Source: Haloterrigena salina JCM 13891
GTDB lineage: Archaea; Halobacteriota; Halobacteria; Halobacteriales; Natrialbaceae
NCBI RefSeq assembly: GCF_000337495.1
Contig: NZ_AOIS01000036.1
Location: 1-64,000, forward strand
Length of the DNA stretch: 64,000 bases
Direction of reading: 5' to 3'
Below the pieces are notes generated by a model. The model saw nothing but the letters and a program-made list of their open reading frames with translations, had not been told where the DNA came from and did no database searches. The position numbers and the translations under genes are program-made. This document shows positions 1 to 64,000 of this stretch, piece by piece (within the stretch, counting starts at the first letter, position 1; every line of letters starts with the position of its first letter).

Positions 1-749
1 TTCTCGGCTTCCTGCTTGCGCTCGAGGAAGTCCTCGAGATCGCTCTCGTCCTCGAAGGCCGTCCCGTAGATGCGGGTCTGCATCGTGTTCTCCTCGTCGC
101 CGCGCCAGTAGGCGCCCGCGATCTCGAGCAGTTCGACGACGCCGATCTCGCCCGTCGAGTCGACGTGGGGACCGGCACAGAGGTCCTCCCACTCGCCCTG
201 TTTGTAGAAGGAGACGGTGTCGTTCTCGTCGGCGAACTCCTCGAGTAGTTCGAGCTTGTAGGGCTCGCCCTCGAGGCGCTGTTCGGCCTCCTCGATCGAG
301 ACGTCCTCGCGCTCGATCTCGTAGTCCTCGGCGATGATCTCCTCGATTTCGTCCTCGAGTTCCGCGAGGTCCTCCTCGTCGACGTCTAAGTTATCGAAGT
401 CGTAGTAGAAGCCCTCGTCCGTCGGCGGGCCGATCGCGAGTTTGACCTCGTCCTCGTCGTACAGACGCTCGACGGCCTGGGCGAGGCAGTGGGCCGCGGA
501 GTGGCGCATGACTTCGAGGTACTCCTCGGAGCCGTCGGTGACGATCTCGAGTTCGACGCCGTCGTAGACGGGTTCCTCCTTGGCGACGAGTTCGCCGTCG
601 AGCTTGCCGGCGACCGTGTCGCTGCCGAGGCCGGGGCCGATCTCGTAGGCGCAGTCCTCGACCGTCGCGTCGGATGCGACCTCGAGTTCGGAGCCGTCGG
701 GCAGTACGACCGTTATCCGTTCCTGTGACTGGGAATCTGATTCTGACAT
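1..749 (-). CDS. thrS: Threonyl-tRNA synthetase, N-terminal part (3' end lies outside the window)
   Basis: Charges tRNA-Thr with threonine in the cytoplasm. The 249 visible codons start at the ATG (749-747), MSESDSQSQERITVVLPDG. They show a TGS domain (about residues 5-70) followed by the ThrRS editing-type second domain, with its HSAAH zinc/editing motif near residue 83 and the CAGPH motif near residue 190. This N-terminal layout (TGS plus HxxxH...C editing domain) is the bacterial-type ThrRS arrangement. The catalytic core and anticodon domain would lie upstream of base 1. A tRNA-Thr gene occurs elsewhere in the window (40506-40579). The open frame runs off the edge, so the product is partial here only because of the window boundary. 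Confidence 0.95.
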   Translation of the reverse strand, partial: MSESDSQSQERITVVLPDGSELEVASDATVEDCAYEIGPGLGSDTVAGKLDGELVAKEEPVYDGVELEIVTDGSEEYLEVMRHSAAHCLAQAVERLYDEDEVKLAIGPPTDEGFYYDFDNLDVDEEDLAELEDEIEEIIAEDYEIEREDVSIEEAEQRLEGEPYKLELLEEFADENDTVSFYKQGEWEDLCAGPHVDSTGEIGVVELLEIAGAYWRGDEENTMQTRIYGTAFEDESDLEDFLERKQEAE

Positions 750-1032
750 GGGTATCGGTATGACTGTGGGTAGTGCTGTGGCTGTCGCTGATCTGGGAAC
801 TTCGGTGAGAAGTTCGGTCGGGCGTCCGCCGTGGCCGCTCGGCTGCGGGTCCGTTTCGACACAGCCGGCGGTAGGTGTGGGTTAGAAGCGGGCGTAAGCC
901 CCTGTAAAGCGGACACCTACCATCGTGGCTACGCGTAGTCTCGACCGCAATAAAAGCATTGTGATGGTGAGCGACGAGGACTCGCGACCGCTACCGGCGG
1001 GGATGCGGTCGCGACCTCCGTCCGCGGTCGGC

Positions 1033-1479
1033 TCAATCCGCGGTCGACTCCTCGCCGAGTTCCTCGAGCGGCGGAACGACGCCGAGCTCCTGGAACAGCC
1101 CGAGCGCGTCGTAGCTCGTCCACAGTTCGGCGATCGTCCCGTCCTCGACGCGGTACATCTCCATTCCCGACACGGAGACTCGATCGCCGGTCGGCTCTAA
1201 GCCCATGAACGACCCCTCGTGAGTTCCGCGCGCGGTGTACCGCAGCGCGACGGTCTCCCCCTCGGCGACTGCGGCTTCGACTTCGTATTCCACGTCGGGA
1301 AACGCCTCGCGGTAGGTTTCGACGTACTCCCTGTACTCGTCGCGCCCTCGCAGGTCGTCGCCCGCGGACGGATCGTGCAGCACGAACCCCTCCGCGAAGA
1401 TCTCGTCGATCGCGTCGAGATCGCCGTCGGTCCATACCTCCTCCGGATCGCGCCGAACGAGCGCCTTGTTGTCTGTCAT
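1033..1479 (-). CDS. SnoaL/ester-cyclase-like (NTF2 fold) protein
   Basis: 148 residues starting [17 protein letters not shown] longer frame upstream is Arg-rich and unlike the acidic proteome, so I chose the ATG at 1479. The pattern is that of the SnoaL-like polyketide-cyclase family: an N-terminal helix ([22 protein letters not shown]), a [45 protein letters not shown]-type core, and [20 protein letters not shown] strands. Members are small alpha+beta cone proteins, often of unknown substrate. It is transcribed divergently from the HAD gene at 1706. Substrate and role cannot be told from the sequence. Confidence 0.8.
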
Positions 1480-1705
1480 TGTTCGAATACAGCGGTACCG
1501 TCCCGCGGCGCGCTCCGCGCTCCCGCTCGCGGAGGCGCGGCGACCGCGTCGAACGGCTCGGCGACGTACCACGAACCGGCTTGTAAAGGGGACACACTAC
1601 GGCACCGTCGCTCCCCGAGGCCCGGACGAGCGGCCGGTGCCGGAGCGCAGACGGACCGGTGCCGGTACCGATACTCGTTTTGCGCTTCACGAAGCACGAG
1701 ACCGT

Positions 1706-2410
1706 ATGACCACCGAGGCCGCGCTCTTCGACCTCGACGACACGTGCTACCCGTACCCGCCGTGCAACGAGGCGGGCAAGGAGGCGGCCTGGCGGACCGC
1801 TCGCGATCTGGAGTACGACTTCGACCGCGAGGAATTCGACGCGTTCTATCGGGAGGGTCGTCGAGCCGTCAAACGGGAGATCCCCGAGACGGCGGCCAGC
1901 CACGAACGGGTGCTCTACTTCAAGCGGGCCGTCGAGCGTCACGCGGGCACGCACCGGTCCGGCGACGCGCTGGCGATGGGCGAGGCGTACTGGGACGCGT
2001 TTATCGACGAGATCGAGCCGTTCCCGGGAGTCGCAGAGACGTTCGAGACGCTGGCCGATCGGGACGTCGACGTCGCGATCGTGACCAACCTCACGACGCG
2101 GATCCAACTCGAGAAACTCGACGCAATGGGCCTCGACGAGCACGTCGATCTGCTCGTGACCTCCGAGGAGCTGGGCCGCGAGAAACCCGCTTCGCTGATG
2201 TTTACACATCCGCTCGCGCGGCTCGACCGACGTCCCTCGGAAACGGTGATGGTGGGCAACTCGATCCGAACGGATATCCACGGAGCCAACGCCGTCGGTA
2301 TCGAGACGGTGCTGTTCAACGGCGACGTCGACGAGGCGTCGCTCGAGGGCGACCGAAACCCGGACCACAAGATCGACGCGTTCGACGAACTGCTGGAGGT
2401 GATCCGATGA
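1706..2410 (+). CDS. HAD-superfamily hydrolase (pyrimidine 5'-nucleotidase/SDT1-like)
   Basis: 234 residues starting [19 protein letters not shown]. Motif I is DLDDT near residue 10, motif II is the VTNLTT strand near residue 125, motif III is the lysine in GREKPAS near residue 156, and motif IV is [10 protein letters not shown] near residue 180. These place it in HAD subfamily I, phosphatases acting on small phosphorylated metabolites. The ATG of the following aldolase overlaps its stop (ATGA), so the two are translationally coupled. That suggests a shared sugar-phosphate or nucleotide-salvage step (inference). Upstream in-frame sequence exists but is Arg/Pro-rich and unlikely to be translated. 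Confidence 0.85.
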
Positions 2411-3048
2411 TCCTCGAGGACGAACGCCGAGCGATCGTCGAGCGCGCGCCGGACCTCGCGGCGCTGACGCCCGGCCGAACGGGCAACCTGAGCGTTCGCG
2501 ACGGCGAAGCCGGCGACGCATTCGCGATCACGCCGACCGGCGTTCCCTACGACGGCTTCGACGCCGCGGACGTCCCGGTCGTTGGCATCGACGGCGAGCG
2601 GCGCGACGGTGCGATGGCCCCGAGCAGCGAGGTGCCGATGCACACCGCGATCTACCGCCGCGAGGACGTCGGCGCGATCGTCCACACCCACTCGCCGTGG
2701 TCGACGACGCTGGCGGTCGCCCGTGAGCCGCTGCCGCCGATCCACTACATGATCGTCGCGGTCGGCAAGCGCGTCCCCGTCGCCGAGTACGCGCCCTACG
2801 GCACCGACGAGTTGGCCGAGAACATCGTCCGGGCGATGGACGAGGCCGAGACGACCGCGACGCTCATCGAAAACCACGGACTCGTCGTCACGGCGCCGGA
2901 CCTCGAGACCGCGCTCGAGAACGCCCACCACGTCGAGAGCCTGGCTCGGCTGTACCTCCAGACTCGCGCCGCCGGCCTCGAGCCGACGAGGCTCTCGGAC
3001 GCCCAACTCGAGACGGTCGTCGAAAAGTTCGAGTCCTACGGGCAGTAG
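2407..3048 (+). CDS. Class II aldolase/adducin-family protein (fuculose-phosphate aldolase-like)
   Basis: 213 residues, starting at the ATG that overlaps the stop of the HAD gene. Family marks: the phosphate-binding TGNLSVRDG motif near residue 27, [11 protein letters not shown] with the catalytic glutamate near 73, the zinc-binding HTHS pair near 95, and a third histidine in IENHGLVV near 157. Class II aldolases cleave L-fuculose-1-phosphate, ribulose-phosphate or methylthioribulose-phosphate type substrates with Zn2+. The coupled HAD phosphatase could dephosphorylate a product or substrate. The exact substrate is unknown. Confidence 0.87.
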
Positions 3049-3076
3049 CGGCCGGTGCCGTCAGCGGCGGGGAGAC

Positions 3077-3601
3077 TCACTGCGAGTCGAGCAGGTCGCT
3101 CGCGGTCACCAGCGCTTCCAACTCCACGCCGGCCTCCTCGACGTTCTCGCGGCCGCCCTCCTCGCGGTCGACGACGACGAGCGCGCGCTCGACGGTCGCG
3201 CCCGCCTCCCGGAGCGCCTCGACGGCCTCGACGAGGCTCGTCCCCGTCGTCACGATGTCCTCGACGACGACGACCTCCTCGCCGTCCTCGAGTCGGCCCT
3301 CGATCAGGTTCCCGGTGCCGTACTCCTTGCGCTGCTTGCGCGCGATGACGTAGGGGACGCCGGCCGCGACGCTCGTCGCGGCGGCGAGGGGGACGCCGCC
3401 CAGCGCGACGCCGCCGAGCTTGTCGTCGGCCGCGAGCCGGTCGGCGAACGCCTCCGCGATGGCCTCGAGACAGTCGGGATCGGTCTCGAAGAGGTACTTG
3501 TCGACGTAGTACTCGCTGGTGCCGCCGTGGGAGAGCTCGAACTCGCCGAACTTGACCGCCTCCGCGTCCCGCAGGGCCTCGATGAGTGCCTCGTTCGTCA
3601 T
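3077..3601 (-). CDS. pyrE: Orotate phosphoribosyltransferase
   Basis: Adds phosphoribose from PRPP to orotate to give OMP in UMP synthesis. 174 residues starting [21 protein letters not shown]. The PRPP-binding loop [13 protein letters not shown] lies near residue 112, and the flexible-loop KQRKEYG near 87, both typical of PyrE. Size matches archaeal orotate PRTases. The long open frame extending upstream to 5362 on this strand is antisense to the esterase gene and rejected. It is convergent with the aldolase gene, with a gap of 28 bases. Confidence 0.95.
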
Positions 3602-3709
3602 TGCTCGAAGGGGCGCACCGGACCGAAATAAGCGGTGTGGAACGGATCGACGGCCGCGCCGGCGACCGATGCGCATACCTTTTTGTTCCGTCGATGAGTG
3701 TCCCGAGAT

Positions 3710-4678
<969 letters not shown>

Positions 4679-4740
4679 CGGGACGCCGACTCGATCGGTA
4701 GCGGTCGTCCCGAGAGCGAAGGCGTCGAACCGGCGACGGA

Positions 4741-5535
4741 CTACTGCCTGCCGAGGAACGACTCGATTTCCGCCGCGATCGGTTCCGATGCTTCGGCGGG
4801 ACCGCTGTGGCTGATCCCGTCGAACTCCACGAGGCGACTGTGCGGCAGCGCGTCGTGGACCGCGCGGGCGCTCTTCCGGAGGAAGTCGGGGCCGTCGGTG
4901 CCGGTCAGCACGAGCGCGGGGGCGTCGACGTCGAGACGATCGGGAAGTCGGTACCGCTCGACGGCGCGGTTCATCCGCAGGACTTCCTCGGCGAGATCGA
5001 CGCAGTCCGGCCAGACCGGCCACTCGGCTAACCAGGCGTCGAGATCGTCGATTCCGTCGGGATGGAGGACCAGTTCTACGTAGCGTTTCACCGCCTCGCC
5101 GCGTCGGCCGTCCTCGATGAGCGCCTCCATTCGGTCGGCGAGATCGGCTCGTTTCCGGAACTCGTCGGGGAGCACCGCCGGTTCGTAGGCGACGACCGCG
5201 TCGACCGCCGCGTCGGTCGCGGCCTCGAGCGCGGTGAGCGCGCCGTAGGAGTGTCCGAAGAGGATCGGACCGCCGTCGATGTCGTCGGCGAGCGCCCGGA
5301 CGTACCGGGCTTCGCGTTCCAGTACCTCGTCCGCGCTCGTCTCCGCCGGGTCGTCGAGGCACGTGCCGAAGCCCGGCCGCTGGGGGACGATCGTCGTATA
5401 CTCCTCGAGGTGGGGGACGACGGGCGTCCAGTACTCTCGAGGGGCCATCCCACCATGGAGTAGGATCAATGGTCGACCGTCGCCGCGTCGTTTGTACTCG
5501 ACTCTCCGACCGTCTTCGGATCGCGTCGTCTGCAT
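4741..5535 (-). CDS. Alpha/beta hydrolase
   Basis: 264 residues starting [18 protein letters not shown]. It shows the HGG oxyanion region ([12 protein letters not shown]) near residue 27, the nucleophile elbow GHSYGA near 98, an Asp region [10 protein letters not shown] near 215 and a catalytic His in GISHSGPAE near 246. This is the canonical fold of small soluble esterases and C-C or peroxidase-type hydrolases, and the motifs do not settle a substrate. It is convergent with the HSL-family esterase (gap of 62 bases) and divergent from the HTH regulator at 5686. Confidence 0.85.
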
Positions 5536-5685
5536 GGGTCGCTACCGAGGGAGGCGACCGGACTAAGTCGTTCTCTCAGTGATCCGGCTGTTTAAGTCGA
5601 CCGTCGAGCGCCCGGTCGGCGAGCGGACCCATCTCTCGGCTGACCGTTTCGATGTTCCCATTTGCCTCGACGGAAACGATGTCGT

Positions 5686-6372
5686 ATGAGCCTCGTCGCC
5701 GAATTCGAGATTCGCTGCGATGCGCTCCCGCTCGTCGGAGTCGCGGCGGCGGTGCCCGACGCGACCGTCCTCCTCGAGTTGCAGTACAACCACGGGAATC
5801 GGCCGCTGTTCATCGTCACCGCGACCGGGGGCTCTCGAACCGCGACCGAGACCGCGTTTACCGACGCTGTCGACGTCGAGGACTGGACCCTGATCGGACG
5901 GGCCGGAGAGACGCGTCGCTATCAGCTCACGCCGGCGTTGAGCTTCGAAGAACAACTCGGCGACGAGATCGACGACCTCGCGGGGCTCGAGGCCCTCGCC
6001 AGGACCGACGCCCTTATCGAACGGATCGAGGTGGAGCCGAACGGGTGGCGGCAGACGGGATGGTTCGCCGACCGTGACGCCTTTACCGCGTTCTCGTCGT
6101 TCTGGCAGCACAATGCCGGGTTCCGACTGCACCGTCTCACTCGCGACCGGACGCCCTCGCCGCCGGGCGAGGGGCTCACCGACCGCCAGCACGAGGCGCT
6201 CCGGACGGCCTACGAACTGGGTTACTTCGACGTCCCGCGTCGCACCTCCCTCGAGGAGGTCGCCGCGGAACTGGATATCTCCGCCTCCTCGGTGTCCGAG
6301 CGCCTCCGTCGGGCGCAGACGCGACTCATCCGAGAGACGGTCGCGACGACGTGGCCGCCGCTCTCGACGTAA
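5686..6372 (+). CDS. Bat-type HTH-10 transcriptional regulator
   Basis: 228 residues starting MSLVAEFEIRCDALPL. The C-terminal HTH-10 (bacterioopsin-activator) domain begins at LTDRQHEALRTAYELGYFDVPR near residue 164 and ends RLRRAQTRLIRE. The N-terminal half is the beta-rich sensor seen in this haloarchaeal family, with no PAS or GAF domain visible. It presumably controls nearby or distant genes in response to an unknown signal. It is divergent from the hydrolase at 5535 and lies 104 bases before aglM. A second, shorter member of the same class is at 51181. Confidence 0.88.
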   Translation: MSLVAEFEIRCDALPLVGVAAAVPDATVLLELQYNHGNRPLFIVTATGGSRTATETAFTDAVDVEDWTLIGRAGETRRYQLTPALSFEEQLGDEIDDLAGLEALARTDALIERIEVEPNGWRQTGWFADRDAFTAFSSFWQHNAGFRLHRLTRDRTPSPPGEGLTDRQHEALRTAYELGYFDVPRRTSLEEVAAELDISASSVSERLRRAQTRLIRETVATTWPPLST

Positions 6373-6476
6373 CGGCCGGTACCGCCGTCGAGTACGGGCG
6401 ACGATCGAGCAAGTTCCACGCGCAGTCTCGACCGGAACCCAAAAGCATCTACCGACGGCCGATATTGCGATACAGC

Positions 6477-7766
6477 ATGGACGTCTCTATCATCGGCAGC
6501 GGCTACGTCGGCACCACCGTCGCCGCCTGCCTCGCTGATCTCGGTCACGACGTACTCAACGTCGAGATCGACGAGGACATCGTCGCGACGATCAACGCGG
6601 GCGAGGCACCGATCCACGAGTCGGGCCTCGAGGAGCGCATCGCCGAGCACGCGGGAACGAACCTCCGCGCGACGACCGACTACGACGAGATCCGGGAAAC
6701 CGACGTCACCTTCCTCTGTCTCCCGACGCCCCAGACCGACGACGGCGCGCTCGATCTGGCGCCCATGCGGGCGGGCGCCGAGTCGCTGGGGCGGACGCTC
6801 GCCGAGAAGGACGGCGACCACCTCGTGGTCGTCAAGAGCACGGTCCTCCCGGGCACCACGGAGGAGGTCGTCGGACCGATCCTCGAGGCGGAGTCCGGCC
6901 GCCGAATCGGCGACGGGCTCGAGATCGCGATGAACCCCGAGTTCCTGCGGATGAGCACGGCCGTCGAGGACTTCCTCGAACCCGATAAGGTCGTGCTCGG
7001 CGCCTCGAGCGAGGGCGCCGCTGGCACTCTCCGCGAGTTGTACGCGCCAATTCTCGAGCGCGAGGAAACCGACCTCGTCGAGACCGACGTTCGGGAGGCG
7101 GAACTCATCAAGTACGCCAACAACGCCTTCCTCGCGTCGAAGGTCTCGCTTGTCAACGAACTGGGGAACATTGCGAAGGAGTACGGCGCGGACGCCTACG
7201 AGGTGCTCGCGGCGGTCGGGCTCGACGACCGTATCTCCGACCGCTTCATGCGCTCTGGGCTGGGCTGGGGCGGCTCCTGTTTCCCGAAGGACGTCAACGC
7301 CCTGCGGGCCGGTGCCCGCGAACAGGGGTACGATCCCGACCTGCTCGACGCCGTCGTCTCGGTCAACGACGAGCAGCCCCGCCGGCTCGTCGCCCTGCTC
7401 GCCGAGCACGTCCCGCTCGAGGGCGCTCGCGTCGCCGTGCTCGGCCTCTCCTTTAAGCCCGGAACCGACGACGTTCGCAAGTCCCGCGCGCTCGACGTGA
7501 TCGAACACCTCCGCGAGCGCGGCGCCGAGGTCGTCGCCTACGACCCGGTCGCGATCGAGAACGTCCGGCCGGACTACCCCGAGATCGAGTACGCCGACTC
7601 CGCGGACGCGGCCCTCGAGGGGGCCGACGGTGCGGTCGTCGCGACCGACTGGCCCGAGTTCGACGACCTCGCGTTCGACGGAATGGCGAACCGGGTGCTG
7701 GTCGACGGCCGCCGGATCGACGTCGATCGGGACGCCCTCGAGGTCTACGAGGGACTCACCTGGTAG
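6477..7766 (+). CDS. aglM: UDP-glucose 6-dehydrogenase (AglM-type)
   Basis: Oxidises UDP-glucose to UDP-glucuronic acid with two NAD+ steps. In haloarchaea this feeds the N-linked glycan (Agl) pathway. 429 residues: the Rossmann motif IGSGYVGTT at residue 6, the central helical part KYANNAFLASKVSLVNE near 212, the active-site cysteine C268 in GWGGSCFPKD, and the C-terminal UDP-binding domain with GLSFKPGTDDVR near 328. I chose the ATG at 6477 because the upstream in-frame extension is unlike the rest of the protein. aglJ follows 136 bases downstream in the same direction, which supports an N-glycosylation role. Confidence 0.93.
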   Translation: MDVSIIGSGYVGTTVAACLADLGHDVLNVEIDEDIVATINAGEAPIHESGLEERIAEHAGTNLRATTDYDEIRETDVTFLCLPTPQTDDGALDLAPMRAGAESLGRTLAEKDGDHLVVVKSTVLPGTTEEVVGPILEAESGRRIGDGLEIAMNPEFLRMSTAVEDFLEPDKVVLGASSEGAAGTLRELYAPILEREETDLVETDVREAELIKYANNAFLASKVSLVNELGNIAKEYGADAYEVLAAVGLDDRISDRFMRSGLGWGGSCFPKDVNALRAGAREQGYDPDLLDAVVSVNDEQPRRLVALLAEHVPLEGARVAVLGLSFKPGTDDVRKSRALDVIEHLRERGAEVVAYDPVAIENVRPDYPEIEYADSADAALEGADGAVVATDWPEFDDLAFDGMANRVLVDGRRIDVDRDALEVYEGLTW

Positions 7767-7902
7767 CGCCGATACCGATGATGGAGTCGCTCGAGTCGGG
7801 CCGGCGAACCGCGACGCGCGACGGGCCGTCTACGGGAGCCGTTATAACACGCGTATTACGCAATCAGTATCCTTTTGCGGCCGCGCACGGGAATGATCGT
7901 CG

Positions 7903-8925
7903 ATGGGAAATGACGCGGTTCGCGCGGATGCGATGCTCTCGAGCGGCGACGGCGAGGTCATCGCGATGAGTTCCGAGACGCGGGAGATCTCTCCCGACGA
8001 CGTTTGCGTTCTCATTCCGACCCTCGACGAGGCGGCGACGATCGGCGACGTCATCGACGGTTTCCACGAACAGGGCTACACGAACGTCCTCGTCGCCGAC
8101 GGCGGGAGCAACGACGACACTCGGGAGATCGCCCGCGATCGCGGTGCCCACGTTTTCGTCCAGTCCGGCGACGGAAAGGGCCAGGCCGTCCGCGAGGCCA
8201 TCGAGTACGTCAACGTCCCCTACGTGGTGATGTTAGACGGCGACGGGACCTACGATCCCGCCGACGTCGATACCATGATCGAGCCCCTCTCACGGGGGTA
8301 CGAGCACGTGGTCGGCAACCGCTTTGCCAACATGGACGACGACGCGATGAAGGCGTTGAACGGCGTCGGCAACCGAATGATCAACCGCTCGTTCAGCGTC
8401 ATTCACGGCGCCGACTACGAGGACATTCTCTCGGGGTACCGAGCGTTTACCGTCGACTCGTTCGACCGGCTCTCGATCGACTCGGACGGCTTCACCCTCG
8501 AGACGGAACTCGCCGTCGAGTGTGTCAAACACGGCATCGACACGACCGTCGTGCCGATCAGTTACCGCGCCCGTCCCGACGAGTCGGAGACGAACCTTCA
8601 CCCGGTCAAGGACGGCGGCACGATCATCCTCGCGCTGTACTCGCTGGCCAAGACGAACAATCCGCTGTTTTACTTCGGCAGTTTCGGCGTCGGCGGAATC
8701 CTCTTCGGTGGTGCGATCGCGTCGTACGTCCTCTGGGAGTGGGTGCAGTACCAGGTCGGCCACGAGATCATGGCGTTGGTCTCCGCGGCCGCGATCTTGC
8801 TTGGCGTTCAGTTGCTCATCTTCGGCGTCCTCTCCGATATGCTCCTCTCCTTGCACCGCGAGCAACGGCGCCGCCTCGAGCAGATCACTCGCAAGAGCCG
8901 CGAGCGAGACGACGACGGGCGATAG
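7903..8925 (+). CDS. aglJ: Dolichol-phosphate hexosyltransferase AglJ (first sugar of the S-layer N-glycan)
   Basis: A GT2 enzyme that loads the first hexose onto dolichol phosphate at the inner membrane face. 340 residues from ATG 7903; ATG 7966 (MSSETREIS) would give 319 residues and sits nearer the family's usual start. The GT-A core runs VLIPTLDEAATIGDV, ADGGSNDDTR, MLDGDGTYDP (DxD-type metal site) and LSGYRAF. Two C-terminal membrane segments follow (FYFGSFGVGGILFGGAIASY and IMALVSAAAILLGVQLLIF) with a basic tail. A TATA-like AT stretch (7840-7860) lies upstream. It sits next to aglM as in other haloarchaeal agl loci. Confidence 0.9.
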   Translation: MGNDAVRADAMLSSGDGEVIAMSSETREISPDDVCVLIPTLDEAATIGDVIDGFHEQGYTNVLVADGGSNDDTREIARDRGAHVFVQSGDGKGQAVREAIEYVNVPYVVMLDGDGTYDPADVDTMIEPLSRGYEHVVGNRFANMDDDAMKALNGVGNRMINRSFSVIHGADYEDILSGYRAFTVDSFDRLSIDSDGFTLETELAVECVKHGIDTTVVPISYRARPDESETNLHPVKDGGTIILALYSLAKTNNPLFYFGSFGVGGILFGGAIASYVLWEWVQYQVGHEIMALVSAAAILLGVQLLIFGVLSDMLLSLHREQRRRLEQITRKSRERDDDGR

Positions 8926-8929
8926 CGCG

Positions 8930-9259
8930 TTAAAAGGGCAGCATCGAGCGGACCTGCTGGAAGACGCCGTTGGAGTTGTTCCGCCGATACTCCTCGAACG
9001 GCCCGTGCAGTTCGTTCAACAGTTCCTGACGCGAGCGAAACTCCTCAACATCGACTTCCGCGAGCATCTCGCGCAGCGCGACGTCGTTTCCGTGGACGTT
9101 GTACGGAATGCGTTCGTGGCCGAGTTCGGCCGCGACGTCGTCTTTGGTCGCCGGAAACGATAGCTCCGCGTCCTTGAGACGAGCGTCGACGGCGGCGATA
9201 CCGAACTCGACGCTCTCGGGTTCGTCGTCGTCTCCGCTCGATGGTGGCCGGACTCCCAT
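8930..9259 (-). CDS. Haloarchaeal DUF5789-type small protein
   Basis: 109 residues starting MGVRPPSSGDDDEPESVEFG. The pattern is an acidic N-terminus, then ARLKDAELSFPATKDDVAAELG, EIPY-like segment and a C-terminal helical part ending in QQVRSMLPF. I recall this as the haloarchaea-specific DUF5789 family, whose function is unknown. It is convergent with aglJ (4-base gap). A longer upstream frame is hydrophobic and unlikely. No catalytic motif is visible. Confidence 0.75.
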   Translation of the reverse strand: MGVRPPSSGDDDEPESVEFGIAAVDARLKDAELSFPATKDDVAAELGHERIPYNVHGNDVALREMLAEVDVEEFRSRQELLNELHGPFEEYRRNNSNGVFQQVRSMLPF

Positions 9260-9428
9260 ACGATCACGTACCGTGTCCGGCCGCAAAACCGCTACGAAGA
9301 CGACCACGGAATCGCGCTCTCAGTCGCGGTCGAATCGCGCTCCCGATTCGGGAGCAAAGCGACGCTGCCGGACCGCGACGGACGCCCGCTCCCGACACGC
9401 ATTTGTCGCCGGCGATGAAGACACCTGT

Positions 9429-9638
9429 ATGACCGAATACACCACGGTCTCGATTCCGAAGGATCTGGCCGACCGCGTCGAGGAGACGATCGACGGCACC
9501 AGCTTCCAGAGCACGAGCGACCTCGTCCGGTTCCTGCTCCGGAGCATCGTCATCCAACACCAGAAGGAGGGCGAACTCACCGAAGCCGAGTTCGAGGAGA
9601 TCACCGAACAGCTTCGCGGCCTCGGCTACCTCGAGTAG
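9429..9638 (+). CDS. Small ribbon-helix-helix (CopG-like) protein
   Basis: 69 residues starting MTEYTTVSIPKDLADRVEE. The N-terminal TTVSIPKDLA strand and the following helices up to STSDLVRFLLRSIV match the ribbon-helix-helix DNA-binding fold. The C-terminal helix is acidic (EGELTEAEFEEITEQL). Such proteins usually act as dimeric autoregulators. It stands alone between divergent and convergent neighbours with no toxin-like partner adjacent, so a toxin-antitoxin role is not supported. Confidence 0.82.
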   Translation: MTEYTTVSIPKDLADRVEETIDGTSFQSTSDLVRFLLRSIVIQHQKEGELTEAEFEEITEQLRGLGYLE

Positions 9639-9863
9639 CGCGGGCGCCATCGCTCTCGAGGCCGAAGGGTCGCGTCTCGAGTCGGCGGCGCTCGATCCTC
9701 GAGGTAGCGGCGTCCGCGTTATCGAACCGGCGGTCGTCCGATCGCGGCTCGCTGCCAGCCGGCACGAGACGGCCCGTGACACCGCTCTTCTCGACACCCC
9801 GGTAGAACAGGCACGGTTATTATCTGGTTCGAGGCGCTAGCTCCGAGTGGAGGTCGAAGACGG

Positions 9864-10019
9864 ATGCCACACGTCCCGGACTTCCCATCGCCGTCGGACG
9901 ACGCCGACGACGATCGCGACCCGGAGCGTCGGAGCATCGTCGATCGAATAATCGGCGACGGCCACTGGCCGACGAGCGCCGCGCCGCGACCGGAGCCGGT
10001 TCCGGCCTCGTTCCGGTAG
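9864..10019 (+). CDS. Possible 51-residue small protein
   Basis: The ATG at 9864 opens 51 codons (MPHVPDFPSPSDDADDDRD...) ending in TAG. It is acidic and proline-rich, its third positions are GC-rich, and a TATA-like stretch (9816-9824) lies about 40 bases upstream. These make translation plausible but unproven. No homology is recognised. It could equally be a chance frame in a 427-base gap between two genes. Confidence 0.3.
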   Translation: MPHVPDFPSPSDDADDDRDPERRSIVDRIIGDGHWPTSAAPRPEPVPASFR

Positions 10020-10065
10020 CGGTCGCGGGCTCGCGGCGCGTTCGGATTCGGTTTTTCTCGCCGGG

Positions 10066-10491
10066 TTAGTCGGTCAGCGACTGGTCCGGCGGTCGCGCGT
10101 CGACGACCTCGAGGGGCTTGCGCCGACCGCGGCGATCGAAGGCGCCGAACGACCGGTCGTCGAGTTTCCAGGGCGGAACGGCGACGAAGATCACTTCCGC
10201 GAGGTCGTCCCGTCTGGTCACCTCGAGTTCCCGAAGCGGGTGCGAGACGAACTGTCCCTGCGTCTGGCGGGCCGGTGTCGTGAGATCGACGCCGAAGACG
10301 GCGTTGAGGGCGTTGTCGGGATCGGGAAGGAAGAAATCCGTGAAGACCGGCGTCTCGGGCGCCAACTCGGTCGTCGTGCCCTCGAGTTCGCCGGCGGGCG
10401 TCACCGAGACGCCGGTCGTCACGCGGTCCGGATCGGCGTCGCTGGCGAGATCGAGGAGAACGTCGACGAGCGCCCGCGTGATGTAGACCAC
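10066..10491 (-). CDS. Conserved haloarchaeal protein with a JAB/MPN-like N-terminus
   Basis: 141 residues, apparently from a GTG at 10491 (MVYITRALVDVLLDLASDADPD). The opening helix and the LNAVFGVDL...GQFVSHPLRELEV...VIFVAVPPW strands recall haloarchaeal proteins related to the JAB1/MPN (Rpn8/Rpn11) fold. However, the HxHx(7)Sx(2)D metalloprotease signature is not seen, so any peptidase activity is doubtful. It has no operon partner. Function unknown. Confidence 0.68.
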   Translation of the reverse strand: MVYITRALVDVLLDLASDADPDRVTTGVSVTPAGELEGTTTELAPETPVFTDFFLPDPDNALNAVFGVDLTTPARQTQGQFVSHPLRELEVTRRDDLAEVIFVAVPPWKLDDRSFGAFDRRGRRKPLEVVDARPPDQSLTD

Positions 10492-10678
10492 TATTCCCCG
10501 TAAGTACCGATCGTAGTTAGTTGTACCCCCACGGACGTCGCTGCAACCGATGTCGGAATGAGAGGGGACGATTCGACAATTTCGGAACAGAATACGGGCG
10601 ATTCGACAGTGCTGGAGCGCGATGCGAGCGCTTCGATCGTATCGGCACCGGTTTCACGGCGTAGTGACTTTTCTTCGT

Positions 10679-11362
10679 TTAGATCGGCAGCAGCTGCCAC
10701 GCCATCCCCGCGTACACCTGCGGCGCGCGCCGTCGGGCGTTCTCGAGGGCGTCCGCGAGCGCCGCCGGGGCGTCGGTCATGATTCCGGCGCCGTGTCCAA
10801 CGAGGATGCGCTCGGGCGAGAAGCCGCCCAGTTCCTCGCGGGGCGGGATGGGCCGGCGCACCGGGTGGACGCCGAGCCGTTCGCTTCCGGCGCGGAAGAA
10901 CGCGGCCGTGCCGACCGACTCGGGGACGACGAGCGTTCCGTCCTCGGGGTCGTAGAGGGCGACCTCCTTCCAGAAGCGATTGTCGACGATCGTATGGGCC
11001 TCGAGGCCGGTGTCAGAGAGTTCGTCCGAAAAGCGGGCGACCGGGGCGTCGAGATCCTCGGTGACGCCCTCGAAGATCCGCGGGAGATAGACCGGCACGT
11101 TGTGCCGGTCGGCGATCGCTTCGGCGTCCCGCGTGTGACGATCGAGCAGGACGACGACCCCCCGTACGTCGCCGAACTCGGCGACCAGTTCGTCGAGTCC
11201 CGCGACGTCGACGGGATCGACGAGCCAGACGTCCCCGTCTACCTCGAGAGCGTGGCTCGCCCGTTGCATCTCCTCGTCGGGGTGGGCGATCCAGCCGACG
11301 CCGCCGTCGAAGCGGTCGATCTCTCGAAACTCGGTCGCGCGCTCGTCGACGCGGAACGGCAT
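10679..11362 (-). CDS. Degenerate metallo-beta-lactamase-fold protein
   Basis: 227 residues from ATG 11362 (MPFRVDERATEFREID). The overall pattern is that of MBL-fold hydrolases: an early strand pair, WLVDPVD, and a late LVGHGAGI followed by a C-terminal helix (ALADALENARRR). The position where HxHxDH should sit reads LDRHTRDAEAIA, so most metal ligands are missing. It is probably a non-enzymatic or altered member. It is divergently transcribed from the VOC gene, with starts about 45-75 bases apart. Confidence 0.72.
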   Translation of the reverse strand: MPFRVDERATEFREIDRFDGGVGWIAHPDEEMQRASHALEVDGDVWLVDPVDVAGLDELVAEFGDVRGVVVLLDRHTRDAEAIADRHNVPVYLPRIFEGVTEDLDAPVARFSDELSDTGLEAHTIVDNRFWKEVALYDPEDGTLVVPESVGTAAFFRAGSERLGVHPVRRPIPPREELGGFSPERILVGHGAGIMTDAPAALADALENARRRAPQVYAGMAWQLLPI

Positions 11363-11435
11363 ACCGACAGCTACGACGGCGGCGCGTAAAAGCGTAGGCA
11401 ACGCCTCTATGTCGTCGCCCCGCGTACGTCCCGCC

Positions 11436-12119
11436 ATGCTCACCGGGCTGTCCTGGCTCGCCCTCGAGGCCAAATACCTCGAGCCGGCGCGGTCGTTCTA
11501 CGAGGAGACGCTGGAGTTGGCCTGCACCGCGGAGCGCGAGGACGAACTCGTCTTCACCGCCGGGGAGACGGATCTCGTGGTTCGCCGGCCCGAAGCCGTC
11601 CCGCGGGGCGGGCTCCATACCCACTACGCGTTCTCGATCCCCGACGACGAGTACGACGACTGGTGGGACCGCCTGAGCGCCGACTACGACCTCGAGGAGG
11701 CCCGGTTCGGCCCCGCAAAGTCGCTGTACCTCTACGACCCCGACGGCAACTGCGTTGAACTCGGTCAGCAGGGCGTCGAGGGCCCCGGCATCGACGGGAT
11801 CTTCGAGGTCGTCCTCGAGGTCGAGGACCTCGAGCGCGCGGAGTCGTTCTACGCCGCGCTGGGGTTCGAGACGGTCGACGGCGGCGACGAACGAAAGCGG
11901 ATCCGGATGAACGGCCCGATGGCGCTGGAGCTCTGGGAGCCCCACCTCGGCATCGCCGACGCCCGCGGCGGCGTCCACGTCGATCTGGGGTTCGAGAGCA
12001 CCGAACCGACCGCGGAACTCGAGGCGGTCAGCGATCGCGTCCGGCGCGTCGACCGCGTCGACGACGAGGAGGTCGTCGTCCGGGATCCGGACGGCCATTT
12101 CCTGACGTTCACGACGTGA
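11436..12119 (+). CDS. Two-domain VOC (glyoxalase/fosfomycin-resistance fold) protein
   Basis: 227 residues with two tandem VOC units. Unit one covers about 1-110 (SWLALEAKYLEPARSFYEETL...LYLYDPDGNCVEL), unit two about 115-227 (FEVVLEVEDLERAESFYAALGF...VVVRDPDGHFLTF). Members use a paired beta-alpha-beta-beta-beta fold to bind a metal and act on diverse small molecules; this one's substrate is unknown. ATG 11409 would add nine residues. A TATA-like GTAAAAG (11385-11391) lies 18-24 bases before that alternative start, so the longer form cannot be excluded. Confidence 0.82.
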   Translation: MLTGLSWLALEAKYLEPARSFYEETLELACTAEREDELVFTAGETDLVVRRPEAVPRGGLHTHYAFSIPDDEYDDWWDRLSADYDLEEARFGPAKSLYLYDPDGNCVELGQQGVEGPGIDGIFEVVLEVEDLERAESFYAALGFETVDGGDERKRIRMNGPMALELWEPHLGIADARGGVHVDLGFESTEPTAELEAVSDRVRRVDRVDDEEVVVRDPDGHFLTFTT

Positions 12120-12192
12120 CGGACGCGAGTCTTTCGGAAACGGATCGGCCATTGACTGGTCAGCGAGTCGCAGTGGAGGATAGCGGCGACCG

Positions 12193-13779
12193 TTACGGTC
12201 GACTGTCTGGCGGTTCTTCGCTGTCGGCTCGAGGCGGGGACGCCCGGTCCGATTCCCGGGTCTCGGCGCGCGGCAACGTGAAGTAGAACGTCGCGCCCTC
12301 GCCGGGTTCGGCGTCGACCCAGATCGTCCCGCCGTGGCGCTCGACGATCCGCTGGCACAGCGCCAGGCCGATGCCCGAGTCCGAGCCCTCCTCGGACGTG
12401 TGGGCGGTTTCGAAGACGTCGAAGATCCGCTCGGACTGCTCTGACTCGAGCCCGATCCCCTGATCGGCGATCGCGAACCGCCACTCGTCGCCGGTTCGTT
12501 CGACGCCCACGTGCACCTGCGGCGGCTCGTCCCCGCTGTACTTGAGCGCGTTCGAGACGAGATTACGGAAGACCTGCGCGAGCTGGTCGCCGTCCGCGGT
12601 CACCGTCGGGAGTTCGTCGACGGTGACCGTCGCGTCGGTCTCCTCGATCCGCGGCTCGAGGTCCGTGAGAACGTCGTCGAGAACCGCCGCGGCGTCCGTC
12701 GGCTCCAGGGGGTCCCCGCGGGTGGTGACTCGGGAGTACTCGAGGAGGTTCTCGATCATCGCCCGCATCCGGTCGGCGCCGTCGACCGCGAAGTCGATGA
12801 ACTCCTCGGCCTCCTCGTCGAGGTCTTCCCGGTAGCGATCCTCGAGCAACTGGAGGTAGCTTGAGACCATCCGCAGCGGTTCCTGCAGGTCGTGGGAGAC
12901 GGCGTAGGCGAACTGCTCTAAGCGCTCGTTCGACGCCTCGAGGTGGTCGACGCTTTCGGCTAACTCCTGTTGGGTCCGTCTGAGCTCCGTCACGTCGGTG
13001 TAGAGCGCGAACGCCCGCTCGCCTTCCTTTCCGACCTCGTAGGGGATCACGCGGAGCTTGTAGTGACTGCGGCCGTCGGGACGGTCGACGGTGACCTCAT
13101 TCTGGTAGATCTCGTTTTCCGCAACGTGGGCCGCGACCGCCGCTTCCGTCTCCGTCTCCCGGAGCGGCACGACCTCGAACAGGTTCTCACCCTGGGCGTC
13201 CGCGCTCGTGTGGTCGACGAGGTCCTCGAAGACGGTGTTGGCGCGATCGATCGTCGGCTCGCCGTCCGTATACCGGATGTCCGCCGCCGCGGACGGCGTG
13301 TTCTGGAACAGCGACTCGAACCGCTGCTTCTCCGTTCGGACCTCTTTTTCGATCGCCTCGAGATCGGCGATAGACCGTTTCCTGCGGGCGGTTTCCAAGC
13401 CGACGATGACGCCCGCTATCCCCCCAACGAGCGCCACGAAGATCGCCTGGAACAGGATCACGTCGAACTCGATCGTCGCCTCCGGAACCAGGTACTGATG
13501 CGACGCGTATCCCCCGGACGCCAGCCCCGCGAGTACGTACCCGGTGACCGTGTAGCGACCGATGATACCGAGCCCGTTCGGCGCGTCGGCGTTCGCGAGC
13601 GCGTAGTAGCCGACGCAGCCGAACGCCAGCGAGAGCACGACTAGCGACCACTGCCCGACTATCGACAACAGCAACTGCGTTTCGTGAATCCGCACGTGAT
13701 AGACGGAGACGGCTAGCGAAAAGAGAAAAACCGTCGCGACGATCGCAGTTCCGAGCCAGTTCGGAAAACGCCAGTCCAT
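12193..13779 (-). CDS. Membrane-anchored PAS sensor histidine kinase
   Basis: 528 residues. Four membrane segments occupy about residues 9-29, 36-60, 74-97 and 104-129. A linker helix and one PAS domain (about 150-266) follow. The phospho-acceptor helix has H296 in VSHDLQEPLRM. An HATPase domain follows, with the N-box NLVSNALKYSG and G-boxes DQGIGLE and DSGIGLALCQ. It autophosphorylates on the histidine (family knowledge). No response regulator is adjacent, so its partner is elsewhere. The membrane part is small and lacks an obvious extracellular sensor domain, so the stimulus may be in the membrane or cytoplasm. Confidence 0.93.
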   Translation of the reverse strand: MDWRFPNWLGTAIVATVFLFSLAVSVYHVRIHETQLLLSIVGQWSLVVLSLAFGCVGYYALANADAPNGLGIIGRYTVTGYVLAGLASGGYASHQYLVPEATIEFDVILFQAIFVALVGGIAGVIVGLETARRKRSIADLEAIEKEVRTEKQRFESLFQNTPSAAADIRYTDGEPTIDRANTVFEDLVDHTSADAQGENLFEVVPLRETETEAAVAAHVAENEIYQNEVTVDRPDGRSHYKLRVIPYEVGKEGERAFALYTDVTELRRTQQELAESVDHLEASNERLEQFAYAVSHDLQEPLRMVSSYLQLLEDRYREDLDEEAEEFIDFAVDGADRMRAMIENLLEYSRVTTRGDPLEPTDAAAVLDDVLTDLEPRIEETDATVTVDELPTVTADGDQLAQVFRNLVSNALKYSGDEPPQVHVGVERTGDEWRFAIADQGIGLESEQSERIFDVFETAHTSEEGSDSGIGLALCQRIVERHGGTIWVDAEPGEGATFYFTLPRAETRESDRASPPRADSEEPPDSRP

Positions 13780-14010
13780 ACGATTGTTTGCTACTTGTAT
13801 CAGTTATAAATTGGGTCGAAAGGACCGCAGAGACTGTTTAACTCGCTGCCATGCACCGAACAGGCGTCGAATCGTTGAACGGTCTCCGACGACCGGGGAC
13901 CTCCTGTGATGAGCACGCCCGTAGAGCCGGTCGCCGCCGGCCGAACACTCCTGCAGACTGCAAGCCCGCTATTTATCGAACCAAGCGCTGTCCCAACAAA
14001 CGGATCGCCC

Positions 14011-14508
14011 ATGAGCATCGACTCAACCGAAGACCTCTTCGTATCCGGACTCAAGCACGCGTATTACACCGAACAGCAACTCGTCGACGCCCTCGACGAA
14101 CTCGAGCAGACCTCCTCGAGCGAGGAACTCAAGAGCGGGTTCGCCGAGCACCGCGAGGAAACGAAGACGCACGTCGACCGCATCGAGCAGGTGTTCGACC
14201 AGCTCGACGCCGACGCCGAAGCCCAGGAAGACCCCGTCGTCGAGGGGATGATTCAGGCCCACGAGGAGTTCATGGATCAGGATCCGAGCGATCAGGCCAT
14301 CGACCGGTTCAACATCGCCGCCGGCCAGAAGTCCGAACACTACGAGATCGCCACCTACGGCAACCTCATCCCGATGGCCGACCAGCTCGGGATGGACGAC
14401 GCCGCCGACCTGCTCGAGGAAACCCTCCGCGAGGAGCAGGACGAACTCGATACCCTCTCCGAGAAGGGCGAGCAGTTCGACTACGGCGAACTCGAAGCGT
14501 CGAACTAA
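14011..14508 (+). CDS. DUF892 (YciE/YciF-type) ferritin-like protein
   Basis: 165 residues starting MSIDSTEDLFVSGLKHAYYTEQQLVDALDEL. The helix pattern LFxxxLKxAYYTEQQLxxAL, then HREETKTHVDRIEQVF and the late EHYEIATYGNLIPMADQLG, matches the YciF/DUF892 four-helix bundle, whose E/H residues form a di-iron-like centre. Members are stress-associated. ATG 14011 follows a short AT-rich tract (ATTTAT at 13969-13976) that could be the TATA box. It stands alone. Confidence 0.88.
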   Translation: MSIDSTEDLFVSGLKHAYYTEQQLVDALDELEQTSSSEELKSGFAEHREETKTHVDRIEQVFDQLDADAEAQEDPVVEGMIQAHEEFMDQDPSDQAIDRFNIAAGQKSEHYEIATYGNLIPMADQLGMDDAADLLEETLREEQDELDTLSEKGEQFDYGELEASN

Positions 14509-14563
14509 CGGCGCGACCCGCGCGACCTCGCTTTTTCTCGAGCGCGAGACGCCGAGACGAAGA

Positions 14564-14854
14564 CTACAGTCGATCCGTGCTCACGTCGACGCCCGGCGGC
14601 GTCACCAGCAAGAATCCGCGGAAGTGAACGAGGTTCCCCCCCGACTCCCTAACGTCGCGAGCGAAGCCGGCGGCCAGTTCGTTGACGTCGCCCTCGACGT
14701 TGAGGACGAGCACGTTCCCCTTCGAGATCGCCTCGAGCCACTCCTCGGCGGGCGTCTCCCCGTCGAGAACGCCGAGGACGATACTGCCCTCGATCTCGAG
14801 TTCCTCATCGATGTGTTCCTCGACGGTCCGGAGGTCGAGGTCGAAATCGCTCAT
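14564..14854 (-). CDS. DUF5779-type haloarchaeal protein
   Basis: 96 residues, MSDFDLDLRTVEEHIDEEL..., ending VTPPGVDVSTDRL. The conserved block VLGVLDGETPAEEWLEAISKGNVLVLNVEGDVNELAAGFARDV is one I recall as the haloarchaeal DUF5779 family of unknown function. It resembles a small STAS-like or Rossmann-type domain (alternating strand and helix), but no catalytic residues are evident. It is convergent with the DUF892 gene. Confidence 0.78.
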   Translation of the reverse strand: MSDFDLDLRTVEEHIDEELEIEGSIVLGVLDGETPAEEWLEAISKGNVLVLNVEGDVNELAAGFARDVRESGGNLVHFRGFLLVTPPGVDVSTDRL

Positions 14855-14892
14855 AGGGGGTGCGTCGAACCGGGACGAGAAAAACGTTCGCC

Positions 14893-14949
14893 ATCAACCG
14901 TTCACGCTGCGTGCGGTCGCTTCGCGACCGCACTCGGCAAAAGGTTGAT
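14893..14949. repeat. Nested inverted repeat
   Basis: An outer pair, ATCAACC (14893-14899) and GGTTGAT (14943-14949), encloses a perfect inner hairpin. The inner stem is GTGCGGTCGC (14911-14920), loop TTC, GCGACCGCAC (14924-14933). It lies between the start of the DUF5779 gene and the end of the ferritin-like gene. Such dyads are scattered in haloarchaeal intergenic DNA; whether it is a mobile dyad or a transcript-end structure is not clear. Confidence 0.75.
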
Positions 14950-15053
14950 CAAAAGCACGTCGTCACCCCCTCAGCCGCGCCGAGGCGCGGCTTCGAGGGT
15001 TCCTCGGCCCGCTCACTCACTCCGTTCGCTCACGGCTGCGCCGTTCGCGTCTC

Positions 15054-15074
15054 CGAGGCGGCTTCGCCGCCTCG
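15054..15074. repeat. 9-bp stem hairpin
   Basis: CGAGGCGGC (15054-15062), loop TTC, GCCGCCTCG (15066-15074) is a perfect dyad with the same TTC loop as the hairpin at 14911. It sits 47 bases beyond the stop of the ferritin-like gene (minus strand) and may cap its transcript. Confidence 0.65.
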
Positions 15075-15120
15075 CTTCGCTCGCGGCTGCAGTCGTGTGC
15101 CCGACTCGAGTCCGAGACGC

Positions 15121-15576
15121 TCAGTCCATCGGAAACTCCTTCTGGAATCCGCGGAACTCCGTGCGGTGGGCTTCCTCGTCGGTGAGGATCGTCACCGCAA
15201 CGTCCTCCGTGACGGGGTCGTTCGCGTCTTCGGCGGCCTCGATCAGCGAACGGTAGGTCTCGATCGCATCGTTTTCGGCCTCGAGGACGCCCTCGATGAC
15301 CGACTGGACGTCAGTGGTGTCTTCGGGGGGCTGGAGGCTGTGCTGTTTGGCTTGGAACTGCTCGGAACCGGGCGGTGACTCGTCGAGTTGCTTCAGGCGC
15401 TCGCCGAGTATCTGCGCGTGGTCGAGTTCCTCCTGAATGTCCTCCTCTAAGCTCGCCTTGACCTCCTCGGCGTGGATCCCGTCCAGGACGATCGCGTTCG
15501 AGAGGTAGTTCATCACGGTCTCGAGTTCGTCGGTGTAGGCCTCCGTCAGGAGGTCCGTGATCTCGTCGGTTGTCAT
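15121..15576 (-). CDS. Ferritin-like di-iron protein
   Basis: 151 residues from ATG 15576 (MTTDEITDLLTEAYTDELETVMNYL). The pattern YTDELETVMNYL, EEELDHAQILGERL, EAENDAIETYRSLIEAAE and TDEEAHRTEFRGF supplies the paired E and ExxH ligands of a ferritin-like four-helix bundle (bacterioferritin/Dps-like haloarchaeal branch). The likely role is iron oxidation or storage. A perfect 14-bp palindrome containing a TATA-like core lies 56 bases upstream (15632-15645). Confidence 0.85.
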   Translation of the reverse strand: MTTDEITDLLTEAYTDELETVMNYLSNAIVLDGIHAEEVKASLEEDIQEELDHAQILGERLKQLDESPPGSEQFQAKQHSLQPPEDTTDVQSVIEGVLEAENDAIETYRSLIEAAEDANDPVTEDVAVTILTDEEAHRTEFRGFQKEFPMD

Positions 15577-15631
15577 GCCGGCCGACCTACCACAGCGAGC
15601 GGTAAAACCCTGCAGCGCGCGCTTGCATGAC

Positions 15632-15645
15632 GTGTTTATAAACAC
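15632..15645. promoter_or_regulatory. Perfect 14-bp palindrome GTGTTTATAAACAC upstream of the ferritin-like gene
   Basis: Each half is GTGTTTA and its reverse complement, with a TTTATAAA core that could itself serve as the TATA box for the leftward gene starting at 15576 (predicted RNA start near 15610). A repressor binding here would block TBP. The regulator is unknown. Confidence 0.5.
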
Positions 15646-16014
15646 CCGGCCGTTCGTCGCCGATCCGCAGCGGCGCGGCTACGTCCGCCCGAACGACGCC
15701 GCGCCGAGGGCGGGCGTTTGGTTATATAGACGAATGGGCGCTAATAGGTCGATATAATCGAAATGTTCGTCTCGGTTCGAATCAGGGGGGCGAATTCTAC
15801 CCAACTGTCAACCGATGAGCGCGCGCCAGCGAGTCTCGGTCGTCGTCAGCTCGCGATCGGGGTCGATTCGAGACGATCGCGGTCTCGTTCGCTCTCGATC
15901 GAAGTATGATAATAGGAGGTAATAGGAGAAGTAAGGCCGTTGGTGTCTTGCGGTTTTCGACCCTCGTCGGATATTGTGGTTTGTGATGACCTGACATTCG
16001 AGAGTCGAAACAGC

Positions 16015-16030
16015 GGTATCTTTATATACC
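16015..16030 (+). promoter_or_regulatory. leuA promoter: TATA box within an inverted repeat
   Basis: TTTATATA (16021-16028) is a strong TATA box, about 26 bases before a predicted RNA start near 16050 and six bases more to ATG 16056. It is embedded in the dyad GGTAT (16015-16019), six bases, ATACC (16026-16030), so a regulator could occupy the same site as TBP. Confidence 0.65.
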
Positions 16031-16055
16031 TCGTCGCCCGTCGAATTCAGATACA

Positions 16056-17295
16056 ATGTCTTCACAAGACGATTCGTCCTCTGACACCAGTCAGGGGGGT
16101 CGAGTTCTTCCAGGGCACGTTAGATTCCACTGACGAAATAGAGTCAGCACGTGTCTTCGATACGACCCTCCGGGACGGCGAACAGTCGCCCGGAACTTCG
16201 TTCTCCTACGACGACAAACGGCAGATCGCGTCCATCCTGGACGACATGGGGACCCACGTCATCGAGGCGGGCTTCCCGGTCAACTCGGACGCGGAATTCG
16301 AAGCCGTTCGCGATATCGCGTCGTCGACGCAAACGACGACCTGCGGGCTAGCCCGCGTCGTCGATGCGGACATCGAGGCCGCACTCGATTCGGGTGTCGA
16401 GATGGTGCACACGTTCGTCAGCACCAGCGACGTCCAGATCGAGGACTCGATGCACGCGACGCGAGACGAAGTCGTCGAACGCGCAGTCGAATCGGTCGAG
16501 CGCGTCACCGAGACGGGAACTACCTGCATGTTCTCGCCGATGGACGCGACCCGAACTGACGAGCAGTTCCTGCTCGAGATCATCGAGGCCGTCAGCGAAG
16601 CCGGCGTCGACTGGATCAACATTCCGGACACCTGCGGCGTCGCCACGCCGACGCGGTTCCGGGCCATGATCGAGAAGGTCTGTGCCCACACCGACGCTCG
16701 GATCGACGTCCACACCCACGACGACTTCGGGCTGGCCACCGCTAACGCGCTGGCCGGCATCGAAGCGGGGGCCGATCAGGCGCAGGTCTCGGTCAACTCC
16801 ATCGGCGAGCGCGCGGGCAACGCCGCCTACGAGGAGTTCGTGATGGCCGTCGAGTCCCTGTATCAGACCGATACAGGGATCGACACGACGCGCATCGCCG
16901 AGCTCTCGAACGTCGTCGAGGAGAAAAGCGGGATGGCGACGCCGGGCAACAAGCCCGTCGTCGGCGACAACGCATTCTCCCACGAGAGCGGCATCCACGC
17001 CGCCGGCGTCATCGAGAACTCGGACACCTTCGAGCCCGGCGTCATGACCCCGGAGATGGTCGGCGCCGAACGCCGCCTGATCCTGGGGAAACACACCGGC
17101 ACCCACTCGGTCCGCGAGCGCCTGGCCGAACTGGGCTTCGAGCCCACCGACGACCAGGTCACGGCGGTAACTCGCCGCGTCAAGGACTTCGGGGCCGAGA
17201 AGCGCCGCGTCACCGTCGACGACTTGGAGCGCTTCGCCGAAGAGGCTGGCATCGAACGCCAGTCCGAAGAGGAGGAGGAGGAGGTGCGCGTCTAA
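16056..17295 (+). CDS. leuA: 2-isopropylmalate synthase family (LeuA), with an apparent one-base frame break near the start
   Basis: Condenses acetyl-CoA with 2-oxoisovalerate, the first leucine step; (R)-citramalate synthase is the alternative reading. The body shows the HMGL-like TIM barrel: RVFDTTLRDGEQSPG (metal/substrate loop), VHTHDDFGLATANALAG with the HxH metal site, and a late HESGIHAAGV. The promoter-proximal ATG 16056 opens MSSQDDSSSDTSQG but then hits a stop. The enzyme frame resumes as VEFFQGTLDSTDE one base out, at a run of six G (16094-16099); five G would join them into 412 residues. The protein ends soon after subdomain II, without the C-terminal leucine-feedback domain of classical LeuA. 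It lies ahead of ilvBNC-leuCD. Confidence 0.85.
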
Positions 17296-17390
17296 GGGAT
17301 GTCCTCCCCGTTTGCCACCGTTCGCGAGCCCCTGCTGTCGCGCTCGAGCGGGCCGACCAGCAATACTTGCAACGGCTTGAAAACTCGCAA

Positions 17391-17400
17391 GGGTTATGTC
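17391..17400 (+). promoter_or_regulatory. TATA-like element of the ilvB leader ORF
   Basis: GGGTTATGTC has a TTATG core centred near 17396. Twenty-six to 28 bases downstream gives an RNA start at about 17423, directly at ATG 17426 of the 31-codon ORF, consistent with a leaderless transcript. CTTGC/GCAAG (17366 and 17385) forms a short dyad just upstream. Confidence 0.5.
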
Positions 17401-17425
17401 ACTCGAGGGTCCTACGAAAACGATA

Positions 17426-17521
17426 ATGACGGTCCGCGCTTCACTGTCGGCTCGCAGTCCGGTCGACACCAGCGCGCTCGCTCCGATTCGTATTGTAGGG
17501 GCGCCTACGCCCCGCATCTAG
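17426..17521 (+). CDS. Candidate 31-residue leader peptide upstream of ilvB
   Basis: The ATG at 17426 opens 31 codons, beginning MTVRASLSARSPVDTSALAP and ending with IRIVGAPTPRI before TAG. Branched-chain residues (Ile, Val, Leu) make up about nine of 31, clustered as IRIV near the end. The last codons overlap two mutually exclusive hairpins (17495-17513). It is preceded by a TATA-like element at leaderless distance and lies 121 bases before ilvB. A cis-acting leader peptide that senses branched-chain supply is an inference. A 115-codon frame (17299-17646) across the same DNA has poor composition and is not preferred. Confidence 0.5.
   Translation: MTVRASLSARSPVDTSALAPIRIVGAPTPRI
17495..17513 (+). 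promoter_or_regulatory. Two competing hairpins at the end of the leader ORF
   Basis: Structure A pairs GTAGG (17495-17499) with CCTAC (17504-17508). Structure B pairs GGGGCG (17498-17503) with CGCCCC (17508-17513). They share bases, so only one can form at a time. This is a geometry typical of RNA switches, but it could also be coincidental in GC-rich DNA. Confidence 0.4.
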
Positions 17522-17630
17522 TACCTCGTAGCTTCGGACCCGAATTCGTCGCACCGTTCTCACAGCGACAGCAAATCCAGCAGATGACAGCATACCCGAC
17601 ATCCACAGCGATCGACAGCCGCCACGCGGC

Positions 17631-17636
17631 GGGAGG
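17631..17636 (+). promoter_or_regulatory. Strong Shine-Dalgarno site of ilvB
   Basis: GGGAGGTAAT (17631-17640) places GGAGGT seven bases before ATG 17643. Strong Shine-Dalgarno sites are uncommon in haloarchaea, and this one fits an internal gene on a leadered transcript, supporting ATG 17643 as the start. Confidence 0.8.
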
Positions 17637-17642
17637 TAATCG

Positions 17643-19457
17643 ATGAGCGAACGCGCAGCAAAGGTCACACCGGCAGACGAGGAGGAACAGGACGACGACC
17701 AGATCACCGACAGCGCGGCTCCGGACGCGGCCCAGGAGATCGACGCCGAGTCGGAGACGACGCCGGAGCCCGTCACCAGCGGTGCCGAAGCGGTCGTCCG
17801 CGCGCTAGAAAACGCGGGCGTCGAACACGCCTTCGGCGTGCAGGGCGGGGCGATCATGCCCGTCTACGACGCCCTCTACGACTCGGAGATCTACCACGTG
17901 ACGATGGCCCACGAGCAGGGCGCGGCCCACGCGGCCGACGCCTACGGCATCGTCTCGGGGAAGCCGGGGATCTGCCTGGCGACCTCCGGGCCGGGCGCGA
18001 CCAACCTCGTCACGGGGCTGGCCGACGCCGACATGGACTCGGATCCGATGATGGCCCTGACGGGCCAGGTGCCGACGGAGCTCGTCGGCAACGACGCCTT
18101 CCAGGAGACCGATACGACGGGCGTCACGACGCCGGTCACGAAGGATAACACCTTCTCGAGCCACTCGGACACCGTCGGCAGCGACGTCAGCGAGGCGTTC
18201 GCCCTCGCCAGCGAGGGCCGACCGGGCCCGACGCTAGTCGACCTGCCCAAGGACGTGACCAACGGCGAGACCGACCGGGAGCCCGACGCGCCGTCGGTGC
18301 CCGAGACCTACGAGGTCCAGGAGCGAGCCGACGAGGAGATCGTCGCGGCCGCGGCCGAACGCATCGAGAACTCGAACAGGCCCGCCATGCTGCTGGGCGG
18401 CGGCGTCATCAAGGGCGAGGCCAGCGAGGCCTGCCGCGAGTTCGCCATCGAACACGAGATTCCGGTCATCACCACGATGCCCGGCATCGGTGCCTTCCCC
18501 GAGGATCACGAGCTCTCGTTGGAGATGGCGGGGATGCACGGCACCGGCTACGCCAACATGGCGATCACCCACTGCGACACGCTGATCGGGATCGGGACGC
18601 GGTTCGACGACCGCCTGACCGGCGGCATCGAGACCTTCGCGCCCGACGCGGAGCTCATCCACGTCGACATCGACCCCGCGGAGATCTCGAAGAACATTCA
18701 CGCGGACTACCCGCTGATCGGCGACGCCGCGACCGTCGTCGAACAGCTGGCCGAGGCGGTCGACGAGTCGCCCGAGGCCACGAAATGGCGCGCGCAGTGC
18801 CAGCAGTGGAAGTCCGACTACTCGATGGCCTACGACGCGCCCGAGGACGAGCCGCTCCAGCCGGAGTTCGTCGTCGAAGCCTTAGACGAGGCGACCGACG
18901 ACGACACCATCGTGACGACCGGCGTCGGCCAACACCAGATGTGGGCCTGCCAGTACTGGACCTACACCGAGCCCCGAACGTGGGTCTCGAGTCACGGACT
19001 CGGGACGATGGGCTACGGGCTGCCGGCGGCGATCGGCGCCCGAATCGCGGCCGACGACGATCAGGACGTCGTCTGTTTCGACGGCGACGGCTCGTTCCTG
19101 ATGACGCTGCAGGGTCTCTCGGTCGCGGTCCGCGAGAACCTGGACATCACGGTCGCCGTGCTCAACAACGAGTACATCGGGATGGTCCGACAGTGGCAGG
19201 ACGCCTTCTTCGAGGGCCGCCACTCCGCGTCGGACTACCACTGGATGCCCGAGTTCGACAAGCTCGCCGAGGCCTTCGGCGCGGCCGGCTTCCGCATCGA
19301 CGACTACGACGAGGTCGCCGACACCATCGAGGAGGCGCTTTCCTACGACGGCCCCTCGGTGATCGACGTCCACATCGATCCCGAGGCCAACGTCTTCCCG
19401 ATGGTTCCGAGCGGCGGCGACAACGGACAGTTCGCACTGACGGAGGATCAGCTATGA
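17643..19457 (+). CDS. ilvB: Acetolactate synthase, catalytic (large) subunit
   Basis: Joins two pyruvates, or pyruvate and 2-oxobutyrate, into acetohydroxy acids with ThDP, FAD and Mg2+. 604 residues, with an acidic 45-residue N-terminal extension typical of halophiles. The catalytic glutamate is E91 in MAHEQGAAHAADAYG. The flavin/central domain follows, then the ThDP motif GDGSFLMTLQ...VLNNEYIGMVRQW near residues 480-520. Start chosen on the strong ribosome-binding site. It overlaps ilvN by four bases (ATGA), so the two subunits are made in coupled fashion. Confidence 0.96.
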   Translation: MSERAAKVTPADEEEQDDDQITDSAAPDAAQEIDAESETTPEPVTSGAEAVVRALENAGVEHAFGVQGGAIMPVYDALYDSEIYHVTMAHEQGAAHAADAYGIVSGKPGICLATSGPGATNLVTGLADADMDSDPMMALTGQVPTELVGNDAFQETDTTGVTTPVTKDNTFSSHSDTVGSDVSEAFALASEGRPGPTLVDLPKDVTNGETDREPDAPSVPETYEVQERADEEIVAAAAERIENSNRPAMLLGGGVIKGEASEACREFAIEHEIPVITTMPGIGAFPEDHELSLEMAGMHGTGYANMAITHCDTLIGIGTRFDDRLTGGIETFAPDAELIHVDIDPAEISKNIHADYPLIGDAATVVEQLAEAVDESPEATKWRAQCQQWKSDYSMAYDAPEDEPLQPEFVVEALDEATDDDTIVTTGVGQHQMWACQYWTYTEPRTWVSSHGLGTMGYGLPAAIGARIAADDDQDVVCFDGDGSFLMTLQGLSVAVRENLDITVAVLNNEYIGMVRQWQDAFFEGRHSASDYHWMPEFDKLAEAFGAAGFRIDDYDEVADTIEEALSYDGPSVIDVHIDPEANVFPMVPSGGDNGQFALTEDQL

Positions 19458-20119
19458 AGCGCGGATTAGAAGGACCACCGCCGGAGGACCGACCGACCCC
19501 CGCGGGTCGACGCAACAAGCAGGGCATTCGCATCGACCCCGAGGTTGAAGCGACCCACGAGCCCCGGCGTACCGTGATCTCCGCGCTGGTCGCCCACGAG
19601 CCCGGCGTGCTCTCGGACGTCTCGGGGCTGTTCTCGAGGCGACAGTTCAACATCGAGAGCCTGACCGTCGGGCCGACGAAAGACGAGGACCGCGCGCGGA
19701 TCACGGTCGTCGTCGAGGAGCCCGATCCGGGCATCGACCAGATCAAGAAACAGCTGCGCAAGCTCGTGCCGGTGATCTCGGTGCGCGAACTCGAGCCCGA
19801 CGCGATGCAGCGGGAGCTGGCGTTGATCAAGGTCGACGCCGAGGATCCCGCACAGGTCAGCGCCGTCGCGGACATGTACGACGCGACGACCGTCGACTCG
19901 AGTACCGAGACGGCGACCTTCGAGATCACGGGCGCGCGCCAGAAGATCGAGGCAGCGATCGACACGTTCGGCCAGTTCGGGATCCGGGAAATCTCCCGAA
20001 CCGGGACGACGGCGCTCGCTCGCGGCACCGAGGAGACCGCGGCAGCCGCGAACGCGACTGAATCGACCGCCACCGAGGCGAACCGCGACGAACCATACCA
20101 GACAGCAAACGATGACTGA
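19454..20119 (+). CDS. ilvN: Acetolactate synthase, regulatory (small) subunit
   Basis: Valine-sensing partner of IlvB. 221 residues. An ACT domain begins at [36 protein letters not shown] (about 35-70). The C-terminal half, [10 protein letters not shown]...[17 protein letters not shown], matches the small-subunit dimerisation domain. About 35 N-terminal and 30 C-terminal acidic, low-complexity residues go beyond the usual 160-residue core. It overlaps ilvB (4 bases) and ilvC (8 bases) inside a single operon. Confidence 0.95.
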
Positions 20120-21170
20120 CGAATTCACCACCGACATCTACTACGACGACGACGCAGAGGTATCGACGCTCGACGACGAGACCGTGGCTGTGCTTGGCTA
20201 CGGCAGCCAGGGCCACGCCCACGCGCTGAACCTCCACGACAGCGGGGTCGACGTGGTCGTCGGCCTCCGCGAGGGGTCGTCCTCGCGCTCGGCCGCCGAA
20301 GCCGACGGTCTCGAGGTCGCGACGCCGGCCGACGCCGTCGCCCAGGCCTCCTACGTCTCCGTGCTGGTGCCTGACACCGTCCAGTCGGACGTCTACGAGA
20401 ACGCCATCGAACCCAACCTCGAGGCGGGGGACACGCTGCAGTTCGCCCACGGGCTGAACATCCACTACAACCAGATCCAGCCCCCCGAGGGCGTCGACGT
20501 GACGATGGTCGCGCCGAAGAGCCCGGGCCACCTCGTCCGCCGGAACTACGAGAACGACGAGGGGACCCCCGGCCTGCTGGCGATCTACCAGGACACCACC
20601 GGCGACGCCGAGGAACGCGCGCTCGCCTACGCGAAGGGGATCGGCTGCACGCGCGCCGGCGTCATCGAGACGACGTTCCAGGAGGAGGTCGAGTCGGACC
20701 TCTTCGGCGAGCAGGCCGTCCTCTGTGGCGGCGTCACCTCGCTGGTCAAACACGGCTACGAGACGCTCGTCGACGCGGGCTACTCGCCGGAGATTGCCTA
20801 CTTCGAGTGTCTCAACGAGCTCAAACTGATCGTCGACCTGATGTACGAAGGCGGGAACATGGAGATGTGGAACTCCGTCTCCGACACCGCCGAGTACGGC
20901 GGGCTCACCCGCGGCGACCGGATCGTCGACGAGTCGGTTCGTGAGAACATGGAAGAGGTCCTCGAGGAGGTCCAGAACGGCGAGTTCACGCGCGAGTGGA
21001 TCGTCGAGAACCAGGCCGGTCGACCCAGCTACAGCCAGCTTCGACAGGCCGAGCAGGAACACGACATCGAGGAGGTCGGCGGCCGACTGCGCGACCTGTT
21101 CGCCTGGGCCGAGGAGGAAGAGCAAGCGGAAGACGAAGACGAGTCCGTCCAGGTGCAGGCGGACGACTAA
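20112..21170 (+). CDS. ilvC: Ketol-acid reductoisomerase
   Basis: Rearranges and reduces acetohydroxy acids (NADPH and Mg2+) in valine and isoleucine synthesis. 352 residues: the Rossmann motif [13 protein letters not shown] near residue 30, the phosphate-binding loop [10 protein letters not shown] near 53 (NADP-type), MVAPKSPGH near 132, and the class I knotted domain with [11 protein letters not shown] near 198 and [19 protein letters not shown] near 222. The acidic tail is halophile-like. It overlaps ilvN by eight bases. Confidence 0.96.
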
Positions 21171-21186
21171 CGACAGGACACCACCA

Positions 21187-21507
21187 ATGAACGAGAACGA
21201 AACGACATCCGAGACGATGGCCGACGTCAGCCACACCAACCCCTACACGGGGGAGACGGTCGGTCGGCTGTTCAGTCGCGGGCCGACGGTCGTCGCCGAC
21301 GGCGGTGAGCCGAGCGAAACGAGGCGAACGACGGAAGGCCGCGGGTCTTCCGGAAGCGAGCGAGACGCGACCGGCTCGAGTGAACGCACGGACGAGCGAT
21401 CGAACGACACGATGGCGGACGTGGATCATACGCCGCCACAGGACGCCGAAGACGCGAACCGCGTCTTCGAGCGCGGACGGGACCACCCCGTAGAGGACGA
21501 GGAATGA
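21187..21507 (+). CDS. Unknown small protein with an internal duplication, in the leu operon
   Basis: 106 residues, highly charged. Two copies of a short motif are visible: [22 protein letters not shown] near residue 12 and [22 protein letters not shown] near residue 76. They share MADVxHTxP and an R-x-F-x-RG end, separated by a disordered Ser/Glu/Arg linker. It lies 16 bases after ilvC, and its stop overlaps the leuC ATG (ATGA), so it is cotranslated with the pathway genes. I recall similar short unnamed ORFs at this position in other haloarchaea but cannot name a family. No enzyme motif is seen. Confidence 0.72.
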
Positions 21508-22925
21508 GCGAGGGCACACTGTACGACAAGGTCTGGGATCGACACAAAGTCACCACGCTGCCGACGGGACAGGATCAGCTGTTCGTCGGACTCCACCTCA
21601 TCCACGAGGTCACGAGTCCGCAGGCGTTCGGGATGCTCCGCGAGCGCGACCTCGAGGTCGCCTACCCCGAACTGACCCACGCGACGGTCGATCACATCGT
21701 CCCGACGGCCGATCAGTCCCGACCCTACGAGGAGGACGCGGCCGAAGAGATGATGGCCGAACTCGAGGAGAACGTCCGCGAGGCGGGCATCGACTTTTCG
21801 GACCCGACGACGGGCGATCAGGGGATCGTCCACGTCATCGGACCGGAGCAGGGACTGACCCAGCCCGGCAAGACGATCGTCTGTGGCGACAGCCACACCT
21901 CCACCCACGGCGCCTTCGGCGCGCTCGCGTTCGGGATTGGGACCTCCCAGATCCGCGACGTGCTCGCGACGGGCACCGTCGCGATGGAGAAACAGAAGGT
22001 CCGCAAGATCCAGGTCGACGGCGAACTCGGCGACGGCGTCGAGGCCAAGGACATCATCCTCGAGATCATCCGTCGTCTGGGCACCGAGGGCGGCGTCGGC
22101 TACGTCTACGAGTACGCCGGCGAGGCCATCGAGAGCCTCGGCATGGAAGGTCGCATGTCGATCTGTAACATGTCGATTGAGGGCGGCGCCCGCGCGGGCT
22201 ACGTCAACCCCGACGAGACCACCTACGAGTGGCTCGAGGAGACGGACTACTTCCAGGAGAACCCGGAGAAGTTCGAGGAACTCAAACCGTACTGGGAGTC
22301 GATCCGGAGCGACGAGACGGCAGAGTACGACGACGTCGTCCACATCGACGCGAACGAACTCGAGCCGGTCGTCACCTGGGGGACCACGCCCGGCCAGGGC
22401 GTCGGCGTCACCGAGCCGATTCCGGCTCCCGAGGACCTGCCCGAAGACAAACAGGATACGGCCCGGCGCGCCCAGGAACACATGCGCGTCGAACCCGGCG
22501 ACACGATGGAGGGCTACGACATCGACGTCGCCTTCCTCGGTTCCTGTACGAACGCACGCCTGCCCGACCTGCGACGTGCCGCCGAGATCGTCGAGGGACG
22601 GCAGGTCGACGATGACGTCCGCGCACTGGTCGTCCCCGGCAGCCAGCGCGTTCAGGAAGCCGCAAAGGAGGAAGGACTGAAAGACATCTTCGAGGAGGCC
22701 GGTTTCGAGTGGCGAAACGCCGGCTGTTCGATGTGTCTCGGCATGAACGAGGACCAACTCGAGGGCGACGAGGCCAGCGCCTCCTCGTCGAACCGGAACT
22801 TCGTCGGCCGACAGGGCTCGAAGGACGGTCGAACCGTCCTGATGAACCCGCAGATGGTCGCCGCGGCGGCGGTCACCGGGGAAGTCTCTGACGTACGTGA
22901 TCTGAAAGAGGTGACCGCGGCATGA
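21504..22925 (+). CDS. leuC: 3-isopropylmalate dehydratase, large subunit
   Basis: Aconitase-family enzyme isomerising 2- to 3-isopropylmalate with LeuD. 473 residues, with [23 protein letters not shown] near residue 131 and the cluster ligands in GSCTNAR near 347 and NAGCSMCLG near 410, which together supply three cysteines for the [4Fe-4S] centre. Start and stop overlap both neighbours (ATGA junctions). Confidence 0.96.
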
Positions 22926-23653
22926 GCCGCGAGGATGAGCGAAGCGAGTCCTCGGAACGCGCGAGCGGGGAGGAACGACCCGCGAGCGACGCCGAGGTTC
23001 GGGAGATCCGAACCGACGGCGGCGACGAAGTCGAGATTCCCGAGGTCACCCACGTCTCCGGCTCGGGCGTCCCGATTCGGGGCAACGACATCGACACCGA
23101 CCAGATCATCCCGGCGCGGTTCATGAAGGTCGTCACCTTCGACGGACTGGGCGAGTTCGCGTTCTTCGACGTCCGGTTCGACGACGACGACAACCCCAAG
23201 GACCACCCGATGAACGAGGACCGATTCCAGGACTCCTCGGTGATGGTAGTCAACAGCAACTTCGGCTGTGGCTCCTCGCGCGAGCACGCGCCCCAGGCCC
23301 TGATGCGCTGGGGGATCGACGCGATCATCGGCGAGAGCTTCGCCGAGATTTTCGCTGGCAACTGTCTGGCCCTCGGAATCCCGACCGTCACGGCCGACAG
23401 CGAGACGATCCAGGATCTCCAGGACTGGGTCGACGAGAACCCCGACGGCGAGATCGACATCGACGTCGAGGCCGAGGAGGTCACCTACGGCGACACCACG
23501 ATCGACGTCACCGTCGACGACGCCCAGCGCAAGGCGCTCGTCGAGGGTGTCTGGGACACGACGGCGCTGATGAAGTCCAACGCCGGAGAAGTGCGGAAGA
23601 AGGCCGCGGAGCTTCCCTACGTCGAGGACGCGGCGATTCCCGAAGCCGAGTAA
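22922..23653 (+). CDS. leuD: 3-isopropylmalate dehydratase, small subunit
   Basis: Swivel-domain partner of LeuC. 243 residues with [15 protein letters not shown] near residue 58 and the signature [15 protein letters not shown] near 120, as in bacterial LeuD. The first 40 residues are an acidic extension. It overlaps leuC by four bases. In other haloarchaea leuB commonly follows directly; here an exporter and a glycosidase come first. Confidence 0.95.
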
Positions 23654-23892
23654 CGCGCTCGAATCACTCTCGTTCGCCGTTTTCCGTTCACTGAAACCGT
23701 AGCTAGAGACATCGCGATCTCCCGTTCGCACGTCCGGTGCGTTCGCCGTCGCTCGAGCGTTCGAATTCGGGGCGATTCGATCGCTCCCTCGAGCGGTTCG
23801 CCACCTGGCCCGAGCGATTCGCTATCACACCGGCAGCGGCAGGTCCGTGCCGACATCGCTACCGCTTTCGGCGCCAGTCCGCAACGACAGGT

Positions 23893-24807
23893 ATGTCTCG
23901 GAACCGTGATATCGCGATGTTTCTGTCCTTGGCCGTGCTGTGGGGGTTCTCCTTTCCGGCGATTTCGGTCGGCCTCGAGTCGCTCCCGCCGTTGCTCTTC
24001 GCGGCCGCCCGGTACGATATCGCCGCCGTCCTGTTGCTGACGGCGGCCGCCGTCCGCGTCGAGAAGTGGCGACCGACCGCCCGGAACGACCTCGCGGCGG
24101 TCGCGGGCGGCGGCGTCTTCCTCATCGCGGGGAACGGGCTGCTCTTCCTCGGCCAGCAGACGGTCCCCAGCGGCGTCGCCGCGATCCTGCAGGGGCTGGT
24201 GCCAATCCTGACCGCGCTGTGGGCGATCCCGCTGCTGGGCGAGCGGCTCTCGGGGCTCGGGGCCGTCGGCGCCGCCGTCGGTTTCTTCGGCGTCGGGCTG
24301 GTCGTCCAGCCCGATCCCGGAAACCTCCTCGCGGGCGACACCGGCGCGCGGCTGCTCATCGTCGGGCAGGTCTGTAGCGTCGCGCTCGGCGGCGTCCTGA
24401 TCCAGCGGGCCGGCCCGACCCTCGAGCAGCTGCCGCTGGTCGGCTGGTCAATGCTCGTCGGCGGCCTCGTCCTCCACGCCGTCAGCCTCGGCCGGGGCGA
24501 GGGACCCGGCGCCGCCGCGATCGGTCCCGTCTCGCTGACCGCCCTGCTCTACCTCGGGATCTTCGCGACCGCCGTCGCCTTTATGATCTACTTCACGATC
24601 CTCGAGGAACACGGCGCGTTCGAGGCGGCGCTGATCGGCTACCTGGTGCCGATCGTCGCGACCGTCGCGGGCGTCGTCCTGCTCGGCGAGTCGATCGGCG
24701 CGCTGACGATCGCCGGCTTCGCGCTCGTCGCGGTCGGCTTCGCCCTGCTCAAGCGCCGAACCATCGCCGACGCGGTGGGGCTCTCGACGGGAATTGGTAC
24801 GCCGTGA
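23893..24807 (+). CDS. EamA/DMT-superfamily permease
   Basis: 304 residues with about ten hydrophobic segments in two EamA repeats (first about 6-140, second about 150-295). The first opens MFLSLAVLWGFSFPAISVGLESLPPLLFAAARY and the second has GQVCSVALGGVLIQRAG. The DMT family exports amino acids and other small metabolites (family knowledge). Its place next to leu/ilv genes makes branched-chain amino-acid efflux an attractive but unproven idea. I chose ATG 23893; the upstream extension is Arg-rich. Confidence 0.88.
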   Translation: MSRNRDIAMFLSLAVLWGFSFPAISVGLESLPPLLFAAARYDIAAVLLLTAAAVRVEKWRPTARNDLAAVAGGGVFLIAGNGLLFLGQQTVPSGVAAILQGLVPILTALWAIPLLGERLSGLGAVGAAVGFFGVGLVVQPDPGNLLAGDTGARLLIVGQVCSVALGGVLIQRAGPTLEQLPLVGWSMLVGGLVLHAVSLGRGEGPGAAAIGPVSLTALLYLGIFATAVAFMIYFTILEEHGAFEAALIGYLVPIVATVAGVVLLGESIGALTIAGFALVAVGFALLKRRTIADAVGLSTGIGTP

Positions 24808-24843
24808 CGACCCGACTGCGACGGTCCGCACGGTGACGGCCGA

Positions 24844-24966
24844 CTACTCCTCGGCGGCCCCGTCCTCGGTCGAGCCGACGGTCCGCTTGGCAGCCAGTAA
24901 TCCGCCGACCGTACCCGCGATTCCGGCCGGGATGCCGAATTCGGGGTGCCGTCGTCCGCATCGGTG
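24844..24966 (-). pseudogene. Displaced C-terminal tail of the GH3 protein (acidic linker plus membrane anchor)
   Basis: Reading the GH3 gene past its stop at 24967 shows its likely original end. An Asp/Thr-rich linker (TDDTDDRNDTDDDTDADD) lies in the neighbouring frame over about 24940-25045. It is followed, back in the original GH3 frame, by EFGIPAGIAGTVGGLLAAKR and an acidic tail ending at TAG 24844-24846. One apparent inserted base near 25040 and one missing base near 24933 (run CCCCGAATTC) would explain it. The in-frame end as sequenced is an Arg-rich stretch foreign to halophile proteins. Confidence 0.65.
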
Positions 24967-27567
24967 TCATCGTCCGTGTCGTTTCGGTCGTCGGTGTCGT
25001 CCGTCACTTCCTCGTCGTTTCCGTCGTTCGTTGCCTCCCTTCTCTTCCTCGAGGACGGTCGCCAGCTCCTCGTCGACCTCGAAAGAGCCCTCGAGGCGGA
25101 GATCGCGAGACGACCGACCGACGGCGACTTCGAACGCGCCGGGTTCGACGACCCACTCGCCGTCGTCGGCGTCGTAGAACGCGAGGTTGTCGCGGTTGAC
25201 GCGGAGCGTCACCCGTTCGCTCTCGCCGGCGTCGACGGCGACCTTCTCGATCGCGGCGAGCTCTCGCTGCGGGCGATCGACGCTCGCGTCGACGTCACTG
25301 ACGTACAGCTGGACGGCCTCTCTCCCGCCGTAGTCGCCGTCGTTCGCGACGGTGAGGGAGACGTCGAGGCCGTCGTCGTCCGCCGCCAGCTCGAGGTCCG
25401 AGTAGGCGAACTCGGCGTACGACTCGCCGTGTCCGAAGGGGAACAGCGGCTCGACGTCGCGTTCGTCGAAGTGACGGTAGCCGACGAAGACGCCCTCGTC
25501 GTAGTACACCGTTCCGTCGATGCCGGGGTACGCCCGCGCGTCGTTGGGGACGACGTCGATTTCGCCGGGGAGGTAGTCCTCGAGGTTCCGTGCGAACGTC
25601 ACCGGCGACTTTCCGGACGGCGTCGTCCGTCCGAACAGGAGCTTCCCGACGGCGGTGCCGGCCTCCTGGCCGGGGAACCAGAGCTGGAGGATCGACGGGA
25701 CCGAATCGACCCACGGCATCGCGACCGGCGATTCGGTGTTGAGGAGGACGACGGTCTCCTCGTTCGCGTCGGCGACGCGCTCGACGAGCGCGTTCTGGTT
25801 GCTCGGGAGTCCGAACTGGACGCGGTCGTCGCCGTAGTCGGTGTTCGACTGCGCGAGCACGACGGCCGCGTCGGCGTCGCCGGCGGCCGCGACCGCGTCG
25901 TCGAGCGCGCTCGGCGGGTTCCACTCGAGTCGCACTGGTGAGCCGCCGACCGCTTCGACGCGGACGTCGTATTCGACACCCTCCTCGAGGTCGACCGCGA
26001 TTCGGACGGTGTTCGGGCCGGCGAATCCACCGCCTAGGTTCTCCGTTACGACGTCGCCATCGAGGAACAGCGTACTCTCGCCCTGGCTGGTGAGCGCGAA
26101 CCCGAACGATCCCGATTCGGGCGCGGTAACCGTCCCTTCCCAGACGGCGGTCCCGGCGTCGCCGTCGAAGTCGACGGCCGAGACCGACCCGGTCTCGGTC
26201 GGTTCGCCGTCGACGTCGTCGCCGTCGTAGTACTCGTAGGCGAACCCGTCGTCGGCTTCGACGAGCTCTCGACGGTCCGTCCCGACGGCCGTCACGTCGA
26301 CCTCCTTCCCGACGACCGCTTTGATACCGTCAACGGGGCCGCGACGGCGGATGGCCGGGACGGCGTCGCTCCCACCGACGTTGTACTTGAACTCCTCCGG
26401 AGACGGGCCGACGAGCGCGATCTCGTCGACCTCGCGCTCGTCTAACGGGAGGACGTCGGACTCGTTTTTCAGGAGCACCGTCCCCTCTTCGGCCATCCGC
26501 TCGGCGAGTTCGAAATGCTCGTCGGTGCCGCGGGCGGGCTCGCTTCCGATCCGGTCGTCCTCGAGCGCGCCGATCTCGGCCTGCGACGTCAGCGTGCGGC
26601 GAGCCATCTCGTCGACGACGGACTCGTCGATATCGCCGGCCGCCACGGCTTCCGCCAGCGTCTCCCCGAAGTACTCCGCGCTCGGCATCTCCACGTCGAG
26701 TCCGGCCTCGGCGGCGTCGACCGTGCTGTGAGTTCCGCCCCAGTCCGAAACGACGAACCCGTCGAATCCCCACTCCGCTCTGAGTACGCCGGTCAGCAGC
26801 TCGCGGTGTTCCGAGGAGAAGGTCCCGTTGATCCGGTTGTACGCCGGCATGACCGCACCGGCGTCGCCCTCCCTGACGCCGGCCTCGAACGGCGGGAGGT
26901 AGATCTCGCGGAGCGCCCGTTCGCCGACGCGCACGTCGTGTTCCGACGTCGAAAAGTAGTCGTAGACGTCGCCCGTCGCCCGCGTCTGGTTGTACGCGAC
27001 GAAGTGTTTCAGCGTCGCGACGACCCCCTCGGACTGCACGGCGCCGGTGTACGCCGCGGCCATCCTCGAGGCGAGGTAGGGATCCTCGCCGTAGGTCTCG
27101 CCGGCGCGGCTGTGCAGCGGGACTCTGAAGGTGTCCATCGACGGCCCGAGGAGCACCGACACGTCGAGGGCCTTCGCCTCGCGGGCGATCGCTCGCCCCT
27201 CCGATTCGATCAGCGTCGGATCGAACGTCGCCGCCGCCGCGATCGGATGCGGAAAGTCCGTCGCGGGGTCGGCGGCGACGACGCCGGCCGGTGAGTCCGC
27301 CATCCCCATTCCGGGGACATCGAGCCGTTCGATACCCTGCAGATAGCCGGCGATTCCCTCCGGGCCGCCGTCGGCGCCGTGCGTTCGACTCACCTTCTCC
27401 TCGAGTGTCATTTCCTCGACGATCGATGCCGGATCGTCCTCCCCGGACACGGCACTCCCCGTACCGATCACTCCGAGGGACAGCCCTACCGATGCCAGGG
27501 CGCCGGTTTTCAGTGCGGTTCGTCTGGTAAGTCCCGATTCCGACCGAGACCGATTATCCTTACTCAT
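24967..27567 (-). CDS. Secreted glycoside hydrolase family 3 (beta-glucosidase type) with PA14 insert
   Basis: 866 residues as read. A Tat signal (LTRRTALKTGALASVGLSLG, residues 13-32) sends it outside. The GH3 N-domain covers about 45-330 with nucleophile D275 in FVVSDWGGTH. The C-domain is interrupted by a PA14 carbohydrate-binding module (about 440-550), as in Kluyveromyces-type beta-glucosidases. A fibronectin-III-like domain (about 715-840) ends it. It cleaves terminal beta-D-glucosyl or xylosyl residues from extracellular plant or microbial glycans (family knowledge). The last ~20 codons appear frame-shifted (see the displaced tail). Not related in function to the flanking leucine genes. 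Confidence 0.9.
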   Translation of the reverse strand: MSKDNRSRSESGLTRRTALKTGALASVGLSLGVIGTGSAVSGEDDPASIVEEMTLEEKVSRTHGADGGPEGIAGYLQGIERLDVPGMGMADSPAGVVAADPATDFPHPIAAAATFDPTLIESEGRAIAREAKALDVSVLLGPSMDTFRVPLHSRAGETYGEDPYLASRMAAAYTGAVQSEGVVATLKHFVAYNQTRATGDVYDYFSTSEHDVRVGERALREIYLPPFEAGVREGDAGAVMPAYNRINGTFSSEHRELLTGVLRAEWGFDGFVVSDWGGTHSTVDAAEAGLDVEMPSAEYFGETLAEAVAAGDIDESVVDEMARRTLTSQAEIGALEDDRIGSEPARGTDEHFELAERMAEEGTVLLKNESDVLPLDEREVDEIALVGPSPEEFKYNVGGSDAVPAIRRRGPVDGIKAVVGKEVDVTAVGTDRRELVEADDGFAYEYYDGDDVDGEPTETGSVSAVDFDGDAGTAVWEGTVTAPESGSFGFALTSQGESTLFLDGDVVTENLGGGFAGPNTVRIAVDLEEGVEYDVRVEAVGGSPVRLEWNPPSALDDAVAAAGDADAAVVLAQSNTDYGDDRVQFGLPSNQNALVERVADANEETVVLLNTESPVAMPWVDSVPSILQLWFPGQEAGTAVGKLLFGRTTPSGKSPVTFARNLEDYLPGEIDVVPNDARAYPGIDGTVYYDEGVFVGYRHFDERDVEPLFPFGHGESYAEFAYSDLELAADDDGLDVSLTVANDGDYGGREAVQLYVSDVDASVDRPQRELAAIEKVAVDAGESERVTLRVNRDNLAFYDADDGEWVVEPGAFEVAVGRSSRDLRLEGSFEVDEELATVLEEEKGGNERRKRRGSDGRHRRPKRHGR

Positions 27568-27923
27568 AGTTCAGGCACGATCATTTACAAAGATGTTAAT
27601 AAATATTCACGGTAGATTGGGCAGTGTTGACACTATTCAGGAAGTAACGACCGATCCGATCCATTATTTAACTTGATAGGTAGTTAATTCGACTAGATTC
27701 GATACTCCGGTGACACGAACGGACGTTCGATATCCTGCGAACCGCGCCGCGCGCGGTTCGGGCGACGAGGACGCGTCGCCGTGGTCCGCTTCAGCATGAG
27801 TCCGAGTCCGGATCGAATGCGCGGCGGGCGGGTCGGGGACCGTCGTCCGAAGCACCGATTGTCAGCGCCGCCCCGGGTCGCGGTATCGATACCCTCTTTT
27901 CGGCCGGCCAGAGACTATCTGCC
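27568..27923. other. 356-base divergent promoter region between the GH3 gene and leuB
   Basis: An AT-rich tract (TTAATAAATATT, 27596-27607) is well placed as the TATA box of the GH3 gene, predicting a leader of about nine bases. A second AT-rich patch (27662-27690) has no gene assigned. For leuB, the T-rich CCCTCTTTT (27891-27899) is the only TATA-like candidate. A 43-codon Arg-rich frame ending at the leuB ATG was not accepted. Confidence 0.5.
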
Positions 27924-28904
27924 ATGACTCACGAGATTGCCGTCATCCCGGGCGACGGAATCGGACAGGAAGTCACTCCCGCCGCGGTCGACGTGCTCGA
28001 GTCCCTCGAGATCGACTTCAAGTTCACCGAAGCGGACGCGGGCGACGCGGTGAAAGAAGAGACCGGCGAGGCGCTGCCCCAGGAGACCTACGATCTGGCG
28101 GCGTCGGCCGACGCGACGCTGTTCGGCGCGGCCGGTGAGACCGCGGCCGACGTCATCCTGCCGCTCCGGACGGCCGTCGACTCCTTCGTCAATATCCGCC
28201 CCGCGAAGGCCTACCCCGGCATCGACGCCGTCCGACCCGAGACGGATCTGGTCTTCCTCCGCGAGAACACGGAGGGCGTCTACTCGGGGATCGAGGACCG
28301 GCTAACCCAGGACGTCTCGACGCTGACTCGCGTCGTCACCGAATCGGCCTCGGAGCGACTCGCCGAGTTCGCCTGCGACTACGTCGAAGACGGCGACCAC
28401 GACGGCTTCACCATCGCCCACAAGGCAAACGTCATGCGCGAGACGGACGGCCTCTTCCGCGACACCGTCAACTCCGTCGCCGACGAGAAGGGCGTCGAGA
28501 CCGACGAGGTGCTGATGGACGCCTTCGCGACGCGCGTCTGCCTCGACCCCGAGCAGTTCGACGTCGTCGTCTGCCCGAACCTCGCGGGCGACGTGCTCTC
28601 GGATCTCGCCGCGGGGCTGGTCGGCGGGCTCGGCCTCCTGCCCTCGGCCAACGTCGGTCCCGAGCGCGGCCTGTTCGAACCCGTCCACGGCACCGCGCCC
28701 GACATCGCCGGCGAGGGCGTCGCGAACCCGGCCGCGACGATCGTCTCCGCCGCCATGCTGCTCGAGTACCTCGGCTACGACGAGGAGAGCGACCGCGTCC
28801 ACGCGGCCGTCGAGGACACCCTCGAGAACGGGCCACGGACGCCCGATCTGGGCGGCGACGCGTCGACCGAGGACGTGACTGACGCAATCATCGAACGACT
28901 GTAA
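27924..28904 (+). CDS. leuB: 3-isopropylmalate dehydrogenase
   Basis: NAD-dependent oxidative decarboxylation of 3-isopropylmalate. 326 residues: [10 protein letters not shown] at residue 8, the substrate loop [19 protein letters not shown] near 91 with the [12 protein letters not shown] motif near 112, the metal-site aspartates in [21 protein letters not shown] near 217, and [12 protein letters not shown] near 252. These fit the archaeal LeuB/isocitrate-dehydrogenase family; the leu context argues for LeuB. It has its own promoter region and is separated from leuD by the exporter and GH3 genes. Confidence 0.94.
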
Positions 28905-29147
28905 CCGGCGCTCGGGTCGCGGACGCTCGATCGAGCGTTCCTTCGTTCTTTGCAGACTGACTTTCGTTTCTGTAGTACGGTTCGTCGCCGTTTCGAACGC
29001 TCGAGACGGGAATTTGGTGTCGAAAGTCACTAGATTGTTGCCGGTTCGCGTTGTGTTCGTCCCCTACGGTCAGAAACGATCACGAATTCCGGCATAAACA
29101 AATAAAACCGTGCAGGACGCAGGTTGATCGGAAGACCACCCAGGCTC

Positions 29148-29921
29148 ATGTTACCCGAACAGCGCAAACGGACGATCGTCGAACTCGTGTCGGAGCGAGA
29201 CGGTTGCTCTGTCGAGGAGCTGTCCGCCGAACTCGACGTCTCGAAGGCGACTATCCGGCGGGATCTCGACGCCCTCGAGGAGGAGCGTCTCGTCGAGCGA
29301 TCCCACGGCGGTGCCGTCCCGGTGACGGCGGTCGGACGCGAGCAGACGTACGTCCAGAAGGAAGTCCAGAATCTCGAGGCGAAGACCGCGATCGGCGAGC
29401 GCGCCGCGACGGAGATCCACGACGGGCAGGTCGTCTTCTTCGACTCGGGGACGACGACGATGCAGGTCGCAAAGCGGGCGCCGACCGACACGGCGTTCAT
29501 TCCGGTGACGAACTCGCCCCTGCTGGCGCTCGAACTCGGGAAGAACGCCGACGACGTCAAGCTCACCGGCGGGACGCTCCGCCACCGGACGCGGGCGCTC
29601 GTCGGTCCCAGCGCGGAGGCGTTCATGGATCGGACGAACTTCGACCTGCTCTTTCTGGGGACGAACGGCATCGCCGGCGACGGGAGCCTGACGACGCCGA
29701 ACGAGGACGAGGCCCGGATCAAGGAGCTGATGGTCGAGCGCGCCGAGCGGGTCGTCCTCGTCACGGACGAGACCAAATTCGGCGAGCGGAGCTTCGTCGA
29801 GTTCGCGTCGCTGTCCGACGTGGACGTGCTGGTGACCGACGCGGAACCGACCGGCGAGATCGGCGAGGCCTGCGCCGCGGCCGACGTGACCGTCGGCGTG
29901 GAGGTGCCGGATGATCGCTAG
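29148..29921 (+). CDS. glpR: DeoR/GlpR-family repressor of the fructose/glycerol system
   Basis: 257 residues starting MLPEQRKRTIVELVSE. The winged HTH is VEELSAELDVSKATIRRDLDALEEE (about 18-45). The DeoR sensor domain, a ribose-isomerase-like fold, includes FFDSGTTTMQVA near 98 and FLGTNGIAGDG near 165. In Haloferax, GlpR controls fructose and glucose metabolic enzymes including PfkB (family knowledge). It overlaps pfkB by 11 bases, so the repressor is made with its target operon. A TATA-like AATAAAA (29101-29107) lies about 41-47 bases upstream of the ATG. Confidence 0.93.
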   Translation: MLPEQRKRTIVELVSERDGCSVEELSAELDVSKATIRRDLDALEEERLVERSHGGAVPVTAVGREQTYVQKEVQNLEAKTAIGERAATEIHDGQVVFFDSGTTTMQVAKRAPTDTAFIPVTNSPLLALELGKNADDVKLTGGTLRHRTRALVGPSAEAFMDRTNFDLLFLGTNGIAGDGSLTTPNEDEARIKELMVERAERVVLVTDETKFGERSFVEFASLSDVDVLVTDAEPTGEIGEACAAADVTVGVEVPDDR

Positions 29922-30819
29922 CGTGACGCTCAATCCGGCCGTCGACTACACGGTCGAACTCTCCGAACCGCTGACCGAGGGGGCCGTCGCCCGCTCCGAC
30001 GAGCACCGCTACGACGCGGGCGGCAAGGGGATCAACGTCTCGAAGTACCTGACCGAACTCGGCGTCGAGACCGTCGCGACCGGCGTCGTCGGCGGCTTCC
30101 TCGGGCGCTCGCTCCTCGAACGACTCTCCGCGGCGGCGATCGACGCCGACTTCGTCGAGATCGACGGCGAGACGCGGCTCAACACCACCCTCCTCGGCCC
30201 CGACGGGGAGTACAAGATCAACCAGAACGGACCGCAGGTCGCCCCGTCTGCGGTCGAGGAGATCGTCGACACGCTCCAGAGATACGATCCCGAGACGGTC
30301 GTGATCGCCGGGAGCCTGCCGCCGGGGACCGGTCCCGAGACGATCGACCGTCTGGCCGCGGCCGGCTCCTGGGAGACGGTCGTCGACGTCGGCGGGGCGA
30401 CCCTCGCCGACCTCGAGGCCGAGTACGCACTCTGCAAACCCAATCACGATGAGCTCGCGGCGGCGACGGGACGGCGCGTGGACGACGTGCAGTCGGCGAT
30501 CGCGGCCGCCGAGGAGCTACAGACCGCCGGATTCGAGCGCGTCGTCGCGTCCCTGGGCGCCGACGGCGCGATCATGGCGACGCCCGACCGAACGCTGCAC
30601 GCGCCGGCGGCGGACGTCGACGTGGTCGACACCGTCGGAGCGGGCGACGCCCTACTGTCGGGCGTGCTCGCCGCTCGGGCCCGCCAGGAATCGGACGCGG
30701 TCGCGCTCAGATCGGGCGTCGCCGTCGCCTCCCGGGTGGTCTCGGTGTCGGGGACGCGAGCGCCGTCACTGACGGGGCTCCGGGACGAACGCGAGTCGAT
30801 CAGCGTCTCCGCATACTGA
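29911..30819 (+). CDS. pfkB: 1-phosphofructokinase
   Basis: Phosphorylates fructose-1-phosphate made by the PTS to fructose-1,6-bisphosphate. 302 residues in the PfkB/ribokinase family: GGKGINVSKYLTELG near residue 37 and the active-site signature DTVGAGDALLSG near 238, where the Asp is the catalytic base. It is embedded in the fructose operon between glpR and ptfC. Confidence 0.95.
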   Translation: MIASVTLNPAVDYTVELSEPLTEGAVARSDEHRYDAGGKGINVSKYLTELGVETVATGVVGGFLGRSLLERLSAAAIDADFVEIDGETRLNTTLLGPDGEYKINQNGPQVAPSAVEEIVDTLQRYDPETVVIAGSLPPGTGPETIDRLAAAGSWETVVDVGGATLADLEAEYALCKPNHDELAAATGRRVDDVQSAIAAAEELQTAGFERVVASLGADGAIMATPDRTLHAPAADVDVVDTVGAGDALLSGVLAARARQESDAVALRSGVAVASRVVSVSGTRAPSLTGLRDERESISVSAY

Positions 30820-30930
30820 TCGCCGCCCCGAATATCCGATCGCAACCATATTTCGAATAAATTCAGTCTAAAACAAACATATTCGAAACCACTTTTGCAG
30901 CCGCTGTCGAAGAACTGCGGCAGAGATAGC
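30820..30930 (+). promoter_or_regulatory. Promoter-like region before ptfC with direct repeats
   Basis: AT-rich DNA with two near-identical sites, CATATTTCGAA (30847-30857) and CATATTCGAA (30878-30887), 31 bases apart, and a small hairpin with stem GCCGC (30900-30904)/GCGGC (30917-30921). It may hold an internal promoter and operator that drive the PTS genes separately from glpR-pfkB. Confidence 0.5.
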
Positions 30931-32094
30931 ATGGAAAACGATGTAGAATCACGACTCCGCGCCCACCTCCTCTCGGTCAAGGAGGATCTGATGACGGGCG
31001 TGTCGTTCATGATCCCGTTCGTGACGATCGGCGGGATCTTCCTCGCGCTCGCGTTCATGGTGGCGGAGCTGCCGTGGACGGCCGGCAACACCGAGACGGT
31101 GTTCGAGGAGACGGGGTCGATCGCGTGGTACATGGCCCAGATCGGCGATCTCGGGCTGACAATTATGATCCCCGTCTTAGGCGGGTACATCGCGTACGCG
31201 GTCGCGGACAAGCCCGGTCTCGCGCCCGGGTTCATCCTCTCGTGGGCGATCCAGCAGGAGGCGATCATCGAGGCCGCCGGCCTGATCATCGGATTCGAAG
31301 CCGACGGGGCCGCCGCCGGCTTCCTCGGGGCGATCGTCGCCGGGCTGCTCGCCGGCTACGTCGCTCGCTGGATGAAGGGGTGGTCGGTGCCGTCGGTCGT
31401 CTCCCAGATGATGCCGATCCTCGTGATTCCCGTCTTCACGACGCTGCTGCTCGCCCCGATCGTCATCCTCGGACTCGGCGTCCCGATCGCCATGGTCGAC
31501 GACGCGCTGACGTCCGCGCTCGAGGGCATGCAGGGGTCGAACGCCATCCTGCTCGGGGCGATCCTCGGCGGGATGATGGCGGTCGACATGGGCGGCCCGA
31601 TCAACAAGGTCGCGTACGTGTTCGGGACCGTCCTCGTCGCGGACCAGATCTTCGCGCCGATGGCCGCCGTGATGATCGGCGGGATGGTCCCGCCGCTTGG
31701 CCTCGCGCTCTCGAACTTCATCGCGCCCCAGAAGTACTCCGCGGAGATGTACGAAAACGCGAAGGCGGCCGTTCCGCTCGGCCTCGCCTTCATCACGGAA
31801 GGGGCGATTCCCTACGCCGCCGCCGACCCGCTCCGGGTGATTCCGTCGGCGGTCCTCGGCAGCGCGACGGCCGGCGCGGCCGCCCTCTGGCTCGGCGTGA
31901 CGATGCCGGCGCCCCACGGCGGCATCTTCGTCGTGATCCTCTCGAGCAGCGCGCTGCTGTTCCTCGCCTGCATCGCGCTCGGAACGGCGGTCACCGCGAC
32001 GGTCGCCACGCTGATCAAGCCCGACTACCACGAGCGCGTCGCCGGCGCCGAACCCGCGAAATCCGTGACCGACTCCGGACAGACGAACGACTGA
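30931..32094 (+). CDS. ptfC: Fructose PTS permease, EIIC component
   Basis: 387 residues starting MENDVESRLRAHLLSVKEDL. About nine to ten membrane segments, with the Fru-family hallmark FITEGAIPYAAADP near residue 290 and the substrate-site GGPINKVAYVFG near 222. It transports fructose across the cell membrane while EIIB phosphorylates it. The N-terminal hydrophilic helix is typical of the IIC domain. The IIB and IIA parts are separate genes here, as in haloarchaea. Confidence 0.95.
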   Translation: MENDVESRLRAHLLSVKEDLMTGVSFMIPFVTIGGIFLALAFMVAELPWTAGNTETVFEETGSIAWYMAQIGDLGLTIMIPVLGGYIAYAVADKPGLAPGFILSWAIQQEAIIEAAGLIIGFEADGAAAGFLGAIVAGLLAGYVARWMKGWSVPSVVSQMMPILVIPVFTTLLLAPIVILGLGVPIAMVDDALTSALEGMQGSNAILLGAILGGMMAVDMGGPINKVAYVFGTVLVADQIFAPMAAVMIGGMVPPLGLALSNFIAPQKYSAEMYENAKAAVPLGLAFITEGAIPYAAADPLRVIPSAVLGSATAGAAALWLGVTMPAPHGGIFVVILSSSALLFLACIALGTAVTATVATLIKPDYHERVAGAEPAKSVTDSGQTND

Positions 32095-32139
32095 CTACCC
32101 AACGCAACCCTCACTGTTCAACACGATAGCGATCATACG

Positions 32140-32610
32140 ATGACTGTGTCCGAACCCACAATCGACGCCGTACTGACCCCCGAACTGATCACGCTCGAGG
32201 AACCGCCCGCAGAGAAGGCGGCCGCGATCGAGTTCCTGCTCGACCGCGCGGTCGACGCCGGCCGCGTCACTGACCGCGAGGCGGCCCTCGAGGCGCTGCT
32301 CGCCCGCGAGGAGGAGACGACGACCGGTGTCGGCATGGGAATTGGCATCCCGCACGCGAAGACCGACGCGGTCGCCGAGCCGACTATCGTCTTCGCGCGC
32401 TCCTCGGCCGGCATCGACTTCGACGCGATGGACGGCGAGCCGGCGACGCTGCTGTTCATGCTGCTGGTCCCCGCCGAGGGCGGCGAGGACCACCTCGAAC
32501 TCCTGAGTTCGCTCTCGCGGGCCCTGATGCACGACGACGTCCGCGAGCGCCTCCACGAGGCCGACTCGAAGGCGGCGATCGAGGAGACGATCACGGAGGC
32601 GGTCGCGTGA
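32140..32610 (+). CDS. ptfA: Fructose PTS EIIA
   Basis: 156 residues of the mannitol/fructose EIIA family. The phosphorylated histidine is H72 in GMGIGIPHAKTD. It accepts phosphate from HPr and gives it to EIIB. Its stop overlaps the ptsH ATG (TGATG). Confidence 0.95.
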   Translation: MTVSEPTIDAVLTPELITLEEPPAEKAAAIEFLLDRAVDAGRVTDREAALEALLAREEETTTGVGMGIGIPHAKTDAVAEPTIVFARSSAGIDFDAMDGEPATLLFMLLVPAEGGEDHLELLSSLSRALMHDDVRERLHEADSKAAIEETITEAVA

Positions 32611-32903
32611 TGGAACGCACTGTCACCGTGGTCCCCGAGGATGGACTCCACGCGCGGCCGGCCGCGAAGTTCGTCGAGACCGCGAACGAGTTCGACGCCG
32701 ACGTGCGGGTCGCTCCAGTCGACGGCGACGACCCGGTCGACGCGGCGAGCATGCTCGCCGTGACCAGCCTCGGCGTCGCCAGCGGCGAGGACGTCCGGCT
32801 GATCGCCGAGGGCGACGACGCTGAGGCGGCCCTCGACGACCTCGAGGAGTTGCTCACGACGCCCGAGACCGAGTCCGCGGCCGAATCGAGTTCGGGGACC
32901 TGA
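32610..32903 (+). CDS. ptsH: Phosphocarrier HPr
   Basis: 97 residues from ATG 32610; a GTG three bases earlier is a less likely start. The phosphorylation site is H14 in GLHARPAAKFV. The loop that carries regulatory Ser46 in Firmicutes reads DDPVDAASMLAVTSLGV, and its serine lies near position 46. The acidic C-terminal tail adds about ten residues. It shuttles phosphate from EI to EIIA. Confidence 0.95.
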   Translation: MERTVTVVPEDGLHARPAAKFVETANEFDADVRVAPVDGDDPVDAASMLAVTSLGVASGEDVRLIAEGDDAEAALDDLEELLTTPETESAAESSSGT

Positions 32904-32907
32904 ACCG

Positions 32908-34629
32908 ATGGCCGCCAACGAGTCCGCACCGCGGGCCCAGGAGGGAACCGGCGTCACGCCGCTGTCCGGCGTCGGCAGCGCCGTCTGGTACGATCCGAAC
33001 GCCGACCTCGAGCTCGGCGAGCCGCCGGCGGCCGAGGCGGTCGATCCGGACGCCGAACGCGAACGGTTCGAGGACGCCCGCGACCGCGCCCGAGCGGAAC
33101 TCGAGCGCGAGCGCGAACGGACCGCCGAGCGCGTCGGCGAGGACGAGGCCGCGGTGTTCGACGCCCACAAGCAGTTCGTCGACGATCCGCAGATCATCGA
33201 CGGCGTCGAAGCGGCCGTCGACGACGGCCTGCCCGCCGAGCACGCGGTCGACGCCGCCTTCGAGGACCCGATCGCGCAGTTCGAGGGGATGGACGGCCGG
33301 ATGGCCGAGCGCGCCGACGACCTCCGGGACGTGCGGGACCGACTGCTGCGGCTGCTGACCGACGCGGATCGCGTCGATCTCGCCTCGCTGTCGACCGGTT
33401 CGATCCTGCTGGCCGAGCGACTGACGCCGAGCGACACCGCCCAGCTCGATTCCGAGCGCGTCGCCGGCTTCGCGACGATCGAGGGCGGCCGAACCTCCCA
33501 CGCCGCGATCTTCGCCCGCTCGCTGGGGATTCCCGCCGTCGTCGGCGTCGGCGAGGACCTCGAGTCGATCGACGACGGCGCCGACGTGCTGGTCGACGGC
33601 GAGGACGGCGCGGTGATCGCCGATCCGACGCCCGACCAGCGCGAGCGCGCGGCCGCAGGTCGCGACGTCGAGATACGCGAGGAGCCGGTCGCGACGGCCG
33701 ACGGACGTTCCGTCGAGGTCGCGGCCAACGTCGGAACCCTCGCGGAACTCGAGGGCGCCGTCGCGCAGGGCGCGGACGGGATCGGCCTCTTCCGGACCGA
33801 GTTCCTCTTTCTCGATCGGGAGGCGCCACCGGACGAGGACGAGCAGTTCGAGGTCTACCGCGAGGCGCTGGCGGCGTTTCCCGAGGGGCGGGTCGTCGTG
33901 CGGACGCTCGACGTCGGCGGCGACAAGCCGATCCCCTACCTCGAGACGCCCGACGCGGACAACCCGTTCCTCGGCCAGCGGGGGATCCGCCGCTCGCTCG
34001 GTCCCGACGCCGACCTCTTCGAGACCCAGCTCCGGGCGCTGTTGCGAGCGGCCGCCGCCGAATCGGGGACGCTCTCGGTGATGTTCCCGATGGTGGCGAC
34101 CGTGCCGGAGCTCGAGGCGGCCCTCGAGACGGTCGCGGACGTCGCCGCCGACCTCGAGTCCGAGGGGATCGAGCATGAGCGGCCGGAACTGGGCGTGATG
34201 ATCGAGACGCCCAGCGCCGCCTTCATCGCCGACGAGCTGGCCGAGCGCGTCGACTTCCTCAGTATCGGCACGAACGACCTCACGCAGTACGTGATGGCCG
34301 CCGCCCGGGAGAACGAGCGCGTCGCCGACCTCCGAGATCCCTGTGAGCCGGCCGTCCTCCGCGCGATCGAGCGCACCGTCGCGGCCGCCGACGCCGGCGA
34401 CGCCTGGGTCGGGATGTGCGGCGAGATGGCCGGCGACCCCGACCTGGCGCCGCTGCTCGTCGGGCTCGGGCTCGACGAACTCAGCATGAGCGCCGTGACG
34501 ATCCCCGAAGTGAAGGCCGCGATCGCCGACCTCGAGACCGACACAGCCGAAGCGCTCGCGAACCGAGCGACCGACGCGGCCACGAGAACGACCGTGTACG
34601 AGCACGTCAACACCACCACAGACCAATGA
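32908..34629 (+). CDS. ptsI: PTS enzyme I
   Basis: 573 residues. It takes phosphate from PEP onto H198 (GGRTSHAAIFARSLGIPA) and passes it to HPr. The N-terminal HPr-binding helical domain is Glu/Arg-rich (about 46-150). The C-terminal PEP barrel contains GIGLFRTEFLF near 290 and the signature DFLSIGTNDLTQY near 452, with the conserved cysteine in WVGMCGEMAGDP. Its stop overlaps the ptfB ATG. Confidence 0.96.
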   Translation: MAANESAPRAQEGTGVTPLSGVGSAVWYDPNADLELGEPPAAEAVDPDAERERFEDARDRARAELERERERTAERVGEDEAAVFDAHKQFVDDPQIIDGVEAAVDDGLPAEHAVDAAFEDPIAQFEGMDGRMAERADDLRDVRDRLLRLLTDADRVDLASLSTGSILLAERLTPSDTAQLDSERVAGFATIEGGRTSHAAIFARSLGIPAVVGVGEDLESIDDGADVLVDGEDGAVIADPTPDQRERAAAGRDVEIREEPVATADGRSVEVAANVGTLAELEGAVAQGADGIGLFRTEFLFLDREAPPDEDEQFEVYREALAAFPEGRVVVRTLDVGGDKPIPYLETPDADNPFLGQRGIRRSLGPDADLFETQLRALLRAAAAESGTLSVMFPMVATVPELEAALETVADVAADLESEGIEHERPELGVMIETPSAAFIADELAERVDFLSIGTNDLTQYVMAAARENERVADLRDPCEPAVLRAIERTVAAADAGDAWVGMCGEMAGDPDLAPLLVGLGLDELSMSAVTIPEVKAAIADLETDTAEALANRATDAATRTTVYEHVNTTTDQ

Positions 34630-35069
34630 AATTCGTCGCAGTAACGTCCTGTCCGACGGGTATCGCACACAGCCAGATGGCGGCCGAAAACCTAGAGCAG
34701 ACCGCGACCGATCTCGGCCACGAGATCGACGTCGAGGTTCAGGGCGCCATGGGCCAGGAGAACGAACTCTCGAGCGACGCGATCGCCGAGGCGGACGCGG
34801 TGATCATCGCCGCGGACACGTCGGTGAATCAGGATCGCTTCGAGGGGAAACCGGTCGTCACGGCGCCGGTGAAAGACGCCGTCAACGACGTCGAGGAACT
34901 CCTCGAGCGAGCGATCGCGGCGGCCGACGGCGAGGCGTCGAGCGCCGAATCGGCGCAGCCGGCGGACGCGGCCGACTCCAGCACCGAGACGGCCGATTCG
35001 GGCGCGCCGCGCCGGGGCGGCGATCCCTCGAAGGGATTGTTCGCCAGACTCAAACGACTCCTCTCCTGA
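34626..35069 (+). CDS. ptfB: Fructose PTS EIIB
   Basis: 147 residues. The IIB-Fru core occupies the first 100 residues with the phosphorylated cysteine C9 in TSCPTGIAHSQMAAE. The C-terminal 45 residues are a low-complexity Ala/Ser/Glu linker ending in a basic helix (GLFARLKRLLS), an extension beyond the usual ~100-residue domain, possibly docking it to PtfC or the membrane. It is the last gene of the PTS operon. The fructose-bisphosphate aldolase gene that I recall following it in Haloferax is not here. Confidence 0.93.
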   Translation: MKFVAVTSCPTGIAHSQMAAENLEQTATDLGHEIDVEVQGAMGQENELSSDAIAEADAVIIAADTSVNQDRFEGKPVVTAPVKDAVNDVEELLERAIAAADGEASSAESAQPADAADSSTETADSGAPRRGGDPSKGLFARLKRLLS

Positions 35070-35165
35070 GCGGGGCGACGTTGCCCGGCGTTCGCCTCGG
35101 CGGTCCGCCGCGGTGACACGTCTGCAACACCGACACCTATCACAGTCGCCGTGATACCCCCGGCT

Positions 35166-36251
35166 ATGCCTCGAGACGACACTCTCGCCGGCATCGAATC
35201 GCACGTCGCCGACACCGACCGCCTCGAAACCCACTACCTCGAGGCCGGCGCCCCGAACGGGGCCGCCGAGGCCGACGGAACCGTCGTCTTCGTCCACGGG
35301 AACGTCTCCTCGTCGCGCTTTTTCGAAGACGTGATGCGCGAACTGCCGGCCGGCTATCGCGTCATCGCGCCGGACCTGCGGGGGTACGGCGACTCCGAGA
35401 CGAAGCCGATCGATGCGACGGACGGCCTCCGAGACTTCGAGGCGGACCTCCGCGCGCTGTTTTCCGAACTGGACCTCGAGGAGCCCGTGACGCTGGTCGG
35501 CTGGTCGAACGGCGGGGGCGTCGCGATGCGGTACGCGATCGACAATCCCGAGGCGGTCGACTCGCTCGTCCTGGTCAACCCGCTCTCGCCGTACGGCTTC
35601 GGCGGGACGAGAGACGAGGAGGGAACGCCGTGTTTCGACGACTACGCCGGCTCCGGCGGGGGGCTGGGCAACGAGGAGTTCGTCGCGGGACTCGCCGAAC
35701 GGGACCGCGGCGAGGAGGGTCAATCCTCGCCCCGGAAGGTCCTGCGGACGTTCTACGTCGATCCGAGCTACGTGTTCGACGAGGAGCGCGAGGAGTCGTA
35801 CCTGACGGGGATGCTCGACACCGCGACCGGCGACGAGAACTACCCCGGCGACGCGATCGAGAGCGAAAATTGGCCCGGCGTCGCGCCCGGGGAACACGGC
35901 GTGAACAACGCCATCTCGCCGAAGTACTGCGATCTTGAGGAGATCGTCGACGTCGATCCCGACGAGAAGCCGCCCGTCCTGTGGATTCGCGGCGACTCGG
36001 ACCAGATCGTTTCCAACGAGTCCGTCTTCGACGTGGGCACGCTCGGACGGATGGGACAGGTCCCCGACTGGCCCGGCGAGGACGTCTTCCCGCCCCAGCC
36101 GATGGTCGACCAGACCCGGGCCGTCCTCGAGGAGTACGGCGATTCGGGCGGCGAGTTCGAGGAGGTCGTCTTCGGGAACACCGGCCACGCGCCCCACATC
36201 GAGGTTCCCGGCGACTTCCGGGACGAACTCGAGGGCGCGCTGGACGGCTAA
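35166..36251 (+). CDS. Alpha/beta hydrolase
   Basis: 361 residues starting MPRDDTLAGIESHVADTDR. Oxyanion region HGNVSSSRFFEDVM near residue 44, nucleophile elbow GWSNGGGVAMRYA near 118, an Asp region IRGDSDQIVSNESVF near 278, and a late His in NTGHAPHIEVPGDF near 344. The long cap (about 150-270) makes it larger than the other hydrolases in the window. Substrate unknown. It starts 96 bases after ptfB, so it is probably a separate unit. Confidence 0.87.
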   Translation: MPRDDTLAGIESHVADTDRLETHYLEAGAPNGAAEADGTVVFVHGNVSSSRFFEDVMRELPAGYRVIAPDLRGYGDSETKPIDATDGLRDFEADLRALFSELDLEEPVTLVGWSNGGGVAMRYAIDNPEAVDSLVLVNPLSPYGFGGTRDEEGTPCFDDYAGSGGGLGNEEFVAGLAERDRGEEGQSSPRKVLRTFYVDPSYVFDEEREESYLTGMLDTATGDENYPGDAIESENWPGVAPGEHGVNNAISPKYCDLEEIVDVDPDEKPPVLWIRGDSDQIVSNESVFDVGTLGRMGQVPDWPGEDVFPPQPMVDQTRAVLEEYGDSGGEFEEVVFGNTGHAPHIEVPGDFRDELEGALDG

Positions 36252-36257
36252 CGGTGA

Positions 36258-37115
36258 TCAGTCGAGCGGATCCGTCCGGGCTTTCGCCTCCGGTTCCGCT
36301 CCGTCGGCTTCCGCTTCGTCCGCCTCCGCCTCGTCGCGTTCGCTGCGCATCGTTCGGAGCGTCGAGAGGCCACGCTTCCGGGTGACGCCCTTCGAGAGGC
36401 GAACGCCGTCGAAGGTTCCCTCCCAGGACTCCTCGCTCACGCCGAGGTGGTCCATGTAGTAGGCGAAGGCGCCGAGCCACGCCAGCACGGCCGAGAGGAC
36501 GAGAAACGAGAGCACGGAGACGACCCTCGAGGTGCCGGCGGCGCCGACCGCGATCCCGGCGGTGACGTAGACGAGCGAGGCGATCACCATGAGGACGGTG
36601 ATCGTCGCGAACATATCGTTGACGGCCGTCACCCGCGCGTTGTACTCGATCCAGCGGCCGTAACTGCGCAGCAGGCGCTCCTCGAACTGCGCCGTCCCGG
36701 CTCGCGTCTCAGGGTCGGCTCGAGCCGACGCGAGCGCGACCTCGACGGCGTCGGTGTCGATGCCGCCACGGAGATTCGACGCCGTGTAGGTCACTCCGGC
36801 GAGACCCGTCGAGACCAGCAGGAGAATCCCGCCGGCGATCGTAAAGAGGTTCGCGAAGGCCATGATGTGGATATCGGTCTGGAAAATAATCGAGCCGCCG
36901 GTGACGACCAGCCCGATCAGCAGGAGGTTCGCCTTCAGGATCTCGATGGCCTTGGCGTCGATCTCCTGGAGGCGCTCGACCTGGTAGTCGAACGTCCGCT
37001 GGAGTTCCTCGCGGGCGACGGCGATCGTCTCCGTATCGAGGTCGTTCGTTCCGTCGGTCGCGGTGCCGATCGCTTCGTCACCGGCCGATTCGTCCGTTCG
37101 CTCCCGACCGCTCAT
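36258..37115 (-). CDS. Four-TM membrane protein with cytoplasmic coils (function unknown)
   Basis: 285 residues. The N-terminal helix (about 32-62) ends RLQEIDAKAIEILKANLLL and runs into TM1 (62-80). TM2 (about 85-110), a soluble middle (115-160), TM3 (about 165-190) and TM4 (about 195-218) follow, then an acidic Ala/Glu tail. The IDAKA...LLLIGLV entrance to TM1 resembles the start of the small 2TM effector families (PycTM/SLATT) found in nucleotide-signalling defence systems. That is only a look-alike, and no cyclase or SMODS gene is adjacent. Otherwise unrecognised. Confidence 0.72.
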   Translation of the reverse strand: MSGRERTDESAGDEAIGTATDGTNDLDTETIAVAREELQRTFDYQVERLQEIDAKAIEILKANLLLIGLVVTGGSIIFQTDIHIMAFANLFTIAGGILLLVSTGLAGVTYTASNLRGGIDTDAVEVALASARADPETRAGTAQFEERLLRSYGRWIEYNARVTAVNDMFATITVLMVIASLVYVTAGIAVGAAGTSRVVSVLSFLVLSAVLAWLGAFAYYMDHLGVSEESWEGTFDGVRLSKGVTRKRGLSTLRTMRSERDEAEADEAEADGAEPEAKARTDPLD

Positions 37116-37203
37116 GGATCAGGACAGCCGCCGGGGCCCTAAATAGTCACGCGTTCGACGCGCTCGAGTCAGTGCGCCCGGACGAAATCGCTCGCGACTC
37201 GAG

Positions 37204-37992
37204 TCAGTTCGTCTCGAGTGCGTCCCGATTGGCGTCGGCGAGTTCGACCAGCGCGTCGGCCTCGAGGGCGTGACACTCGCCGGGAACGACGAGCAGGTGC
37301 AGCGGGTCGCCGAACTCCCGCTCGGCGAGTTCCGACATGGTTCCGGCCGCGACGAGCGGATCGGGGCTGCCGGCGCGAGCGACGACGACGCCGACGAGGT
37401 CGGGGTACGCTTCGGCGAGCAACTCGGCGCCGACGTCGGCGGTCATGTACTCGTCCTCGTCGGTGAGTTCGTGATCGACCTTGATGTCGAGGTAGACGAC
37501 CGTGTGGAGGCCGTCCTCCCGGTTCGCGTCGATCGTGTCCGTCACGCTCGCCGGCAGGCCGTCGGCGCCGTGGGCGTAGGGGAAGGGGAGGGTAGTCGCC
37601 TTCCCGAAGCGGTAGTTCTGGAGCCCGGTCAGGGAACTGGCGGCCGTCTGGGCCGTGACGCCGTGGATCACCCGCGTCTCGATCCCGCGGTCGTGGGCCC
37701 GCAGGCGGAGGTCGACGTGGGTCGTCGAGATCATCGTGTCGCCCGCGGTCAGGAAGGCCACGTCCTCGCTCTCGGCGGCCTCGAGGATGTCGTCCGGGTG
37801 CTGTTCGACGCCCGTGCGGTCTCGGACCTCGATGTCGACGTCGTGGGCGGCCTCGAGGTCTGCGGCGGTCGCGCCGAGCAGTTTGCTGGTGTAGAACTCG
37901 GCGTAGGCGCGATCGGCGTTCTGGAGGGCATCCCGGCCCTCGACGGTGATCGACTGCTCGTCGTAGAGTCCGAGACCGATGAAGGTGAGCAT
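37204..37992 (-). CDS. dph5: Diphthine synthase
   Basis: S-adenosylmethionine-dependent methyltransferase that methylates the modified histidine of elongation factor aEF-2 on the way to diphthamide. 262 residues starting MLTFIGLGLYDEQSITVEG, with FLTAGDTMISTTHVDLRLRA near residue 95, VIHGVTAQTAASSLTG near 113 and RAGSPDPLVAAGTMSELAE near 205, all typical of the tetrapyrrole-methylase-fold Dph5. It stands alone. Length matches the family. Confidence 0.95.
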   Translation of the reverse strand: MLTFIGLGLYDEQSITVEGRDALQNADRAYAEFYTSKLLGATAADLEAAHDVDIEVRDRTGVEQHPDDILEAAESEDVAFLTAGDTMISTTHVDLRLRAHDRGIETRVIHGVTAQTAASSLTGLQNYRFGKATTLPFPYAHGADGLPASVTDTIDANREDGLHTVVYLDIKVDHELTDEDEYMTADVGAELLAEAYPDLVGVVVARAGSPDPLVAAGTMSELAEREFGDPLHLLVVPGECHALEADALVELADANRDALETN

Positions 37993-38058
37993 GGGCGCTC
38001 GTAGTATCAGCGTCCGGAATACGCTTTCGAGACGGCGGTCACCGATCGCGACGCCGTC

Positions 38059-38262
38059 TCAGCGGAGCCGTCGGTACGCCCGCAGGAGCAGCGACGCGGC
38101 CGTTCCGATACCGGGGATCCGCGAGGAGAGCGCGGCCGCGACGAGGAGCATTAGGCCGCTTCCGCGGTGTCCCTTCGAGAACTCCCGTATCGCGTCTATC
38201 AGGGTCGTCACGACGCCGATCTTTCTCATCAGTCCCGATCGATCGTCCGTTGTCGACGACAT
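38059..38262 (-). CDS. Small hypothetical protein with a hydrophobic C-terminal half
   Basis: 67 residues starting MSSTTDDRSGLMRKIGVVTTLIDAIREF. A basic middle (KGHRGSG) is followed by a hydrophobic stretch (LMLLVAAALSSRIPGIGTAAS) that could be membrane-associated, and a basic end (RAYRRLR). Small haloarchaeal membrane peptides of this kind are common, and I know no function for it. GC-rich third positions support coding. Confidence 0.55.
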   Translation of the reverse strand: MSSTTDDRSGLMRKIGVVTTLIDAIREFSKGHRGSGLMLLVAAALSSRIPGIGTAASLLLRAYRRLR

Positions 38263-38349
38263 CTGTATCGGGCTGAGCGACGACCGCGACGGGCAAAAGA
38301 CGGCGGGTTGCGCTTGCCACGCGGCGTCGATCGGTGAGGTGATCGGAGG

Positions 38350-38745
38350 CTACCGCCCGTCGTCCGCGATCGCCACCGCTTCGATCTCGACGCGATGGTC
38401 GGGACCGATCAACCGCTGCACCTCGACCATGCTGGTCGCGGGGCGAATGTCACCGAAGACTTCGCCGTGCGCGCGTCCGATCGCTTCCCAGTCGTCGATG
38501 TCGGTGACGTAGATCCGGGTCCGAACGACGTCCTCGAGTCCGGCGCCGGCCTCCTCGAGCGCGTCCGCGACGAGCTCGAGTGCGCGCTCCGTCTGTCGGT
38601 AAGGGTCGTCGGGCGCGACGACGTTCCCGTCCTCGTCGGTCGCGGTCGTCCCGGCGACGTGGATCTGCGAGCCGGCGCGAACGGCCCGCGAGTAGCCGAC
38701 GGTCGATTCCCACTCGGTGCCGCTCGAGACGGTGTAGCGGTCCAT
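38350..38745 (-). CDS. RidA-family (YjgF/YER057c/UK114) protein
   Basis: 131 residues. The family core is VGYSRAVRAGSQIHVAGTTATDEDGNVV near the start, ALELVADALEEAGAGLEDVVRTRIYVTDIDDWEAIG in the middle, and PATSMVEVQRLIGPDHRVEIEAVAI at the end, with the conserved Arg of the R-x-x-x(Y) site in RTRIYVTD. RidA deaminates reactive enamine/imine intermediates, including those formed during threonine/serine dehydration linked to isoleucine synthesis; the trimeric fold is shared by many paralogues. Confidence 0.9.
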   Translation of the reverse strand: MDRYTVSSGTEWESTVGYSRAVRAGSQIHVAGTTATDEDGNVVAPDDPYRQTERALELVADALEEAGAGLEDVVRTRIYVTDIDDWEAIGRAHGEVFGDIRPATSMVEVQRLIGPDHRVEIEAVAIADDGR

Positions 38746-38799
38746 ACGGTCACCATCGTTCCTGGGGCGATAAGTGTCTGTGTTCGAACTAATACGACC

Positions 38800-39264
38800 T
38801 CAGAATCCGATGTGGGACGTCGAGGTGGGCCCGCCGTCGCCGTCGCCCTCGTTATCGTCGATCCCGCCCTCGCCGACGAACGTCAGTTCGTCGTCGGTGA
38901 GCACGATTCGGCCGTCGTTTCGGACCGAGATGTCGACCGACGGGAGCGTCGTGTCGGCGGCCTCGCCGTTGTCGCAGTAGCCCGAACAGGAATCGAACAT
39001 CGAGCCGTGTTTCGGACAGATGATCCGGCCCTCGCGCATCGGGACGCCCCGACCCGTATCGAAGCGCTGGGCTTCGTGCGTACAGCGGTTGATCCACGCC
39101 TCGACGCCGCCGTCGGTCGACGCCTGACCGCTGGTCGAGCCGCTCTCGTCGTCGTCATCGCAGGGAACGAGAATCACTTCGTCCAGTTCGCCGTACTGGT
39201 CCCGCACCGTGAACAGCCACGATCCCTCCTCGCGGACCGTCTCCGCGGTTGTCAGCTCTCGCAT
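38800..39264 (-). CDS. Rieske [2Fe-2S] ferredoxin-like protein
   Basis: 154 residues from ATG 39264 (MRELTTAETVREEG). The cluster motif has C-x-H in NRCTHEAQRFDTG near residue 76 and C-x-x-H in ICPKHGSMFD near 98, about 17 residues apart, as in Rieske ferredoxins. A further CSGYC pair follows the second motif. The C-terminus is Gly/Asp-rich. Probably an electron carrier to an oxygenase not found nearby. It lies 54 bases upstream (in transcription) of the RidA gene. Confidence 0.88.
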   Translation of the reverse strand: MRELTTAETVREEGSWLFTVRDQYGELDEVILVPCDDDDESGSTSGQASTDGGVEAWINRCTHEAQRFDTGRGVPMREGRIICPKHGSMFDSCSGYCDNGEAADTTLPSVDISVRNDGRIVLTDDELTFVGEGGIDDNEGDGDGGPTSTSHIGF

Positions 39265-39389
39265 ACCGACCAGTACCGGCGGCGGCCTGAAAACTGTCAC
39301 TCCGGCGTCCGCGGCTCGAGTCTCGATCTCGGCGTCCGACGGCGTGGCGAAACGTTACCGTTACGGCGGTTCGACGGCTTCGTTCGGGT

Positions 39390-40421
39390 ATGGAAGTGCC
39401 GTGCGTCCGCGCGCCGCGCGAGGAAGGGGAAGCCACGCGTCAGCGACTCGCGGACGCGGACCTGATCGACGACGAGTACGAACTGACCGTCGACGACGGC
39501 AGCCTCTACATCCCGATCGCCGACCCCGACGCGGTTCCCGCGGAGTTCGAGGTCGTCTCCCGGACGCTCGAGGAGCGCGAGACACAGACGACGCCCGCGG
39601 ACCTGCTCGGCTTCGAGCCGTCCTACGAGCGACTGGGCCGCGCGGCACTGCTCGACGAGGACGACGACGAACGCGCCCGGGAGATCGCCGACGCGATCGT
39701 CGCGTCGGATCTGCCCCTCGAGACGGTCCTCAACAAGGCCTCGAAAGTGAAGGGGGAGACCCGCGTCCGCGACTGGGAACTGCTCGCGGGCGCGAACACG
39801 GAGGTCGTCCACCGCGAGTACGGCTGCGAGTTCCTGCTGGATCTCGCCGAGGTGTACTTTTCGCCGCGACTCGCGACCGAGCGCAATCGAGTCGTCGAGC
39901 AAATTACCGCGGACGAGCACGTCTTCGACATGTTCGCCGGTGTCGGCCCGTTCGTGATCCCCATCGCGAAGCGCGGCGCCGAGTGCGTCGGCGTCGACGT
40001 CAACCCGGACGCCATCGACTACTTGCGGGAGAACGCGCGCCGCAACGGCGTCGAGGATCGGGTGACGGCGATCTGTGACGACGTCCGCAACCTCGTTGCG
40101 GGCTCGTCGCGCGAACGGTGTGAGTGCGACGGTGTTCGCGAGGTGACGCCCGAGTACGAGGGCTGGGCCGACCGCGTCGTGATGAACCTCCCCCACAGCG
40201 CCGACGAGTTCCTCGAGGCCGCCGTCACCGTCGCGGGCGACGACTGCGTGCTCCACTACTACGACATCCAGCACGAGGACGATCCATTCGGTCCCGGAGA
40301 GCGAGCGATCCGCGAGGCCGCCGAACCGGCGTACGACGTTTCGGTGGAGACGGAACGGGTCGTTCGCTCCTACGCCCCCCACGAACTGAACGTCTGTCTG
40401 GACGTCCGACTCGAGCGCTGA
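39390..40421 (+). CDS. trm5: tRNA (guanine37-N1)-methyltransferase Trm5
   Basis: Adds a methyl group to G37 beside the anticodon, using S-adenosylmethionine. 343 residues: the D1/D2 region (about 1-130), then the Rossmann methyltransferase with HVFDMFAGVGPFVIPIAKRG near residue 176, GVDVNPDAIDYLRENARRNGV near 200 and the catalytic NLPH motif (VVMNLPHSADEFLEAA) near 263, in the usual NPP position. A tRNA gene follows 84 bases downstream. Start at ATG 39390 gives the normal length. Confidence 0.93.
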   Translation: MEVPCVRAPREEGEATRQRLADADLIDDEYELTVDDGSLYIPIADPDAVPAEFEVVSRTLEERETQTTPADLLGFEPSYERLGRAALLDEDDDERAREIADAIVASDLPLETVLNKASKVKGETRVRDWELLAGANTEVVHREYGCEFLLDLAEVYFSPRLATERNRVVEQITADEHVFDMFAGVGPFVIPIAKRGAECVGVDVNPDAIDYLRENARRNGVEDRVTAICDDVRNLVAGSSRERCECDGVREVTPEYEGWADRVVMNLPHSADEFLEAAVTVAGDDCVLHYYDIQHEDDPFGPGERAIREAAEPAYDVSVETERVVRSYAPHELNVCLDVRLER

Positions 40422-40466
40422 CTCGAGGTACGAGATCCCATCGCACGGCCGTAACGATTCGCAATC

Positions 40467-40473
40467 CTTATGG
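40467..40473 (+). promoter_or_regulatory. TATA box of the tRNA-Thr gene
   Basis: CTTATGG, preceded by GCAATC, lies 33 bases before the first base of the tRNA, giving a start a few bases ahead of the mature 5' end. This matches archaeal tRNA promoters. Confidence 0.6.
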
Positions 40474-40505
40474 CTGGTATCGGCCCTACAACAGAGTACA
40501 CTCGC

Positions 40506-40579
40506 GCCGGTGTAGCTCAGACTGGCAGAGCGAATCCTTCGTAAGGATTAGGTCGAGGGTTCAAATCCCTCCACCGGCT
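40506..40579 (+). tRNA. tRNA-Thr (anticodon CGT)
   Basis: A 74-base cloverleaf. The acceptor GCCGGTG (40506-40512) pairs with CACCGGC (40572-40578), with discriminator T40579. The D arm holds TAGCTCAGACTGGCAGA. The anticodon stem AATCC/GGATT encloses loop TTCGTAA with anticodon CGT at 40540-40542, reading ACG (Thr). The T arm has GAGGGTTCAAATCCCTC. No intron is seen, CCA is not encoded, and the T-rich TTTCCTTTT after it looks like a terminator. Confidence 0.96.
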
Positions 40580-40588
40580 TTCCTTTTG
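40579..40588 (+). terminator. T-rich terminator after tRNA-Thr
   Basis: TTTCCTTTTG immediately follows the mature tRNA sequence. Short T-tracts are the usual archaeal RNA polymerase stop signals. Confidence 0.5.
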
Positions 40589-40677
40589 CGACGAATCGCT
40601 TCGCGATACCAGTTGCAGAGTGGCAACTGAACACGGACTGGCGCTGAAAAAGGACAGTGGTCAGGAACGGAGAGTCC

Positions 40678-41433
40678 TCAGAAGATCCCGAGAATGAACG
40701 TCAGTCCCATACCCACCAGCACCGTCGCCGTCAGCAACGGTAGGTACGGCGTGTATCGGTCGACCGTTTCGCGGTGGCGTTCGTAGCCTGCGATCAAGAG
40801 GAGCGTCGGAATGAGGATCGCAATGATCACGACCAGCGAATAAACCAGCATCAGTTCCAGGCAGTAGGCCGTCCCCGTACAGATCGCCAGAATTTGAATC
40901 GGCTCCTCGTGGGCGAACCCCAGCAGGAGGGCGGTCGTCCCGAGGGCCATCAATCCGCGTTCAGCGTCTTCGTCACTCAAATGACGATGTCCGCCGAACA
41001 GTCGCTCCCGAATCCGGGTCAGTCTCCCGCGCTGGGAGGTGGTCCCCGAATGGTTGTGGTCGTGTGAATGATCGTGTTCATGAGTGTGGGTATGGGCGTG
41101 GTCGTGGTGGGACTCATCGTGATCGTGACCTGACCCGTGTCCGCCGTTCCGATATTCGTGGATTCCCAGTAGAATGAGGATGATCCCTGCGATATATCGC
41201 ATCCACGGGCCTTCGGCGAAGGCAGCGAAGCGACTGAACCAAAAGTACGCCACTACCAGTGCGACGCTGCTAATCAGATGTCCGACTCCGAGAACGAGTC
41301 CTGCGACCGCCCCGTAGAGCCACGTCCGCGAGCGATTCAACCCGTAGGTCGCAGCGATCGGCCACCCGTGATCCGGGAGCACGCCGTGGATAAAGCCGAT
41401 CGTAACGACACCTGCAACGAGACCGAGATCCAT
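40678..41433 (-). CDS. Nickel/cobalt permease with histidine-rich loop (NiCoT/RcnA-like)
   Basis: 251 residues from ATG 41433 (MDLGLVAGVVTIGFIHGVLP). Six or so membrane segments. The metal motif HGVLPDH at residues 16-22 fits the H-x(4)-D signature of nickel/cobalt permeases. A cytoplasmic or loop segment (about 110-145) is almost pure His/Asp/Glu, with alternating HD and HT pairs, followed by GFAHEEPIQILA in a later TM. Either uptake or efflux is possible; the divergent nikR argues for nickel. Confidence 0.88.
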   Translation of the reverse strand: MDLGLVAGVVTIGFIHGVLPDHGWPIAATYGLNRSRTWLYGAVAGLVLGVGHLISSVALVVAYFWFSRFAAFAEGPWMRYIAGIILILLGIHEYRNGGHGSGHDHDESHHDHAHTHTHEHDHSHDHNHSGTTSQRGRLTRIRERLFGGHRHLSDEDAERGLMALGTTALLLGFAHEEPIQILAICTGTAYCLELMLVYSLVVIIAILIPTLLLIAGYERHRETVDRYTPYLPLLTATVLVGMGLTFILGIF

Positions 41434-41503
41434 GCGGAATCCTCGGGAGAGACGGCACAAAAATGCTGTTAGCACCGATTGAGGGGGATCGTAATACCCC
41501 GGT

Positions 41504-41540
41504 CGGCGTGAAAAACCACAGCACCCATTCGTTCACCCCG
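41504..41540. promoter_or_regulatory. Inverted repeat between the nickel permease and nikR (candidate NikR operator)
   Basis: CGGCGTGAA (41504-41512) and TTCACCCCG (41532-41540) are reverse complements at eight of nine positions, separated by 19 bases. The arrangement, with widely spaced half-sites centred 28 bases apart, resembles the long-spaced half-sites of bacterial NikR. It sits upstream of both divergent genes. Only a binding test can confirm it. Confidence 0.5.
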
Positions 41541-41559
41541 CTAAGTCCGCTGTAACCAG

Positions 41560-41946
41560 ATGCGTACCAGTTTCAATATTCCGGATGACTTACTCGAGGA
41601 ATTTGATCAGACGTGGCAGACTGAGGGATTCGACTCCCGGTCACGAGCAGTTCGGGAAGCGATGCAGGAGTATATCGAGGCTCACACCGAACTCGAGACC
41701 GTCTCGGGCGAAGTGACAACCGCGCTTGCCTTCGATTATCAACACGAGCACGTGATCCGCGAACTCCACGACGTACAACACGATTTTCAGGATATCATTA
41801 CGACGACGAGCCACACGCACGAAGGCGATTGGTGTCTGGAAACGATTTTCTGTCGCGGCGAGGCGGCCCGCGTTCGCAAACTCGTGTATCGACTCCGCGA
41901 TTTCGACGCCGTGGGACAGGTAAAAGTCCTGTTACTTCGGTCTTGA
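41560..41946 (+). CDS. nikR: Nickel-responsive regulator NikR
   Basis: 128 residues. The ribbon-helix-helix N-terminus is MRTSFNIPDDLLEEFD...SRSRAVREAMQEYIE (1-40). The ACT-like metal-sensing C-domain has the square-planar nickel ligands in the NikR pattern: H74 (VQHDF), H85 and H87 (SHTHEGDW) and C92 (WCLE). In E. coli the equivalents are H76, H87, H89 and C95. It is divergent from the nickel permease, which it probably represses when nickel is sufficient. Confidence 0.92.
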   Translation: MRTSFNIPDDLLEEFDQTWQTEGFDSRSRAVREAMQEYIEAHTELETVSGEVTTALAFDYQHEHVIRELHDVQHDFQDIITTTSHTHEGDWCLETIFCRGEAARVRKLVYRLRDFDAVGQVKVLLLRS

Positions 41947-42173
41947 ATATCCCTGCAGTTGTTTCGAGTGGCCGGTTATCGACGAGACGAGCGATGTGAG
42001 TTCTCGATTACGCTGTCGCCGTCCGAGTGAAACGCAATGCCTCCAGAAACCCCCATCTCCGAACTCGACAACCGCCGCATTCCGCGACGGCGACCGCGTT
42101 CGAACGGCGGACTCGACGAGTCCGAATCCGTCTAGACAGGGACGACAAGGAAGACAGGATTGTTGATCGGCAC

Positions 42174-42543
42174 ATGTGCGCGTCGGCAGAATACACTCCG
42201 CTCGACGAGACGGATCGGAAAATCCTCCAACGCCTGCAGCGCGACGCGCGAAACAAAATCGCGGTCGAGATCGGGGAGCAGATCGGCGTTTCGGACGGCA
42301 CCGTTCGGAACCGCATCAGAAACTCGAGCAACGGGGAATCATCGAAGGCTACGTTCCGACCATCAACTACGAGAACGCTGGTTATCACGACGTAACGCGT
42401 ATTGCGCAGACGCTCGATACGCTCGGGCACCAGGTGGAGAGCGAAGAACTCCTCCGACACACTACTTTCGACCGTTCGATCACTTTGGGAGCGAATCCAG
42501 GGCCGACGAGAGCGAGCCGGATGCGGACCACGAACTGTCCTGA
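42174..42543 (+). pseudogene. Lrp/AsnC-family regulator, frame-shifted and internally deleted
   Basis: ATG 42174 opens the HTH (LDETDRKILQRLQRDARNKIAVEIGEQIGVSDGTVRNRI). A missing base near 42322 moves the next part, KLEQRGIIEGYVPTINYEN, to another frame. That ends at NAGYHDV, where about 40 residues of the RAM sensor domain appear lost. A remnant RIAQTLDTLGHQVESEELL follows, then THYFRPFDHFGSESRADES in a third frame to a stop at 42541. It is a degraded one-component amino-acid-type regulator; the pieces suggest decay rather than a working gene. Confidence 0.75.
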
Positions 42544-42670
42544 GCGAGTCGCCAGCTTCGGGTTTTGATGATCGTAACGCGATGCGATTTAGAGAATCGA
42601 ATCGAGATTGGCTTCGATAATCCAAGCATCTTCGCCAGTTCGGTACGATAATAGAACCGTTCAGAAAGAG

Positions 42671-42677
42671 TTTATAA
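42671..42677 (+). promoter_or_regulatory. TATA box before the 87-residue ORF
   Basis: TTTATAA lies 24-30 bases ahead of ATG 42701, the spacing of a leaderless haloarchaeal promoter. Confidence 0.6.
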
Positions 42678-42700
42678 CTGCCGAGTGGATTGAGGGTGGT

Positions 42701-42964
42701 ATGGAACGTAGCCAGCACGCGAGTTCTCATCCCACTGGAAAGCAGTTTTCGCTGGTCACCAACGCCGCTTTGTTGAAATTCCTTCTGCGTTATCGGAGTA
42801 TCGAACCGGGCGCTCTCGAGGCGGCTATCCGCGGGACGGGCGCGAGGACGATATCCGTCGAATCTTTGAGAGATGCTAGTATCGGCGGACCCGGCGGCAC
42901 TGTTCGAGTTTCTGTGGAGAACAGCGTCACAGGAGTTCGGATAGAGTCGACGAGAGGAAGCTGA
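42701..42964 (+). CDS. Small unknown protein with a leaderless promoter
   Basis: 87 residues starting MERSQHASSHPTGKQFSLVTNAALL. A helical middle (LLKFLLRYRSIEPGALEAAIR) and a glycine-rich end (GGPGGTVRVSVENS) show no catalytic motif. I do not recognise the family. TATA spacing supports translation from ATG 42701. A zinc-ribbon ORF follows 11 bases later, so the pair may be cotranscribed. Confidence 0.5.
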   Translation: MERSQHASSHPTGKQFSLVTNAALLKFLLRYRSIEPGALEAAIRGTGARTISVESLRDASIGGPGGTVRVSVENSVTGVRIESTRGS

Positions 42965-42975
42965 TCGACGGTCGT

Positions 42976-43107
42976 ATGGACGCGTACATCGAGTGCGACG
43001 AGTGCGGCTTCGTGCTCCTCTCTGAGAGCGCTTCCGAACCGCTCCCGAAGCGGGTTGATTCGTGCCCCGGCTGTGGCGGAACGAGTTTTCGATTCACCGC
43101 GGGCTAA
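42976..43107 (+). CDS. 43-residue zinc-ribbon peptide
   Basis: The ATG at 42976 opens 43 codons: MDAYIECDECGFVLL..., then CPGCGGTSF and the end TAG-TAA. Two CxxC pairs (CDEC at residues 7-10 and CPGC near 31-34) form a zinc ribbon of the small haloarchaeal class often involved in protein or nucleic-acid binding. It lies close behind the 87-residue gene. Length and composition support a real product. Confidence 0.65.
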   Translation: MDAYIECDECGFVLLSESASEPLPKRVDSCPGCGGTSFRFTAG

Positions 43108-43204
43108 CTGCGTATCTGGCGGTGCTCGCTCTCGGGAGATCGGTACGGCGCGATTCGAGTGAGTGCATCCGCGCCACATTCGTGCATCATCCGGCAGTAA
43201 ACAC

Positions 43205-43230
43205 CAAAATTGTTTGGGAGTACAATTTTG
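43205..43230. repeat. Perfect inverted repeat CAAAATTGT-N8-ACAATTTTG
   Basis: Half-sites at 43205-43213 and 43222-43230. AT-rich dyads of this sort in haloarchaeal gaps are often operators. It has no adjacent gene start within 100 bases. Confidence 0.7.
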
Positions 43231-43259
43231 CCGATCGAACGTCTAGAAGCGATCGCAGG

Positions 43260-43283
43260 GAATCCGGATCGAGATCCGGGTTC
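43260..43283. repeat. GC-rich hairpin around CCGGATC-GA-GATCCGG
   Basis: A perfect 7-bp stem (43264-43270 and 43273-43279), extended to 11 bp by flanking GAAT/GTTC with one G-T pair. Confidence 0.6.
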
Positions 43284-43317
43284 GCCCACCGCGGTTGGCC
43301 GCAGTCGGCGGCCACTC

Positions 43318-43332
43318 GTGGACATCATCCAC
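43318..43332. repeat. Dyad GTGGA-CATCA-TCCAC (inverted copy of the site at the next gene's start)
   Basis: It shares the 13-base core TGGACATCATCCA with the reverse complement of 43584-43596, where the core overlaps the ATG of the small winged-helix gene. Each copy is itself a TGGA-N5-TCCA dyad. This could be an autoregulatory operator pair. Confidence 0.5.
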
Positions 43333-43553
43333 TTCCGACCGATCCGTAACGCAGTCGCGCCGAGAGCGATCGCTCTTCTCACGAGACGCCGATACATCTG
43401 CTATCGCTCGCTCGACCGATACGTAATTTGATAAAACGACCGGTCCAGCGGAAATTATGTCACGCTCGAGAGGCCGATATCACTCATGAATAATGGTCAA
43501 GAATATCGCCGGCTGCGTACGGTCTATGATGTGTGGGACCACCTCTCAATCAG

Positions 43554-43560
43554 CTTTATG
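43554..43560 (+). promoter_or_regulatory. TATA box before the winged-helix gene
   Basis: CTTTATG, centred about 30 bases before ATG 43587, predicts a leaderless transcript. Confidence 0.55.
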
Positions 43561-43586
43561 TGTCGGTTCGTTGCCGTCGTCCATGG

Positions 43587-43805
43587 ATGATGTCCACAAG
43601 CGAACACCAGCCGACAGTACCGGACGAATTCGACGCGCCGCGGACGAAGCTCGTGTATCTCTCCGTGCTGGTACTCGAAGAGGCGACGGTGTCCGAACTC
43701 CAGCAGCTGCTGGGACTATCGAAATTGACACTTCTGCCGATTCTGCGATCGCTCGTCGAGGGGGGCCGCGTTCGGTCCACGGAGGTCGGCTATGCCTGCC
43801 GGTGA
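43587..43805 (+). CDS. Small winged-helix DNA-binding protein
   Basis: 72 residues (71 if ATG 43590 is used) starting MMSTSEHQPTVPDEF. The helices TKLVYLSVLVLEEATVSELQQLLGLSKLTLLPILRSLVEGGRVRS form a complete winged-helix motif of MarR/TrmB type with no sensor domain. The dyad TGGA-N5-TCCA covers its start codon, which suggests autoregulation. It overlaps the following gene by 14 bases, so the three genes to 45206 are a coupled unit. Confidence 0.75.
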   Translation: MMSTSEHQPTVPDEFDAPRTKLVYLSVLVLEEATVSELQQLLGLSKLTLLPILRSLVEGGRVRSTEVGYACR

Positions 43806-44409
43806 GGTCGAATCGCCGTTCGCGCCGGTCATCGATATCGATTCGGCCGCGAGTCTCCGGGTCGACTGTTACGTCCGTGGGAGCGTTCCGCCGGCCATCA
43901 CGGCGACCATCGACGACGTCGTTGAGCGGCTCCGAGACCTCGACGAACGCGACGTGATCGACGACCACCGGGTGATCCACTGGCCGCCCGAGTACCGCTC
44001 GACCGCCGGATCGACCGGTGAAAACGGGTCGACCCGCGACGAACTCGTCGCCGAGTTCGAACGCTGGGCCGCCCGGAACGGCCACTCGCTCGAGCCGGCG
44101 TTTCGCCGACAGGCGGTTCCGCCGTCGCCGTTCGACACCGACTCCGACCAACCGCGCGAGCGAGTTCGGGTTCCGGTCGTCGCGCTGGCGATCTCCGAGG
44201 TCGAAGAGGACGCGACGATCGCGGACGCCGTCGACGCGAACGCAGCGTCGATTCGAGGCGTCGTCCCCTATACGGAACGGCCGTCGGCGGAGCGGTCGCG
44301 GACGTACACCGTCAACGACCTGCTCGCGACCGTCGAAACGAACGGGAACGACGTTCTCACGGGGACGCACCAACGCGAGGGCCCGACGCCGCTTGGGGGC
44401 CGCCAATGA
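43792..44409 (+). CDS. Conserved haloarchaeal HTH-associated protein
   Basis: 205 residues starting MPAGEVESPFAPVIDIDSAAS. The pattern DCYVRGSVPPAITATIDDVVERLRDLDER...IHWPPE...ELVAEFERWAARNGHSLEPAF resembles a haloarchaeal family I remember as HTH-domain proteins of unknown role. No HTH is plain here. It overlaps both neighbours (14 and 4 bases), implying a functional link with the winged-helix protein and the reductase. Confidence 0.6.
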   Translation: MPAGEVESPFAPVIDIDSAASLRVDCYVRGSVPPAITATIDDVVERLRDLDERDVIDDHRVIHWPPEYRSTAGSTGENGSTRDELVAEFERWAARNGHSLEPAFRRQAVPPSPFDTDSDQPRERVRVPVVALAISEVEEDATIADAVDANAASIRGVVPYTERPSAERSRTYTVNDLLATVETNGNDVLTGTHQREGPTPLGGRQ

Positions 44410-45206
44410 GTGCGGAAATGGCCGACCGACCGGCCGAATTGGAGCGTCCGTCCCGCCAGCCGCTCTCGGGGCGAACGTGTCTGGTGACCGGCGGCTCGCG
44501 CGGGATCGGACGCGGCATCGCTCGAGAACTCGGGCGGTACGGCGCGACCGTGATCGTCAACTACCGTTCCTCGGAGACCGACGCCCACGCGGTCGCCGAC
44601 GCGATCACCGAGGCCGACACCGACGGTACGGCCCATCCGGTACAGGCCGACGTCACCGACCGCAGTGCGGTCGACACGATGCGCGACGCGGTCGCCGACG
44701 CGTTCGGTCCGATCGACGTCCTCGTCAACAACGCGGGCATCACGGCCGACCGCACGTTCGCGAACATGACCGCCGAGGACTGGCACCGCGTCGTCGACGT
44801 CTCGCTCAACGGCGCGTTCAACTGCACGAAGGCGTTCTACGACGACCTCGAGGCCGCTCCGAACGGCCGAATCATCAGCGTCTCGAGCGTGATCGGCAAG
44901 CAGGGGAACGTCGGGCAGGCGAACTACGCCGCGGCCAAGAGCGGCCTCTTCGGCTTTACCAGGTCGCTCGCGCTCGAGTTGGCCGGAACGGGAACGACGG
45001 CCAACTGCATCGCCCCCGGTTTCACGCGGACGGAGATGATCGAGTCCATTCCCGAGACCGTTCGGGACGACCTGCGCGAGGACATCCCGCTCGAGCGGTT
45101 CGCGACCGTCGAGGAGATCGCCGGGCTCGTCCGCTATCTCGCGAGCGAGCAGTCGGGATACGTCACCGGCGAAGTTATCGACGTCAATGGCGGGATCGAC
45201 CTCTAA
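44406..45206 (+). CDS. fabG: 3-ketoacyl-(ACP/CoA) reductase, SDR family (FabG/PhaB type)
   Basis: 266 residues. NADP(H) motif TGGSRGIGRGIA near residue 29, NNAGIT near 108, and the catalytic Ser-Tyr-Lys: S in ISVSSVIGKQG near 160, Y in QANYAAAKSG near 175. These match haloarchaeal FabG1/PhaB reductases that make (R)-3-hydroxyacyl-CoA for polyhydroxyalkanoate. No pha synthase genes are visible here, so the pathway role stays open. It is coupled to the regulator genes upstream. Confidence 0.88.
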   Translation: MSAEMADRPAELERPSRQPLSGRTCLVTGGSRGIGRGIARELGRYGATVIVNYRSSETDAHAVADAITEADTDGTAHPVQADVTDRSAVDTMRDAVADAFGPIDVLVNNAGITADRTFANMTAEDWHRVVDVSLNGAFNCTKAFYDDLEAAPNGRIISVSSVIGKQGNVGQANYAAAKSGLFGFTRSLALELAGTGTTANCIAPGFTRTEMIESIPETVRDDLREDIPLERFATVEEIAGLVRYLASEQSGYVTGEVIDVNGGIDL

Positions 45207-45539
45207 GCGGCGGCTCGGTGTCGGACTGATTGCGGCGGTCAGTGAGAATCTCGACAACGCTCGTTTTCGAACCGATAGATCTGGTGGATCGCCGTCCGGT
45301 ACGGATGGCCGATCGACGACCGGACGGCGGGCGGTCCCCGCGGCCCGTGCCTCAATGACCGCGGGGCGCCACTGCAGTTCGCCGTTGCAACCCGGCGAGC
45401 CGGGTTTCCATCCCCGCGACCGCGACGGCCGCACACCGGAGCTACCGGTGTGATCGATGCTAGTGTGGTCCCCTTCAAAACGGTTGAGAGGGTGTGCACG
45501 ACGCCTGCACGGTCGCGAGGATCAGCTGCGCGAACGCGA
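45207..45539. other. 333-base gap with no gene
   Basis: Contains a hairpin, AACCCGGC-GA-GCCGGGTT (45389-45406), followed by TTT. It may end transcription of the fabG unit. The rest has no coding character and leads into the oxidoreductase remnant. Confidence 0.5.
45389..45407 (+). terminator. Hairpin with a short T tail
   Basis: An 8-bp perfect stem with a two-base loop and three T after it, 183 bases past fabG. Archaeal termination relies mainly on T-tracts, so the role is tentative. Confidence 0.4.
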
Positions 45540-45924
45540 TCCGACGTCGGGTCGTCCGGCTTCGATCCGGTCAGCGAGACGGTCGACGCGAAGTCGCGCG
45601 GGCTACTACCTCGACCGGGGCACCGTGACGATCACGCTGACCGCGGATCGGGACTCGGGACGCGTCCTCGGGACGAGTCTCGTCAGCGGGTACGGGGGAG
45701 GGACGGTCCACCGCAGTCACGCGATCGTGGCGTTCACGGAGCGCGCTACCGTCTTCGAACTGGAGAACTACGACCTCGCGTACGCGCCGCCGTTCAACAC
45801 GACGTGGGATCCGGTATTCGTCGCCGCGAAGGTGCTCGGCGGCGAACTGCGGTACCGAATGCGAGGACCGTCGGCGGCCGTTCGATGTTCGACGGGATGC
45901 ACGACGGGCGAACACCAGGGATAG
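45540..45924 (+). pseudogene. C-terminal remnant of an FAD/NAD(P) disulfide oxidoreductase (CoA-disulfide reductase/NADH oxidase-like)
   Basis: The frame carries the dimerisation-domain signature GTVTITLTADRDSGRVLGTSLV...VFELENYDLAYAPPFNTTWDPVFVAAKVL of the CoA-disulfide reductase/NADH oxidase family. Just upstream, GFDPVSETVDAKSRG lies in a neighbouring frame and would join across one missing base near 45603. The FAD and NAD domains (about 330 residues) are absent. It is a truncated, frame-shifted fragment. Confidence 0.75.
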
Positions 45925-45956
45925 AACTTTGTGGTTCGTCGGTCGAAATCCGTGCG

Positions 45957-46262
45957 ATGCTCGTCATTCACGCGACGTTTCCGGTCGATTCGGACCACCG
46001 CGACGAAGCCCTCGAACTCGTACAGGACCTCGCCGAAAGCTCCCGTGAGGAAGACGGCGTCGTCGACTATCGGGTCGCGACGGACGCCGAGGATCCGAAC
46101 GTGTTCCGGTTCTTCGAACGATACGAGGACGAAGCCGCCTTCGGTGCGCACGCGGAGACCGACCACTTCGAGGCGTTCGAAGACGCGCTCCCGGAGTTGC
46201 TTTCTGGCGACCCGGAGGTCACTCGGTTCGACGTCGAGTCCGCGTCGCCGGTCGAACTGTAA
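45957..46262 (+). CDS. Antibiotic-biosynthesis monooxygenase-domain (YgiN-like) protein
   Basis: 101 residues from ATG 45957 (MLVIHATFPVDSDHRDEALEL). The ABM ferredoxin-like fold is shown by LVQDLAESSREEDGVVDYRVA, FRFFERYEDEAAFGAHAETDHFEAF and ELLSGDPEVTRFDV. Such dimers act as quinol or haem monooxygenases or as detoxifying proteins. Substrate unknown. Confidence 0.87.
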   Translation: MLVIHATFPVDSDHRDEALELVQDLAESSREEDGVVDYRVATDAEDPNVFRFFERYEDEAAFGAHAETDHFEAFEDALPELLSGDPEVTRFDVESASPVEL

Positions 46263-46433
46263 CGACCGCTGCGTCGCGGTCGTGTCGCGGCGAATTCACC
46301 CTCTGATCGACACTCGTGTCCGATTGCGACAGCGTTCAGCGACGGTAGCACGTCCGCTCCCGAGATCTCCGGTATGCGATCGGCTCGCTTCCCGAGCCCT
46401 CTCGACGTCGCGTCGCCGCTGCCGGTCGATATC

Positions 46434-47264
46434 TCACTCGGCGAGAAACGCCTCGAGGCGGTCCCGGTACGCGTCCGGTCGGTCCTCGGTCACCCAGTGG
46501 CCGGCGTCCTCGAGTGCGACGAGTTCGCCGCCGATATCGTCGACGAGTCGCCGGCCGTCGTCGACGGGCTGTTCCGCGTCCGCTACGCCCCACAGACACA
46601 GCAGTTCGGCGTCGATGGCGTCGTAGTCGATTTCGGTCGTGTGGTTCGTGTTCGTCGCGACGGCAGCGCGGGCGAACGCCCGCCGACCGTCGGTTCGGAG
46701 CCAGGGCTCGGTCATCCCGTCGACCCACTCCGGTTTCGGGTCGGCCCGTTCGAGCCCCTCGACGAACGCGTGATCGAGTCGCTCGCGGAACGCGTCGGCG
46801 TCCATGTCGAGGGTCCGGGGGAGCCCCAGCGAGGTGACGTACTCGACCGGCCAGGAGCCGTACGCCGTCGCGTTCGAGAGGACCAGTTTGTCGATCCGAT
46901 CGTCCGTGTGCGCGGCGTACCGGAGCGCGACGCCGCCGCCGATGTCGTGACCGACGACGTGGAACGCCTCGAGTCCGAGTCGGTCGACCAGACCGGCGAC
47001 GACCTGCTCCTGCGCGCGGATCGAGCGGTCGAACGCGTCGCGCCGATCGCTGTTGCCGTAGCCGACGAAGTCCGGGACGATCGTCCGGAACTGCTCTGCT
47101 ACCTGCGGCGCGATCCGCCGCCAGAGAAACGACCATGTGGGAATTCCGTGGAGAAACACGACCGGTTCTCCCTCGCCCTCGTCGCGGTACGCGACTGACA
47201 GCTCGTGGCCGTCGACGGTGACGGTGGTCTCCGCCTGTGACTCGGACCAGGTGTCGTGATTCAC
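46434..47264 (-). CDS. Alpha/beta hydrolase of the haloalkane dehalogenase/epoxide hydrolase branch
   Basis: 276 residues. The nucleophile is an aspartate (GHDIGGGVALRYA near residue 114), which marks the dehalogenase/epoxide-hydrolase branch rather than an esterase. HGIPTWSFLWRRIAP near 38 has the Trp of a halide-binding site. The late His is in EDAGHWVTEDRPD near 257, with an Asp region DAEQPVDDG. Substrate could be haloalkanes, epoxides or fluoroacetate-like compounds; not resolved. Confidence 0.88.
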   Translation of the reverse strand: MNHDTWSESQAETTVTVDGHELSVAYRDEGEGEPVVFLHGIPTWSFLWRRIAPQVAEQFRTIVPDFVGYGNSDRRDAFDRSIRAQEQVVAGLVDRLGLEAFHVVGHDIGGGVALRYAAHTDDRIDKLVLSNATAYGSWPVEYVTSLGLPRTLDMDADAFRERLDHAFVEGLERADPKPEWVDGMTEPWLRTDGRRAFARAAVATNTNHTTEIDYDAIDAELLCLWGVADAEQPVDDGRRLVDDIGGELVALEDAGHWVTEDRPDAYRDRLEAFLAE

Positions 47265-47357
47265 GTGCCGTCGTTCGACCCCGGCCGTGAAAGCGTTGTG
47301 CCGGTCGGTCGGCTTCGCGACGACCCAGGGCGCGTTTCGACCGGGTCCGTCGCCGAA

Positions 47358-47900
47358 TCAGGAGTCGTCGGTGTCGTCCCGATCGACGATGAGCTGACTG
47401 CGCTCCGTCTCCGGATCGTCACCCTGTACCAGCAGCGAGACCTTCTCCTCGCTGAGATCGTCGATCACGTCGACGGCCTCGATCATCCACGTGTAGAGGC
47501 CGAGCTTGAACTGTCGGCGGACCGCGTCGACCGACCGGTGCGAGTAGACGTTGACGCGTCCCCCGTCGGAAAGGACGCGCGACTGTTTCTCGACGATGCC
47601 GAACTCGACCAGATCGGTGAGATGTCTGGTGACGACGCTCCGATCCCGGTCGACCATCGACGCGAGTTCGTTGACGGTGATCTCCGGTTCGGCCATCAGA
47701 CACCGACAGATCTCGAGTTCGGTCTCGGAGATCCCGAAGACGGTCCGCATGAGCCGCTTCTCGTCCGGCGTTTCGATCGGGACGGTGTCGTCGATCTCCG
47801 TCATCGACTCGTCACAACACGTCATCGCCGCGCTGCCCAGCTGATAGTCGCCACAGGACTCACAGCGGTACACCGCGAGTTCCACGTCGGAAGAGACCAT
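47358..47900 (-). CDS. Zinc-ribbon plus winged-helix transcriptional regulator
   Basis: 180 residues. An N-terminal zinc ribbon (RCESCGDYQLG...MTCCDESM, residues 12-32) is followed by a winged helix (LEICRCLMAEPEITVNELASMVDRDRSVVTRHLTDLVEFGIVEKQ, about 60-105) of MarR/TrmB type and a helical tail. The Cys pairs could sense metal or redox state. It is divergent from the SDR at 48102, a possible target. Confidence 0.8.
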   Translation of the reverse strand: MVSSDVELAVYRCESCGDYQLGSAAMTCCDESMTEIDDTVPIETPDEKRLMRTVFGISETELEICRCLMAEPEITVNELASMVDRDRSVVTRHLTDLVEFGIVEKQSRVLSDGGRVNVYSHRSVDAVRRQFKLGLYTWMIEAVDVIDDLSEEKVSLLVQGDDPETERSQLIVDRDDTDDS

Positions 47901-48101
47901 TGACGCCGATACACCGGCCCCGCAGTAAAGGCTTTCAGCCGTCGCGAGTACCGATCGTCGGTGACCGAGGAACGTAGTAAGTCCGGGCGGCCGGCTCCAT
48001 CGCTGATCGATACCACGTCGACACTCTCACTCGAAACCGACTGTGTGCGATCCGCCCACAGTCGGTAGAGGCTTTTCCCCTAAGGAGCGATAGCGTGCGG
48101 G

Positions 48102-48911
48102 ATGCCAGTAGCAGACGAACCTCGAACGACGGAGTCCGTTCGCGACCACTCCAGCGTCACCGGTGAGACGGCCGTTGTGACGGGCGCCTCGAGCGGTATC
48201 GGCCGGGCGATCACCGAGACGTTCGTCGCGGACGGCGCCGACGTCGTCATCTGTTCGCGAACGCGGGACGACGTCGAGGCCGTCGCGGACGAACTCAACG
48301 GGGCGAACCTCCCCGGGTCGGTCCATCCCGTCGAGTGCGACGTTACCGATCGCGACTCGGTCGAGGCGCTCGCCGAGGCGACGCTCGAGGAGTTCGACAC
48401 TGTCGACGTCTTGGTCAACAACGCGGGCGGGGCCGGTGACGGCGGACCCCTGCAGGAGGTAGAGCCCGAGGGCTGGGAGGGGGTCGTCGAGGTGAACCTC
48501 ACGGGTACGTACAACGTCACCCGCGCGTTCGCCGACGCGCTCCGGAGCGACGGCGGAGCGATCGTCAACACGTCCAGTATGGCCGGTCGCTACGGCGTCG
48601 CCGGAATGGGGCCGTACAGCGCCGTGAAGGCGGGGGTCAGCGCACTCACCCGAACGCTGGCCGCCGAGTGGGCCGAGGACGACGTTCGCGTGAACGCGGT
48701 CGAGCCCGGGTTCATCGCGACGCCGCCGGTCCGCGAGGGGTTCGGCCTCGACGAGATTCCGGACCGAGAGCCGGTCGCTCGAGAGGTCGGCTCGCCCCAT
48801 GAGGTCGCCGACCTCGTCCGCTTCCTCGCGAGCGACGCCGCGTCGTTCGTGACGGGACAGACGCTCTCGCCGACCGGCCCACCGAACACGTTCGAGCCGC
48901 CGGGGAGGTAG
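48102..48911 (+). CDS. Short-chain dehydrogenase/reductase
   Basis: 269 residues: TGASSGIGRAITE near residue 29, NNAGG near 107, catalytic Ser in VNTSSMAGRYG near 155 and Tyr-x3-Lys in GPYSAVKAG near 170. Classical SDR; substrate unknown. It is divergent from the zinc-ribbon/HTH regulator. Confidence 0.88.
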   Translation: MPVADEPRTTESVRDHSSVTGETAVVTGASSGIGRAITETFVADGADVVICSRTRDDVEAVADELNGANLPGSVHPVECDVTDRDSVEALAEATLEEFDTVDVLVNNAGGAGDGGPLQEVEPEGWEGVVEVNLTGTYNVTRAFADALRSDGGAIVNTSSMAGRYGVAGMGPYSAVKAGVSALTRTLAAEWAEDDVRVNAVEPGFIATPPVREGFGLDEIPDREPVAREVGSPHEVADLVRFLASDAASFVTGQTLSPTGPPNTFEPPGR

Positions 48912-49257
48912 TCCGTCACGGTCGTCCACGAATCGGCACTCGACTCGCGGGCACGATTCTTCGCACCTAGTCCGCGGATCGAGCCCCCTCTTTCCCGTGC
49001 GAGCGGGCCGATCCGCGCCCCTCGCTCGCTGAAAGCTCGCGCGGTCGCCCGGCCGACGCCCGCCGACGCGCCCGTGACGACGACCTTCGAGTCGGTATCG
49101 CCGCTCATCGCGTTTTTCGAAACCGGTCCCACGCGGTCTCGACGCGCGTTCCCCGCGAGGTCCGCTTTTTTCCTGCTGGTCGTCGAACGGTGCGTCATGC
49201 GCATCGACTCGCCTCTCGATCGCGTCGCGTTCACCGGTCCGGTCCGAGCCGCGGGTG
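48912..49257 (-). other. 346-base gap with an SDR stump on the minus strand
   Basis: Contains an N-terminal SDR fragment starting at ATG 49108 (complement), with TGASAGVGRATARAFSERG and then a break near 48990. The rest is lost. The GH15 gene begins at its right edge. Confidence 0.55.
48990..49108 (-). pseudogene. Truncated short-chain dehydrogenase (N-terminal 40 residues)
   Basis: MSGDTDSKVVVTGASAGVG-type Rossmann start on the minus strand, reading into RARESSADSWTTVTDYLPG, which has no SDR character. The gene is truncated by a break near 48990. It points toward the intact SDR gene, convergently. Confidence 0.6.
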
Positions 49258-51120
49258 ATGTCGGTGACTGACGCCGACGCCTATCCGCCGATCGAGGCCT
49301 ACGGCGTCGTCGGGAACCTCGAGACGTGCGCGCTCGTCGCGCCGGACGGCTCGATCGACTGGTTCCCGTTCCCCCACCTCGAGTCGCCGAGCATCCTCGC
49401 CGCGATCCTCGACGCCGAGCGCGGGGGGCGATTTCGGATCGCCCCGACTGATTCCTTCGAGACGGAGCGGCGGTACGTCGACGACACGAACGTCCTCGAG
49501 ACGACGTTCCGGACCGACGACGGGACGGCGACCGTAACGGACTTCCTGCCGCCGGCCGGTCGGACCGACCACCCGAAGAAAGTCCTCTATCGCAAACTCG
49601 CCTGCGCAGACGGGAGCGTCGAGCTCGAGGTCGAACTCGAGCCGCGGTTCGATTACGGCCGCGCGGAGACGTCGATCGAACGGGTCGATGGCGGCGTCCT
49701 CGCCGAGGGCGACGAGGAACGGACGCTGCTCGAGAGTCCGATCGACCTCGCAATCGATGACGGCCGGATCACCGGCGACCTCTCGCTCGAGGCCGGCGAC
49801 GAGGAGTGGTTCCTGCTCCGGTGTACGGGCGCCGAGGACGCGAACACGGATCCCGAGGCCGCGCTGGCGGAGACGATCGACTACTGGGCCGACTGGGCCC
49901 ACGACTGCGATGCCGACGGCGACTGCGCGTTCGAGGGGGCGTGGCACGACACCGTCGTTCGGTCCGAACTCGTGCTGAAGCTCCTGACCCACGCCGAATC
50001 GGGTGGGATCGCGGCTGCGCCGACGACCTCGCTACCCGAGGACATCGGCGGCGTCCGCAACTGGGACTACCGGTTCAACTGGCTGCGCGACGCCGGCTTT
50101 ACAGTGCAGGCACTGATGAACCTCGGCACCGCCGACGAGGCGAACGACTACTTCGACTGGTTCATGGATCTCTGCCAGGCCGACGATCCCGAAGCGATCC
50201 AGCCGCTGTACGGGCTCCACGGCGATTCCGATCTCGAGGAGCGGGAACTGGAGCACTTCGAGGGGTATCGCGGGTCCAGTCCCGTGCGAATCGGCAACGG
50301 GGCCGCCGAGCAGCGCCAACACGACACCTACGGGGAACTCCTGCTGGCCGTCGACGAGATGCACCGACACGGTCGCGAACTGGACCCCGACGAGTGGGAC
50401 CGGATCCGCGATATCGTCGAGTACGTCCGCGAGATCTGGACCGAGCCCGACGCGGGCATCTGGGAGGTCCGCGGCGGGGCCGAACACTTCGTCTACTCGA
50501 AGGTGATGTGTTGGGTCGCCCTCGATCGCGGGATCGCGCTCGCGACCGACGGTGGCTACGACGCCCCGGTCGGGGAGTGGCGGGAGACCCGCGAGCGGAT
50601 CAGGGCGGACGTCCTCGAGAACGGGTACGACGAGGATGTCGGGGCGTTCGTGCAATCCTACGGGTCGGACGCGCTCGACGCGACGGGGCTGTTGCTCCCG
50701 ATCGTCGGCTTCCTGCCCTTCGACGACGACTGCGTGCAGGGAACGATCGACGCGATCGAGGAGACGTTAGTCGAGGACGAGGTGTTCGTCCAGCGGTACG
50801 ACGGCGACGACGGACTCCCGGGCGACGAGGGAGCGTTCGTCCTCTGCTCGAGCTGGTTCGTCGACGCGCTCGCGCTCTCCGGGCGCATCGCGGAGGCTCA
50901 ATCCCGATTCGAGACGCTGCTCGAGTACCTGAACCCGCTCGGGCTCGTCGCAGAGGAGATCGATCCCGAGAGCGGCGCCCACCTCGGGAACTACCCGCAG
51001 GCGTTCAGCCACATCGGGATCGTCAATAGCGCCCTGTATCTGGGCTACGCCCGGGGGCTCGAGACGCCCGGACCGGCACCGATGGGGATCCGACTTGGCG
51101 ACCCGGTCGTTTCGTCGTGA
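49258..51120 (+). CDS. GH15 glucoamylase/trehalase-family glycoside hydrolase
   Basis: 620 residues from ATG 49258 (a GTG three bases earlier is an alternative). The N-terminal beta-sandwich (about 1-215) opens YPPIEAYGVVGNLETCALVAPDGSIDWFPFPHLESPS, as in archaeal/bacterial GH15. The (alpha/alpha)6 barrel includes GVRNWDYRFNWLRDAGFTVQALM near residue 262, and the late LVAEEIDPESGAHLGNYPQAFSH near 570 carries the catalytic Glu pair region. It hydrolyses alpha-1,4-glucans or trehalose inverting (family knowledge). No signal peptide, so probably intracellular. Confidence 0.92.
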   Translation: MSVTDADAYPPIEAYGVVGNLETCALVAPDGSIDWFPFPHLESPSILAAILDAERGGRFRIAPTDSFETERRYVDDTNVLETTFRTDDGTATVTDFLPPAGRTDHPKKVLYRKLACADGSVELEVELEPRFDYGRAETSIERVDGGVLAEGDEERTLLESPIDLAIDDGRITGDLSLEAGDEEWFLLRCTGAEDANTDPEAALAETIDYWADWAHDCDADGDCAFEGAWHDTVVRSELVLKLLTHAESGGIAAAPTTSLPEDIGGVRNWDYRFNWLRDAGFTVQALMNLGTADEANDYFDWFMDLCQADDPEAIQPLYGLHGDSDLEERELEHFEGYRGSSPVRIGNGAAEQRQHDTYGELLLAVDEMHRHGRELDPDEWDRIRDIVEYVREIWTEPDAGIWEVRGGAEHFVYSKVMCWVALDRGIALATDGGYDAPVGEWRETRERIRADVLENGYDEDVGAFVQSYGSDALDATGLLLPIVGFLPFDDDCVQGTIDAIEETLVEDEVFVQRYDGDDGLPGDEGAFVLCSSWFVDALALSGRIAEAQSRFETLLEYLNPLGLVAEEIDPESGAHLGNYPQAFSHIGIVNSALYLGYARGLETPGPAPMGIRLGDPVVSS

Positions 51121-51137
51121 GTTGGGTGATACCTCCC

Positions 51138-51151
51138 CCCAAACTGTTGGG
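51138..51151. promoter_or_regulatory. Operator-like dyad CCCAA-ACTG-TTGGG before the Bat-type regulator
   Basis: A perfect 5+5 dyad, 29 bases before ATG 51181. The same arms with spacer GCTC recur at 51856, before the carotenoid oxygenase, suggesting one regulator for both genes. Confidence 0.6.
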
Positions 51152-51180
51152 CGCTCCGGGACGTACGATCCCATGACAGG

Positions 51181-51825
51181 ATGATCACGGCGTCGCTGCG
51201 GATACGTCTCCCCGAGGACGCGTGGGTCGCGGAGGTCTCTCGCTCGTTCCCGAGCGCCACCTTCCGTCTCCTGTCGGGGGTCCGAACCGGCGACAGGGCA
51301 GTGGAACTGGGTGAAGTGGTCGCCGAGAACCCGCGGGAGGTTTCGGGAGCGATCGCGACCCATCCGTCGATCGAAGCCCACGAGCGGCTGGCGGTGACGG
51401 ACGACCGATCGCTCTCGAAGTACGAAACGACCGAGACGGCGCTGTACGAGTTCGTCGAATCGGCCTCGCTTCCGCCCGAGTTTCCGATCGTCGTCCGCGC
51501 CGGCTGGTACGAACTGGATTTCACGGGGACGCGCGACGAGTTCGACGGACTGCGGGCGATGCTCGAGGACGCGACCCTCCGGTACGAACTCCAGTCGCTC
51601 GTCGAGGCCGACGAGACCGCGACGCTGCTCACCGACAGGCAGCGGGCGACGCTCGAGGCGGCGCTCCGGGAGGGCTACTTCGAGGTTCCGCGGGAGTGTA
51701 CGCTCGACACGGTCGCGGGAACGCTCGGCGTCGACGAATCGACGGCGAGCGGCGTCCTCCGTCGCGGCCAAGCCAAACTGGTCAAGTGGCACTTGACCGG
51801 GGCGGACGGCGATCGACTCGACTGA
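51181..51825 (+). CDS. Bat-type HTH-10 transcriptional regulator next to carotenoid oxygenase
   Basis: 214 residues starting MITASLRIRLPEDAWVAEVSRSF. The C-terminal HTH-10 domain begins LTDRQRATLEAALREGYFEVPRECTLD near residue 149 and ends LRRGQAKLVKWHL. The N-terminal half is a small beta-rich sensor. In Halobacterium the related protein Bat activates bacterioopsin and Brp genes (family knowledge). Here the next gene cleaves carotenoids, so a retinal or carotenoid control role is a reasonable inference. Confidence 0.88.
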   Translation: MITASLRIRLPEDAWVAEVSRSFPSATFRLLSGVRTGDRAVELGEVVAENPREVSGAIATHPSIEAHERLAVTDDRSLSKYETTETALYEFVESASLPPEFPIVVRAGWYELDFTGTRDEFDGLRAMLEDATLRYELQSLVEADETATLLTDRQRATLEAALREGYFEVPRECTLDTVAGTLGVDESTASGVLRRGQAKLVKWHLTGADGDRLD

Positions 51826-51855
51826 CCGGCCCGGTTCCGGCGTCTCGCACGCGAT

Positions 51856-51869
51856 CCCAAGCTCTTGGG
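51856..51869. promoter_or_regulatory. Operator-like dyad CCCAA-GCTC-TTGGG before the carotenoid oxygenase
   Basis: It lies 38 bases before ATG 51907 and matches the arms of the site at 51138. Its distance to the start codon is close to that of the first site. Confidence 0.6.
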
Positions 51870-51906
51870 CCAGTTGATTCGGACTGATGCGTGTTACATC
51901 CGGTCG

Positions 51907-53514
51907 ATGCCTCCTGAACATCGGCCCGCTGATCGATGCTCGAACGACCGAACGACCGATGATGACGACGGCGACGCGAACCGATCGGTCGAGCAAGGCG
52001 ATCGGGAGTCGACCGCGTCGACCGCGCTCGACCGACGCGACGTGCTCGGGACCGGCACCGTCGCGGCGGGGGCGCTTCTCGGCGGCTGTATCGGTGGTTC
52101 CGAATCGTCCGGTACCGCCTCGGTCGACGAGCGACACCCGGGATTCCGATCGCTCGAGAACGAGGTCGCCGACCGCTCCCTGCCGGTCGAGGGCGAGCTC
52201 CCGTCGTGGCTGGAGGGAACGCTGCTGCGAACCGGACCGGCGAAATTCGAGGTCGGCGACCGGCACCTGCGTCACTGGTTCGACGGCTTCGCGATGCTCC
52301 ACCGGTTCGCGATCGACGACGGCGCCGTGACGTACTCGAACCGATTCCTCGAGACGCGAGCGTACGAGCACGCGACGGACGAGGGGGAACTCGGCTACCG
52401 CGAATTCGCCACGGATCCCTGTCGACGGATCTGGGAGCGGTTCTTCACGTTGTTCTCCGACACGACGACCGACAACGCGAACGTCAGCGTCGCGACTCAC
52501 GCCGACCGGTTCCGTGCGATGACCGAGACCCCCATACCGGTCGAGTTCGATCCGGAGACGCTCGAGACGCTGGGCGTCGTCGCCGACGGGACCGACCTCG
52601 GTGACCTGACGACCGCGCACCCCCACCGGGACGACGGGGAGACGATCAACTACGTGACGGACCTCTCGCGGACGAGCGAGTACCGGGTGTTCCGGATGCC
52701 CGACGGCGAGCACGAGCGGGACGTCTTCGCTACCGTCTCCCGGGACCGGCCGGCGTACATGCACAGTTTCGGGTTGACCGACCGGTACGTGATCCTCGCG
52801 GAGTTTCCCTTCGTCGTCGACCCGCTCGAGTTCCTCGTGCGGGATCGGCCGTTCATCGAGAACTACGAGTGGGTTCCCGATCGGGGGACGCGATTCCTCG
52901 TGATCGAGCGCGCAACTGGAGAGGTGGTTAGTACACACGAGACGGACGCGTTCTTCGCGTTTCACCACGTCAACGCCTTCGAGGACGGGGACGATATCGT
53001 CGTCGACGTCGTCGCCTACGACGACGCCTCGATCGTCGAGGACCTCTACCTCGAGGAGATTCGATCGGAGGGGTACTCGCCCGACGGGGGACGACTCGAT
53101 CGGTTTCGGCTCGGTGAGACGGTTGCTCGGGAGGCGCTCTACGAGGGACCGATCGAGTTGCCCGGGATCAACTATGACCGGGTGAACGCCGAACCGTACC
53201 GGTACGCCTACGGCGTGGGGAACCGGGAGAACCCGCCGCGGGACGTTCCGAACACGCTGGTCAAGGTCGACGTCGAGACCGGCGCCGCGAGCGAGTGGGA
53301 GGAACCGGGAACCTACGCCGGCGAACCGGTCTTCGTCGAATCGCCCGACGCGACTGCCGAGGACGACGGCGTGATCCTGTCGGTCGTCCTCGACGCGGCC
53401 GCGGAACGGTCGTTTCTGCTCGTTCTCGATGCCGGGACGTTCGAGGAACTGGCGCGAGCGCCGGCGCCCCACCACATTCCACTGGGCTTCCACGGGATTT
53501 TCGCCGACCTGTAG
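51907..53514 (+). CDS. Secreted lipoprotein of the carotenoid cleavage oxygenase (RPE65/BCO) family
   Basis: 535 residues from ATG 51907. A Tat-like leader (RRDVLGTGTVAAGALLGGC) ends in a lipobox cysteine near residue 62, so it should be exported and lipid-anchored. The seven-bladed propeller enzyme body follows, starting RSLENEVADRSLPVEGELPSWLEGTLLRTGPAKFE. The four iron-binding histidines fit TTAHPH, AYMHSFGLT, FAFHHVN and PLGFHG. It splits carotenoids by O2, e.g. beta-carotene to retinal. An exported location is unusual for this family. It is preceded by the Bat-type regulator. Confidence 0.88.
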   Translation: MPPEHRPADRCSNDRTTDDDDGDANRSVEQGDRESTASTALDRRDVLGTGTVAAGALLGGCIGGSESSGTASVDERHPGFRSLENEVADRSLPVEGELPSWLEGTLLRTGPAKFEVGDRHLRHWFDGFAMLHRFAIDDGAVTYSNRFLETRAYEHATDEGELGYREFATDPCRRIWERFFTLFSDTTTDNANVSVATHADRFRAMTETPIPVEFDPETLETLGVVADGTDLGDLTTAHPHRDDGETINYVTDLSRTSEYRVFRMPDGEHERDVFATVSRDRPAYMHSFGLTDRYVILAEFPFVVDPLEFLVRDRPFIENYEWVPDRGTRFLVIERATGEVVSTHETDAFFAFHHVNAFEDGDDIVVDVVAYDDASIVEDLYLEEIRSEGYSPDGGRLDRFRLGETVAREALYEGPIELPGINYDRVNAEPYRYAYGVGNRENPPRDVPNTLVKVDVETGAASEWEEPGTYAGEPVFVESPDATAEDDGVILSVVLDAAAERSFLLVLDAGTFEELARAPAPHHIPLGFHGIFADL

Positions 53515-53542
53515 CGGCCCGGGAAGCCGCTCTCGTCTGTCG

Positions 53543-54979
53543 TCAGTTCCCGATCTCGATCGCTCCTCGCATGCTCCGGGGATGGACCTGACAGTAGTAC
53601 TCCGCCATCTCCTCGCTGGCCGTGAACGTGACCGTCTGCGTGGCCCCTTCCTCGCCGACGAACTCGGAGGCGAGGAGGTCCTCGCCGTTCCCGTTCTGGA
53701 TCGCGAAGTTATGCTGCAGCCCGTCGGCGTTCTCCCAGATCAGGGTGTACTCGGTCCCGGCCTCGAGCTGGAGGGTCGGATTCTCCTCGCCCGCGACGGG
53801 CTCGGGCGCTGCACCCCGCCAGGCCGACGCCTCGCCGAGTAGCCGGAAGTCGGCGTCTCCGCTCCCCGATTCCTCGGCGTCCGAGGTCGCTTCGTCGTCC
53901 CGTCCGGGAAACTCCCAGTCTGCGAACGGACCCTCGACGATTTCGTCTTGTTCCCACATCGCGTGGATGAACGGCTGGGTCTCGCCGTTCGGCAGTTCCA
54001 TCGCGGTCGGCACCGGGTCGTAGACGGGGCCGTCGGGCGTCGGCCTGATCGGCAGGACGACGCCGTGCGTGTGGTGGACTTGCCCGGCGATCGTCCCGTC
54101 CGGCGCCAGCGGCAGTTCCTCGTCTACGGCCATCCGGTATCGCTCGTCGCGGACCGTCTGGGTCGTCATGAAGTGGATGACGCGGAACCCGTCCTCGGTC
54201 GCCACCTCGCCGTTGATCCGGACGTCGCCGACCCCCCACGACGCGCCGTAGGTGTACACCCGAGGGAACAGCGGCGAACCGGTCCCCGTGATCCCGTGCA
54301 GCCAGCCGCCCGACAGGATGCCGCCGCCGGTCTCGTAGCCCGGAATCGGCGGCTGCACGACGTGGTCGTGCTCGAGTTCGTACTCGTTGCCCGCCGGATC
54401 GGTAAACCGTGCGCTGAGGTCGACCGCGTCGCTCGTATCGCCGGGCTCGCCGGGAAGATCGTACGGCTGCCGATCCCCGTAGGTGATCTCGAACGAGCCG
54501 CTCGTCACCTCGGCCTCGTCGCTGTACAGCGTCGGTTCGGTGAATCGTTCCTGTGCGATCCCGGCCGACTCACCGTCCTCGATCGGTTCGCGGGCCTCCT
54601 CCGGTGCGGCCACCAGCGGTGGCAGATCCTGCAGGAGCTGCGGGATGGCCTCGTCCAGCGGCTCGGGGAACCCCTTGGCCTGTTCGATGCGCGACTCGAG
54701 CAGATCGCTCCCCCGCCGCGGGGCGTCCGGCGTTCCGAACACCTGCGGGCTCAGTCGCCGTTCGCCGGGAAGAACCCAGTAGACGGCGTTTCCCGACTCC
54801 TGTCGAACCGTGACATCGCGACTCGAGTCGGCGGTTCCACCGCCTTCCTCCTGCCGGGTGACCGTCGATCCGTGCGCTGCTCCGATTCCGCCCACGAGCG
54901 CCCCGAGCGTCGTCGCGCCACCGGCCGCGAGCACCGATCGCCGCGCTACGTTATCGTTCGAATCGTTCTTGTTTGCCAT
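53543..54979 (-). CDS. Tat-exported protein with a C-terminal cupredoxin (blue-copper) domain
   Basis: 478 residues. Tat signal near residues 13-32 (RRSVLAAGGATTLGALVGG). A large N-terminal region (about 60-370) of mostly beta strands has no known family. The C-terminal 100 residues form a cupredoxin, with copper ligands H in GLQHNFAI, C in YYCQVH, H in CQVHP and M in RSMRGAI. It could pass electrons outside the cell. It is convergent with the carotenoid oxygenase (28 bases apart). Confidence 0.82.
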   Translation of the reverse strand: MANKNDSNDNVARRSVLAAGGATTLGALVGGIGAAHGSTVTRQEEGGGTADSSRDVTVRQESGNAVYWVLPGERRLSPQVFGTPDAPRRGSDLLESRIEQAKGFPEPLDEAIPQLLQDLPPLVAAPEEAREPIEDGESAGIAQERFTEPTLYSDEAEVTSGSFEITYGDRQPYDLPGEPGDTSDAVDLSARFTDPAGNEYELEHDHVVQPPIPGYETGGGILSGGWLHGITGTGSPLFPRVYTYGASWGVGDVRINGEVATEDGFRVIHFMTTQTVRDERYRMAVDEELPLAPDGTIAGQVHHTHGVVLPIRPTPDGPVYDPVPTAMELPNGETQPFIHAMWEQDEIVEGPFADWEFPGRDDEATSDAEESGSGDADFRLLGEASAWRGAAPEPVAGEENPTLQLEAGTEYTLIWENADGLQHNFAIQNGNGEDLLASEFVGEEGATQTVTFTASEEMAEYYCQVHPRSMRGAIEIGN

Positions 54980-55273
54980 CTGTTACCACATGTGGTCCGT
55001 GGAGATCGGAGCAAAGAATGGGACGAATCGTTGTGGCACGGCAAACGCTCATTCCCGTAAGGCTTTAGCGGGATGTTTCGCTCGCGCGGGCGATCTAAGG
55101 CGCGATTGGACGGACTAATCCGCTCTTATCGATCGGACGCCGATCGGAACGGTGTCGTCGCGATCGATACCGACGACGGCGCACCAGGGTCCGATCGCGT
55201 CGAACGGAACCCGATCCGCGCTCGTGGCTTCGGGTCGAACTGCGGCCGAAAACAGCGCGCTCGGCGAGAGCCG

Positions 55274-55630
55274 TTAGAACGTGATGATCTCGTAGTCGTC
55301 GTCGACCATCGAACGGACGCTGGGGTGGCCCTCGTTCTCGTCGATACGGACGAGTCCCTGGTCCTCGACGGCGTCGTCGACGCCGAACGCCCCGGCGCAG
55401 TAGTCACAGACGGCCGCTTCGTCCTGCACGGACTCGTAGAGGTCGTGGTAGTCGTGGTCCTCGTCCTCCAACTCCTCGACCCACTGGGTGCCGGCGCCGT
55501 CGAAGATGAGTTCGAGTTCGTCTTCGTCGTTCTCGGCGAACTCCTTTGCCGCCTCGAGCCCGTTGACGAGTCGACCGGTGTCGGCGTGCGATTCGGTGCC
55601 CGCGAGAATGACGATGGCTGCGTTTACCAT
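55274..55630 (-). CDS. DsrE-family (sulfur-relay fold) protein
   Basis: 118 residues from ATG 55630 (MVNAAIVILAGTESHADTGRLVNGL). DsrE/TusD fold: VILAGTESHADTGRLVNGLEAAKEFA, LELIFDGAGTQWVEEL and AAVCDYCAGAFGV with a CxxC pair near residue 79. The Cys pair could carry persulfide sulfur. Role unknown in this context. Confidence 0.85.
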   Translation of the reverse strand: MVNAAIVILAGTESHADTGRLVNGLEAAKEFAENDEDELELIFDGAGTQWVEELEDEDHDYHDLYESVQDEAAVCDYCAGAFGVDDAVEDQGLVRIDENEGHPSVRSMVDDDYEIITF

Positions 55631-55735
55631 TACATGTGAACGCAGGCCATCCGCGGATAAAACGGACCGGCGGGCGTGTGTGCCCGCTGCAACATCGCCG
55701 GAGACCACTCGATCCGTGCCGGTCCGATCCGCTAT

Positions 55736-57334
55736 TTAGTGGTCGTGACGATGATCGTGGTCGTGTCCGTGGCCGTGGCTGTGATCGTGTCCGTGGCCGT
55801 GGCTGTGATCGTGTCCGTGGCCGTGGCTGTGATCGTGTCCGTGGCCGTGGCTGTGATCGTGCCCGCCGCGGGTGAACTGCCCCGAGAACGCCCGCTGGAC
55901 GACCTCCGAGAGCGCGGGATGGATGTGCACTGACTCGCGGATGTCTCGAACCGTTCCCGAGCCGGCCGTCATCGCGACGACGACCTCCTCGATCAAATTA
56001 GAGGCCTCCGGGCCGACGATGTGACAGCCGAGGATCTCTCCCTCGAGGGAGATGAGCGGCTTGACCATCCCCTCGACCTTCATCGCCGAGCCGCGGGCGG
56101 TGTCCTCGTACCGGTACGTGCGCTTGGCGTAGTCGCGGTCGGCGGCCTGCAGTTCCGCCTCCGTGGCGCCGACGCCGGCGACCTCCGGCGAGGAGAAGAC
56201 GGCGAAGGGCATCGCGTCGTAGTCGACCGGCTCGAGGCCGTCGCCGAAGAGGTTGCGAACGACGGCCCGGGCTTCGTGGTTGGCGTTGTGCTTGAGCAGG
56301 TACTCGCCGACGATGTCGCCCAGCGCCCAGACCCCGTCGGCGCTCGTCCGCAGGTACTCGTCCGTCTCGACGAACCCCAGCTCGTCCGTCTCGATCCCCG
56401 CCGCGCTCGCGTTCAGCGTATCGGTGTTCGGAACGCGCCCGGTGGCGACGAGCAGTTCGTCGCCGGTGACGGAGAGCCGCTCGGCCGCGCCCTCGCCGCG
56501 TTCTGGCGCCGGATACGGCGTCGACCCCGGCTCCGCTCCCGTCTCCGATTCCGCTTCCGGTTCGGAGTCGGCCGCCGGATACGGCCGCGCGTCGACGGTC
56601 ACCTCGCCGTCGGACTCCGAGACGGCCGTGGCCTCGTAGCCCGTGTACACGTCGTACCGGTCCGCGAGTCGCTCCGTGAACTCGGCGGCGACCGCCGCGT
56701 CGGCGTCCGGAAGCAGGTGCGGGCGCCGCCCGATAATCGAGACGTCGCTCCCGAACGCTCCGAAGAAGTGGCCCAACTCCGCCGCGATATAGCCGCCGCC
56801 GACGATGACGAGGTGTTCCGGCGGCTCCTCGAGTCGGAGCGCCTCCCGGCTCGTCAGGTAGTCGGTGTCCTCGATGCCGTCGACCTGAGGGACGCCGGGA
56901 CGGGTGCCGGCCGCGACGAGGACCGTTTCGGCGGTCAGGCGCTCGCCGTCGTGATCCCCGCCCGAGAGTTCGACGGTTCGCTCGTCGACGAACTCCCCCT
57001 CCGCCCGGTAGAGGTCGTGATCCGAGGAGGACTCGAGCCCCCGGCGGATCGACTCCGAGCTTCCGGCGACGTCCTCGTTGACCTCGCGGACGATGTCGGC
57101 GAAGGCGACGTCATCGACCGTCGTCTCGATGCCGAACTCCTCGGCGCGCTCGACTGTCTCGAGTACCTCCGCGCGGTACAATAGCTGCTTCGAAGGGATA
57201 CAGCCGCGGTTGAGGCAGGTCCCGCCGAGCCGCCCCTTCTCGACGACGGCGACCGACTGACCGCGCCCTGCGGCCGCGTTCGCGACGTCGAGCCCCGATC
57301 CCGAACCGACGACCAGGAAATCGTACTCCTCCAT
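55736..57334 (-). CDS. Dihydrolipoamide dehydrogenase/mercuric-reductase-like flavoenzyme with a histidine-repeat tail
   Basis: 532 residues from ATG 57334 (MEEYDFLVVGSGSGLDVANA). FAD motif GSGSGLDVANAAAGRG near residue 10, redox disulfide C40-C45 in GGTCLNRGCIPSK, NAD motif VIVGGGYIAAELGHFFGAFG near 177, and the C-terminal dimer domain with HIHPALSEVVQRAF. The NAD and interface regions are lpd-like, not merA-like (no N-terminal HMA domain). The last ~45 residues are four exact copies of an eight-residue His/Asp/Ser/Gly unit plus extra His-Asp pairs, absent from normal Lpd. It may bind Ni, Zn, Cu or Hg. Upstream frames are not convincing starts. Confidence 0.88.
   Translation of the reverse strand: MEEYDFLVVGSGSGLDVANAAAGRGQSVAVVEKGRLGGTCLNRGCIPSKQLLYRAEVLETVERAEEFGIETTVDDVAFADIVREVNEDVAGSSESIRRGLESSSDHDLYRAEGEFVDERTVELSGGDHDGERLTAETVLVAAGTRPGVPQVDGIEDTDYLTSREALRLEEPPEHLVIVGGGYIAAELGHFFGAFGSDVSIIGRRPHLLPDADAAVAAEFTERLADRYDVYTGYEATAVSESDGEVTVDARPYPAADSEPEAESETGAEPGSTPYPAPERGEGAAERLSVTGDELLVATGRVPNTDTLNASAAGIETDELGFVETDEYLRTSADGVWALGDIVGEYLLKHNANHEARAVVRNLFGDGLEPVDYDAMPFAVFSSPEVAGVGATEAELQAADRDYAKRTYRYEDTARGSAMKVEGMVKPLISLEGEILGCHIVGPEASNLIEEVVVAMTAGSGTVRDIRESVHIHPALSEVVQRAFSGQFTRGGHDHSHGHGHDHSHGHGHDHSHGHGHDHSHGHGHDHDHRHDH
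55763..55858. repeat. Four perfect 24-bp tandem repeats
   Basis: Unit starts are 55763, 55787, 55811 and 55835, all identical. Read on the minus strand each unit encodes eight residues alternating His with Asp/Ser/Gly. They lie in the last part of the flavoenzyme gene. Confidence 0.95.
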
Positions 57335-57476
57335 GCGCCGAACTCCGGTGCCGGTCGTAATGAAGGCCGGGCCGGAATGCACGGGACGTGCACGTTCACT
57401 GCGGCCTGCGGAGTCTCGTCCCTGCTCCCGAGTGGCACCCGTCTCGAGGATCGCACCGCCTCGGATCCGGCTCCCC

Positions 57477-58181
57477 CTACAGTAACGCCGACAGCGCGAG
57501 CACGACGGCGGCGGCGAGAGCGGGATAGTCGAGTCGCGAGAGCGACAGCGCGGGCAGGGTGGGATTCCAGGCGAAACACCGCGCCTGCATGGCGAGCGCG
57601 AGGCGATCGGCTCGGTCGAACGCCCGCGAGAGGCCCAACAGTCCCAGCGTACTCGCGCGGTCGACGGCGCTTCGCTGGTCGCCAAGCCGCGCCGCCATCG
57701 CGTCGCTGATCGTCCGCAGATCGGCCTGCAGGACCGGCAGGAACCGGAAGACGAGCGCGACGCCGATCCCGAGGAGCTGGCCCGGTTTCCCTGGAATCGT
57801 CCGCTGGATCGCGGCGCGAGAGTCCCGGACCGTCGTCGAACGGACGTACGCCGCGCTAACGAGCAGGACGAGCAGGACGCGGTAGCTCGCCCGCGCGGAG
57901 GCGAGGCCGTCCGCGAGGTCGAGCCAGGGCGAACCGAACGTGAGCGCCGCGAGTACCGGTGCGAGCGAGAGGAAGAGCAGGGCGAAGCGATAGGCGGACA
58001 GCGTCTCGAGGAGCGGAACGCGAGCGCTAAGCAGGATCGTCGCGGCGACGGCGGTGAGCGCGACCAGTGCCCGCGGGCTCGTGTGGGCCAGCGCGGTCGC
58101 GGCGAACCCGAACTGGACGGCCAGCTTCGAGCGGGGGTCGAGCCGGTGGGCGAGCGTGTCGTCGGGGTCGTAGGTGAGCAT
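57477..58181 (-). CDS. bioN: Energy-coupling factor transporter transmembrane protein (EcfT/BioN)
   Basis: 234 residues with about five membrane segments and the EcfT coupling helices, including RTIPGKPGQLLGIGVALVFRFLPVLQADLRTISDAM near residue 128 and LGLLGLSRAFDRADRLALAMQARCF near 180 (Ala-Arg-Gly-like motifs). With BioM it drives biotin uptake by BioY. It is the last gene of bioY-bioM-bioN, 50 bases after bioM. Confidence 0.9.
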   Translation of the reverse strand: MLTYDPDDTLAHRLDPRSKLAVQFGFAATALAHTSPRALVALTAVAATILLSARVPLLETLSAYRFALLFLSLAPVLAALTFGSPWLDLADGLASARASYRVLLVLLVSAAYVRSTTVRDSRAAIQRTIPGKPGQLLGIGVALVFRFLPVLQADLRTISDAMAARLGDQRSAVDRASTLGLLGLSRAFDRADRLALAMQARCFAWNPTLPALSLSRLDYPALAAAVVLALSALL

Positions 58182-58231
58182 CGTCGGGATCGGTGGTCTG
58201 GCGGCGGCAGTGATCGTCGCGCCGCGTGCGG

Positions 58232-58936
58232 TCAGCGCTCCGGCACTCGAACCTCGAAATCCGACAGCGCCTCGAGCGCGCGGTCGGGCGCGTCGTCGAC
58301 GGCGACCGCGCCGTCCCGCATGGCGACGACGCGGTCGGCCAGGTCGAGCACGTCTCTGAGGTCGTGGGTCGCGAGCAGGATCCCGGTTCCGCCGTCCGAG
58401 AGCGCCTCGAGTCGCGAGAGGACGGATCGGCGGGCCGGGTCGTCCAGTCCGGTGAACGGTTCGTCCAGGACGAGATGCGTGGGTTCCATCGAGAGCGCGC
58501 CGGCGATGGCCACGCGGGACTGCTCGCCCCCCGAGAGCGCGTCGATCCGCTCGTCCCCGCGACCGGCCATGTTGACGGCTTCGAGGGCGTCGGCCACCCG
58601 GCGGTCGATCTCGGCGCGCTCGAGGCCGAGGTTCTCGGGGCCGAAGGCGACGTCGGCGCCGATCGTCGCGGCGACGAACTGGTCCCGTGGGTGCTGGAAG
58701 ACCATGCCGACGCTCGAGCGGGCGGCGACGAGGTCCTCGGTGACTGGGGTCCCGTCGATCAGTACTTTCCCCGCATTGGGCGTCACCAGCCCGTTACAGT
58801 GGCGCAGCAGGGTCGTCTTGCCGCTCCCGTTGGCGCCCGCGAGGACGACGAACTCGCCGTCCGCGATCGACAGCGAGACGTCCTCGAGGACGGGCACGTC
58901 GTCGAAGGCGTAGGTGACGGACCGGAACTCGATCAT
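58232..58936 (-). CDS. bioM: Energy-coupling factor ATPase (BioM)
   Basis: 234 residues of ABC ATPase: Walker A GANGSGKTTLLRH near residue 34, Q-loop FQHPRDQFVA near 77, signature LSGGEQSRVAIAGAL near 134, Walker B HLVLDEPFTGLDD near 155, and H-loop THDLRD near 190. It powers the ECF biotin transporter with BioN and BioY. Start at ATG 58936, 40 bases after bioY. Confidence 0.93.
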   Translation of the reverse strand: MIEFRSVTYAFDDVPVLEDVSLSIADGEFVVLAGANGSGKTTLLRHCNGLVTPNAGKVLIDGTPVTEDLVAARSSVGMVFQHPRDQFVAATIGADVAFGPENLGLERAEIDRRVADALEAVNMAGRGDERIDALSGGEQSRVAIAGALSMEPTHLVLDEPFTGLDDPARRSVLSRLEALSDGGTGILLATHDLRDVLDLADRVVAMRDGAVAVDDAPDRALEALSDFEVRVPER

Positions 58937-58976
58937 CGTGCCCTCGCTGGCGAGGTCGAAAGGGCTGTGCGCGCGA

Positions 58977-59564
58977 TCACGATCCGACCGGTTCGAGCCG
59001 CCCGCTCTCGACGATGGCGATCGCAGCGATCATCTTGACCAGTTCGGCGGGAACGAACGGGAGCGCGTAGCCGGCGATCGCCTCCCAGGGCTCGAGGGCC
59101 TGGAGCCAGGCCGCGTACGCCGTCCCCATGGCGTAGATGAGGATCGTCGCGGCGACGAGCGCGGCGACGACGATCGGCAGGGGGACGTCGGCGGGATTTC
59201 GGAGGTCGGTGCCCCGGTGGACGACGGCGCCGATCAGCGCCGCCGCGAGCGGATACGACCAGAGGTAGCCCGCGGTGTTTCCGACGAGGGGACCGAATCC
59301 GGCCTCCATCCCGGAGAAGACCGGGAGACCGGCCGCGCCGGCGGTCAGGTAGAGGAGCATCGAGACGGCCCCCCAGACCGGTCCCAAGACGAGGCCGGCG
59401 AGAAAGACGAACAGGACCTGCAGCGTGATCGGCGCCGGCGAAAACGGGTACGGGATCGTCACGAATATCGACGCCCCCACCAGCGCCGCCAGCACCGCCG
59501 CGCGAGCGAACTGCCGGACGACGTCCCCGTCGACGAGATCGACCGTCTCTCGATTCGTTGCCAT
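58977..59564 (-). CDS. bioY: Biotin-binding ECF S component BioY
   Basis: 195 residues from ATG 59564 (MATNRETVDLVDGDVVRQFAR). About six membrane helices, with family motifs FPYPFSPAPITLQVLFVFLAGLVLGP-type loop near residue 35 and a C-terminal GYALPFVPAELVKMIAAIAI. BioY is the substrate-binding part of the biotin ECF transporter. The BirA-like site 13 bases upstream of the ATG suggests regulation by biotin status. Confidence 0.93.
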   Translation of the reverse strand: MATNRETVDLVDGDVVRQFARAAVLAALVGASIFVTIPYPFSPAPITLQVLFVFLAGLVLGPVWGAVSMLLYLTAGAAGLPVFSGMEAGFGPLVGNTAGYLWSYPLAAALIGAVVHRGTDLRNPADVPLPIVVAALVAATILIYAMGTAYAAWLQALEPWEAIAGYALPFVPAELVKMIAAIAIVESGRLEPVGS

Positions 59565-60079
59565 ACCACTCCCACTCTCGTAAACCAAGTTCAACACTTC
59601 GGTTTCCGAGGGTGCAGGCGATCAACAGGGTGACATCTCCGCGCGGTGGGACGGATCCCGATCCGCCGGGAGGGACCGAAATAGCCCGATTCCTCTCCGG
59701 AAACTGATGCTTCGAGGCGAATCCGGCGCGATCGAGGCCCGAACGCGTCCGAAATAGCCGCTCCCTCGAGAGCGTCGCTCCGGTGGAAGACGCCGCGCTC
59801 GAGGGGAGTAATCGGGGATTGTATCCGATTACTAACCGAAACGACCCGCTGGCCTTATGCGCTCTTTCGCTCCCGTGATAGAAAGCTGATGTCATCCGTA
59901 CGTAGCCGGTTCGGACCGAGGAGCGATCGGGAACCGAGACGCGGCCAGCGGCCGACTCGCGAACGGCGGGAACGTGACGGTCCCAGGGGCCCCAGAGGCC
60001 GTTCGAACCGCGACCGCTGCGCTGCACGCGGGAGCCGAGTGACTCGCTCGAGCGGTCGGACCGGCAGGAGCGTCGAGCC
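59565..60079. other. 515-base divergent gap between bioY and the Gln-repeat exoprotein
   Basis: Contains the BirA-like operator (59577-59610), a small hairpin CGGATC-CC-GATCCG (59652-59665), and the direct repeat CCGAAATAGCC at 59676-59686 and 59749-59759. A TATA-like CCTTATGC (59851-59858) lies about 220 bases before the exoprotein ATG. An Arg-rich 64-codon frame (59889-60083) overlapping that ATG was not accepted as a gene. Confidence 0.5.
59577..59610. promoter_or_regulatory. BirA-like biotin operator upstream of bioY
   Basis: CTCGTAAACC (59577-59586), 14 bases, GGTTTCCGAG (59601-59610): arms complementary at nine of ten positions. The GTAAACC-N14-GGTTT pattern is that of the known BirA (biotin repressor) site, TTGTAAACC-N14/15-GGTTTACAA, recorded for bacteria and archaea. 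It begins 13 bases before the bioY ATG. Confidence 0.75.
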
Positions 60080-63000
60080 ATGAGTCGGCGTCGAGGCGCA
60101 GCCGTGGCGGCGCTCGCCGTCGCCGCGCTGCTGATCACGAGCGCGGTGGCGCTGCCGCTGCTCGGCGGCGGTATCGTCCCGTTTGAGGGCGGCGAGAGCG
60201 CTCCCGGCGAGGGAGACGGCGGAACGGCCGGTATCGCCGCTGCAGACAGTGCAACCGCCAGTCAAGACGACGACAGCGGGAGTGCGAACGCCACCGCCGC
60301 GGATGCGGCGGATCGCGAACCCGTGCGCGCGAGCCAGTCGGCCGCGGATAGCGAGTTAGTGTCGTTCGACTCCGCGGCGGAGTCCGCCGCGACCGACGAC
60401 GACGCGAGCGCCTCGCTCGCACAGGAACAGACGACGGCCGTCGAGGCCGGCGTCGACGAAGGAACCGAACTGGCCCAGCAGCAGGGCATTGAGGTGAGCC
60501 AGGAACAGCGCGCGGCGGCCGTCGGGGCCGCCAGCCGGTCGGTTGCCCAACACCAAGCGGCCGACGCCGAGCAGATTCAGGCGGCGACGGCCGGCGCGGT
60601 CCACGGCTCGCTAATCCAGTCCCAGGACGCCGAGATCGAACAGATCCAGGCCGCGGTCGGCGGCGCGACCGACGGCGCGCTCGCCCAGTCCCAGACGGTC
60701 TCGGCGGACCAGATGCAGAGCGCGACCTGGGGGGCGACACACGGCGCGCTCGCCCAGAAACAGCGCGCCGATGTCGACCAGATTCAGGTCGCGACGCGCG
60801 GGGCCGCAGCGGGGGCGTGCCGGGAAGCGGGCGATAGCGACGTGCAGGACCACCCCAAGACCCAGGAGGCCGCGCAAGGGGCGGCCTACGGCGTCCTCGA
60901 GCAGTACCAGCAGATCACCGTCGAACAGCGCCAGCGGATCACGCTCGAGCACGTCCAGCACGCGGCGGCCGGCGCGTCCGCGGGGGCACTCGAGGGGAGC
61001 GTTCCGGCGGCCCTCGAGGGCGAACAGAGCCAGGAGATCGACATCGAGCAGCGCCAGCGCGTGAACATCAAGCAGGTCCAGAAGGCTGCTACGGGCGCCG
61101 CGAAGGGCGCGCTCGTCCAGCGACAGACGGTCTCCGTCGAGCAGACCCAGGCCGCGGCTCGCGGGGCCGGCAGGGGGTCGCTGACGCAGCTCCAGACCGT
61201 CAGCGTCGAACAGGTCCAGCGGATCTCGATCACCCAGATTCAGGAGGCCTCGTTCGGCGCCGCCAAGGGGGCGATCTATCAGAGCCAGTCGGCCACGGTC
61301 GAGCAGATCCAGGCGGCGGCCGACGGGGCCGCGGGCGGCGTGCTGGTCCAGCACCAGGAGATTTCGATCACCCAGATCCAGTACGCCGCGGTCGGCGCGT
61401 CCAAGGGAGCGATCGAGTCGGCGGTCCAGTACCAGATCGCCGAGATCGAACAGATTCAGGCCGCCGCGTTCGGCGCCGGCGAGGGGGCGGTACTCCAGCA
61501 ACAGGTCGTCGACGTCACGCAGATCCAGCGGCTGGCGACCGGCGGCGCCAGCGGCGCGCTGAGCCAGTCCCAGGAGGCGACCGTCGAGCAGATCCAGATC
61601 GCCGCCAGCAGCGCCACGCAGGAGACGGCCCGCGTCGTCCAGTACCAGCGGATCAGCGTCACGCAACTACAGATCCTGACCCGGGAGACCGCGTCCGACG
61701 CCACCGCGTACGCGGTTCAGCAGGGAATCGACGACGTCTCCGAACTCAGGCAGTACGTCGAGGACGAGGCCGAAGAGCGCGCCGATGAAATCGACGAACT
61801 CGAGGGAACGGCGTCGATTACGTTCGCCGATCAGGAGAGCGACGGCGAGACGGTCGCCGTCGACGAGCTCGACCTCTCGGAGGGCGGCTTCGTCGCGATC
61901 TACGCGGCCGACGCCGTCGCCGATCCGGGCGCCGTGCTCGGGACCTCGAGTGCCCTCGAGGCCGGGACCCACTCCGGCGTCGAGATCGACTTGGAGGAGC
62001 CGATCGAGGAGGACCAGCCCCTCACCGCGGTGGTCCACCACGATACGAACGACGACGGAACGTTCGAGTACGGCGACACCGACGGAGCGGAGGACGTCCC
62101 GTACGTCACCGACGCCGGCGTGCCGGTGCTCGATACGGCGTTCGTTTCGGTCGGCGACGAGCCACAGGAGCCCCAGGAACCGGCCGAGCCGAACGCGACG
62201 CTCTCCGTCGTCGATCAGGCCGGCAACGGCGAGACGCTGACAGTCGACGAAGCGAACGCGAGCGTCGATTACGCCGTGACGGCGACGGCCAACGAGTCGA
62301 CGGCCGAGAGCCAGCTGTTCGAAGCCAACGAGACAGCGTCGGATCTCGAGCTCGAGTTCGACTCGCCGCTCGAGGCAAATGCGACGGTCGACGTCGCCGT
62401 CACCGACGAGAACGGCACGGCGCTGGTGAACGAATCCGTCGAGTACACGGTCGACGACGCTCCAGACGAACCGGCTGAGCCGAACGAATCGAATGCGACG
62501 CTCAACGTGTCGGATCAGACGGGCGACGGCGAGACACTCGTCGTCGACGAGGCGAACGCGAGCGTCGACTACCGACTCACCGCGACCGACGAGAACGGCA
62601 CGCAGCGCGCTGAGAGCGAGACCTTCGAGGCCAACGAGACCGCCGAATTCGAGGCCCTGGACCTCGAGCCGCCGCTCGAAGAGAACGCGACGCTCGAGGT
62701 CGCCGTCGCGGACGACACAGGCGAGGAACTCGCGACGGAATCGATCGAGTACACGGTCGACGGCGATCCGGCGACGTTCGAGGCGACGTTCCCTCGCTGT
62801 TCGCAGACCGAGGTGACCGGCTCCTTCGACGCGGGCGACAGGATCATCGTCGGCACCGCGTTCTACGAAAGCGGCGGCTTCGGCAACTCGATGGGCGAGT
62901 ACGCCATCACGGTCGGCGAGGACGTCGAAGCGCCGTTCGAGGGGACGATCACCTACGAGACCGGCGACGACTTCACCGTCGCCGAGACGGCCGACGGCGC

Positions 63001-64000
63001 GACCGTCACGGTCCCCGAGGGCGATACGGGCGCCGTGATCACCGGCTTCGCGTCGCCCGAGGCGACGCCGGGGTCGATCGACTACCCGAACCCCAATGCC
63101 AGCGAGTGTCTCGAAGAGATCCGGCCCGAACGGCCGAACATCAGCGTGGCGGAGACGACGCCGACCGAGGACGACATCGCGGTCACCTTCGAGTACGAGA
63201 ATCCGAACGAGGAATCGCTGGTGGTCGGCAGCGAGTTCGTCGAGGGGACCACGGACGACAAGCCGCCGTCGGAACTCGAGCCCGGCAACGACTCGTTCAC
63301 CGTCGACTGGACGCCCGAAAACGACTCCGAACGACTCGTCTGGGAGGTCGACATGAGCAACTACGACTACGAGGAGCCGCTGACCGCCCAGACGGAGCCA
63401 GCCGGCGAGATCGATTCGAGCGAACCGACCGAACCTGCCGCGTTCAATGTCTCGATCACGGAGGCGAACGACTCGGTCGAAGCGGGTGATCCTCTCGAGG
63501 TCGACGCCGCGATCGAGAACACCGGCGGGGAGAACGGCACGCAGGACGTTCAGCTGGCGATCGACGGCTCGGTCGTCAACGAGACACCGGTCTCGCTCGC
63601 GCCCAACGGATCCGAAGCCGTGACGCTGACCGCCGACACGACCGCTCTCGAGCCCGGCGAGTACCCGGTCACGGTCTCGACTGACAACGCGACCGCCGAG
63701 ACGACCGTAACGATCGAGGAGCCCGGCGAGGCCGAGTTCGCCATCGCCGACCTCGAGGCACCGGCGTCCGGCGAGCCGGGGTCGTCGGTGACGGTCGACG
63801 CGACGATCGAAAACGTCGGCGACGCCGGGGGCACCCAGACGGTGAGCTACGCCGTCGACGGCCAGACCGTCGCAGAGGAGAGCGTCGCGCTCGAGGCCGG
63901 CGGCGCGACGACCCTGTCGTTCTCGTTGACGCTGCCGGAAACCGACTCGACGCACACGGTCGCGACCGACGACGAGCAGGCGTCGGTGACCATCGCGGCG
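60080..64000 (+). CDS. Giant secreted protein with glutamine-rich repeats, DUF7282-like and CARDB domains (runs off the window)
   Basis: At least 1307 residues without a stop. Signal peptide (residues 1-26, MSRRRGAAVAALAVAALLIT), then an acidic linker to about 113. Residues ~114-550 are about 17 imperfect repeats of 23 residues, pattern x-[VI]-x-Q-[IV]-Q-x-A-A-x-G-A-x-x-G-A-L-x-Q-x-Q. Eight-residue sub-blocks (x-[VI]-x-[VI]-x-Q-[VI]-Q) are occasionally inserted to give 31. Residues ~580-690 resemble DUF7282 (VAIYAAD...GTHSGVEI...VVHHDTNDDGTF). Two tandem ~90-residue Asn-rich modules (62191-62766) follow, then a module, then two CARDB-like beta domains (63439-63720, 63736-end). Many N-x-S/T sequons suggest surface N-glycosylation. 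Probably a cell-surface or matrix protein. Confidence 0.85.
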   Translation, partial: MSRRRGAAVAALAVAALLITSAVALPLLGGGIVPFEGGESAPGEGDGGTAGIAAADSATASQDDDSGSANATAADAADREPVRASQSAADSELVSFDSAAESAATDDDASASLAQEQTTAVEAGVDEGTELAQQQGIEVSQEQRAAAVGAASRSVAQHQAADAEQIQAATAGAVHGSLIQSQDAEIEQIQAAVGGATDGALAQSQTVSADQMQSATWGATHGALAQKQRADVDQIQVATRGAAAGACREAGDSDVQDHPKTQEAAQGAAYGVLEQYQQITVEQRQRITLEHVQHAAAGASAGALEGSVPAALEGEQSQEIDIEQRQRVNIKQVQKAATGAAKGALVQRQTVSVEQTQAAARGAGRGSLTQLQTVSVEQVQRISITQIQEASFGAAKGAIYQSQSATVEQIQAAADGAAGGVLVQHQEISITQIQYAAVGASKGAIESAVQYQIAEIEQIQAAAFGAGEGAVLQQQVVDVTQIQRLATGGASGALSQSQEATVEQIQIAASSATQETARVVQYQRISVTQLQILTRETASDATAYAVQQGIDDVSELRQYVEDEAEERADEIDELEGTASITFADQESDGETVAVDELDLSEGGFVAIYAADAVADPGAVLGTSSALEAGTHSGVEIDLEEPIEEDQPLTAVVHHDTNDDGTFEYGDTDGAEDVPYVTDAGVPVLDTAFVSVGDEPQEPQEPAEPNATLSVVDQAGNGETLTVDEANASVDYAVTATANESTAESQLFEANETASDLELEFDSPLEANATVDVAVTDENGTALVNESVEYTVDDAPDEPAEPNESNATLNVSDQTGDGETLVVDEANASVDYRLTATDENGTQRAESETFEANETAEFEALDLEPPLEENATLEVAVADDTGEELATESIEYTVDGDPATFEATFPRCSQTEVTGSFDAGDRIIVGTAFYESGGFGNSMGEYAITVGEDVEAPFEGTITYETGDDFTVAETADGATVTVPEGDTGAVITGFASPEATPGSIDYPNPNASECLEEIRPERPNISVAETTPTEDDIAVTFEYENPNEESLVVGSEFVEGTTDDKPPSELEPGNDSFTVDWTPENDSERLVWEVDMSNYDYEEPLTAQTEPAGEIDSSEPTEPAAFNVSITEANDSVEAGDPLEVDAAIENTGGENGTQDVQLAIDGSVVNETPVSLAPNGSEAVTLTADTTALEPGEYPVTVSTDNATAETTVTIEEPGEAEFAIADLEAPASGEPGSSVTVDATIENVGDAGGTQTVSYAVDGQTVAEESVALEAGGATTLSFSLTLPETDSTHTVATDDEQASVTIAA

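Follow-up and report, generated by a model that had tools for sequence, protein, structure and literature searches.

A short, putatively leaderless ORF (ORF1) lies upstream of ilvB in the window, the 64,000-nt stretch of Haloterrigena salina JCM 13891 DNA analyzed here. We consider it probable that ORF1 encodes an amino-acid-sensing leader peptide and that the site is a ribosome-mediated attenuator (Table 1). One mark of such an attenuator was found at this site: a short leader ORF, rich near its end in codons matching the downstream gene's amino acids, set beside an RNA hairpin. With somewhat less confidence, we favor the view that it represents a general haloarchaeal form of ribosome-mediated attenuation by leaderless leader peptides, with Ile and Val codons before ilvB, Val codons before valS, Phe codons before pheS, and perhaps Trp codons before trpS, together with an out-of-frame relay between leuA and ilvB and a leuA gene that seems to need a +1 frameshift.

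Table 1. Features of the leuA-ilvB region, in window coordinates
Feature	Coordinates	Strand	Remarks
leuA, 2-isopropylmalate synthase family	15940..17295	+	Pfam HMGL-like, HCS_D2; mechanical ORF, start uncertain; stop 17293-17295
orfX, relay ORF, 115 codons	17299..17646	+	Starts next to the leuA stop and reaches the ilvB ATG (ATGA overlap; TGA 17644-17646); contains ORF1 in another frame
TATA-like box TTAT	17394..17397	+	29-32 nt 5' of the ORF1 ATG; putative internal promoter
ORF1, putative leaderless leader peptide	17426..17521	+	31 codons plus TAG
Control codons ATT CGT ATT GTA	17486..17497	+	Ile-Arg-Ile-Val
Alternative hairpin GTAGG/CCTAC	17495..17508	+	Arms 17495-17499 and 17504-17508; not conserved
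Hairpin GGGGCG-CCTA-CGCCCC	17498..17513	+	Arms 17498-17503 and 17508-17513; abuts the control codons
ORF2, last ATG-started part of orfX	17584..17646	+	Separate ATGA-linked ORF in some relatives
GGAGGT, Shine-Dalgarno-like	17632..17637	+	5' of ilvB, within orfX/ORF2
ilvB, acetolactate synthase large subunit	17643..19457	+	TIGR00118 above cut-off

Leader ORF1 upstream of ilvB

The first-pass annotation had described a 31-codon ORF ending 121 nt before ilvB, a TATA-like element at leaderless distance from its start, and a Shine-Dalgarno site in front of ilvB, and each of these agreed with the coordinates in Table 1. ORF1 encodes MTVRASLSARSPVDTSALAPIRIVGAPTPRI followed by a stop, and its 3' end reads ATT CGT ATT GTA GGG GCG CCT ACG CCC CGC ATC TAG; a second, longer in-frame ATG lies at 17396, within the TTAT box. 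The spacing of box and start is kept in relatives. Using a permissive pattern, we found a T/A box 24 to 34 nt 5' of an in-frame ATG in 154 of 166 distinct leaders, whereas by the same pattern 12 lacked the combination; in the first set of leaders the boxes were aligned by eye. Most relatives also carry comparable G-rich motifs 5' of ilvB. No T-box or known riboswitch was detected in the window, where tRNA alone reached an Rfam gathering score.

The first set consisted of 79 loci found with IlvB, from which L060 (too little upstream DNA) and L076, L077, and L079 (bacterial) were dropped. The Ile-Val codons, the ORF1 stop, and the hairpin recurred in all 75 usable relatives, and in these and in the window ORF1 ends in the same place with I-V-G-(A/V)-(x)-stop or a slightly longer version of it. 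From 32 leaders we built a covariance model of the 47-nt core, which at E ≤ 0.01 found matches in 108 of 116 Halobacteria genomes, representing 43 of 46 genera. We examined 112 of the 120 matches, including two in the window's own genome; 100 were located 5' of ilvB and 12 were located 5' of valS. Inspection of the DNA upstream of ilvB in the eight genomes without a match revealed a leader in seven, with the same core in six (L271-L274, L276, and L277) and an I-R-V leader with a different stem (GGGCC/GGCCC) in L275. No leader was found 5' of ilvB in L278, where leuA directly overlaps ilvB. When the model was run on a sample from across the phylum, 18 of 147 genomes gave a match (E ≤ 0.001), all of them from the window's own order. 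Judged by these comparisons, the leader ORF is real and is conserved in nearly all of the haloarchaea examined.

Control codons and the adjacent hairpin

ORF1 had been called rich in Ile, Val, and Leu. Over its whole length the content of these residues is not high, and only the last codons are enriched in them. We counted codons in 166 distinct ilvB leaders from 175 loci, which share ancestry, so that the counts are not independent draws. The combined Ile/Leu/Val frequency was 5 to 22% at codons −16 to −6 and 45, 37, 23, 68, 37, 100, and 100% at codons −5 to +1. Codon 0 was Ile in 165 of the 166 leaders (ATT in 143, ATC in 21, and ATA in 1) and Leu in the other. Codon 1 was GTA in every leader, a count to be read with the search patterns in mind: the first-set pattern demanded AT at codon 0 and GGGG while allowing other letters in GTA, and the second-set search itself demanded GTAGGGG. 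The codons used are rare ones. ATT made up 239 of 286 Ile codons near the hairpin (84%) versus 6.0% in 147 downstream ORFs, and GTA was used in 100% of leaders at codon 1 but made up 0.5% of Val codons in the downstream ORFs. At codons −2 and −1, ATT accounted for 50 of 54 and 40 of 55 Ile codons, respectively; since these codons lie outside the hairpin, base pairing does not explain the choice of ATT. Substitutions in the N-terminal part of ORF1 were spread about evenly over codon positions (0.30/0.34/0.36 per position), and among the final 10 ORF1 codons preceding the core, third positions were the least variable (0.21). We rejected protein-level selection on the N-terminal part of ORF1 or on the orfX linker, given these near-even values and a third-position minimum that is unlike the result of amino acid selection.

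The hairpin stem letters were present in all 76 first-set leaders, in which the 5' half, GTAGGGG, was invariant. The GGGGC/GCCCC hairpin sits around or just 5' of the ORF1 stop: measured from codon 0 through the last base of the stop, the distance was 15 or 18 nt in 67 of 76 ORFs, whose stops therefore fall within the loop or border it, and 30 nt in the other 9, including that of the window, where the stop lies 5 nt past the stem. Covariation across 32 ilvB leaders was no better than in shuffles, a comparison that is uninformative because the inner 5' arm is invariant; two outer pairs were unpaired in 14 and 9 of these leaders, and the outer 3' letters were not kept. Individual hairpins scored better than their shuffles (P ≤ 0.05) in 42 of 76 ilvB leaders, 4 of 12 valS leaders, and 2 of 13 pheS leaders, a modest outcome from a test that required the stop in the loop and so missed the window's own hairpin.

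Two mutually exclusive hairpins had been proposed, and both can be drawn in the window, but the CCTAC needed for the competing stem was found only in the window and in L003 among 76 leaders. The comparison with other haloarchaeal ilvB leaders that the first-pass annotation had called for thus upheld the ORF, its start spacing, the Ile/Val codons, and one hairpin but not the second hairpin. Across the 76 leaders, no mutually exclusive structures of the terminator/antiterminator kind were conserved, and a single conserved hairpin was left. A run of five T residues occurred in only 3 of 166 leaders, and for want of a U-tract we rejected an intrinsic terminator. Sequestration of the ilvB Shine-Dalgarno sequence by the 3' arm of the hairpin was also set aside, as it predicts the wrong sign for induction by starvation. 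Separately, we observed that the stretch 1 to 14 nt 3' of the hairpin has almost no G and is C and T rich in the 166 ilvB leaders.

Leaders before synthetase genes and the path from leuA to ilvB

The second model match in the window's genome (32.5 bits) lies 5' of valS, where the ORF reads MFRPVAGTADAFDGPREAVFVGAS followed by a stop. The valS leaders, 12 in 12 genomes, end in VFVGA, AFVGA, RVGA, or similar residues, with no Ile at the control positions; the identity of the gene was confirmed, and NCBIfam models named it valine--tRNA ligase, with scores that fell short of the cut-offs because only part of the sequence was available to them. We found the exact stem GGGGCNNNNTAGCCCC at 17 places in 13 genomes, all of them preceding either ilvB (9) or valS (8), and a reversed control pattern occurred 14 times. 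Upstream of pheS, 13 of 24 genomes (for example, L217, L219, L220, and L237) carry a small ORF in which GFGFFF is followed by one or two final residues, in most cases with a T-rich box ~30 nt upstream. Stems of 5 to 6 pairs with the stop in the loop were clear in 6 of these 13 (GCCCGG/CCGGGC, GCCGCC/GGCGGC, CGACGC/GCGTCG, and others) and weak in the remainder. A possible pairing of a downstream GAAACCG with the Phe codons, noticed by eye, was discarded, as it is broken where the GGN codon differs. In the sequences compared, the control codons track the downstream gene (Ile/Val for ilvB, Val for valS, and Phe for pheS), since valS leaders have Val without Ile and pheS leaders have Phe.

Other synthetase genes gave less. 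Six of 20 leuS loci, those with a match starting at the gene start, were examined; five of the six genomes had no leuS leader, and the sixth, L284, was ambiguous (MFLRVCVLISGL, then a stop). A small ORF with Trp codons (MQSA..W-R-W-R..) and a T-rich box ~30 nt upstream preceded trpS at 4 of 30 loci (L244-L247); the signal is weak, and the ORF is possibly a Trp leader. In Hfx. volcanii, small ORFs have been reported in long 5' leaders with mapped transcript starts for pheS (HVO_2948) and trpS (HVO_A0127) (PMC4983044), and the published pheS ORF may be the same element as the Phe-rich GFGFFF ORF. In its accessible text, that differential RNA-seq (dRNA-seq) study gives no peptide sequences for the ORFs before pheS and trpS and no attenuation reading of them, and ilvB is not among the 16 uORFs it assigns to leaders of 150 to 250 nt.

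Between leuA and ilvB, ribosomes could follow a path of their own. The frame of the leuA stop relative to orfX varies (47, 17, and 12 of 76 loci in the three frames), and at almost every locus an ATG in the orfX frame lies a few nucleotides from that stop. At loci with a change of frame, the usual arrangement is a chain of two ATGA junctions, the first joining orfX to ORF2 and the second joining ORF2 to ilvB; an ATGA joins the end of ORF2 to the ilvB start at 74 of 76 loci. ORF2 has no Shine-Dalgarno sequence of its own and begins ~50 to 75 nt 3' of the ORF1 stop. An ATGA-linked ORF2 also precedes valS in 11 of 12 cases, and pheS leaders mostly lack one. Stops and starts within coupling distance, the arrangement expected for termination-reinitiation, were evolutionarily kept in 162 of 175 loci (151 direct and 11 two-step), and 13 had neither form by the rule used; shuffled interiors gave 6.5% direct and 0.9% two-step relays (about 7% together). 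No Pfam or NCBIfam family was found for orfX and no NCBIfam family for ORF1, and the orfX linker, with 0.37/0.33/0.29 substitutions per codon position, has no protein signature. We read orfX as a ribosome path rather than a protein. A −1 frameshift from ORF1 into orfX at GTAGGGG was considered as the origin of the open phase-2 frame. It was dropped on two grounds: at nearly all loci that frame starts at its own ATG next to the end of leuA, and the core leaves neither of the remaining frames open, one being closed by a TAG and the other by the ORF1 stop. Such a shift is possible as an extra event. ATGA gene pairs in Hfx. volcanii are coupled by termination-reinitiation (PMC6728339), and, as described there, they resemble the relay in their ATGA junctions and in having a Shine-Dalgarno-like motif in the upstream ORF. 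They differ in that the upstream partner here is a sequence-variable relay ORF holding an out-of-frame leader ORF.

For leuA itself, a strong TATA-like box accompanies a leaderless ATG that lies out of frame with LeuA by +1 at all 73 loci where such an ATG was found (76 examined, among L001-L078), and in the window the region concerned is 16056-16133. The lengths differ by multiples of 3, the LeuA frame at many loci has no upstream ATG, GTG, or TTG, and in most the conserved GTTCTTC (CTT-C) could plausibly serve as the shift site. From the sequence, leuA seems to need a +1 frameshift. The start problem has been noted before for HVO_1510, for which slippage from the out-of-frame ATG or a CTG start was suggested (PMC8305020). 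In L278, the genome without a leader, LeuA carries the allosteric domain PF08502, which the window's LeuA lacks; on the basis of this one genome, loss of leucine feedback may be linked to gain of the leaders.

Proposed mechanism and alternatives

Given the size of the ribosome footprint, the 5' arm of the hairpin would lie in or at the mRNA channel of a ribosome whose A site is occupied by any of codons −2 to +1. Because rare Ile and Val codons sit at just this position, stalling would be predicted to keep the hairpin open and completion of ORF1 to let it form. Since starvation should raise the expression of biosynthetic and synthetase genes, hairpin formation would be the off state. We hypothesize that a leaderless ribosome trails RNA polymerase along ORF1. 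When Ile- and Val-tRNAs are plentiful, it would reach the stop at the hairpin and leave, the GGGGC/GCCCC hairpin would fold, the spacer would be left bare, and ilvB expression would fall; when they are scarce, the ribosome would stall on the rare ATT and GTA codons and cover the 5' arm, the hairpin would not fold, and ilvB would be expressed. Our preferred output is premature termination through lost transcription-translation coupling, because such coupling has been reported in haloarchaea (PMC8576121) and archaeal polarity has been ascribed to FttA (PMC12548453). On transcripts from leuA, ribosomes would reinitiate at the orfX ATG, pass the attenuator out of frame, and hand over to ilvB at the ATGA. 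Sequence comparison, the source of all the evidence here, shows the ORF, its codons and the preference for rare ones, the hairpin, the gene-specific codons, and the relay frame; promoter use, translation, stalling, the sign of regulation, and the output step are what we infer from the arrangement. The first-pass annotation had seen the logic of translational attenuation here. The leader-peptide part of that reading held, with the ORF, the codons, and one hairpin kept and gene-specific codons before valS and pheS; its translational output step was not established, since the Shine-Dalgarno-bearing end of the leader belongs to the termination-reinitiation relay. The overlapping relay ORF, its ATGA junction with ilvB, and the valS and pheS copies are additions to that annotation.

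The main rival is purely translational control, in which the leader ribosome or the hairpin would gate access to ORF2, and then to ilvB by termination-reinitiation, with no early termination. It would account for the missing terminator-like U-tract and for an ATGA-linked ORF2, with a Shine-Dalgarno-like motif inside, before both ilvB and valS. We nevertheless think it unlikely: the distance from the ORF1 stop to ORF2, which must do without its own Shine-Dalgarno sequence, is beyond the coupling range given for Hfx. volcanii (PMC12548453), pheS leaders mostly have no ORF2, and stalling in ORF1 should reduce, not increase, the flow to ORF2. Much less probable is that a regulator uses the palindrome GTAGGGGC..GCCCCTAC as its DNA operator, with ORF1 an accident. 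An invariant GTAGGGG half and the confinement of the exact stem to ilvB and valS would suit an operator, but its outer 3' letters are not kept, the upstream codons stay Ile through ATT, ATC, and ATA and become Val before valS, and pheS has the same architecture in other letters.

Similarly improbable is a nascent-chain arrest peptide, with a ..IVGA C terminus that stalls the ribosome in response to a metabolite. The near-invariant IVG(A/V) end before ilvB is what it predicts, but the invariant hairpin arm likewise encodes VGA, Ile is gone before valS, the pheS ORFs end in GFGFFF, and the choice of rare codons points to codons. We give still less credence to the idea that orfX, lying between leuA and ilvB, simply encodes an ordinary small protein and that ORF1 is a by-product of its sequence: its frame is kept at 162 of 175 loci, yet it has no family match and its linker no third-position signature, the constraint at codon 0 is in the ORF1 frame (the orfX frame there reads Cys, Arg, or Ser), and valS copies without a leuA neighbor keep ORF1 and the hairpin.

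In Escherichia coli, attenuators of pheST and ilvB (ivbL) place Phe- and branched-chain-specific leader peptides before these same genes, with Shine-Dalgarno-led leader translation and a terminator/antiterminator switch. The haloarchaeal leaders share the gene-specific peptides with these systems, which differ in being bacterial, Shine-Dalgarno led, and dependent on terminator/antiterminator structures. Closest to the present case appear to be the actinobacterial ilvB leader peptides, in which a short ORF with Ile/Val/Leu codons overlaps a hairpin 5' of ilvB and synthetase genes also have leaders (PMC1262725). The hairpin described there is followed by poly-U, whereas the haloarchaeal leaders have no U-tract, leaderless initiation, an archaeal host, and an overlapping relay ORF; in its accessible text, the same paper mentions pheST attenuation and cites Streptomyces leader codon substitutions that were without effect. 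The ilvBNC operon of Corynebacterium glutamicum, of the same type, is also under leader control, there by a three-hairpin attenuator of several exclusive hairpins (PMC11857589), in contrast with the single conserved hairpin before haloarchaeal ilvB. The haloarchaeal leaders would work like bacterial leader-peptide attenuation, without exclusive structures or a U-tract.

The first-pass annotation knew of no such system in haloarchaea, and we likewise found no archaeal case of leader-peptide attenuation in full-text searches of a literature that includes few subscription papers. The words attenuation, leader peptide, and polarity are absent from a review of archaeal coupling (PMC8116511), and the accessible text of the haloarchaeal coupling paper covers attenuation only from older general work (PMC8576121). 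The question whether translating a leader can govern gene expression in Archaea bears on transcription-translation coupling, and the conserved gene-specific leaders before ilvB, valS, and pheS occur in genetically tractable organisms. If our reading is true, these leaders would represent leader-peptide attenuation in Archaea, with a one-hairpin output lacking a U-tract, unlike the bacterial textbook form.

Follow-up and report, generated by a model that had tools for sequence, protein, structure and literature searches.

A 23-residue Gln- and Ala/Gly-rich repeat domain of secreted haloarchaeal proteins, with a probable two-unit structural period

Gene and domain organization

The window analysed here, a 64,000-nucleotide stretch from Haloterrigena salina JCM 13891, ends within a gene for a secreted, modular haloarchaeal protein, the N-terminal domain of which is a region of tandem repeats. 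The complete gene encodes 1364 amino acids in the assembly (L002, 4081-8175) and ends at about window coordinate 64174. The main features are as follows.

60080..64000, + strand: repeat-protein gene, with an ATG at 60080 and a single open frame that passes the window end; orthologues have the same start position
60080..60160, + strand: Sec-type signal peptide or N-terminal anchor, recognized by eye, with the sequence MSRRRGAAVAALAVAALLITSAVALPLLGGG
60161..60448, + strand: acidic low-complexity linker, poorly conserved (26-52% identity over residues 1-108)
60449..61684, + strand: repeat domain of 16 units, mostly of 23 residues, each with a Gln block and an Ala/Gly helix block
61811..62146, + strand: DUF7282 domain (PF23951), residues 578-689, Pfam 4e-37
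63743..63988, + strand: CARDB domain (PF07705), residues 1222-1303, Pfam 5e-10

Inspection by eye of the N-terminal signal (60080..60160) found no lipobox Cys. The DUF7282 and CARDB matches are well above the Pfam cut-offs (127.2 bits versus 27 and 39.9 bits versus 22.7, respectively), confirming both of the domains that the initial annotation had recognized by likeness after the repeats. The remaining C-terminal parts comprise more Ig-like segments, CARDB and then a Pro/Glu-rich tail. The surface or extracellular placement suggested earlier is likewise supported, as a secreted location. The repeats previously placed at 60341-61740 are real, but that span begins about 100 bases too early, since 60341-60448 belongs to the low-complexity linker.

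The repeat domain (60449-61684) contains 16.5% Gln and 12.6% Asp plus Glu, compared to 2.1% and 23.7% in the remainder of the sequence. It is strikingly non-acidic for a haloarchaeal secreted protein, and the low acidity is of note given that the host organism is expected to live at high salt.

Elsewhere in the window, a gene at 55736-57685 (- strand) encodes a flavoprotein-like product, which we read as a dihydrolipoamide dehydrogenase-like flavoprotein, with a His-rich tandem tail of GHDHSHGH repeats (a 24-base unit at 55757-55865, 97% matches) that is possibly a metal-binding tail. The GC content falls to 58-59% at 40001-44000, versus about 67% elsewhere, and this segment is perhaps acquired DNA.

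The repeat unit

Self-identity within the repeat region at a lag of 23 residues is 0.268, compared to a maximum of 0.166 over lags 1-79 in 500 shuffles. The span 60449-61684 contains 16 Gly-Ala blocks, with additional Gln octads; the initial count of about 17 repeats was therefore a fair one. Most units are 23 residues long, and some have 25, 26, 31 or more. From 1791 units in 137 proteins, which are also the basis of the covariation analysis, we derived the consensus QxQx[VA][TSND][VI][ET]Q[IVL]QxAAxGAAxGALx (numbered Q1, Q3, [VA]5, [TSND]6, [VI]7, [ET]8, Q9, [IVL]10 and Q11 in the first half, and A13, A14, G16, A17, A18, G20, A21, L22 and x23 in the second). Gln is near 90% at four positions of the unit, and the conservation of single columns is 94% for Q9, 91% for Q3 and 80% for G16. 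The pattern at positions 5, 6, 9 and 10 is what we take to be a capping box and hydrophobic staple, as known from helix N-termini. The variable positions have helix spacing at 8, 12, 15, 19 and 23, and strand spacing at 23, 2, 4, 6 and 8.

Changes in length of -1, +1, +2, +3 or +5 fall between G20 and the next Q1; other units differ by whole octads. The extra eight residues are a duplicated Q-x-Q-x-V-x-V-x block, and a spacing of 31 occurs 87 times in the family. Three octads lie in the gene described here, and the 31-residue unit is found at the same place in most orthologues.

60926..60949, + strand: extra Gln octad in a 31-residue unit
61049..61072, + strand: extra Gln octad in an irregular 41-residue unit
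61211..61234, + strand: extra Gln octad in a 31-residue unit

A frameshift or sequencing error was considered for one odd unit (GACREAGDSDVQDHPKTQEAAQG) and rejected, as the unit is common to orthologues. The octad duplications, along with stand-alone QSQSVDVSQSQ blocks in a short paralogue (see below), uphold the earlier suggestion that the Gln block is an independent module.

Distribution and relatives

The repeats have no match in Pfam, NCBIfam, PHROGs or PDB sequences, and a literature search found no paper that names DUF7282 or describes such repeats. Judged by these sequence searches, the family is undescribed in the libraries searched, in agreement with the first impression that it belongs to no named family. 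Haloarchaeal homologues, for which a search had been proposed, are numerous. A relative is present in 94/111 good genomes of the family to which the window belongs (Natrialbaceae), mostly as a single copy, and in 112/345 good genomes sampled across the order; 20 of 321 genomes in a sample of the phylum have one, all within the same order. No relatives were identified on viral contigs, and plasmids gave two weak haloarchaeal matches. The domain, close to universal in one haloarchaeal family and common in several more, is without a name in the libraries searched.

Flanking genes are conserved in three named relatives (Natronorubrum thiooxidans, Natrinema ejinorense and N. altunense), with a divergent transporter-like cluster upstream, which we read as a BioY/ECF-type transporter cluster, and small conserved genes downstream. 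The N-terminal domain has different fusion partners in other haloarchaeal families, namely TSP3 repeats, NosD-type beta-helices, CAP or CarboxypepD_reg domains. Given this variety of partners across families, the repeat domain is a module of secreted proteins.

Some relatives have unusual architectures. In one frame of 2292 residues (L053; G014:C1:222000-232000) the repeat domain occurs together with TSP3 repeats, numerous Ig-like segments of the Asn-Pro-Asn type, a CAP domain and, at the C-terminus, a membrane anchor. Two short paralogues of about 300 amino acids (L052, G051:C2:530500-534500, and L120, G008:C1:1825400-1827800) have a Tat-type signal, a few repeat units, a Lys-rich linker that is unusual for haloarchaea and, at the C-terminus, three conserved stand-alone Gln blocks (QSQSVDVSQSQ).

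Covariation and structural period

Couplings within the unit were calculated with the near-invariant Gln columns left out. Over positions 1-11 the mean coupling peaks at a separation of two residues (2.0), which is strand-like and bears out the earlier description of a strand-like Gln block alternating with a Gly-Ala block. Over positions 12-23 the peaks are at separations of four (1.47) and three (0.83), which is helix-like, with all other separations below 0.4.

Between units, the mean of the ten highest couplings is 3.0 both at lag 1 and at lag 2 (0.9 and 1.2 in re-paired controls), and near background at lag 3 (1.9 versus 1.4). Many single couplings reflect orthology; thus we used the pattern alone and not individual pairs. 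At lag 2 the couplings of the helix block fall on helix-parallel offsets (permutation p < 0.001), a pattern that is also found in orthologues alone and in other families alone (p <= 0.01 in each). Adjacent units prefer antiparallel pairs (position sums 33-35), a preference that is not significant by itself (p 0.06-0.46). Gln-Gln couplings between units (Q9-Q3' and Q3-Q3'') were discarded because they are based on single rare sequences.

Same-position residue agreement in excess of chance is 0.016, 0.067, 0.016 and 0.037 at lags 1, 2, 3 and 4. The excess of lag 2 over lag 1 has a bootstrap interval over proteins of 0.037-0.065 and holds in both subsets; the difference is at most 0.016 when the order of units is shuffled within proteins. 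Because units two apart are more alike, and covary more, than neighbours, the structure probably repeats every two units (46 residues). An old duplication of two-unit blocks could also raise identity at lag 2, but is insufficient by itself, because the lag-2 couplings show offsets of three and four residues.

Fixed length and conserved residues

The number of recognized units is identical (14) in 80/81 orthologues, so that copy number is not variable among close relatives, and 42 orthologues have an identical string of spacings. The order of units is also conserved (0.91, versus about 0.5 at random). Of all long stretches of the protein, the repeats show the highest conservation (66-72% identity), above the average of the downstream domains. 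Since both number and order are fixed across orthologues, the role of stalk or adhesin that was first put forward is unlikely, at least as a simple stalk or an adhesin of variable length.

Particular residues recur at intervals of two units near the N-terminus.

60602..60604, + strand: conserved His175, unit position 19 (92/98 proteins)
60728..60742, + strand: conserved Trp217 and His221 (unit positions 15 and 19, respectively), two units past His175
60866..60889, + strand: conserved Glu263, Gln266 and Tyr270 (positions 12, 15 and 19), two units after His221

Two units past His175, position 15 is aromatic in 96/98 proteins and position 19 is His in 97/98. Two units further on, Glu at 12, Gln at 15 and Tyr/Phe at 19 are present in 98/98, a count that is partly required by the alignment anchor; a further 29 proteins lack this anchor and are therefore outside the 98. 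The units in between have small or variable residues at those positions, and such near-invariance is found in the alternate N-terminal units only. With a period of 46 residues, the conserved residues would share one face over three turns.

Structure prediction

An AlphaFold2 prediction of the whole domain from four sequences had a pLDDT of 33 and was not used for claims about the fold. A second prediction covered seven units, with phase-matched later units as added rows; only non-overlapping units were added, because MAFFT put unit-shifted rows back in the native register. From this shallow alignment we obtained a pLDDT of 60 and a pTM of 0.53 (pLDDT about 61-83 over residues 1-100; 31-40 in the four sister models). 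In the model each unit forms a single helix, about 17 residues long (positions 7 to 24), and a loop of 5-6 residues over positions 2-6, where covariation suggests a strand. Neither prediction (whole domain or seven units) contains strands, only helices. Thus the regular solenoid with coaxial Gln rows that the initial annotation looked for in a structure prediction did not appear, the helices that did being of modest confidence.

Among solved structures the matches were weak, with designed helical repeats at the top (Foldseek E 0.25); the best Z with VIA was 6.8, to a designed filament, and the viral structure library yielded no fold match to the model. Lack of a clear fold match does not show that the fold is new. 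The predictions and structure searches support helices, with the model's modest confidence, and not a particular topology.

Proposed fold and alternatives

We propose that the domain is a fixed-length extracellular solenoid, helical or of strand and helix, that presents a conserved patch to a partner, a reading to which we give about an even chance. Each 23-residue unit would begin with an extended Gln block and continue with an alpha-helix rich in Ala and Gly, somewhere within positions 7-24. The units would stack with a period of 46 residues, so that every helix lies close to those of the two following units. The domain would work as an extracellular recognition scaffold. One face of its N-terminal turns would offer a conserved patch (His / aromatic-His / Glu-Gln-Tyr) to a ligand or partner, and the downstream Ig-like domains (DUF7282, CARDB and others) may add reach or attach elsewhere. 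The topology, the exposure of the patch, the binding role and the partner are what we infer here, and much of the doubt that is left concerns the Gln block, as a strand or as a loop. One explicit topology, a straight 11-residue strand followed by a helix with adjacent helices antiparallel, was dropped on geometry, because the distance to be bridged from one helix to the one after it would be too great.

A bolder version, which we consider rather improbable, holds that a strand-plus-helix module of 23 residues is used twice per 46-residue turn in alternate orientation. Almost identical modules would thereby build two faces, one of which carries the conserved His, aromatic, Glu and Tyr residues as a ligand or metal site in haloarchaeal surface receptors. 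This would be a new class of solenoid, to which the short Tat-exported paralogues might dock with their free Gln blocks.

We consider unlikely a purely helical fold, either an alpha-solenoid or a helical bundle, with the Gln block as an ordinary loop and no strand. The AlphaFold2 helices and intervening loop are as it requires, and the nearest solved structures, at weak scores, are designed helical repeat proteins. A plain loop leaves unexplained why Gln is near 90% at four positions, why octads are duplicated and why couplings peak at a separation of two.

The most serious rival of another kind, and a decidedly doubtful one, is a trimeric alpha/beta coiled-coil fibre with two heptads and one nonad per unit (23 = 3 x 7 + 2). 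In such coiled coils heptads are interrupted by insertions of 2 or 6 residues, and an insertion of two residues gives rise to a short beta-layer within a parallel trimer (eLife 2016, PMC4786415). The arithmetic (21 + 2) fits this rule, the hydrophobic or small residues V5, V7, I10, A14, A17 and A21 have heptad spacing with one +2 step, and spacing is strand-like around positions 4-8 and helix-like elsewhere. However, positions that would be on the outside (Q9, G16 and Q3) are strongly conserved, linkers of +1 and +3 and octads (+8) break the 2-or-6 rule, and neither lag-2 couplings nor the alternation of units is expected in a rod of equivalent layers.

We regard as similarly doubtful the beta-solenoid or stacked-Gln ladder of the initial annotation, in which each unit of 23 residues makes one turn that encloses ladders of Gln and Val, possibly as an amyloid-like stack in the biofilm matrix. 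The alternating QxQxVxVxQxQ pattern with its high Gln content, the separation-2 couplings within the Gln block and the stand-alone Gln blocks of the paralogue are in keeping with it. Biofilms of Haloferax volcanii reportedly contain Congo-red- and thioflavin-positive amyloid material (PMC4180959), with no tie to the repeat protein. A coil made of strands throughout, with a period equal to the sequence repeat, is disfavoured, on indirect evidence, by the helix-like covariation of half of each unit (positions 12-23, the Gly-Ala half), the exclusively helical AlphaFold2 predictions, the two-unit period of 46 residues and the linker lengths of -1, +1, +2, +3 and +5.

A purely passive role, as a spacer or stalk that keeps the Ig-like domains at a distance from the cell, is suggested by the N-terminal placement ahead of those domains, but is very improbable in view of the fixed number and order of units, the superior conservation of the domain and the invariant residues at solvent-side positions.

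If the solenoid reading is true, it adds a repeat architecture of unusual Ala/Gly/Gln composition, far less acidic than the rest of the protein, and draws attention to a secreted protein that has a candidate patch for binding, the residues of which could be mutated directly.

Comparison with known repeat systems

DUF7282 (PF23951) and CARDB (PF07705) are both C-terminal in the protein, and the repeat domain is distinct from them as an undescribed module at the N-terminus. Curli (CsgA-type) repeats are Gln-rich and 22-23 residues long. The haloarchaeal repeats are alike in length and Gln richness, but lack the Ser/Asn/Gln ladder spacing, and half of the unit covaries as a helix. The alpha/beta coiled coils Tcar0761 and OMP100 (PMC4786415) share a helix broken by a short strand and the relation 23 = 21 + 2, whereas the haloarchaeal repeats have conserved outer positions, a two-unit period and linkers outside the 2-or-6 rule.

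Profile and sequence searches gave no match of the repeats to TPR, HEAT, ARM or another named repeat family. The likeness to TPR, HEAT, ARM and the designed proteins DHR4 and DHR8 is one of architecture, as helices are likely stacked, two per structural period, with contacts to neighbours and next neighbours; structural matches of the model are weak. A helix in each repeat, as in alpha-solenoids, is indicated by the consensus, by covariation and by the modest-confidence AlphaFold2 model. Unlike known alpha-solenoids, the haloarchaeal unit has only 23 residues and one helix, is rich in Ala, Gly and Gln, and carries a conserved Gln block that can be duplicated as octads.
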